A stretch of DNA of 39,935 nucleotides, taken from Saccoglossus kowalevskii (taxonomy: Eukaryota; Hemichordata; Enteropneusta; Harrimaniidae). The number at the start of each line of letters is the position of its first letter. The stretch's first letter is position 1. The DNA is taken from contig NW_003112499.1 in NCBI RefSeq assembly GCF_000003605.2, positions 30,774 through 70,708 of the forward strand. Reading direction: 5' to 3'. The position numbers were made by a program, and so were the translations under genes. Under the pieces are notes generated by a model, which was given only the letters and a program-made list of their open reading frames with translations, was not told the origin of the DNA and searched no databases. Below are positions 1 through 39,935 of the stretch, piece after piece.

Positions 1-214
1 GTATGAATAAATATTCAAAAGTTGTGAAAATTAAATCTTTCCGAAACGCGACGGAATTTCCGAAAGTTATCCGGACGCTGTTCATAGTAAGTTTAATAGC
101 ATTGAGGATAGCTCCTAAGTTTATTATTGTATGTAATACTATGGTTCACTGGATCTGTAAAATCAAATATCAACACATATTGACCAAACCCTCAAATTGA
201 ATTAATGTTCACAG
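1..214 (+). other. Partial intron upstream of the first exon seen
   Basis: The sequence before 215 ends in a 3' splice site (ttcacag at 208-214) and has no clear dynein coding match. It is taken as the end of an intron whose start lies upstream of the window. Confidence 0.6.
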
Positions 215-360
215 AGGAAGAAGATGAATATGACAAGCAGTTTGAACTACTACGAGAAGCAAATTTAAAAAGCAGACAAGTAAAAATAGAGGAAGAATTG
301 GTGACATTTAGGAAAAAAGTGGTAGACTGTAGATCCAGTTTACAACAGTCAAAAGAACAG
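215..360 (+). CDS. DNHD1: Exon 1 seen: stalk coiled coil 1 (residues 1-48)
   Basis: The exon reads EEDEYDKQFELLREANLKSR and onward to SSLQQSKEQ, rich in E, K, Q and L with heptad spacing, as expected for the rising helix of the dynein stalk. Donor is cag|gtaaac at 361. The acceptor could be after 214 or after 216 (acagag); both keep the frame open, and the true choice depends on the phase of the preceding exon, which is not in the window. Confidence 0.8.
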
Positions 361-3300
361 GTAAACATATTGCCTTCTTGTGTGTCAGTGGTTCATTGGG
401 ATTTCAAATTCTGTATGTATGTAAGGGTGCCTCTAAAGGGTAGTTGTGCGTGAAAAAGGTGAGGTGCATTTTTGACCATATGTCAGTTGCGCATACGTGC
501 AAACCAGACTTGCGCGTGACATTCTGATCTTAACCTGCGCGCAAACCAGACTTACGCGTGTCAATAAAATAGAGTGGGAACAAATGAAATGTACGAGAAA
601 ATCAGACTTGCATGTGAGCTTGCATGTGGCTAATTATATCTAATTATACACGCCAATTAAATATGGAAGTATAAAATATGTTGTGAATACGGCCAAAAAC
701 ATTGCAAAAAGTCTCACTAGTTGTCACTCCGTATTTATAAACGCGCACCACCCATTTGATTGAAGATCCTTATTGATACAATATTATACATAAGCTTTGG
801 TAAGCTTCCAAATATTGTTACAGTAAATCACGAAATACAACACAGTGTTGCACTCTGCTCATTATGATTTATGGACATGAATTAATTACAGCTGTAAATA
901 AAATGTATGTGTATCAAATAGGTCGAGAATACTAGTAAATAAAATGGCTATGAGTGTTGTTAATGTCCGGTGTTATAGCCACATGTTCTGTATTGTTTAT
1001 TTGTTTATTTTAAATAGCAACAATATTTAAATCTGTTTGCGGTGAGGCCATTGTCCAATTGAGCTTCTATTGAATGGAATCATGCGGTGTTTATAATAAT
1101 AATAATAATAATAATAACTTTATTGCATCCTTAGAAATACAATGTTTCTATCAGTTAATAGCAATAAAGATTAGTTGCGATAACTACTACTACAAAAAGA
1201 AAGTTAGTTGTTAAAAAAAGATAAAGCAAGTGTTACATATCAAATAGCATTTTTATTTCTTGATTGAAATGCATTATGAATATAGTTGCCAATCTTTTTT
1301 TGTTATTACATCATCTTTTGAAGTCATCAAGAAATTAAATTTCTGGAGATCATCCTGGGTTTCTTGTGGAAATATAATGTCTTGTATGATTTGTTGGCAT
1401 ATTACTTTATATTGTGGACATGTTTATGATGTGTGAAAGAACGACATCTTCAAGAAATGTGCTACTCAAGAGACGTTTGCCGATGACTGTGCCAGAGGTG
1501 CGATCAGTGTATACATGTTCTGTGATTCCAGAAAAAGTAGTCCTGAATAAAATAAACATATGGTATAATAACATGCTATAACGAGTCACCCAACAACACG
1601 GCAGCTCTTGGGTTGGTTTTGCGAAAATGAACTGAATACTGTGACCGCCAAATCAGCTCATCATTTCCCGAACAAGAAATAGTCAACGTCACTCCAGTCA
1701 ATTGATTGGAGTTTTTTTTACCTCCATGATTGGACTGTGTTACATTCGCAGAAAAAGTTGCGGTGCAATTACCACGCAGTAATAAAAGTTTGAGTGATCT
1801 GGGAAATAATTACGAATGATTTGTTTCAGGCTTGTTGGTGAAACTATTTATATTTGTTACAAATTATAAGTGTTTCCCTTGATGCATAATAGCATCTGGA
1901 GTAAGTCGTTCAACGTAACAAAGAACTTGCAAGTGAGTCCTCAAGTGAGTCCTCGAGGCCATTCTACACTCCCATGATAAAATGTTATTTTATTGAATAC
2001 ACAACAACAAATAAACAAGGAACTGTATGCAAGTCTAGTCCTCGAGGTGAATTTACTAGTTTGTTGCTGTTAGTTATTGATTGAACTATGTAGCCACTCG
2101 CCCTATCGACAATATAAAAAAACATAATTGATTATAATATGCCAGTTAAACAAGATTGGGTTCACATGTACCTTGAAATCTACGAACTTTCAAGAAGGCA
2201 TTCATCTCTAAACTTATCAGCGTTATGCAAAAACTGACAAAGACTGTTTCAAGTGTATGAACAGCTTCGGTCTTATAGCTACGGGGCTGTGTGTGTGTGT
2301 GTGTGTTATAGCGCGACATATACGTGACAGCCAGCGCAAAATAGAACTTGATTGGGCGATTATCAAAACATCGGTATGCCTTTGATGTGATGCCGTTTGA
2401 GACGGCGTAGTTGGACTATTCCATTGCATTTATGGGTACGTAAAAAAATGCTGTAACACTTCCATGAAATATGAATATAAAACTGAGAATGAATATTAAA
2501 AAGCCATAGTAATTATAAGTTCTGTTCATTGGTAGTTTGTTGATATTTGTTGCTGTCATGATCTTGTATTAGTAATATTAGCGTGGCGAGTGTCAGGTAC
2601 TCAGTTTATTGTTTAATGGGATGTCCCATTGCCAGTCAATTTTTCCTTGGAATATTTTACTTTTAGTTTCACCACTATAACGTTACCACGTACCAGTATC
2701 CCTCGAATATCATGTTTTGCAACAAGGATATTTTGAATGCATAACAAGATACAGTTAATTCGAAGGTTTTATAATAAGACTAGCTGACGTCGGCCGTTGC
2801 TCTTGCTGGAACGTAACCAAACTAGTGCGACGGAAATGTCGCACAATGCCTTGAACTCGCCATCTTATTTAACGATCACTGGCAAACTGTTTCCATCCAA
2901 GAAGAATCGAATAATCCCCCTCAGAGTGTCCACAAGCTCTGACATAACAGCAATAATTGTATAGTTTTAGTTAACAATGGGTTCAAAATAAAAAAACTGC
3001 ACTCTAAACTGTTCTCACGAAGGTAATTTTGGTACTGTTATCATTTATATTTTAGAGGTGTTCATTAAAAATAGATGTATCAACGAAGTTTATTGTTTTT
3101 ATAAAACCTTCAAAATAGAATCAATTTATTTATGTCAAAGGGTCAACTTGCGTGAATACAATTATAACTAAGGACGTGCCGGTACTAGTGAAATGACTCT
3201 CGAAAACTGAATGTTCTTTGTGAACTTCCACTGGGTATGGGAGAACGCAACACAAGTGCGTTGGGCAAATGAATCAATATTCACCATCTCTGCATGTTTT

Positions 3301-6300
3301 GGTGTGATTATGGAAGAGATTATTTGTCTATTTATTTTTTGCAATACATTGTCCCATGGAGGCAGCTATTATGCACCTCTGCGATTTTTCCCAGACTCTC
3401 ACTGTTGACAAATACATTGACAACTCCGAAACGTTCGACTAACGATACTTATTTATACGGGCGTATAATACTGACTTATTAATTACTCTACAACGGTGTC
3501 GATAAAGCCCATACAAACATATCACTCGCAACTTAGAATAAAGAATAAACCAATTTGTTGGGGCAAATAATTCATGTGTGTATACTCTCGATCCATTCGT
3601 ATCAAAGAGCCTGACTTGTACCTTTCAGTTGTTCTCAACTTACATTGGCACCCATGAACTGGAATAGTTCACATTAAAATTTAAAACTCAACTGAAAATG
3701 TGGTTATTTCACCGGACATTACAACACTTGTATACATTTTATTATAATATTTGATATCTCCATATTTTATTGGCATGTACAATGAGAAAGGTACATGCAA
3801 GCTCACATGCAAGTCTGATTTGCACGTACATTTCCTTTATTCCAGCTCTATTTTATTGACACGCGCAAGTCTGGTTTGCGCGCAGGTTATGATTAGAATG
3901 TCACGCGCAAGTCTGGTTTGCGCGTACTCGCAAGTGGCATACTAGTATTGACAAAAATGCGCCTCACCCTGTAGAGGCACCCTTACTTACCTCAATTCTG
4001 TCAGACACTTATGTGCAGACTATTTGCAAATTCCTCATTCTCAGGGGCTGACATCTGGGCATTTAACTGCCTGGCAACCATCATGATGAAAACAAAGGCC
4101 AAAAACCCCCAGAAAACTGTACTTTTGGATAGTTGTTGTCACTAAACTACTACTACTACTACTACTGAACATTTTAACAAGATTACCCCTACATGTATAA
4201 CATATATAGATTTGAATGCTCCGGATTACTTCAAATTTACTTTGTGCTGTTTTCTCGACTTCAGCCTTTTTTATCAGCCGGCGTTCCACAGTAGCACGCA
4301 CAGAGCCCGTAGAAATATAGAAAGTTCTGTGACGTACATTTTAGCTTCACTCCTGCAGATACAAATAATTTCAGCTACATTTCTATTTGTCTCAGGTGTT
4401 CCACTGGAAGAGCAAAGTAGACAGAGCTTGTATTGAGAGACTGCGATCCTTCCAGAACCCACCACTCATTGTACTACAAGTCATGGAAATGGTTCTGACA
4501 ATGATAGGAAAGCAAAAACCAGTCCATTATTATGACAAATTTGGCGGCAGCGATGCTAAGCTTCCTAATGAGGATGCCTCACTAATATCTGGTAGACAGT
4601 CCACTAGCTCTGGGGCTTCTAAGTCACCTACTAAAGGATGGAGAGCTGGCCAAAGTAAGCACTGCGGTCAAAACTTGCTAATACCAAAAAATGCTGCTGC
4701 TGCTACTGCTGTGTGGTTTTATCTCACCCAAGTAAAAACTTCCAACCATCTCAATTGTCATGGTACAGCTTATAATAGTTTAACCTACCAGTTCCCTCTT
4801 TTCATCACAAAATTGTCTGAACTTTCCTTCAGATGATTTGGACAAAAAAGTTTAAATTTTTGGAGTGAAAAAAAACGAAAAGTGACTTAAATTTTGTCTG
4901 TTGGCTCCAAATATAGGGTTCACTCCTAGAAATATTGAAGAATATAAGAAAAAAAGTGCAGACAAATTTTGGCGGTTAATTCTGGTGTTAAACAGGCTAA
5001 ACACCAATATACCTTAACTGGAAATGGCCGTCAAGATCTCATTATGCTAAATGACTAGTATTTTCCCTCAAATAATGTTCCATTTTTTACTGCCATCACT
5101 TTCACTGTTTCAAATACCATACTTTCCATGTCAGGGGAACAGTGGACGCAATTGTAATAGAGAATGGAACATTATTTTGAGGGGAAAACAAGCCACCCGA
5201 CTCTCTTACTTTCAATGAGAACCTGGCAGCCATTAGTAAATAGGGTCCATTGATATATGCATAATTTGTATTTTGAAATGTGTACAGCCATTCAGTACAT
5301 TGATTTATTATAATTTAAGCCACAGGCAGTGTCATCCTTCTTCACTTTATGTTACATGTTACAGAGTTGGTTGGATGGGTTTATTTGTTTGTGTACATCT
5401 AATATCACATGCATATCATCCAACAAGACTGACATCACATCATTTGGTGTCCTTCTAATCTCTATTTGGTGTACCCCTTCCCTCATGCTTCCATTTCCCA
5501 TGCTCAGATTTATCCAACTAATTTTATTACCAATTTTTATTTTGATTATATGTGTGTCAATTACCAATGTGGATACTGTGTATATTGATGTACACCATAT
5601 AAAATACATTGTAGTGTGCATATTATAAGATATAAATATTGAAAAACATTACATCCATATTTTCTCTATTAGAAGCGCATTCATGTAATCCTGAATCAAA
5701 CAGTATTTTCGCACATACACTCTTTTCTGTGATGTGTTACTGATAGAATATTATGGTACACAACATAACACTCAACATACAGTATACACTATAGTGTAAA
5801 ACTCACCTTTTCTGAAACACAATGGATAATAAGTAAATGCAGTAGTGTTTAGGATTGGGCAGTACAGCCAGTGCATGCATGGCATTTATACATACATGAT
5901 TGCATCCTAATGCATGTATGCATGTCATAGTGTTTGTTGATATTCACTGTAAGGTTTCTCTGTGGTACATTCACCAAGGATACACATACATTTCTGAAGT
6001 TGTTTCAACTGAACACATGTGTATTATATTCATGCACAGATGGTTGATTTCTTTGAATCCACCTTCGACTGTGACAGCAGCTTGTCGAATTTCAATTCAG
6101 TTACATATTATTTTTTTCTAACTACCGGTAGTCTCATTCCAGCAATGAGAATTTTGTAACTGAGAAAATAAAATTCACCAATCTTCTACTAAATATGTTT
6201 CCAATAAAAAAAAAACACTTTTATCCTTGTTGTATGTACATATGATGTCATTGACACACCAGTCACACACACACTACGTAAACTGTAAATTTCACTTCTA

Positions 6301-9300
6301 CTCTAGGTTTTGATCACAGATTGCCACAGTTATGTATCCTCGGGCAGCTTTGTATCATGTCAGTCAACTATTTCATATACATACCATGTTTCCCTCTCCA
6401 GCTGCAATTCGTTGTTTTGTTTTTATCACTGATATTTTTTTTTTATTTGCCCTCCTCCCCCAACTTCCTGTAACAACTATTAACATTTTATTGACTCGTG
6501 ATCCTTATTAACAGAAGATACTGCTACCAGTGGTTACCAGCGTAAGTTGTTTATCTTACATCTCATATCATCATCACACTTAATTCTTCTTCTAATACAA
6601 ATTAAAAAAGAAATTAAAATGAATCATAAGGATTCTGGGTTGAACAATGTGTTTGATTCAATAAGGCCAGATGTCATATTGATGTGAAAAACTTGATGAT
6701 AAGCAAACATCCCTATCAATCTGCAATAGTGGTATATTTTCTCAGTAGAATAATATGAAGACAAACTACAGCAATTACAAGGGTGTATGTAGAGATTCAG
6801 TAATAGTGTATTTTACATAAACATCTTTCAGAAAACAAGATATCTCTGGGGACCTGTCATCAAGTGTTTCTAAATACTGTATTTGCTCTATTAGAAGCAC
6901 CATAGTTAATATAATATATAATGGTGATGGTTGCTACAGTTAGACTGAGATGTATTAAAGTATTAGAATCAGCTCTGTAGAAACTGTGCTGATTTGCTAC
7001 CCACACATCTCAGTCTCTCTGTAATATCTGGTTTTCATTGTAAGGTGCTATAGGATGGTTGCACTTTATACATGCCTCTATGGCAGTGTGTTTCTAATAG
7101 AGGAAATACAGTATAATCCTGTAAAAGAAAAAGAAATACAAAACAGCCAAACATAATCACTATAAGAATAGTATTTTAATATGCATGAAACTAAGAATTA
7201 TTAATAAAAGTACATGTAACTGCATGTGCATTATTATTGGAATGTTGGTGATGTTGTGTTTATATTGATTTTAATATTTCTTATATATTTGCATGATATT
7301 AAATGTTTTTTTCACGTGGTGTAATGTGTTTGCATCTTATAGGAGATGATTATAGGGCTAGAAAATGTAAGTGGCTTCAAATAAGAACACCTGCTATCAC
7401 TGATATATTATATACTGCTAGTAATTATTGTTTGTGGTGGTTTAATATATTATGCACTGATATGTGTCACATGAATTGCTGAGTTCAGTACACTGGCTCA
7501 TTACACTTGTTACTCAGTTTTGTTCAAATGTATATGCACAGATTACAGTTTGCAATACATACAATAAGTCATGCCTGTAGCAATGAAACTATTCTGACAC
7601 TTATATAGATGTATACATTGGTAATCAACCTTTTCACCACCAGACTTTCCCATCCAAATTTGTCTGCACTCTTTTCTGATATTCTTCAATATTTCTGGAA
7701 ATAAATTCTAATTTTGAAGCCAACAGACAAAATTTGCGTCAATTTTAAGTTTTTACTAAAAAATTTGGCTATTTTTGTCCAAATATACCGAAAGAAAGTG
7801 CAGACTATAAACAGGACTATTTTGTTAATTTGTGATGAAAAGAGGGATATGGTGGAGAAAAGTTAATGTTGCTGTATTCTCTTGTTTATTTGATAGAGAA
7901 TTGTTTATATCCATCTATTGTATGTGTTTTGACTCTTGAGGACATAACTTATTTATTGTATTACTTTAATTTTATGTGATCATACAGTAATTATGTCTAT
8001 AGTTTGTTTAGTGGGGTAATTCTGTTTGCTAGATTTTGTTGTATATCCTGTATATACCAGTATATATATATATATATGTATGTATGTGTGTGTGTGTGTG
8101 TGTGTAAGTGATTTTGTGGTGACAGGGGTATGTATGGAACCAACTTTAGCAAAGTACATGTGAATTGCATTGGCCGTAATTTGTGAAAAGTAGTTGGTTG
8201 TAAAGTGTACCATATGCAAGCACTAAAACTAGCGAGTATGGGGAATAAATATAACAAGTACAGATAACACACATAACATATATATTGCAATAATATGTGT
8301 AGACCCTAATAGTTTCATTTTGGTCACTATGGTGTGAAGTTCATGAGTGATAATGACAGATTTCACAGTCTGTCAGATTCTGTATTGTCTAAAATCCTAG
8401 CTTCATTTATGCACTGACCATGGTTAATGAGATAATTGATTGTTTAATATCTCCTTCTTTAAACTATGTATGTAACCTTGTATGTGTAGAATTGTCTTCA
8501 ATATTTAAAGTAGGTTTTGAGTGTATATGTCATGATTGTGATCAAAGTTTAGTTGGTGTTGGCCTACAGAGCTGCTCAGTGATATCACCAAGTTACTCAG
8601 TGATGTCACTAAGTTACTCAGTGATGCCAACAAGTTACTCAGTGATACACCAAGTTACTCAGTGATACACCAAGTTACTCAGTGATATCTCAAGTTACTC
8701 AGTGATATTTCAAGTTACTCAGTGATATTTCAAGTTACTCAGTGATATCACCAAGTTACTCGGTGATATCACCAAGTTACTCGGTGATATCACCAAGTTA
8801 CTCAGTGATATCTCAAGTTACTCAGTGATATCAACAAGTTACTCATTGTGGACTTTATTTCCGTGAACTATACCTCCTACACAAGCACTGTGAACAAGCA
8901 ACTGTATTGATCAACCTGAACTTGTATCTAACTTTACTTATTAACTGCCTAACTTTGGTAACTTTCCTTACCTGACAATTGACTAACAACTCTTGCCTAA
9001 AATAACCATAATTTCAATGAATAGTTTGCCTAACTCAGCGGATTATTAAATTCAAGGGTGTATAAATAATACCTGGGAATTGTAATCTACAACTCCACAA
9101 CTCTACAACAGCCTAACTCCACAATTGCCTAACTTAGCAGGCAAAAAACACTGAATATTAAATTAGCTTTGCAGACTCTAATTATACTATCTATTTACAC
9201 AATGCAGGTGCAGCGATAAACGGTTGCAGTAATCAGTCGCAGATATTTTCTATTTCACCTTCACACACTTCTCACTAATGTACTGTGTATGTATGTACTG

Positions 9301-12300
9301 TTGCTTACTTATTTGTAATGCCAAACAGATATAAGTTGGGTTCCTTCTAACACTCACTACTGCATACCAAACATAAACTACTGATGCACAGCCAGCATAA
9401 TGCATAAAATAATCACAATAAATCTATAAACCATTTATCAGCACTGACCTGAATTAAGTAATGAACTTCTCCACTGTGCAGCTAAGAAGGATGAAGACAA
9501 GGAGAGAAAAGCAAAATGGAAACAGATTCAGATCATCTTGAATGACTCTGTAAAGTTTGTAGATATGTTGCACAATGTTAGATGGGAAGATGGCATAGAT
9601 GATGATGTGCTTGCCGGGGTAGAGTATTATTTGCCACGGAGTAAAGAAGGTGATGGAGTCACTGGTGAAGGATCGTTACTGGATGTACCAGGTAAGTAGA
9701 CTATATTTATGGCTAGGATTATTAAATTCGTCCTTGTAAAAAGAAATATTTTTGTTTCAATGTTGTTGGTTTTTTTCATACAGGAAGCTCATCTCTGCCT
9801 GATTCCAAGAAAAGAACACTATCTCCTAGCAACTCTGGTGGTATAACAATTGCTGCAACACGGTACAGCTCTGAGGATGCAGGCACCTTGGTTGCCTACA
9901 CATGTGCCATTGTGGAGTACTCACATAAATGTGGCCCTCTCAGGGAAGCACTGCGCAAACTTGATGACTTGGAAAAAGAGAAGGAAGAGAACGAGAGACT
10001 GCAGAGAGAGCGAGAAGAGCGAGTAAGTCATAAACATTTGGTTTTGGTGAGTCACACTGTAACAATTCATTCAAAAGTTGAGCATACTGTACTCTGAGAT
10101 TATTTTTATAATTGGAGTCTAAGGCAATATGTGAAATATTTGATGGTCTGAATTACTTCATGAGTGATGAAAATCATTTATAAATTTAACGTTTTTAGTT
10201 GATCAAGTATTTCACATCATTGTCGAGCCTCAATAAAGCATTTTTAATAATCTCAGAGTGCAACTTTAAAACAGCAACTTTTTTATAAATACTGCTCAAA
10301 GCCGATATGAATGGTAAATAGCTGCGTCAGCAGTCAATGTGTTAACTTGCTCTATGGCCAGCACATATAAAGTGAGCTGTCAGGTGACAAGCATGTACTT
10401 TGACCCTGGATGACTGTACATGTATGTACCTATACTTTAAAATAGTTTCATTTTTTCATTTGGAATATTATATTCACTGAAGGGATGATTCAGTGAAAAT
10501 ACCTTTTTTCCTGTTTTACATTTAACTTGTCAAAAATATTGAAAATAAATTCCAAACGAAACACTCAAAAAGTCTTTTCAGCAAAAATTAATTCCAGCTG
10601 AAATAAAGTATTTTACAGTATTCCACATGGAGTAGATTATTGCTGACTGTAACTCAACTTTTGAATGTCTTGATAGATCATAGTTTTATAACCATTTAGA
10701 ATTTGTGTGCGGGAACTGTCCTAATAGGCACAAAGAATTCATAGTATAATAGTAGATTATTTTGCAACTGTACTTTATAGACACAGGTGGAGGTGATATA
10801 ATGGCATGTTAGAACAAGAGTGTGACATTGTATAGTATACCTTACCTGAAATCACTTGATTTTAAATGATACAGTACACTATATATTGAAATGTCTGTAA
10901 AGTCAGGTTGTGTAGTTTTTAACAGCATTCTTTGCAACCACTATACATCAAGTTATGTTACATTCATTGCATGACATATAGCATGCCTTCTTTTTCTACT
11001 ATTCTCTGCATCTGACAAAATCTGACATATTTTGAGTCAACACTGCATGTACATATCACAGTAGAACCCAGAATATTGTTATAACACAGTGGATCATTTA
11101 GTTATAGTGTGAATATTATACAAACAATCCTGTACCCATAGCAATCACTGACTGCTGTATAAAATTCATTTTATATCTTGGCTCAATAATAGTCAATCAT
11201 CTGATAATTTGGAATCATTGTGGAAAGACCCATATATCTGTCATTCAATAAGACTAGAAGAACTCTCTGTAACTGCAAAAAGGAGATCAATTGGGTCACG
11301 TTTCGGCAATTGCCAGCTGTCAATCATACCTAGTTATTTACCAGTTCTTTATCGACTTTGATTGATATCAATGGAAGTGATATCTGCCAATTATTTACCT
11401 TTGTATGGCTTACAAGACAAGATGTGCCTCGTTTATGGTCAAATTAAAAACATATTGTATTTATGGTTTTCTGCATTTTGCATGGTCTGTGGATTTTTGC
11501 ATGCATGTAATTTAAATTTGGTCTTGATAGCATTATTTTTGTTAATGCATGGAAATATATAAATATATTTAATATTGTGATGTAATTTATATTGATTTTG
11601 TATTTCTTTCTTCTGTATTGATTTGTTTTTACATACAAACATTACACACATTTTCCTCCGTACATTCTTCTAAAAAAAAATGCTGCATGGCTTTTCTCGT
11701 TGTCGTCACCATCACCATCACGTTGCTGGACATGTGTATATGTGTTTACATTCGCCGTGTAGGGTGAATCGCCGTCATCGGTAAGATTGCTTTCAGCTGA
11801 ATGACCATTTAGTTACCATTCATGATATGTGTGTATGTATTTGCTTCTATATGTATTAGTTTATTTATTGCTTCCCTGTGTAGAGCACAATTTAATAAGA
11901 TAGGATGTTAATTATTAAATCTTAATGACTTAACTTAATGTGATGTGATTGATCCTGGTGTTATAATGATGTAATTATTCTTTATAAAATGATAATGTCA
12001 ACATTATTATAATTTTATATTGATAACAAATTGATAAATAAGAATCTAATTTTATATATAAGATCAAAGCCTACTCATAAATGAAAATACCCAAAATTTA
12101 TTTATTTTGCAATAAATTGTACTCTTGGATAATGTGAGACTATTGACTTAAACAAATTGAGGGTCACCAGCCTAATTTGAAAAAAATAATTGTTGTATTT
12201 TGATGAATGGTGACAATTATAGCGTACCAGACATCATACCATATCTCAAATTGTTGCTTAGTAAACAAATTAGAGATCCTTGGGTACTTTTAGTTTTGTT

Positions 12301-15300
12301 TTAATAAGTGACAAACGTTACAACATTGTACTGTAAAATAACACTGATTTATGAGACAGTGATTGCACACAATAAATCAATGAACATTGTCATGTGATTT
12401 ATTAATAACTCTCTCAAAATGTATGAGTAGGCTTCTACTTTACCATTTTCTGTTCACTGTGAGATCCCATGTTATACATGAAATTGAAAGCAAAAACAAT
12501 GACAAAAGTCGTATCAATGTCAAAAAATCACGTGGGATTCAGCAAAGGTGAAAGTAGTTTTGTGTATTTTCACGCACAAGGATGTGTTACCAATTGATGA
12601 TGGTCAATTTTAATGAAATAATTGTATCTTAATACCAAATTTCCCTCCATGTTTCAACACTGAGCTATAAAATAAGAAATTTATGATCTGTGCCTTTCAT
12701 TCAAAATGCGAGATATTGCAGTGACAGAAAATCATCTATTGTCTATTTAGTATTTAAATTGTGGTTAAAAATAATAATTGAAAACTCTAGCAAGTATTAT
12801 TTTGTGAATATGTTCAATATAAACATTTACAGTGGTGCTTTTAAAACCTCTTCAAAGTGTTTACTGAATTTTCATACCATAATGACACAATTGCTGCTAT
12901 CAGCCAAGAGTGTCGTCAATTTCTAAGATTGCAAATCTGAGTGATGAATGACTAACGTCAAAACTCTGTATAATAAACCCTAGTCATTCTATAATCAGCT
13001 TCTAACATGGCTCAATCTGAGTCAAGTATATCCTTAGCAATTTTTTATAATTATATATTTATTTCACTATCAATCTGACCACTGATACAGTTATTTTTAG
13101 TATCAGTGTTGATTCTGATATCAAAATTGACATATAATCAAGGTGACTTTCACTACAAATAGAACAAAAGAATATAGTTCCATTCAATTTCCAATGTCTC
13201 TGTTCCTTTGATGATAATCACATTTCATTAACCCAGCCATGTTACAAATAATGTAAAGCACTGTGAATATATTCTCCTTGATATTTAAGTTTATTGTCAA
13301 ATTAAATTCAATAAAAGAAATTGAAATGTTAAATAGTACTATAAGTGAGAAGTTGAACAATTCCTTCGTAAAATGTTCTCCATATTTGTTTTAATTTGAA
13401 GAGCCTGTATTTATAATTGTTAATACTAAATAAGCTATTATACAGTATATAATGTATATGTATATTATGCCACTATTAGTAAGTTATATACTAGTGTTCT
13501 CATACAAATATAAATTAATTAATTTAAAGCCAAGACATTTTCTGAATAATTTATTGTTTTATATGTCAGTACAAGATATCCTGTTTAAATTTAATAGTGT
13601 GTACTATGATGTGAGGCAAGTAGAGAATATAAAACCATTGGATGAATAGTATTAAGCAGTACCGGTATAACTGGTTTTGTATTATTTTGGATCTGAATAG
13701 GTCCTTTGGTTCATTTATCTGTATACACAGCATTTTTTGTGTTAGGGTTCGGCCTATGCTCTGACGTTGCCATGTATATTGACAGGTGAAGCCCAGGACA
13801 TTTCCAAACCCAAATAATGCCAAACCACAACTATGCATATTATTGGCAATAACATTTGTGAGGTGATTTTCTTCCCATTTAGGAAAGGCGTGAAAAAGAT
13901 GAAATTGAGGAGGAGGAGCCTGAAGCTGATATTGAATACGTGGAGGATGATATCAAGAGATTACAGTCAGATGTGGATGTTTTACAAGCTGAGTTTGATG
14001 CCTCTGTAGTTGATAAACATAGTCTAGAAATGAAATTGGTTGCAAGTAATGAAAGACTAAGAGCTGCAACAGAAATGATACACAAGTATGTTTTTCTTAT
14101 CACATGTGTATTATACTGTGTTGAATACCAGTACATTTACTACCATAATTATTAATCAAAGGGTGCAAAGCAATTTATCGAGGCAACACATGGTGTAGTC
14201 AAAGGCAAAGCAAAGAAAAGATGTTCAAGGATAAGGTTATCATGTGATTTCCACAAAGTATGCACTTAAACATTACATAGGAGCCCTTTGCTATACATTG
14301 TTTGTGTCAGTTGATGTGATATCCGTACTGCCTTGCAGTATTTTTGGGGTTAACCTTGTAGTACATGGTTTCAGGTGTGCTTTCAGCACCTCAAAGGACT
14401 ACACCAGTAAAAGTATTAGGTAGATTCACACTCCTTTATTGTATGTGCAATGAAAGCAATAATATTGATAGTTTTCAAAGATACAAATTAATATAAAATA
14501 CATTTACTTAAAAAGAGGTGGTCATTGCACCATGTATGCGTGAGATATGGGTCTAATATACCGTTAAACAAAGATGGTGACTTTTATTGTTGTGCAGACC
14601 AACGAGCACAAACTGGGATGTTACCAAGCTTTAACTAGGTAATTGCTTTGGTGATTGGTGAGGCATCGAAGACGACAACATCAGTAATTAGTGCATGTTG
14701 CACCCAGGTCAAAATTGTGGGAAAATCAATGTTAATCAACACAAATGTTGCACATGCACGTTGTGACAACCACCGTCCTTTAAAAACCAAACATCAGTAT
14801 TAATTAAGCTGTGTGTGTTGAGATGCCTTCGCAATTATTGTACACATTGATGTGTTCTTGAATTATTTTCTATTCACAGTTTACGAAGTAAAGAATCTCA
14901 CTGGCGTGAATATGTCAAGGATAACTCACAGACAGATTTGTTATTATTTAACTGTCTTGCAGCGGCCGGTTTTCTGACATACTGTGCACCAATGGTTCCA
15001 GACACCAGGTAATATTATCTATCATTGAATACATTTACTTAGTTACTGTTTTCTCTGTCACTCATATTGGTTGCCATGGTAAAACATGTAGTTATGCTAA
15101 AACCCATATTCTAATGTAACAATATAGTGTTAAACTCTGCAATTATGCTACAACCCATTTTCTAATGTAACAGTAAAGTGTTGAACCCTGTAATTATGCT
15201 AAAACCCATTTTCTAATGTAACAGTATAGTGTTTAACCCTGAAATTATGCCGAAACCCATTTTCTAATGTAACAGTAAAGTGTTGAACCCTGCAATTATG

Positions 15301-18300
15301 CCGAAACCCATTTTCTAATATAACAGTATGACTGTTTCCCACTGACATACTAACTGTATTCATATGGTTCACTGTATGACTCTTCTTCACAGGAGGAGGT
15401 TTATAGCAGAATTCACAAAGATATGCAGTGATAAAGGTTTGAAAGAGCCTAAGAAGAAACTGTTCAACAACCTCTCACTTATTGAATTCTTGTACACAAA
15501 GGTAAGAGTGAAAGAGAGTGATCTGCTGTCTTTGCATTCACATGGTTTAATTCTAATTATACAGATTACCGATAATAATTAAAATTGTAAAACTGAAGTG
15601 CCTTTTTACCAGATATTGGCTGTCAAGCCTGAAATCCAAATGCCAAACTAATTAGGGAAATAGACAACAGGGCCATAGACTTCTTTACAGAGTTTAAGTG
15701 ATAAAGAAGACATATATTGGCTCAATCTAGTAGGAAGCCTTTTGTAAATTATTGAACGTGGTTCGTGGACGATGAGCAGCTAATATTGTAGTAATTGCAC
15801 TGTTGATTACAGGTTGATATCCAAGCACTCCATATTCTCCATCTTCCTATGACACCTAGTGTACAAGAGAATGCATGTCTAATGATGCAACAACTCAGTT
15901 GTACTGCCTGGAATCTAATCTGTGATCCTACAAGTAGAGTACAAGACTGGCTGTATAAATACCTCAAATCAAATCTGGTACAAGTCAAGTATTGTGTAAG
16001 TACTTTCCCTATAAAACTTTCCATTCTGTATACAATACTGTAAAACCATTTATTTTCACTTGCATTTAATCTTACTATTTTGATATTTCAAGTATATTCA
16101 CAGGTTTTAAGATCACAAATTTGCCAGTGCCAGTGAGATGGGTTTTATTGTTATTTTACATTTTCATGTGAATTTAATTCAGTGCATTTTACATATCAGC
16201 CAAAATAGCAAAATTAAAACCTTGTAAATAGCTATTGCATTTACAGTAGAATAGAATCAAATATTCTGTCAAATAGAATAATATGATAATATGATTTACT
16301 GGTATACAGTATTACTATAGTTATCAATAATTACATCACTTATGTGTTTTGACAGGAATTACGTTCACACTTGGAGACCTGTTTATCTGAAGGTCAGAAT
16401 CTCTTGGTAACGGACTGTGATGTTGATGCCTTGGCAGAAGATGGCAGGTTCTTTCAAGTATTGAGACAAAGAATGGCATTTCTCAAAGGAAGACAACCAT
16501 TTAAAATGAATGTAAGTGATAATCGTTTTCTGGTCTGGTACTATTTTTGGTGCAGATACTGAAAGGTGACAGATTTTAGTACAATATTTGTTATAAGTTA
16601 ATTGTGTGTTTTTTTTCATTTATTTTTTGTGTCACTTTTGTCTCTCTGAAAATGTCTAGTGCTGTCATATATGGTGCATATTGCAACATCATGACAGGGC
16701 TATCTTAGTGGCATTATGGCAATTGCTATCCTGGTGTGAACCAGGCCAGGTCAAATACAAGCACATGCTGACATTAAAGAAAAGGCTTCCCAAAATTGAT
16801 AGGTATAGTGAACGAATCTATTGACCTGTGAATTTGACCATAGACAGTATAGTAGGAATATATACTGTCTATGATTTGACCTTCCCAATGAGTATGTGGC
16901 ATACTCATTTTGATAGGATTTGAATACAGGTCCACAGATCATGAGTTGGATATAACAACAACTACACTACTGCTACAATTTTTCAACCATTTTAAAATAC
17001 TGTTGCTTTCCATTCTAGTCTCAATCTAGTTTAAAATACATTGTATGTGCATTAGTTTACTGAATTGAAATGTTATGATTGGACAATGTACATTTTTAAC
17101 CACTCACTAAAGGCTTTTGAGTATATCTCTCAGACTGAATAAAACTTGTCACATTTTTGTCAGTTCCATAAGCTATATATTTTTCTACCTTACATTTATT
17201 AGGTTGGGGACCATGAAGTTGAATGTAGTCCCTCTTTTAGACTGTACCTACACACAACATGTCAGCCACAGCAAGTACCAAACACACTGGCTGCATACAC
17301 CGCAGTAACATACTTCTATCAAGTACGTCATGATATAGAAGAGGAACTTTTAGATAGATTCATGACATTAGAAAAAGCCAGACTTAATGATGAGAAGCTT
17401 AGTCTATCACAGGTAAGTACCACTGCAATTATAACTTTAATAATGTATATAATGTTTTCAATTTTGTGATTTGTCTTTGAATAAAATTACTTGTAATATC
17501 ATATATTTGTTCACATGGATTTATTTTAGCTGATTTCTCCTCTGAAAAAAACTCAGTGAATTAGTGTTTAAACTATTCTTTGTTTTGACTTTATACCCAG
17601 TGAGTTGTGAGTTTATTGTCTAGTAAACAAGATACGACTACTAGGAAAAAATTTCAGTTACCTATTACCACACTCCCCCTTCACTGTTAATATTTGAACC
17701 ACAGAAGTGTATGTTCTATTAAAATAGGACATAATTTTTTTTAAATGTTAATTGCATTCATGCTGTTGATTGCAGGAGAAAATTGAGAATATGGAACATT
17801 TAGAAAGTTTAGAGAAACAGATGTTGGAGTGTTTAGCAGGGGATACGAGATTGCTCAATGATTTGGTAACAACCAAGAAGTTAGCTGAAATGAAAAAACA
17901 CTATGATGAGACACTGGAAAGGTTTGTCATTTCATATCTATCTTTATTGACATCACGCTCAGGGTATTTAATATTTAGTTAGAAAAATTAGAAAAAGTAT
18001 ACTTGCACTTTGGTGAATATCTGAAACTGTCATATCAAAAATAAAATTAAATAATATTTCAAACAATTATTAATAACTAAAATAATTACAAAAATAAATT
18101 GTCTTGTCACCAAATGACCTGTGTGTTGGCATTTTAGGAGATGGCCAATTGATGACGTCACAATCTCAAATTGTGTACAAGAGCCAATCAGATTTGCTGG
18201 TAAAGTGTGATATTAGAAAGATCACATGGATTATGTATGATATATGTGATAAGAGCATCTATCATTTTCTTACATTCCTAAAATATAACAATAATAATTG

Positions 18301-21300
18301 TATTATTTTCTTCTAGTCAAGAGAGAATTCGTTTATCTGAGAATTCCATTAAGAATGCACGTGAAGGATATAGAGCTGTCGCATTACGAGGTGCTGTGTG
18401 TTTTGATACCACTCGTACCATGGCTGAAATCAATCCGATATATCAAACATCATGGCAGCAGTTCTTAGAAACTTATGATGTCTCAATCAAACATTCTGAT
18501 AGGTAAGAATTAATCCTCTATTCTTTATGACTACCTTCAAAGTCTCTCTGTTTCCATATTATCAATGTAAATCACAATAGACAATATTTGGTAATCGTTG
18601 TCCTAAGGTACTATTCAAATTAGATAGACGTCTTTGGCAATGACACTTCTTTGGTGGCATATACAATCNNNNNNNNNNNNNNNNNNNNNNNNNNNNNNNN
18701 NNNNNNNNNNNNNNNNNNNNNNNNNNNNNNNNNNNNNNNNNNNNNNNNNNNNNNNNNNNNNNNNNNNNNNNNNNNNNNNNNNNNNNNNNNNNNNNNNNNN
18801 NNNNNNNNNNNNNNNNNNNNNNNNNNNNNNNNNNNNNNNNNNNNNNNNNNNNNNNNNNNNNNNNNNNNNNNNNNNNNNNNNNNNNNNNNNNNNNNNNNNN
18901 NNNNNNNNNNNNNNNNNNNNNNNNNNNNNNNNNNNNNNNNNNNNNNNNNNNNNNNNNNNNNNNNNNNNNNNNNNNNNNNNNNNNNNNNNNNNNNNNNNNN
19001 NNNNNNNNNNNNNNNNNNNNNNNNNNNNNNNNNNNNNNNNNNNNNNNNNNNNNNNNNNNNNNNNNNNNNNNNNNNNNNNNNNNNNNNNNNNNNNNNNNNN
19101 NNNNNNNNNNNNNNNNNNNNNNNNNNNNNNNNNNNNNNNNNNNNNNNNNNNNNNNNNNNNNNNNNNNNNNNNNNNNNNNNNNNNNNNNNNNNNNNNNNNN
19201 NNNNNNNNNNNNNNNNNNNNNNNNNNNNNNNNNNNNNNNNNNNNNNNNNNNNNNNNNNNNNNNNNNNNNNNNNNNNNNNNNNNNNNNNNNNNNNNNNNNN
19301 NNNNNNNNNNNNNNNNNNNNNNNNNNNNNNNNNNNNNNNNNNNNNNNNNNNNNNNNNNNNNNNNNNNNNNNNNNNNNNNNNNNNNNNNNNNNNNNNNNNN
19401 NNNNNNNNNNNNNNNNNNNNNNNNNNNNNNNNNNNNNNNNNNNNNNNNNNNNNNNNNNNNNNNNNNNNNNNNNNNNNNNNNNNNNNNNNNNNNNNNNNNN
19501 NNNNNNNNNNNNTTCGTGAAGAGCAAACATCGATTCTATGCAAACGACTGAACGAACTTTTTGATACAGCATCATGCCAATCTTAACCAACCATGTACAC
19601 ATCATTTCATAACCATGGTAAATATTTGATTTTACTGTGATAAAACACAATTGAACGTACGTCGTTATATTATAAGCAAACGCTACAAGCCTTTGTATTA
19701 CCCCTCGCATAGGGCTTTTTTGCTACTAGCAAACGATACATTTTACCACTCGCATATGCCATTTTTACCACTAGCATATGGCATATTTTGCTACTTGCGA
19801 CTCGCAACTTGGTACTCGCATACGGCACTATTTTTAGGTCGTACATACCTGATCTTTTTAAGGATAGACAGAAAATAAGAACGTAATAACGTGCACAACT
19901 GTAAAAATGAAATCATTAAAAAATAAGCAAGCACAATTAATGAGTTAAACAGTTGATAATTTGCATGTGGTTTTTCTTCTTGACTCGCCTGAGTTGATTC
20001 TTGTTTTTATCGACACTATGTACTCAATAAATGGACATATCCAAATGTTATGCCCCCTACAATTTAATTAAAGTGGAATGAAACTGGCTGGAAACAATTT
20101 TCTTGTCTAGTGTGTCATAAATGTTCCGTTATTTTTAATAGTTACATAGGACATAAATTACCCAATAATTCCTACAGTAACTATATATATCATATTTATT
20201 GGTCCAGCAGCTTTGATTTATATTTACTAATGTACTTTTAACATGTTATTTGTACTGTACTGAATACCAGTAATATGATCCCTTTACATGCTGTCTGTTG
20301 TTGTTACTTTCCATTCTTGTTTACCATGCCTGTTGTGTATTCAATGTTTTTTAAAGTGGGGAGACTCAACCAAAAGAAATGTTGTTGTAAGTAGACAGAA
20401 ATAAAACCATTGCATGTAAATTCTGCATGTGTAGAATCTGTAGCAGACACCTTCACTGTCTTTTTATTCATTCTATCACAGAAAATACTAACTTTTCCAG
20501 GTAATGTTCTTTTTGAGAGACATGTGGTTCTCCATATGTCAGCTGTCATATGTATAAGTAATTTAATACTCATAGACAATGAGTAATCATGATAGTACAA
20601 TAGTTATCATCCAGGTCTGGCAATCACAGATTTGTGAGTCTTAGCTATGCCATAGTGCTGTATCTTGGGAAAGGTATTTTACTCCTATAGCTTCTGTCTA
20701 CCCAGGAGTAAATGTGAACCTGGTATGAAATGTTTGCCATCTAACTCATGTGTGCATGTGTAAGGCAGCTGGTGTTGTATACTCCCTGTGGAGTTTGTGG
20801 GAAGAATATATCTTGCAAAAACTGTTATATAGTGATAATATGTCGTGCAGTATGCATTACAATGCCATAGCTATTACTAAAATGCATTGAGTGTTCAGTA
20901 ATAAGCACTCGCATGTAGGCTTTTCGAACAATTTAAATGACAAATTTTTAACTATATATTTGTGATGTTTGTGATGTAAAGCTGTTCCCACAATGGGGAA
21001 AGGGATAATATTCTGTGTAATAATGAAGCACATAATAATATAATTTTTTTTCACACATTTGAATATACACTGTTGTTGCTAATGGTCAAGTTTATTTGCA
21101 CTTATTATAATTTATTTATATTTTATTTGCATGAAACATCACAGATCGTAAGTTTACTCAATGTGGGTTGGTTTTGTTTAATATGAAAATAAAATGCATA
21201 CAAGTTTGCTGTGGTTCTTGCTATCCCTCCCTGACACCCCGTATGAAACTCATTATTACCTTGACACTGGGCTTATCTCCATGGATGTATTCCTGCCAAC

Positions 21301-24300
21301 TTCCAGAAGTAGCAAACTGTTGCAGAATGTTATTTTAAAATGTTAGTCCTAATGACTTCATTCATTGTATCAAAATCTGTAAGCTTTGTGATTTCATTGA
21401 ATAAATAAATTACTTTCATTTCGTTTTTTATCTGCACCCTTCATAGTGACGAGTTCTGATTAGTGAGTCTACACATTGTATGTTTGGTAAAATGTTTATT
21501 GCTACATATGAAAAGGTACATGTAAATTCATGAAGTAGGAATAACACAATCTGCAGTTATTGACAAAACACCATATTTGGTAAACAAAGTATATGACAAA
21601 TGTACTTAGACATGAAGTTTGTCATTTAGCCAGCAATAACATAATAGATTGTATTCTCTTTACTGATAAAATTACTGTAATTTGAACTATCAAGCTAGTC
21701 CCTCAAGTCATGTGCTAGTAATCTGCGACAGTTTGACTCAATCTTTTGAATATATTTTTTGAAACTAACCCTTCTCTTTCACTCCCAATGTATTAAAAGT
21801 TATATTATATTCAATATTGTGACATTTGGATAAACTATATGGCATCATAGTTTAAACTAAAACCAGACTAGTAGAGCTGATAGTAACTCCATTTTTTGTG
21901 TGACATTGATAGAGCTGCAGTCAAAGCTGTTGTTGATCGTCTCACACTAGCAGCATACACCACCACTGCAAAGAGTCTATTAGAAAGGGACAGAATTATT
22001 TATTCCATTCTCCTTGCACTAGAGGTATGTCACTAAATCTTTTGTATTATCTGTTATGCATGCTTATAATTGGTCCAAACATGGAGCTAACCCGTGTGTG
22101 TTTTATATATACACGTACTGATAATTTGTATATATTTACATTGCTAAATCACATCACTACGTTATGTTGGGGTAAACAACGTATGTATGACACATGTCAC
22201 CCAAATAAATGGTCACTGAATCAATGTGTCGATTACCAATTCGGATCACTAAACAGTCTCTGAATCAACATGTTCGATTACCAATTCGGATCACTAAACA
22301 GTCTCTGAATCAACATGTTCGATTACCAATGCGCATCATAACAGTCTTGAATCAACATGTTCGATTACCAATGCGCATCACTAAACAGTCTCTGAATCAA
22401 CGTGTTCGATTACCAATGCGCATCACTAAACAGTCTCTGAATCAACGTGTTCGATTACCAATGCGCATCACTAAACAGTCTCTGAATCAACGTGTTCGAT
22501 TACCAATGCGCATCACGAAACAGTCTCTGAATCACCGAGTTTGATTACCAATTTACATCACTAAACAGTCTCTGAATCAACGTGTTCGATTACCAATGCG
22601 CATCACTAAACAGTCTCTGAATCAACGTGTTCGATTACCAATTCACATCACTAAACAGTCTCTGAATCAACGTGTTCGATTACCAATGCGCATCACTAAA
22701 CAGTCTCTGAATCAACGTGTTCGATTACCAATGCGCATCACTAAACAGTCTCTGAATCACCGAGTTTGATTACCAATTTACATCACTAAACAGTCTCTGA
22801 ATCAACGTGTTCGATTACCAATGCGCATCACTAAACAGTCTCTGAATCAATGTGTCGATTACCAATGCGCATCACTAAACAGTCTCTGAATCAATGTGTC
22901 GATTACCAATTCACATCGCTAAACAGTCTCTGAATCAACATGTTCGATTACCAATGCGCATCACTAAACAGTCTCTGAATCAATGTGTCGATTACCAATG
23001 CGCATCACTAAACAGTCTCTGAATCAACGTGTTCGATTACCAATTCACATCACTAAACAGTCTCTGAATCAACGTGTTCGAATACCAATTCACATCACTA
23101 AACAGTCTCTGAATCAATGTGTCGATTACCAATGCGCATCACTAAACAGTCTCTGAATCAATGTGTCGATTACCAATGCGCATCACTAAACAGTCTCTGA
23201 ATCAATGTGTCGATTACCAATGCGCATCACTAAACAGTCTCTGAATCAACGTGTTCGATTACCAATTCACATCACTAAACAGTCTCTGAATCAACGTGTT
23301 CGATTACCAATGCGCATCACTAAACAGTCTCTGAATCAACGTGTTCGATTACCAATGCGCATCACTAAACAGTCTCTGAATCAACATGTTCGATTACCAA
23401 TTCACATCGCTAAACAGTCTCTGAATCAACGTGTTCGAATACCAATGCGCATCACTAAACAGTCTCTGAATCAATGTGTCGATTACCAATGCGCATCACT
23501 AAACAGTCTCTGAATCAACATGTTCGATTACCAATTCACATCACTAAACAGTCTCTGAATCAATGTGTTCGATTACCAATGCGCATCACTAAACAGTTAC
23601 TGAATCAACGTGTTCGATTACCAATTCACATCGCTAAACAGTCTCTGAATCAACGTGTTCGATTACCAATTCACATCGCTAAACAGTCTCTGAATCAACG
23701 TGTTCGATTACCAATTCACATCGCTAAACAGTTACTGAATCAACGTGTTCGATTACCAATTCACATCGCTAAACAGTCTCTGAATCAACGTGTTCGATTA
23801 CCAATTCACATCGCTAAACAGTTACTGAATCAACGTGTTCGTTTACCAATGCGCATCACTAAACAGTCTCTGAATCAATGTGTTCGATTACCAATGCGCA
23901 TCACTAAACAGTCTCTGAATCAACATGTTCGATTACCAATTCGAATCACTAAACAGTCTCTGAATCACCGAGTTTGATTACCAATTTACATCACTAAACA
24001 GTCTCTGAATCAACGTGTTCGAATACCAATTCACATTGCTAAACAGTCTCTGAATCAACGTGTTCGATTACCAATTCGCATCGCTAAACAGTTACTGAAT
24101 CAACATGTCCAATTACCAATTCACATCGCTAAACAGTTACTGAATCAACGTGTTTGATTACCAATTCGCATCGCTAAACAGTTATTGAATCAACATGTTT
24201 GAAATCTTGAATGATATTTTACTGACAGGTTGAAGATTCTGAGGGTCATCTTGGTCCAGGTGAGAGAGAATTCCTTGTGTCTCCTAACTTTGGTGCATCA

Positions 24301-27300
24301 GTAATGCAGGCAATCGGAAAGGCTGTACCACCTGATCACAGAATTGCACAAGCTAAGAAACCATTTGATTGGATGTTAGATGATCAATTCCACAACTTAC
24401 AGGTGAGTACACAGTGAAATTATGTGTTTTTTTCTGATAATATTTTGTATTATCTGCTAGACAGATTTGAGACTGTAATAAAATAAATGACAAAAAAACA
24501 CATATGCTAGCGATGTGTTGAAAAAAGAATGGTGCAGTTTAACGCATCAGAAAGTCTCCACTGACGACTGCCATTAATAGTCCCCGTTTGCAGTCCGAAA
24601 ACGGGGACTTATGTTTTGACCTCCGTGCGTCTGTGTGTGCGTCCGAACCTGTATCTTAGAAATGCCTGGACCAATTACAATCAAACTTCACACATACATC
24701 ATACATGATATCATACATATGCACATCAATTTGTTTCATGATCTGATTCAAGATGGTCGATTGGCTGTCATTTTTGTTTCTCGTTTGTTAACAGATGGAT
24801 TTTGTTCAAACTTAGTATATACATTGGACATTAAAGGACCTTGATGCACATCATTTTGTTTTTCAGATAAGATTCATAGTGGCCGACTGGTGGCCATTTT
24901 GTTTTAATGAATGTGGTTCTAGTGCCATATCTCTGACTTGCTATGACTTATTATGTTCAAATTTTAAATATTCATTATACATCATGTCATAGATAGTGGT
25001 TTGACGATCCTATTAAAAATGGCCTAAAAAATCAAGCATTTCTGGCATCTTATGGATGGATTTTGTTCAAACTTGGTACATACATTAGACATTAAGGGTC
25101 ATTGACTATGTTCAAATTTTATATATTATTTATACATGTATTCAAAATGGCTGATTTTGTTTTAATTAATGCTGTTCCAGAGCAATAACTCTCAATACTC
25201 GTTTGACGATCAGATACAAATGTCAATCATTTAAATGTTAAACAATCATCATAATCATATTCCTGACATGTTTATATTCCAGCTATATTACTATAAACAA
25301 AACTATATATCTTAAACTCGATAACTAACGGGGACTGTGCCATGCATGGCTTGTTTATTTTTGAAGTCACCTGCACAGTGAATGCTGTTTATGTACGAGA
25401 GTTGAGAAAGGATTATGCACTTGTAATTAAAATTACTAATAAATGAGAAGACAAAACACATCAAATGCACAGTGGCATACAAGCATTCATATCTCCCTGG
25501 TGTTTTTTAAATAAGTTCTCATTTTATCAAAAACTGAAGAAATCAGTGGAAAAATATAGTTTTTGATATTGCAGATTTTGTCATACCTATACCAGCCAAG
25601 TACCCCACCCCACCCCTCAGTGTGTAGGGGTCCATTCTCAGTTACCAGCCTCATGCAGGAGTCATTTCTATTTTACTTCTAATTCATTTTGTCTCCAGCT
25701 ACTTGGTATTCATTATGAGTGGTTCCAAGAGATGTTTGAACGCATGCCAAAAGATGGGCGTGAAACCCAGTGGCGTACAATGGGTGAGCATGAAACACCA
25801 GAACTGTCACCATTACCGGAAAGAATGGATGAGATTTATTCCCCAATTCAGAGGCTGCTAGTGATGAGAGCTTTCAGACAAGATAGACTCATGCAAGCAG
25901 CTACTGTCTTTGTCACGTCTGTACTTGGCAAAAAGTGAGTCGTTTTCTATATTTTATACTTAATTTAAATATTAATCTCACACACTGTATTACTGTTTTA
26001 TTATGTATAACATTTCTGACAAAGCATGGTATCCAATGTATTAGCATTCCTTTCCCAATGTTTTTTGTGCAGCACTGAATCAAATTTGATGTAAGCAATG
26101 TATTTTATACACATTGTATCAATCACTTATTTAACATAACACAGCAAGACGACCAATGCCCTTTTACTTTCATTTGGTTTATAGCATGCACTGAGCCCTC
26201 TAGTGTCAACTATGCTCCAAGTTATCCCCAAACTTCACATAAAGTTATAACGCTCAAATAATGAAAATCATTGTTTTCTTTTCTCTTTTTTTCATCTATC
26301 ATGTCAGGTTACATTATTTTCTTTCTGATTTCAAAATATCTAGATATGTTGGTGATGTCCCCGCTGACCTTAACCAAGTACTACGTCAGACTTTCCCCAC
26401 GTCTCCCATTATGTTGATGTATACAAATGAGAGTGAAACGCCAGAGAGAATGTTCTTAGAATGTGGTCTTAAGAAACAGATTGCCACCACTATAGTACCA
26501 CTCTATAATGCAGGACATAATGAGGAACGAAAGGCACGAAAAGTTATCAAGAAAGCAATGGAGGAAGTAAGTTGCACATCAACTCGCAAGCACACTGTAC
26601 AATTCTAATGACCATTAACTCCTCTGATGATTTTTCTACCAAATATAAATAAAAGCACTTATTTATTTATTAAAATCTACCAAATATAAATAAAAGCACT
26701 TATTTATTTATTAAAATCTACCAAATATAAATAAAAGCACTTATTTATTTATTAAAATCTACCAAATATAAATAAAAGCACTTATTTATTTATTAAAATC
26801 TACCAAATATAAATAAAAGCACTTATTTATTTATTAAAATCTACCAAATATAAATAAAAGCACTTATTTATTTATTAAAATCTACCAAATATAAATAAAA
26901 GCACTTATTTATTTATTAAAATCTACCAAATATAAATAAAAGCACTTATTTATTTATTAAAATCTACCAAATTCCGTCTACACATGGATGTTTGCTAAGG
27001 TTTGTGATTGAAACATGATTGAACAAGCACTGATCACATGGCTCTATTTTAGGTTTCACACACCAATTATAATTTGTATCAAAACATGGGTCCATTTATT
27101 TACATTCCTTGTTTTCTTTTCATAGGGTTCATATGTATTGCTACAGAATGGTCATAACTCATTGCATTTATTGAACTCACTGGAATCATTGCTTCTGGAT
27201 GTTCAAAACCCTGATCCTAACTTCCGTTTGTGGATAACAGCTCAGATTACTCCCAAGATTCCAGTCAGACTTTTACAGATCTCAGCAAAGATAGTAGTGG

Positions 27301-30300
27301 ATTCACCTAGGGTAAGTCACAGGCTTGTTTTGATCACTGCCCATTGTAATTCTGAAATATGTCTATCCTTCCTTTACTCTATAATATTCTAACATTTCTG
27401 TATACCTGTGATTGCTGACAATTAGTAAATCAACTTTTCTTATCTTGTTTGCAATCCAACCCTAATTGTGGTATGCCAACACACATCTCTCATTTGACAG
27501 CAGGTTCTTAGCCAGCCAAATGTTCATCTGTCATTTTACATAGGCACTCTAAATTTGAGAGACTAAATTTCAAAAAACCTGTCTTCTCGTGGTAGAAAAT
27601 TTACAAAATAACAGACTGACTATAACCCTCATATTTTCATCCGCTCATCTCGTTATTGCTATATTCCGGTGCACAATTCTTTGAATACAGCGTATGATTT
27701 TCTTTTAATTGTCAATACATGTATGTTATATGGTTTATATATTCATAAAATATATGGTGTATTTTATGAAAGGACTATGGTTAATAAAAATTCATTGTTT
27801 TATCACTTGTCCTCCAGTATATGGGAGATCACTATAGCATGGCTTGAACTACAGTATTCTGATGGCACTCATAACTCAATATCAAAACTTCTAATATTAT
27901 CCTACACATTATGAAAGCAATATCAGACACCAAATCAATGTGCATCTAAGAACTTAGATTTCCAACCCTGCACTTCATAATCTCACCTATTTAAACTGAG
28001 TGTATGGTCATTGCATAATTAAACTTTATGTGAAAATAAACATAATATGTTAAAAAACTATAAAAACATGTCACATTGATTTGAACTACTAGTATTTAGT
28101 TTGACTGTTTACAGTAATAGCCTAGCACTAAATGTTAGAATTATATATATGTGTTTAACAAGGAATCCACTTTCTATGTAATCGTAAACTATGTATGGTG
28201 TCTAGTAATGCATGTCTTATTCTGTGTTTTGGGTAACTTTCATGTTACTTGAATTCAGAAATAAAGATTTTAGCTCTTGCATGTCAGCTGAATCAATTTC
28301 TCACATCAAAATAAAAAGTATATTTAATTTACTAGCTACTTCTACATGTTTGTATGAATCTCAGCCAAATCCAGGAAGAACAAGCACTGAAAGTTATTTT
28401 TTATGCTATTTTTTTTTTTTTGATCTAAAAGTAAATGAAAGATAAGCACTTTACATGTTTGTCAATGTATGTTGTGATTGTTGTTGTCCACATTGCTTGC
28501 TTCTTTCTAGAAATTGAAAGACTCTATGATCTATTCCATGTCCTTGTTATTAGACACTGAAAATCTGAAAGTAAGTCTGGCATGTCTCTGCCATGTCGGT
28601 TGTTGCTGTGTTCTGGCATGTCAATTGTTGCTGTGTTATATTATGCATGTTGTCATAGATTAGATTGCATGACATTTACTTTATATTATGACATGTGTGT
28701 TTTTGTGATCTATATTAGAGTTATGTTATTGTTAAAATTTACAATAGTAAAACATTTCAAGATTGTTAATTTACCAATAGAGTAATTCCATGTAAAAACC
28801 AGACATTTTCAATCCAATTCTTTTTAGAAAAAACTTACTATAATCAGAACACTTGGAAGTGCTTTGTAAACCATTTTGTTGTGTGTGCTTAAAAATGGAT
28901 GCTATATAAAGAAATAAAATCTGGGTTATCAAGCTTGAAGGGAAATTTACCACCTTAGGCTCAAACAATAAAATAAAATATTTTGATATCCTATGCTATG
29001 AAAGAATGCATAGAACTTTGTTTACAATGCTAGATGAATTAGCAAAACAGTAGAATATCTTGTGCAGTAAACATTCTACATGTATTCTGGTTCTATATAT
29101 GATTGATTTATTCCAAAAGTGTGGTGGGTAGATTTCACAGATAATAAATGATCCTTGCAAACGACTTTACCAGAGTTACGTGAAAAGACTTAAGTAGAGG
29201 AATCTGTTGTATAAAATAGAGTAATAGTCAGTGGATAATAATATTTGAAATGAATGCACCAAAATGTCAGTCACTATAATGATAAATTAAACTTATGTGG
29301 ACTTCAAACAAACATCAATTGTTGTTATGAAAATATTGGTGGAACATGGTCCTGAAATGCTTCTTATGAAAATTATTTTATTTATTATTTTAAAGTTTTA
29401 ACTTTTGATCATGTTAAGTTTCCTAAGGTTTAACAGTGTTCTGTACACAATGTACAATTTAATAAATGTTCTGTGGTACTATATGGTTTCTGTGTGTGTA
29501 TGTTTTACTTGTATTGAATCGTAATGTTGCTAATTTAATATTTTGTACTAGTTGTTAAATTGATGACTTTTATTTCAAGACACGTGACAACTTGTGATCC
29601 TTCTCACAAAGTAATGGTTACAATGGGTTTTTGTTTTAAATCCTATATTGAAAGTGTCAAAAAAATAAATCAAATCAAGGTTTTATTTTTATTTGTTTTT
29701 CCAGCTGACACTGTCAGTGATTGTTGTGAACATTATAATGCGCTCACACAAAATCTGGCTCCTGTTAATTTACTTTATAGAAAAAAGACAACTTTGTGAA
29801 AGAACATTTATCTATAGTATATATTTTTTTTTTTCATCAAAAATATAAAAAACAATTTGGAACCTTCTTTGCATTACCTTGCGGTACTTTAAGTTTAGTA
29901 TAAATGTTGCTAAGAATTACCGGTAATAGCTATAAGTCTGATTTCATGCAAGGTTCACTTTATCCATTCGCTACCGGTAGTAATGTATTCAGATTTTGCA
30001 TACACCACTATTTGGTTACAACCCGAACCCATCATAACACTATGCAGACATTTTCTTCACATAGGTATTCTTAAGAGCATTTCTCCGTCCAAGACAGAGG
30101 AAGCTTTCTAATCCTTTTGCATCTGTAAGTGACCATTGTGCAGTGCCAACCAATCAGGTGTAGAATGCTACCTCTCCCACAAACCACCTAAATATTGAGT
30201 TTTTTTAAAGCAATTTTTTTGTCTTCTTGTCTTGCACTGTCATGCATGGTGATATGATGTGTTTATATTCACAGATTGCTTCATGATAAATATAATTTGA

Positions 30301-33300
30301 ACTTGACCTCTATATTACCTTCATTCATAATTATTCAATTTGAGATAAACTTATAAATCTCTATCCGCTAAACTAAAACATACACAAAAATTCAAAGTTC
30401 TCCATACTACATTTTTAATTGCCAACCGGTTTTTGTCAAAGAAAATTCTGTAACCAGTTGAAAATGGTGTAGTCAATTATTGCAGAGCTTACCACAAATG
30501 AGAACTGTATGACCATTTATTCTGTGAATAAGAACTGGTAGACATTGTTAGACAAGTAATTGAAGTTAAAGGGGCACCTTCTAGTTAAGCCTAATCTCAC
30601 AACAAATTTACTTTCTGGATTAAAATAACAATGGATAACAAAAGATAGATTAACATTGTAAACAACATAAACAATAGTGTCCCATGATTCTTTGGTGCAG
30701 TCCATGGGATTGAGCGGTTCCCCTTTAAACATTTTATAATAATTGTTTCAAGCCATGGTTCGACACAAAATTATAACAACTGGTCTATTGTGAGGCGTAT
30801 TCATTGCTATTAATTATTCATGATATGTAGTGATGTTATGGAACCCAGGAATGTAACTTCAAAAAGTAGAAAGTGAATGTGCACTTGTGCAAAGAGTTCT
30901 ACACGTCATGTCACATATATAGTTGCGTTGTAGAACATGTCAGATCAAAAGTTGCATTACATATAACTCATTAGCATATTTATCACCTTAAAAGCGTGGT
31001 GACAACTACAGAGGGCATGACAAGAACAGACCAGTCGTGGAAATTTCGCATCAATGTGAGAGATTCAACAAACTCATTTTTTGAGAAAACAATAAAATTC
31101 CATGACTGGACCAGTCTAGGTGTAGATGTAGGTATACAAGTATTGATTTATTATGGCCATAAGTGGGTCACCTTTAATACAACTCTCTGGATTAGAAGCT
31201 TCTTTTCTTGTCTGTATATTGTGAATATTTTATAGTATGCTTACCTGCTCGTTGACCAAAAGTCAAAATCTATTTTGTATGGTTTTTGATATTGTGACAA
31301 TAATAAAACCTGGTATAGTTTAGATGTGACCTTTTCATATTTGTTAAGTGCAAGATTCTCTGTTACTGTTACAATTATTCTCAGTATGTCACAGTATATC
31401 ATGTTATATTCACCTTGTAGTAACATCCAGTAAATTAGTAATTTGACACTTTGTGTGTGTGTGTGATTGTAAATGATCAGTAAATGCTAGCAAGTAAATT
31501 GAACAGTGTTCATCTAAATACACGACAAGAATGGAACATTTCACAGTGTGTAAACTATTAGGTACAAAATTCTTTGTTTAATTTGGAAATGTAGTTTCTC
31601 TTTAGTTAACATATAACTCTCTGTACATTCTGATATTTGTTGTGCTATTTTGACAGGTCATGAAGGATAATATGATTCGTGCACTTTGTGTGCTTGATGC
31701 TGAGACATTGAAGTCAAGTACACGTACTGAGTGGCCTCCCATGATTCACAACTTGTGTCTATTACATGGTGCTATCAGACTCAGGGCAAGGTTTGGACAT
31801 GCTGGCTGGAATAGACCTTATAGTATGGATTTTGGAAGTACTGAACTTTTTGTGAGTACGATACTTGTTTTGACCTTTGACGCAAATAGCCATCAAGAAT
31901 TTGTTGAGTGATAAAACCACAAGACTTTGCACCTCAAGTAGTGTCCTATTCCTCATCATGTCCACTGTTTCCCTTGACATGTGTAACTATGGTATTTGAA
32001 GCACTACATGCAATAACAAGAGAGAACATAACACTATTTTATTTTAGTGACGAAAACAAATCTTGTGGATCTTGTTCATGCTCTCAAGAAGATCTTGATG
32101 GCAATTTGCATTTAAATATCTCAGTCTGAGTCACTAGTCCAGAATACTTTGAGAAGGTGTGTCTAATTATGATGTCCACTAGTAATACTGACAGGAAGGT
32201 ATTTTACTTTTTTATTTTTTTCTGCTGTCTGTTTTTTGTACATACATATAGCCATAGAGGGACTGTGATATAGCAGTCTTTTTTGAATTTTGAATAATGT
32301 ACCAGATTAGCAGACAGACTAACTAGAGCTCTTTTAAAATAAAGAAGTCCCAATTATTTAGATTTCTATTGAACTGACATATATGTGACATTGTTTTCTG
32401 TTTACAAATCATAGGAAGGTTTAATGATTGCAGCAGTAGCATTCAAGGATACACCATTACCAGACGGGGAGGGTTTGAGAGGTGTTTCTTGGCTAGGTAT
32501 CAGATATCTACTTACTGAAATCACCTATGGTAGTCATATCATGGATGATTTTGATCAAGTCAGTTTAGCAGCTTTAATTGAATACTGGGTTGGACCTAAT
32601 GCTGTTAAGAGAGAATTTGAGGCTACTAAATGTAAGTATACAGTCTGTATTTTGAATGCTGTCTAATCATGTCACATGTTACATTTGTACGGTTCTGAAG
32701 ATATAAGTTGAGGTTAATATTAAGAGTTTTTGATAACAATTCCAAAATGCAAAATAATTTGTCTAAGATCACATGTACTGTATAATCTGTATTAGAAGCC
32801 ATAACTTCTATTAAAATAGTACAATACAACAAAGGTGATGCGGCTTCTATCAGAGTATCCACACATATGAGAAATAGTGAATATTTAGTTCAAAAAGAAT
32901 GATTATGGCTTTTATTAGGAATGCGGCTTCTAATACAGATTTTACAGTACTCCTATTCTACACCAATGCAACATACTACTAGTTGTATTTTATGTCATTG
33001 TTATGTAAGAAAGTACTTGTACGTGCAGTACTTACAAGATGTTTTCAAGCTTTGTTACTTCCACCACCAGATTTCTTGTCCAAATTTTCTGCATTTTGTT
33101 CTTATATTCTTCAATATTTCTAGAAATGAACCCTAATTTTGGAGCCAGCTAACAGTCAATTATCACTTTTTACTCAAAAAATTTGGCTATTTTTGTCTCA
33201 AAGACTATTTTGTAAATTTGTGATGAAAGGAGGGAACCGGTGGTAAACAGGTTATATCCAGCATTAAGATAACAGTTTTTGTCTTTATATATCCAGATAT

Positions 33301-35873
33301 ATAAATTGTTGCATTCATGTCACATGATGGGACACAGAGTTTATACAGTCCTGAAATACTACAAACCTCTTCTACATTTGATAAACTTAAGCCTTTGAAA
33401 CAGTTTAATTATTTCTATACGTGACTCTGACTGCATATGTTTTATTCTCTTCCTGTATTGTCAGTGTTGCTTATTTTTTATGTCTTCAGAATTTAATAGC
33501 AATAAAAATTCTATTTTGTTATATTCTACATTGATCCCACCAGTGAAATACAAGATCCCAGCTGCATTCTTCAATCCAAACATCCGTGTTGCCAATCTGT
33601 TACAAGCTTTGGAGAATCTACCAAATCATGCACTAGATGTACCAGAAGCTTGCAGTATACACTTTTCAATGGAGGTAAGACACAATATACTGCTATTTCT
33701 ACCAATACCTTGATGTGTATTTCCATGCAATTGTATTGTTTTCTGATGAAAAATGTCTACATATATAACCAGAACCCATTTCAGTCATACTGCTAACCAC
33801 AAAACCTCCCTGCCCCTGCCCACCGTCCCACTAGCATATCCATTCTCAAACCTGAATCATTTAATACTATATTGACAAGAAAATGGACCATTTTCTTGGT
33901 GCAGACCCAGAATGAGTGGATGCTATTTTTCTAATCTTCTCCTCCCCTCACACATTGGTTAACAAAGCCTAATCTCTAATCTTCATCGACCTATCAAGAA
34001 AGGTGTTAAGTCTAGTTAGTTAACTAACTTATTGTTAGAGGTTGAATGGAAACATTGAGAGAAAATTTTTTGTGAGTCTCAAAATCACAAAATTTTGTAA
34101 CAATGAAAATTTCACTAAGGTCCTTATAAAACAGAAAGTCACAGCGACTTTTCTAAAATGCTGTCCTCATGAACACCAATAAGTCATCAAATCATGAAAA
34201 TGAAAAGTAAAAATATATATTTTATCGGATCAGCACATTAAAACTACCCGAAAGCGTTCCTTAAGCACCCACCCCCACCATAGTCCTAACTGAACCCTTA
34301 CCTGAACCTTCAGATAACTGTGTCCTGAAGAGAAGTATATACAATTAAAATAGGGATGGGTCGCTGAAGGTGGGAAAAGCTAGATTTGAAAAATGCTTAC
34401 TAAACCATTTAATCCCATTTAACTCAAATTATCTAATCAATTGATTGATTGATTTGGGAGAATGGGGTCCTTTCAGTGGGAAACAGTTGAAAGAAAAACA
34501 CAAGCATTTTTATCACAATATAGCAGTATGTCATGAAATGATTTGTTGTTTTTTCCAAATTAATAAATAAACCATCTAATTGACCCATTCCAATCATCTG
34601 ACTGAAATATTCCAATTATTTGATCAATTAATTCAAATCATTGCAATGTAATTAATTCACATGGTAATTTTTAACATTTGCTAACATGTTTGATTGCTTT
34701 AATAGATCATTGTTTCTCAACTGTGAAAAATAAAATCCAGTAATAACATCTTGTATTTCATAAGACAATGTGTGTAACTGCAACTATCATTGCAATAATT
34801 CTTTCTAACAACTAACTTGGGTTCAAGTGATTGCCATGTTTTTTTCCAGTTTCCCTTATATTATGTGGAATCCCAGACTTGTTTCTGTTATGTGGATTTT
34901 AAAGTTGCTATAAAAATGCATTTTATATTTCCATTCCTGCCCACTTGTGCTTTATTTCAAAGAGATATTAAAAACCTTTTTCATTCAGTCAAATAAAACA
35001 TTCCACACCCTGATATCAAATTCATTTATGAAAAAATTATTCATATTTTGTTCTAACCTTGTCATTCTTTTTGACTATTTTTGTTGTTGTAAATTTCATT
35101 TATGTTATGATGGTTAAAAGGATGAAGGAAAACCTATGGTAAGGCATAGAGGTGTTACTGTAATGTGGTAGACAAGGTCATTTTACTTTGATCAGACAAT
35201 GCAACTTTTTTATTTTCTAACTTACTTATTATATAGTTGTTAATAGTAGAAATAATATAATGATTGCAACACATACCCATTAATTTATATTGGTTTTTAA
35301 CTTTATTGTTAGACATATTACTTCAGTGTTTTTTAATGTTATTGCTTTGCTGCACAATGAATCTCACATCTGCTGATGTATGCTCATTTTTAAACACACC
35401 ATGCTTTATAATAAGAGAACTTTATTTGACTGTTCACAGTCCACTTTTTCACTGTAATGGACTGACCCATCGATGCTTAATACCTTTCATTTCCAGCTGC
35501 TATCCTTCTAATAATAACAGAATAACATTTGACAGGGGAATCAATATTTGGTGATGGGACAGAGACCCTGGTACACAGTGTATGTATCAGCCTGACTATG
35601 TAGTAATATATACTAATAATTTGACTTGCAGACCAATTTAGGTGATGATCAGTATGTGTTTACAAGACTTAATGCTATCATAGATGCCATGCCAGAGACT
35701 CCTACTTTAAGTCATGCATTGATAGAGAGACCGCCAACACCTCAGACAGGTAAGAAATCATTTCATTGAGTGGCAAAAATAATCTAGGTGAAACACTGCA
35801 GGTAATCTGACTGATTTGGTTTTTAGCTCCTGTGTATGTGATGATAATGAATGATGTGATAATGAATTTGGTG

Positions 35874-35912
<39 letters not shown>

Positions 35913-38781
35913 GTGTGCAAAAGCTTCAAAACCTCCTGAGCGAATTTTGATCAAATTTGGTACTTAGGTACTGTGGGATAATGTGCAGACATGATTGATT
36001 TTGGAACAGTGTCCGTGCATATTAAGTAGCTAATTTGCATATTGTCTCATTTCAATCTGTGTAAGCAAAATTTCAAAAACTTCTCAGCAGATTTTGATAA
36101 ATGTTACATCAAATGTTAAATGTATGTGTCTGTTCTCTTTAATCCTAAAAGATGCATTGATGTCACTGTTGTTATGACAGTAATAAATCAGTGAATTTAT
36201 CACTATATTTTCTTAGATGTAGCTATATCAGTTCAGATGGCACTTATACAAAGGATAATTGCATATTGGTATTTGACTGGGTTCCTCATTACTTTTCAGG
36301 TCCGTCTTTAGTTAATGTTACATCAGTTGCCTCAACAATGGCTGTGGATGTGGCCAACCAGGGTGTTTATGCCAGTGCTAGCTTCATAGCAGCAAAGAAT
36401 AGAAAAGATACAGAAATCTGGGAGATTTGTCATACATTGCTTCCTAAACTACCCAGGGGGTGGAACAGGGTAAGTGGCATCAGAGAATTTATTAGACAGT
36501 ACAAGTCTGGTGAATCATACAACTGCTTGCATGTAGTTAACATTAACTGTTCTTCTCTGCAACATATCATGAGAAATGATGGCATATACAAACAAGAAAA
36601 CTAACAGTTTCTAAAGAATTGAGTTTGACGTTTTTTTGACCAAGCTGACTAAGCTCTGTAAAAGCATTAGTCTCCACCAAACCAGCTTCAATGAATCTTA
36701 AATTCGTTAACTAACAGGGACTGTGCCATGCATGGCTTGTTTCAAAAATGATTTAATAGTATGCATAATTTATTGTACTATTCAGGATTACATTGCTGAG
36801 AGAGTTAAGAAGATTGGTGGTGACACTCCATTCAATCGATTTATGTTGAGAGAAATAGATATGATGATAAATCTGCTTGCAGAAATCAGACTGTCCTTAC
36901 AGGTAAGCATGTAGAACTGGGTTAGGTATCAGACTGTCTTTACAGGTAAGCATGTAGAACTGGGTTAGGTATCAGACTGTCTCTACAGGTAAGCATGTAG
37001 AACTTGGTTAGGCATCAGACTGTCTTTACAGGTAAGCATGTAGAACTGGGTTAGGCATCAGACTGTCTTTACAGGTAAGCATGTAGAACTTGGTTAGGTA
37101 TCAGACTGTCCTTACAGGTAAGCATGTAGAACTGGGTTAGGTATCAGACTGTCCTTACAGGTAAGCATGTAGAACTTGGTTAGGTATCAGACTGTCCTTA
37201 CAGGTAAGCATGTAGAACTGGGTTAGGTATCAGACTGTCCTTACAGGTAAGCATGTAAAACTGGGTTAGGTATCAGACTGTCGTTACAGGTAAGCATGTA
37301 AAACTGGGTTAGGTATAAGACTGTCCTTACAGGTAAGCATGTAGAACTGGGTTAGGTATCAGACTGTCCTTACAGGTAAGCATGTAAAACTGGGTTAGGT
37401 ATCAGACTGTCGTTACAGGTAAGCATGTAAAACTGGGTTAGGTATAAGACTGTCCTTACAGGTAAGCATGTAGAACTGGGTTAGGTATCAGACTGTCGTT
37501 ACAGGTAAGCATGTAAAACTGGGTTAGGTATAAGACTGTCCTTACAGGTAAATACAAAAAACTGAAGTATAGATTTTAGAGGCATACATCTGGCAGTATA
37601 ATAACGAAATGTCATGTACTAATATTGAATCTTTATAAAAACATCAAATAAACTCTTTTATTTCGTTAGACACTAAAACAAATAACAGAGAATCCAGTTG
37701 GATTGTTTGGGGATAGATTATCAGAGAAGTTACTGTCCATAGCAGATGATCTATACAATCAACGTGTACCTGAGGCTTGGCGTAAACTGGCTGGTGACTC
37801 AGCCCCACCATCAAACTGGCAACTGGCATCCTGGTTTGCTGACCTGCAACAAAGGTGTCAACATTTTGAAAGAATATTGGTCTTGGTAAGTCAACATAAT
37901 AGAAATCAGATGATATCTTTTTTCTTATGTCTGTTGTGTTCTCAATATCCATATACAATTGACTGTTCAATTCCAAACAAGCTCATTATTTTTTTTATCA
38001 AACTAATTTATTTGAAAGTCTACATGAAAACATGTCAACATAAAAATGGTGCATGATTATCAAATATGGCATATTCAAATTGCTCTATCATAACAGATTT
38101 ACTGTTACTGCAGTTATTTATTACATTTAATTTTATTTATTTTGCAGGGACGGGATAAGTTCCCTGCATTCTGGCTTGGTGCATTTTTCTACCCAAGAGC
38201 ATTACTGGCTATGATTAAACAAGAAGCTATGCGAATATATGGCTCGCAGACTAGCCAGGTGGAACCATTCGTATTCCAAACTGAAATCACAGCAAGGGAT
38301 AAAGATCATGTAAGTATATCAGATTCAGTTACTGGTAACATAGTGGTTGTTGCTACAGATTCAGTATGGACCATGGGAAGTTTTGATGTATTTTCATATG
38401 TACTGCATGTAATACTGTATTAATAATATATCATTTACTTCTTATTTTACCTAGGTGAGAGACCCTCCCCAAGAAGGTGTATTTGTACATGGAATCTTCA
38501 TGTGGGGCTGTACATGGGAGAAAACAACCGGTGAACTACATGACACCCCACCAAAACATGGTCCAACCCCTCTACCTATTGTCCATATCTTGTGCATGCC
38601 TCAGAGTGAAAAACCTGCACTAAATGACCCACAGAAAGCAGCTGAGACTTATGCATGCCCAGTATACCCGTCACGGATATGTCCCCGTGAACCTGTAATG
38701 GTCATGGATGTCCGTCATGACAGTGTACCCGCACAGCGTTGGGCACTGCGTGGTCTCTCAGCTACTATCAGGCCTTACTGA
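215..38781 (+). CDS. DNHD1: Dynein heavy chain, 3' part (28 candidate exons), DNHD1-like
   Basis: This is the spliced coding span of a dynein heavy chain, a AAA+ microtubule motor subunit. The joined exons keep one open frame of about 1614 residues to the stop at 38779-38781. Visible regions are the end of stalk coiled coil 1 (residues 1-60), microtubule-binding domain (60-255), coiled coil 2 (255-370), AAA5 (375-690), AAA6 (730-1190) and C-terminal domain (1200-1614). The family layout is clear from FRLYL, CDP, RAFRQDRL, LLQNGH, RYLLTEITYG, RVPEAWRKL and FWLGAFFYPRALL. Usual signatures are altered: IDPQ is CDPT, the GLFLEGARWD-type motif is GIFMWGCTWE, and PPKGLRANLL is missing. That argues against ordinary axonemal, cytoplasmic or IFT heavy chains and favours DNHD1, which is linked to sperm flagella in mammals. 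The DNHD1 name is an inference by elimination; dynein heavy chain identity is firm. The 5' part of the gene is outside the window. Confidence 0.8.
1093..1117. repeat. (AAT)n microsatellite
   Basis: Eight or so ATA/AAT triplets in a row, inside the long inverted-repeat element. Confidence 0.9.
2287..2306. repeat. (GT)n microsatellite
   Basis: About ten GT dinucleotides, inside the long inverted-repeat element. Confidence 0.9.
4146..4166. repeat. (ACT)n microsatellite
   Basis: Seven ACT triplets in intron 1, about 230 bases before exon 2. The rest of 3986-4395 shows nothing else I can name. Confidence 0.85.
4396..4654 (+). CDS. DNHD1: Exon 2: start of the microtubule-binding domain (residues 49-134)
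   Basis: After the acceptor gtctcag the exon reads VFHWKSKVDRACIERL, then LRSFQNPPLIVLQVMEMV, the counterpart of the family's IKS..PP..V..VMEAV motif at the base of the microtubule-binding domain. The second half (about residues 90-134) is serine-, glycine- and lysine-rich (SGRQSTSSGASKSPTKGW), looks disordered, and has no counterpart in ordinary heavy chains. The donor is aaa|gtaagc, leaving one base of a split codon. Confidence 0.92.
4778..4993 (+). repeat. Interspersed repeat family A, copy 1
   Basis: A stretch of about 216 bases running from gtttaacctacca to ctggtgttaaac. It reads like the reverse complement of copies at 7627-7866 and 33053-33255. Shared core words include tagaaatattgaagaatat and ttttcatcacaaa. 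The ends are roughly inverted (accta/ctggtg type), so a short MITE is likely. Confidence 0.7.
5061..5188. repeat. Small foldback element
   Basis: ttttccctcaaataatgttc at the left and its reverse complement, with one extra base, at the right (gaacattattttgaggggaa). The arms are about 24 bases with a loop of about 80, so the segment could form a hairpin. It lies in the intron between exons 2 and 3. Confidence 0.65.
5190..6514 (+). other. Intron sequence without recognised features
   Basis: AT-rich intron. The words ctctattagaagcg near 5666 resemble one arm of the MITEs at 6877-7111 and 32778-32947, possibly a decayed single arm. Otherwise I see nothing to name. Confidence 0.5.
6515..6541 (+). 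CDS. DNHD1: Candidate 27-nt microexon in the microtubule-binding domain (exon 3, residues 135-143)
   Basis: Acceptor ttattaacag at 6505-6514 and donor c|gtaagt at 6542 bracket 27 bases. In the phase left by exon 2 they encode KDTATSGYQ. Exons 2 and 4 join in the same phase with or without it, so inclusion would add nine residues to the serine-rich loop near the stalk tip. The frame match could be chance; the strong gtaagt donor is the main support. Confidence 0.42.
6877..7111. mobile_element. MITE-like element B, copy 1 (TA-flanked)
   Basis: Termini ctgtatttgctctattagaa and its near-perfect inverse (ttctaatagaggaaatacag) are flanked by TA on each side (6875-6876 and 7112-7113). The element is 235 bases with no coding capacity. 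The TA duplication and length fit a Tc1/mariner-type MITE. Confidence 0.7.
7627..7866 (-). repeat. Interspersed repeat family A, copy 2
   Basis: Inverted relative to the copy at 4778-4993. It shares atattcttcaatatttct, gccaacagacaaaattt and tgatgaaaagaggg. The ends are caccaccag and ggtggag, an imperfect inverted pair. Confidence 0.7.
8061..8105. repeat. (TA)n-(GTAT)n-(GT)n compound microsatellite
   Basis: TA repeats pass into tgta units and then about twelve GT dinucleotides. This lies in the intron before exon 4. Confidence 0.9.
8571..8847. repeat. Tandem repeat of ~20 bp, about 14 copies
   Basis: The unit caagttactcagtgatatca recurs with variation in the last few bases (gtca, aca, ttt, tct). 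Units are 19 to 21 bases, so no frame is kept. The array is in the intron before exon 4 and looks non-coding. Confidence 0.85.
8848..9481 (+). other. Intron sequence without recognised features
   Basis: Contains loosely repeated words such as cctaact and acaactc between 8935 and 9135, but no clear repeat unit, gene or motif. Confidence 0.5.
9482..9691 (+). CDS. DNHD1: Exon 4: microtubule-binding domain core (residues 144-213)
   Basis: Acceptor ctgtgcag, donor g|gtaagt. A basic run (PKKDEDKERKAKWKQIQ) leads into LNDSVKFVDMLHNVRWEDGI, which matches the family's KKLLGD..FLDSL..YDK..I segment that forms the central helices of the domain. The end (GDGVTGEGSLLDVPG) begins a second glycine/serine-rich insert. 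Placement between exons 2 and 5 is fixed by phase. Confidence 0.9.
9784..10022 (+). CDS. DNHD1: Exon 5: end of microtubule-binding domain, start of coiled coil 2 (residues 214-293)
   Basis: The exon opens with a serine-rich loop (SSSLPDSKKRTLSPSNSGG), then TLVAYTCAIVEYSHKCGPLR, the counterpart of the family's L..W...ME.Y..V...V.P segment. It continues into EALRKLDDLEKEKEENERLQ and a very charged R/E tract, the descending stalk helix. The intron before it is only 92 bases. Donor cga|gtaagt. Confidence 0.92.
10023..13882 (+). other. 3.86 kb intron without recognised features
   Basis: AT-rich intron. I see no coding exon that fits the phase between exons 5 and 6, no clear repeat and no RNA gene. 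A GC-richer patch at about 11690-11790 is discussed under rejected items. Confidence 0.55.
13883..14085 (+). CDS. DNHD1: Exon 6: stalk coiled coil 2 (residues 294-360)
   Basis: Acceptor cccatttag, donor aa|gtatgt. It encodes a strongly acidic stretch (EIEEEEPEADIEYVEDD), then DVDVLQAEFDASVVDKHSLEMK and NERLRAATEMIH. The last part corresponds to the family's C..KL.RA..LI..L motif, where the stalk returns to the ring. Coiled coil 2 is some 20-25 residues longer than I expect for typical heavy chains, mostly through the charged stretch. Confidence 0.92.
14086..14879 (+). other. Intron 6, no recognised features
   Basis: 794 bases of intron with GT-AG ends. No repeat, RNA or exon candidate recognised. 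Confidence 0.6.
14880..15008 (+). CDS. DNHD1: Exon 7: end of coiled coil 2 into AAA5 (residues 361-403)
   Basis: Acceptor ttctattcacag, donor ag|gtaata. Reads NLRSKESHWREYVKDNSQ, then LLLFNCLAAAGFLTYCAPMVPDTR. This matches the family pattern L..EK.RW...... followed by GD.LL..AFLSYLGPF...YR, the start of AAA5, although the GD and YLG residues are changed. Confidence 0.93.
15088..15328. repeat. 51-bp tandem repeat, 4.7 copies, intron 7
   Basis: Units start at 15088, 15139, 15190, 15241 and 15292, the last one partial. A typical unit runs from gcaattatgc through acccattttctaatgtaacag to gttgaaccct. Each unit contains a pyrimidine stretch, a ctaat word and a cag, so each resembles a 3' splice site. 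The real acceptor of exon 8 is 64 bases beyond the array. The 51-base unit keeps frame on the opposite strand by arithmetic only. Confidence 0.9.
15393..15501 (+). CDS. DNHD1: Exon 8: AAA5 (residues 404-440)
   Basis: Acceptor cttcttcacag, donor aag|gtaaga. Encodes RRRFIAEFTKICSDKGLKEP and FNNLSLIEFLYTK, the counterpart of the segment between the YLG motif and the GLP.D...EN motif of AAA5. Confidence 0.92.
15502..15812 (+). other. Intron 8, no recognised features
   Basis: 311 bases with GT-AG ends and no repeat or RNA recognised. Confidence 0.6.
15813..15995 (+). CDS. DNHD1: Exon 9: AAA5, LPMTPSVQENA and CDPTSRVQDWL (residues 441-501)
   Basis: Phase 0 at both ends, 61 codons. LHLPMTPSVQENACLMMQQ aligns with GLP.D..SIEN....... 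and WNLICDPTSRVQDWLYKYL aligns with WPLMIDPQ.QA..WIK, a hallmark of AAA5. The usual IDPQ is CDPT here. Confidence 0.93.
15996..16355 (+). other. Intron 9, no recognised features
   Basis: 360 bases with GT-AG ends; AT-rich, no repeat or RNA recognised. Confidence 0.6.
16356..16511 (+). CDS. DNHD1: Exon 10: AAA5 (residues 502-553)
   Basis: Acceptor gttttgacag, donor aat|gtaagt, 52 codons. It encodes NLLVTDCDVDALAEDGRFFQ and RQPFKMN, the counterpart of VLIEN..E.LDP.L.P.L and the strand leading into LGD.EV..NP.F in AAA5. Confidence 0.92.
16512..17202 (+). other. Intron 10, with two adjacent perfect hairpins
   Basis: 691-base intron. It holds two inverted repeats: catagacagtata/tatactgtctatg (16839-16851 and 16861-16873) and aatgagtatg/catactcatt (about 16886-16908). 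Nothing else was recognised. Confidence 0.7.
17203..17412 (+). CDS. DNHD1: Exon 11: AAA5, VGDHEVECSPSFRLYLHT (residues 554-623)
   Basis: 70 codons, phase 0 at both ends. VGDHEVECSPSFRLYLHTT matches the family's LGDKEVDYNPNFRLYLTTK closely. The following segment, YTAVTYFYQVRHDIEEELLD, replaces the usual VTLINFTVT.EGLEDQLL, and FMTLEKARLNDEKLSLSQ starts the AAA5 strut (buttress) helices that contact the stalk. Confidence 0.94.
17413..17775 (+). other. Intron 11, no recognised features
   Basis: 363 bases with GT-AG ends; no repeat or RNA recognised. Confidence 0.6.
17776..17921 (+). CDS. DNHD1: Exon 12: AAA5 strut helices (residues 624-671)
   Basis: Acceptor gattgcag, donor ag|gtttgt, a weaker donor than its neighbours. 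HLESLEKQMLECLAGDTRLL followed by VTTKKLAEMKKHYDETLE matches the family's LKELED.IL..LS.SEG.IL.D..LI..L..SK region. Confidence 0.93.
17922..18316 (+). other. Intron 12
   Basis: 395 bases. A perfect TGACGTCA octamer lies at 18153-18160 with CCAAT words on both sides (about 18144 and 18183). Function unknown; see findings. Nothing else recognised. Confidence 0.6.
18317..18502 (+). CDS. DNHD1: Exon 13: end of AAA5 into AAA6 (residues 672-733)
   Basis: Acceptor tttcttctag, donor ag|gtaaga. IKNAREGYRAVALRGAVCFD matches I...R..Y.PVA.R.S.L.F, and EINPIYQTSWQQFLETYDVS matches the IDPMYQ.SL..F...F..SI motif. Both are well-conserved landmarks in dynein heavy chains. Confidence 0.95.
18503..18668 (+). 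other. Intron 13, part before the gap
   Basis: Intron sequence from the exon 13 donor to the assembly gap; nothing recognised. Confidence 0.6.
18669..19512. other. Assembly gap (844 N)
   Basis: All bases are N. Exons 13 and 14 join in phase and match the family without missing residues, so the gap probably hides only intronic sequence. What else it hides cannot be seen, including any nested gene or element. Confidence 0.99.
19515..19586 (+). other. Tail of an open frame running out of the gap
   Basis: From the gap edge a frame reads REEQTSILCKRLNELFDTA, four more residues, then a stop. The stretch is richer in GC than the surrounding intron and looks protein-like, but it does not belong to the dynein frame because exons 13 and 14 join without it. 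It may be the 3' end of an element or nested gene hidden by the gap. At 23 codons it could also be chance. Confidence 0.25.
19678..19835. repeat. Degenerate short tandem repeats (tcgcatatggc-like)
   Basis: Words such as actcgcatatgcca, actagcatatggca and actcgcatacggca recur about every 25 to 35 bases. The pattern is irregular and looks like a decayed minisatellite or an element terminus next to the gap. Confidence 0.55.
19836..21912 (+). other. Rest of intron 13, no recognised features
   Basis: About 2.1 kb of AT-rich intron. No exon in the right phase, RNA gene or clear repeat was recognised. Confidence 0.5.
21913..22024 (+). CDS. DNHD1: Exon 14: AAA6 (residues 734-771)
   Basis: Acceptor cattgatag, donor gag|gtatgt. 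Reads AAVKAVVDRLTLAAYTTTAK and LLERDRIIYSILLALE, which match L..RI..L....T..VY....RGLFE..KL.F...L in AAA6. A start two bases later would hit a stop, so 21913 is chosen. Confidence 0.93.
22213..24200. repeat. 45-bp minisatellite, about 44 copies, intron 14
   Basis: The unit runs tctctgaatcaacgtgttcg, then attaccaatgcgcatcacta, then aacag. Variants are gcgcat/tcacat/tcggat, acgtg/acatg/atgtg, and a one-base deletion (tgtgtcg) that makes 44-base units. The aatcaacatgttcgatt core is nearly palindromic. The array ends 28 bases before exon 15, so it fills the region where the branch point should be. Several units in a row stay open as SLNQRVRLPMRITKQ, but the 44-base units shift the frame; I treat it as non-coding. 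Confidence 0.93.
24229..24402 (+). CDS. DNHD1: Exon 15: AAA6 linker segment (residues 772-829)
   Basis: Acceptor ttactgacag, donor cag|gtgagt, 58 codons in phase 0. It encodes VEDSEGHLGPGEREFLVSPN, then a variable segment, then KKPFDWMLDDQFHNLQ. It corresponds to the less conserved part of AAA6 that contains the family's W.....W..I..L motif. Confidence 0.88.
24579..25362. mobile_element. Interspersed element C, ~0.78 kb, non-coding
   Basis: It opens with a hairpin (agtccccgttt...aaaacggggact) and closes with taactaacggggactgtg followed by the palindrome gccatgcatggc. The same closing stretch recurs at about 36706-36742, so both belong to one repeat family. Internally, words such as ggattttgttcaaacttggt occur twice about 280 bases apart. 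No protein domain was recognised. The class is uncertain (MITE, SINE or Helitron-like). Confidence 0.6.
25363..25698 (+). other. End of intron 15, no recognised features
   Basis: Ordinary intron sequence leading to acceptor gtctccag. Confidence 0.6.
25699..25934 (+). CDS. DNHD1: Exon 16: AAA6, PIQRLLVMRAFRQDRL (residues 830-907)
   Basis: Reads LLGIHYEWFQEMFERMPKDG, then SPIQRLLVMRAFRQDRLMQA and VFVTSVLGKK. This is the AAA6 landmark F.RLL.LR..RPDR......F....LG, with FRQDR in place of LRPDR. Donor aa|gtgagt. Confidence 0.95.
25935..26343 (+). other. Intron 16, no recognised features
   Basis: 409 bases with GT-AG ends; no repeat or RNA recognised. Confidence 0.6.
26344..26566 (+). CDS. DNHD1: Exon 17: AAA6 core (residues 908-982)
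   Basis: Acceptor aaaatatctag, donor gaa|gtaagt. SPIMLMYTNESETPERMFLE replaces the family's P..F.LSPG.DPT..L..F, and IVPLYNAGHNEERKARKVIK replaces ISLGQGQ.P.AE..I. The usual LSPGSDP and GQGQ signatures are therefore both absent, while the spacing is kept. Confidence 0.93.
26636..26972. repeat. 41-bp AT-rich tandem repeat, 8 full copies plus 9 bases
   Basis: Units start at 26636 and every 41 bases to 26923, with a partial unit at 26964. The copies appear identical. The unit begins ctaccaaatataaataaaag and holds a short dyad, ataaataa...ttatttat. It starts 70 bases after the exon 17 donor. Perfect identity suggests very recent expansion or an assembly artefact. Confidence 0.93.
27126..27311 (+). 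CDS. DNHD1: Exon 18: AAA6, YVLLQNGH and FRLWITAQ (residues 983-1044)
   Basis: Acceptor tttcatag, donor agg|gtaagt, 62 codons. SYVLLQNGHNSLHLLNSLE and PNFRLWITAQITPKIPVRLL match the family's WV.LQNCHLA..W...LE and FRLWLTS.P...FP...LQ. The usual NCH is NGH. KIVVDSPR ends where others read ..T.EPPKG. Confidence 0.96.
27312..28510 (+). other. Intron 18, no recognised features
   Basis: 1199 bases of AT-rich intron; no repeat or RNA recognised. Confidence 0.55.
28511..28570 (+). CDS. DNHD1: Exon 19: 60-nt exon resembling the start of exon 20 (residues 1045-1064)
   Basis: Acceptor cttctttctag and donor aaa|gtaagt bracket 20 codons, KLKDSMIYSMSLLLDTENLK, phase 0 at both ends. The first 19 residues of exon 20 (VMKDNMIRALCVLDAETLK) are similar, nine identical with one gap. 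Either exon could follow DSPR in the family alignment. With exon 20 alone the domain has the usual length; adding exon 19 inserts 20 residues. It may be included, skipped or alternative. Confidence 0.6.
28571..31656 (+). other. 3.1 kb intron without recognised features
   Basis: AT-rich intron with several ttaccggta-like palindromes (about 29919 and 29972). No exon fitting phase 0 to phase 0, repeat array or RNA gene was recognised. Confidence 0.5.
31657..31851 (+). CDS. DNHD1: Exon 20: end of AAA6 (residues 1065-1129)
   Basis: Acceptor attttgacag, donor ttt|gtgagt, 65 codons. After VMKDNMIRALCVLDAETLK comes WPPMIHNLCLLHGAIRLRAR and FGHAGWNRPYSMDFGSTELF. This matches WKKLLFGLCFFHA.VQER..FG.LGWN.PYEFN.SDL, one of the best-conserved segments of the family. 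Confidence 0.96.
31852..32414 (+). other. Intron 20, no recognised features
   Basis: 563 bases with GT-AG ends; no repeat or RNA recognised. Confidence 0.6.
32415..32631 (+). CDS. DNHD1: Exon 21: IRYLLTEITYGSHIMDDFDQ (residues 1130-1201)
   Basis: Acceptor tcatag, donor t|gtaagt. WLGIRYLLTEITYGSHIMDD followed by FDQVSLAALIEYW matches L.YL.GE.NYGGRVTDDWDRR.L...L..F, the landmark between AAA6 and the C-terminal domain. The usual GG is GS and the double R is lost. Confidence 0.96.
32778..32947. mobile_element. MITE-like element B, copy 2 (TA-flanked)
   Basis: Termini ctgtataatctgtattagaa and ttctaatacagattttacag are inverted copies of each other with TA on each side (32776-32777 and 32948-32949). 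The element is 170 bases. The shared ctgta...attagaa word links it to 6877-7111, though the interiors look different. Confidence 0.7.
33053..33255 (-). repeat. Interspersed repeat family A, copy 3
   Basis: Same orientation as 7627-7866. It shares tattcttcaatatttct, aaaaaatttggctatttttg and gtgatgaaaggaggg. Ends are caccaccag and ccggtggta. Confidence 0.7.
33544..33674 (+). CDS. DNHD1: Exon 22: start of C-terminal domain (residues 1202-1245)
   Basis: Acceptor gatcccaccag, donor gag|gtaaga. LKYKIPAAFFNPNIRVANLL and NLPNHALDVPEACSIHFSME correspond to Y..P......Y...I..LP..D.PE.FGLH.NA.I. The usual FGLH is CSIH. Confidence 0.92.
33675..35631 (+). other. Intron 22, no recognised features
   Basis: About 2 kb of AT-rich intron. 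Near 34365-34680 there are several aaatcaattgattgatt-like and attcaaatcat-like words, but no defined repeat unit. Confidence 0.5.
35632..35749 (+). CDS. DNHD1: Exon 23: C-terminal domain (residues 1246-1284)
   Basis: Acceptor gacttgcag, donor g|gtaaga. It encodes TNLGDDQYVFTRLNAIIDAM and LIERPPTPQTG. It fills the poorly conserved segment after FGLH; identification rests on phase and position more than on motifs. Confidence 0.85.
35869..36130. repeat. (GTCT)n microsatellite with attached repeat-like sequence, intron 23
   Basis: About nine tctg units (35871-35919) are followed by two diverged copies of a module (caaaagcttcaaaacctcc...gaattttgatcaaatttgg and caaaatttcaaaaacttctc...gattttgataaat). 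Modules like this next to CTGT tracts are common in marine invertebrate interspersed repeats. Confidence 0.6.
36300..36469 (+). CDS. DNHD1: Exon 24: C-terminal domain (residues 1285-1341)
   Basis: Acceptor cattacttttcag, donor agg|gtaagt. GPSLVNVTSVASTMAVDVAN precedes KDTEIWEICHTLLPKLPRGW. The second part corresponds to the I...I...LP..F segment upstream of the VLLQEI.R motif. Confidence 0.9.
36706..36742. repeat. Fragment of element C (3' end)
   Basis: gttaactaacagggactgtg followed by ccatgcatggcttgttt repeats the end of the element at 24579-25362 with one substitution. Only the terminal part is present. Confidence 0.7.
36786..36902 (+). CDS. DNHD1: Exon 25: FNRFMLREIDMMINLLAEIR (residues 1342-1380)
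   Basis: Acceptor gtactattcag, donor cag|gtaagc, 39 codons in phase 0. TPFNRFMLREIDMMINLLAE matches P...VLLQEI.RYN.LL..I of the C-terminal domain. Its last 18 nt (encoding IRLSLQ) and its donor are repeated 15 more times in the array that follows. The first donor must be used: any later one reads V-S-M-stop. Confidence 0.94.
36903..37547. repeat. 43-bp minisatellite carrying an exon-intron junction, exactly 15 copies
   Basis: 645 bases, 15 units of 43. Each unit is gtaagcatgtagaactgggt, taggt, then atcagactgtccttacag or a near copy. The last 18 bases match the end of exon 25, so every unit boundary reads ttacag|gtaagc (ctacag once; the final one is ttacag|gtaaat). Variation is light (g/a in tagaac, tatcag/tataag, tcctt/tcgtt), and units 9-15 show a repeated two- or three-unit pattern. 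The array starts exactly at the donor of exon 25. Confidence 0.97.
37670..37885 (+). CDS. DNHD1: Exon 26: C-terminal domain, RVPEAWRKL (residues 1381-1452)
   Basis: Acceptor tttcgttag, donor ttg|gtaagt, 72 codons. LYNQRVPEAWRKLAGDSAPP and NWQLASWFADLQQRCQHFER match the family's ..VP..W....YPS.KPL..W...L..R..F. The SY.SLKPL part is replaced by GDSAPPSNWQL. Confidence 0.96.
38148..38309 (+). CDS. DNHD1: Exon 27: C-terminal domain, FPAFWLGAFFYPRALLAMIK (residues 1453-1506)
   Basis: Acceptor tttattttgcag, donor cat|gtaagt, 54 codons. FPAFWLGAFFYPRALLAMIK matches P..FWLSGFFFPQAFLTG.LQ. VFQTEITARDKDH matches the L.F.F.V......... segment. Confidence 0.97.
38455..38781 (+). CDS. DNHD1: Exon 28: end of C-terminal domain and stop (residues 1507-1614)
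   Basis: Acceptor attttacctag. VRDPPQEGVFVHGIFMWGCT matches PP.DGVYV.GLFLEGARWD. TPPKHGPTPLPIVHILCMPQ matches S.PK.L....PV....P. TYACPVYPSRI matches Y.CPVYKT, and RWALRGLSATIRPY stands for W..RGVALL. The protein ends 14 residues after RW, as in other heavy chains. The ARWD and STNFV features of axonemal forms are missing. Confidence 0.97.
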   Translation: MRDPPQEGVFVHGIFMWGCTWEKTTGELHDTPPKHGPTPLPIVHILCMPQSEKPALNDPQKAAETYACPVYPSRICPREPVMVMDVRHDSVPAQRWALRGLSATIRPY

Positions 38782-39249
38782 CCCCTTGTGTCATGAATCA
38801 ATCAATGCATGTTTATTGCTTTTCGAACTGTGTGTGAACCCTTCTGAAGTGTGGCTAATGCTACCATGGCTATAAATAACACTAATATGCAATAAGCATG
38901 CAATACTTTATGCTTTATAAACTGAACACTAATTATCATAATGCAAATACACATCCACAGCACATGAGCAAAATAATATATACCTTGTCTTCTTTTCATC
39001 AACTTTATATAATTACCTTTGTTTACAATTCACAACCAATATCCGTAGTAAAACAAATGGTAGGATGTCATGTAGTGTACCAGGCTGATTTCTGCCTGTG
39101 TTCATTGCCGTTACACTAACTACTGCTAATCACAGCACAAATCACATCACTTGGTATCCCAAGCAGTTTGCTTTCAACTCAAAATATGAATGTCTCCTCC
39201 CATGTTAAACAATTTAACATCACCAAATCCAATTGCTAGCAAACACAAA

Positions 39250-39255
39250 AATAAA
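39250..39255 (+). terminator. Possible internal polyadenylation signal AATAAA
   Basis: AATAAA about 470 bases after the stop. It could give a short 3' UTR form. No downstream element is obvious. Confidence 0.35.
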
Positions 39256-39820
39256 CATGTTCCCAGCAAACTTCTGTTGATATGTTCACTTTGCAAACAG
39301 CTGATTTAGATCATCGATAATGTTGAGTGTGTTTCCGTCTTTGAAGCTTACTAGGAGCATGTATAATTTATAATTTATTAATTCCTGATATGATGTACTA
39401 AACATACTAATTGTCTTGCCACTTAGAACTAATGGGATCACATTCTAATTCTTTCTAGACTAGTGTTATAGTGATTGAGAGTGATCATATCGAATTAATT
39501 CATAGAAGGGTCCACCATACTTGTTTTCGGAGTCAGCATGGGTTTATTGTAAGGCCTCTATGGTTGCATGGTTTTCAGTATGTGATGCATGCACAAAAAT
39601 GACTACAGATAGGGATATTCTACTTTCACTTCAAAGCTCTGTTAATAATATTTTTTGTAGATAATTTTCTGTATTCATATGATTTGTGTAACAATTTATT
39701 GTGAATTGTATGAAATATTATACCAGTCAAATTTCTGTCCAAATCTCATTTTAACATTTCTTGAATTTTCTAATTGTTTCTATTTGACTTTTGTATGAAT
39801 TGGAACAACTGGATTGTTGA

Positions 39821-39826
39821 AATAAA
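39821..39826 (+). terminator. Likely polyadenylation signal AATAAA
   Basis: AATAAA about 1040 bases after the stop, with a GT-rich stretch (gtgtgtgt at about 39892-39899) further downstream. The remainder to 39935 is taken as downstream flank. Confidence 0.65.
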
Positions 39827-39935
39827 TCAGCTTTGCTACAATGAATAACCAAAATTTCACCACATTTATTTTATATTTATTAGCCCAAAACAGTGTGTGT
39901 AATAGTACAATATCTTGTGTCACTTCCTGTTCGAT

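Follow-up and report, generated by a model that had tools for sequence, protein, structure and literature searches.

In the 39,935-nucleotide stretch of Saccoglossus kowalevskii DNA analyzed here (the window), the end of a dynein heavy-chain exon and the start of the following intron are repeated a further 15 times in tandem, and we consider the resulting array most likely to be a neutral minisatellite that is harmless within the intron. Normal splicing would join 36902 to 37670 and remove the array with the intron, perhaps accompanied by a minor ladder of later-donor transcripts, every one of which would carry a stop. The preliminary description had named neutral slippage as the simpler alternative to a recursive splicing (ratchet) point, and our analysis supports that alternative.

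A repeated exon-intron boundary

36885-37551: tandem array, period 43, 15.5 copies, 95% matches, 0% indels, TRF score 1187
36902 + 43n: 16 junctions, TTACAG or CTACAG followed by GTAA, the first being the exon end
36902-37670: splice of the array-bearing intron, 767 nt

The array is gap-free and consists of 15 full units and then a 22-nt partial copy, with each 43-bp unit joining 18 nt of the dynein heavy-chain exon end to 25 nt of the intron start. As a repeat it exceeds chance, and the 43-bp junction array with 16 boundaries that had been claimed initially is confirmed. Six of the 43 columns of the unit are variable; at unit position 12 the 15 full units have C in eight, T in four, and G in three, so that three boundaries read cgttacag. 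One boundary reads ctctacag, and the final donor is gtaaat, not gtaagc. These readings correct the boundary originally proposed, (ctgtc)(c/t)ttacag^gtaagc or a near copy.

The exon at the array start belongs to a dynein gene, given that Pfam Dynein_C matches the joined C-terminal exons (E = 3.4e-48) and that there are PDB matches to dynein heavy chains, in agreement with the earlier assignment. Its numbering as exon 25 could not be confirmed: our rough gene finder predicts 29 exons, several of them doubtful, and places this one 26th.

Five arrays lie in the window, of which 0.24 would be expected to straddle a splice junction (P = 0.22 for at least one). Straddling beyond chance was not found among these five arrays, its frequency being about that expected by chance.

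Splicing at the repeated boundary

The array donors are strong (84th percentile), and the splicing machinery faces sixteen near-equal cut sites. Read-through past 36902 appends V-S-M and then a stop, the open frame ending in VSM, as had been stated for the later donors; we translated the extensions for the second to fourth array donors, and because the stop sits within the first added unit, all later donors carry it. On this basis the preliminary description suggested that copy number could tune expression of the dynein, which here stands as a hypothesis.

That the units serve as recursive splicing points is a weak alternative. The layout noted at the outset is present in that AG directly abuts GT at every boundary, and joining donor 1 to the AG of any unit would recreate an identical junction, but the acceptor-like halves of the units are weak, lying in the 4th-19th percentile of 47 predicted acceptors compared with the 43rd for the true acceptor of the intron. 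A single unit of 43 nt would also make a shorter intron than any predicted here (66 introns, minimum 70 nt, with the finder's own lower limit at 45 nt), although a span of at least two units would suffice as intron length. In flies, recursive sites stand out by the unusual strength of their 3' splice sites and occur commonly where introns exceed 40 kb (PMC6110457), in contrast to the weak acceptor halves here and a host intron of 767 nt. Array units and predicted acceptors could not be told apart by branch-point words: yUnAy occurs in 11 of the 15 later units and 38 of 47 predicted acceptors, and CTRAY in none of the 15 and 11 of the 47.

Relation to other arrays

The array fits the amphioxus "mirage" minisatellites, in which an exon-intron boundary likewise stands in tandem copies and which are described as leaving regular splicing undisturbed. 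The repeat type is thus one described before in lancelets; the mitochondrial gene order speaks against a lancelet as host, so mirages may be more widespread than reported. Further arrays of this kind in this genome are as follows.

GLUT-type transporter gene: array with 4 donors
Second dynein gene: array with 3 acceptors
C1595: donor-type array, weaker exon evidence
C2732: array, weaker exon evidence
C4138: array, weaker exon evidence

Acceptor-likeness is not common to every donor-type array of the genome, the C1595 units falling at the 0th percentile. The C4138 array is a better ratchet candidate than the dynein array.

Anatomy of the Array and Its Dynein Exon

The array is a 43-bp minisatellite at the end of a dynein heavy-chain exon, and its unit, ATCAGACTGTCCTTACAG/GTAAGCATGTAGAACTGGGTTAGGT, is repeated without a single indel. 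The features of the locus are listed below, with a slash marking the exon-intron boundary.

Features of the array and the flanking dynein exons (window coordinates, all on the plus strand; basis in parentheses)
36786..36902, dynein heavy-chain exon whose last 18 nt form the exonic part of the unit (gene finder, Dynein_C and PDB matches)
36885..37551, minisatellite of 43-bp units, 15 complete ones followed by a partial copy of 22 nt (TRF, unit alignment)
36900..36908, first donor CAG/GTAAGC, most likely the one used (donor score, protein line-up)
36943..37510, 14 more donors CAG/GTAAGC, identical, at 43-nt steps (unit alignment, scores)
37229..37529, higher-order pattern of unit variants, A-B-C, A-B-C, B, in units 9-15 (unit variants)
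37545..37553, sixteenth donor CAG/GTAAAT, at the right array edge (sequence, unit alignment)
37548..37669, intron right of the last junction, 122 nt, single-copy except for its first four bases (sequence)
37617..37623, TACTAAT, putative branch point for the real acceptor (CTAAT, with its A lying 48 nt upstream of the exon)
37650..37669, real acceptor AAACTCTTTTATTTCGTTAG/A, outside the array (score, gene finder)
37670..37885, next dynein exon (gene finder, Dynein_C and PDB matches)

The joined C-terminal exons match Pfam Dynein_C with an E value of 3.4e-48, and a 142-residue query matched 36 distinct PDB sequences at E values below 0.001, the best being 5.4e-12, mostly named dynein heavy chains. 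Exons were predicted with a self-written gene finder, trained on 1876 codons of this genome's dynein exons with both array-flanking exons included; its exon chain is rough, and it places an intron of 767 nt between exons 36786-36902 and 37670-37885. Joining the donor at 36902 to 37670 gives IRLSLQTLKQ, which by eye aligns with IRISLQNLQK of the paralogue on contig C2973. On these predictions the edge copy is the authentic boundary, the other copies are intronic, and the join keeps the dynein reading; the 122 nt right of the last junction are likely the original intron. The preliminary description held that any later donor would add V-S-M and then a stop, and translation bears this out for the second to fourth donors; as the stop falls in the first added unit, it holds for all later donors too. 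In none of nine paralogues compared by eye (C1729, C3467, C655, C1959, C3780, C2973, C4775, C3687, and C1171) does the same intron occur at the same codon, being either absent or at another codon.

The window is C669:30774-70708 of the genome (4830 contigs, 572 Mb), in which a query of 885 bases from the locus matches that locus alone, and tRNA and Rfam searches of the window returned nothing. Only 6 of the 43 unit columns vary among the 15 full units, and columns 14-29, over the junction, are invariant. Given six variable columns, the chance of a 17-column invariant core is 0.04 and that of an invariant 9-nt donor alone 0.22, so weak selection on the junction is possible. The block pattern of units 9-15, which the partial sixteenth copy carries on with C, is by its variants the trace of recent copying of several units at once; together with the lack of indels and the few variants it points to a recent expansion.

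Compared with the rest of the window, the 21-nt non-exonic part of the unit matches nowhere over 10 nt or more. What follows the array on its right side agrees with this part at 10 of 21 positions (shuffle P 0.03), with a run of 7 (P 0.003), a match count that 3% of the 21-mers of the window equal; in view of this slight likeness the array may end on the right in a full copy that has decayed. Birth of the intron from the array was rejected, as the acceptor at 37650-37669 lies outside it; intron gain by tandem duplication would place both splice sites in copies of a single exonic segment.

Strength of the Splice Sites

Sites were scored with position weight matrices derived from predicted sites of the array gene and its paralogues, using 45 of 48 donors (two false last-exon ends and the array's own donor were dropped) and 47 of 48 acceptors (37670 was dropped); the predicted sites were seeded from a generic consensus, which biases the matrices towards consensus-like sites. 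Donors 1-15 stand at the 84th percentile of the 45 predicted donors with leave-one-out scoring (76th without), and donor 16 at the 51st (40th without). The acceptor-like halves of the units reach the 4th-19th percentile of the 47 predicted acceptors, and the real acceptor at 37650-37669 the 43rd. Among intronic AGs lying clear of the main arrays, 7% of 1414 score at least as high as the AG of the first unit, and 3 of 48 predicted exon ends, the array exon's own counted, are as acceptor-like as the end of the array exon. On these scores the array amounts to strong donors in series, with acceptor-like ends that are weak.

Every one of 20 shuffled sequences folds better than the array (z +3.69), which thus appears to hold no structural element; on the same result we rejected RNA structure as a means of hiding donors. 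In the model, access to the inner donors is poorer than to the first and last ones, and for some of them it falls under the minimum of 47 other donors, a weak result.

Origin of the Array

The array most likely is neutral. We put at roughly 0.78 the probability that it is a minisatellite of the mirage type, the kind known from amphioxus genes as tandem copies of an exon-intron boundary, which expanded within an intron and is tolerated since normal splicing removes it. From the observed anatomy, unit variants, donor and acceptor scores, and further arrays in the genome we infer an order of events, a choice of donor, decay, and neutrality, as follows. A short tandem duplication, reaching from within the last 18 nt of the exon into the intron, would have come first, and the 43-bp unit would then have been amplified by slippage or unequal exchange, in part as multi-unit blocks. 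Since the true exon end is still the copy furthest to the left, the added copies would all be intronic, and a splice from the first donor to 37670 would take them out and let them be tolerated. With 16 near-equal donors, later ones are probably used at times, giving transcripts with an in-frame stop that would be expected to decay. That the first donor wins is our assumption. In duplicated-donor experiments the intron-proximal site is often the preferred one, and such a preference would result in many stop-bearing transcripts. The choice of donor is described as hinging on context and SRSF1 (excerpt of PMC5585400).

The base rate at which an array straddles a junction was modeled by randomly placing one unit per array against 150 predicted junctions in 87 kb, made up of the window and 48 kb of paralogous dynein loci. 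For the five window arrays 0.24 straddling arrays are expected, with a probability of 0.22 for at least one. For nine arrays the expectation is 0.75, and two were seen (P of at least two 0.16), in a set formed under mixed rules, with at least 4 copies required in the window and the straddling 2.9-copy array of L020, a second dynein locus, admitted from the paralogue loci. Uniform rules, applied after overlapping TRF rows had been merged to one and a spurious exon inside the array at 8575 removed, gave 8 arrays of at least 4 copies and a period of at least 20, of which 1 straddles (0.49 expected, P 0.40), and 10 arrays of at least 2.5 copies, of which 2 straddle (0.77 expected, P 0.17). Chance suffices to account for the straddling, and a modest excess is possible.

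Two window arrays lie near predicted exons: a 45-bp minisatellite of 44 copies at 22212-24199 ends 29 bp before a predicted exon at 24229, and a 41-bp unit present in 8.2 copies with 100% matches (26635-26972) begins 69 bp past a predicted exon end.

Boundary Arrays Elsewhere in the Genome

Genome scans for three tandem YNCAGGTAAG words found at least 11 loci, nine from one scan and two from a second, whose pattern omits arrays beginning GTAAGC, and more loci may exist. The triple word occurs at 405 places versus 9 for the reversed word, the latter on 3 contigs, and many of the 405 belong to a satellite on C3517. Single words number 4267 versus 3078 reversed, and the looser AGGTRAG in triplicate occurs at 8533 places versus 4259, places that are clustered and not independent. 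The number of loci is too small for a claim either way on splice-junction words as hot spots. The C3517 satellite begins at position 21, has the 25-bp unit TACAGGTAAGCCTACATGGGACACA, is kilobases long, and is built of donor-like words. Flanks were read at nine of the ten other loci, with C3517 left out, and four of these nine arrays sit at candidate exon boundaries; they are listed below together with the dynein paralogue L020.

Boundary arrays at other loci of the genome
C3687:182531-185689, 1067-1537 (L020, dynein paralogue), acceptor boundary (intron-acceptor-exon segment) in three copies spaced by about 156-165 bp, upstream of a dynein exon
C2790:12200-13300 (L067, GLUT-type sugar transporter), exon end copied, donors at 625, 677, 729, and 782
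C1595 (L065), eight tandem donors, 45-bp unit, plausible exon end
C2732 (L066), four tandem donors, unit of about 50 bp, plausible exon end without domain support, its piece too short for a domain search
C4138:33400-34900, minus strand (L070), acceptor boundary in six copies, 47-bp unit, junctions 767-1002

The transporter array has units of 52-53 bp, 41 nt of them exonic, and two further decayed copies follow its four donors. Joining its first donor to the next exon gives a 57-residue piece that matches Sugar_tr with an E value of 1.7e-13 (6.5e-6 for the downstream exon by itself), and the upstream frame with the repeat retained has no Sugar_tr match. The C1595 pieces have no Pfam match. At the AG/GTAAGA junctions of the C4138 array the acceptor lies at the 66th percentile for the first copy and the 85th for the other five, with the donor at the 69th. 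A candidate exon, for which Pfam gives no support, begins with the last copy. The arrays on C1685, C1919, C2797, C2915, and C4258 have, by eye, no convincing exon at their edge. The units of the boundary arrays (45, 47, 50, 52, and about 156-165 bp) are unrelated, and with the 43-bp unit included the 45-bp unit alone has a length clearly divisible by three.

Alternative Readings of the Dynein Array

Copy number could act as a dial on dynein output, with the use of later donors tracking the number of units and stop-bearing transcripts lowering the yield. Donors 2-15 are copies of the first with the truncating consequence described, but splicing of this kind in UBC is reported as unchanged on ubiquitin overexpression or across mouse tissues (excerpt of PMC10809524), and amphioxus mirages are reported to leave regular splicing unaffected (excerpt of PMC3087553). 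We consider such a dial unlikely.

The preliminary description raised recursive splicing and named neutral slippage as the simpler alternative. In a ratchet the donors and ttacag sites of the array would splice together, rebuild the junction at each step, and correct a wrong choice of donor. Part of this layout held up: AG/GT is juxtaposed at 16 of 16 boundaries, as acceptor and donor are at fly ratchet points (excerpts of PMC6110457 and PMC8605326), and boundaries 1-15, not the sixteenth, are by construction followed 43 nt on by a further donor, which makes the sort of cryptic exon described as a requirement of recursive splicing (PMC8605326, in part). The human UBC gene uses dual-specific sites in tandem repeats, at which weak motifs are said to be enough (excerpt of PMC10809524). 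Branch-point words speak neither for nor against a ratchet: between -60 and -15, yUnAy occurs in 11 of 15 later units and in 38 of 47 predicted acceptors, and CTRAY in 0 of 15 and in 11 of 47. In principle, the normal message would be recovered if donor 1 were spliced to a ttacag, either within the array or following a wrong choice of donor. The strong 3' splice site and the long intron were not borne out: the acceptor halves are weak and the host intron short, unlike those of fly ratchet points as described in the same fly excerpts. A 43-nt unit is below every one of 66 predicted introns (the shortest is 70 nt, with the finder's lower limit set at 45), and the donor-type array on C1595 has units without an acceptor-like end. 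Ratchet splicing here is distinctly improbable; by its scores the C4138 array is the better candidate. An assembly artefact in the copy number, which near-identical units over 667 bp, a stretch of N in the window near 18.7-19.5 kb, and one amphioxus mirage aberrantly assembled in the draft genome (PMC3087553, in part) would allow, is very improbable against an ordered mosaic of unit variants and similar arrays at unrelated places in the genome.

Comparison with Known Systems

The mirage reading has its precedent in amphioxus. Mirages there, in Adh3 and the globins BflGb6 and BflGb9, resemble the dynein array: an exon-intron boundary is copied in tandem in the manner of a minisatellite, often with AG/GT, and the Adh3 units of 10-72 bp bracket the 43 bp seen here. 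Further points of likeness are that copies can arise at the 5' as well as the 3' boundary and that edge copies escape homogenisation (excerpt of PMC3087553). Mirage lengths are described as unstable and their mechanism as unclear, and to judge from Adh3 data and RT-PCR of globins normal splicing goes on undisturbed (same excerpt). The dynein array differs in its gene, its 15 added copies, and the mitochondrial gene order of its genome, which is not that of the lancelets described. It fits the mirage description as far as its anatomy goes, and is a real and tidy case of this already known kind.

The IFI6 (6-16) minisatellite, which Turri reportedly described in 1995 as having multiple splice donors, has a 12-bp unit against 43 bp in the dynein array. 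Like the array it has donors in its repeat units, and donor use is reported for it, two downstream units being said to act as donors (excerpt of PMC4526556). The tandem dual-specific sites of UBC and VCX3A resemble the array in having AG/GT in each unit, but in UBC the 228-nt units are coding and keep the frame, with an intron that spans a whole number of them (PMC10809524, in part), whereas the dynein array is intronic, its 43 nt are out of frame, and the 767-nt intron (17.8 x 43) is not a whole number of units. Variable repeats at human exon-intron boundaries have also been reported and may form introns (excerpt of PMC2812944). Among the literature matches listed, as titles and abstract openings, there was no such array in a dynein gene and no mirage outside amphioxus, which is not proof of absence.

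Three points make the array of interest: donor competition, the likely occurrence of mirages outside lancelets, and C4138 as the better ratchet candidate. The dynein array is a natural experiment in donor choice, presenting the spliceosome with up to sixteen near-equal sites, and boundary minisatellites, which the loci suggest recur in one genome, probably a non-lancelet one, are possible raw material for intron gain and sliding. A wider proposal is that junctions outside lancelets repeatedly become donor/acceptor minisatellites because a repeat starting at a junction is erasable at the RNA level, and that some, above all C4138, where each of six fairly strong acceptors is joined to a strong donor, are ratchet-spliced; this we regard as unlikely.

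At about a third, the G+C content of the window is low for Branchiostoma. Together with the mitochondrial gene order, and assuming that contig C4830 is the animal's own, this suggests that the animal is probably not a lancelet and that mirages likely spread beyond lancelets. The order on C4830 is not among the lancelet orders described in the excerpt of PMC2034537. This contig (L069) is mitochondrial: it carries COX1, TGA is read as Trp, and the stretch counted has no AGA or AGG; cox1 neighbors trnL, trnQ, and trnA and lies between nd1 and cox2, on the strand opposite to these two genes.
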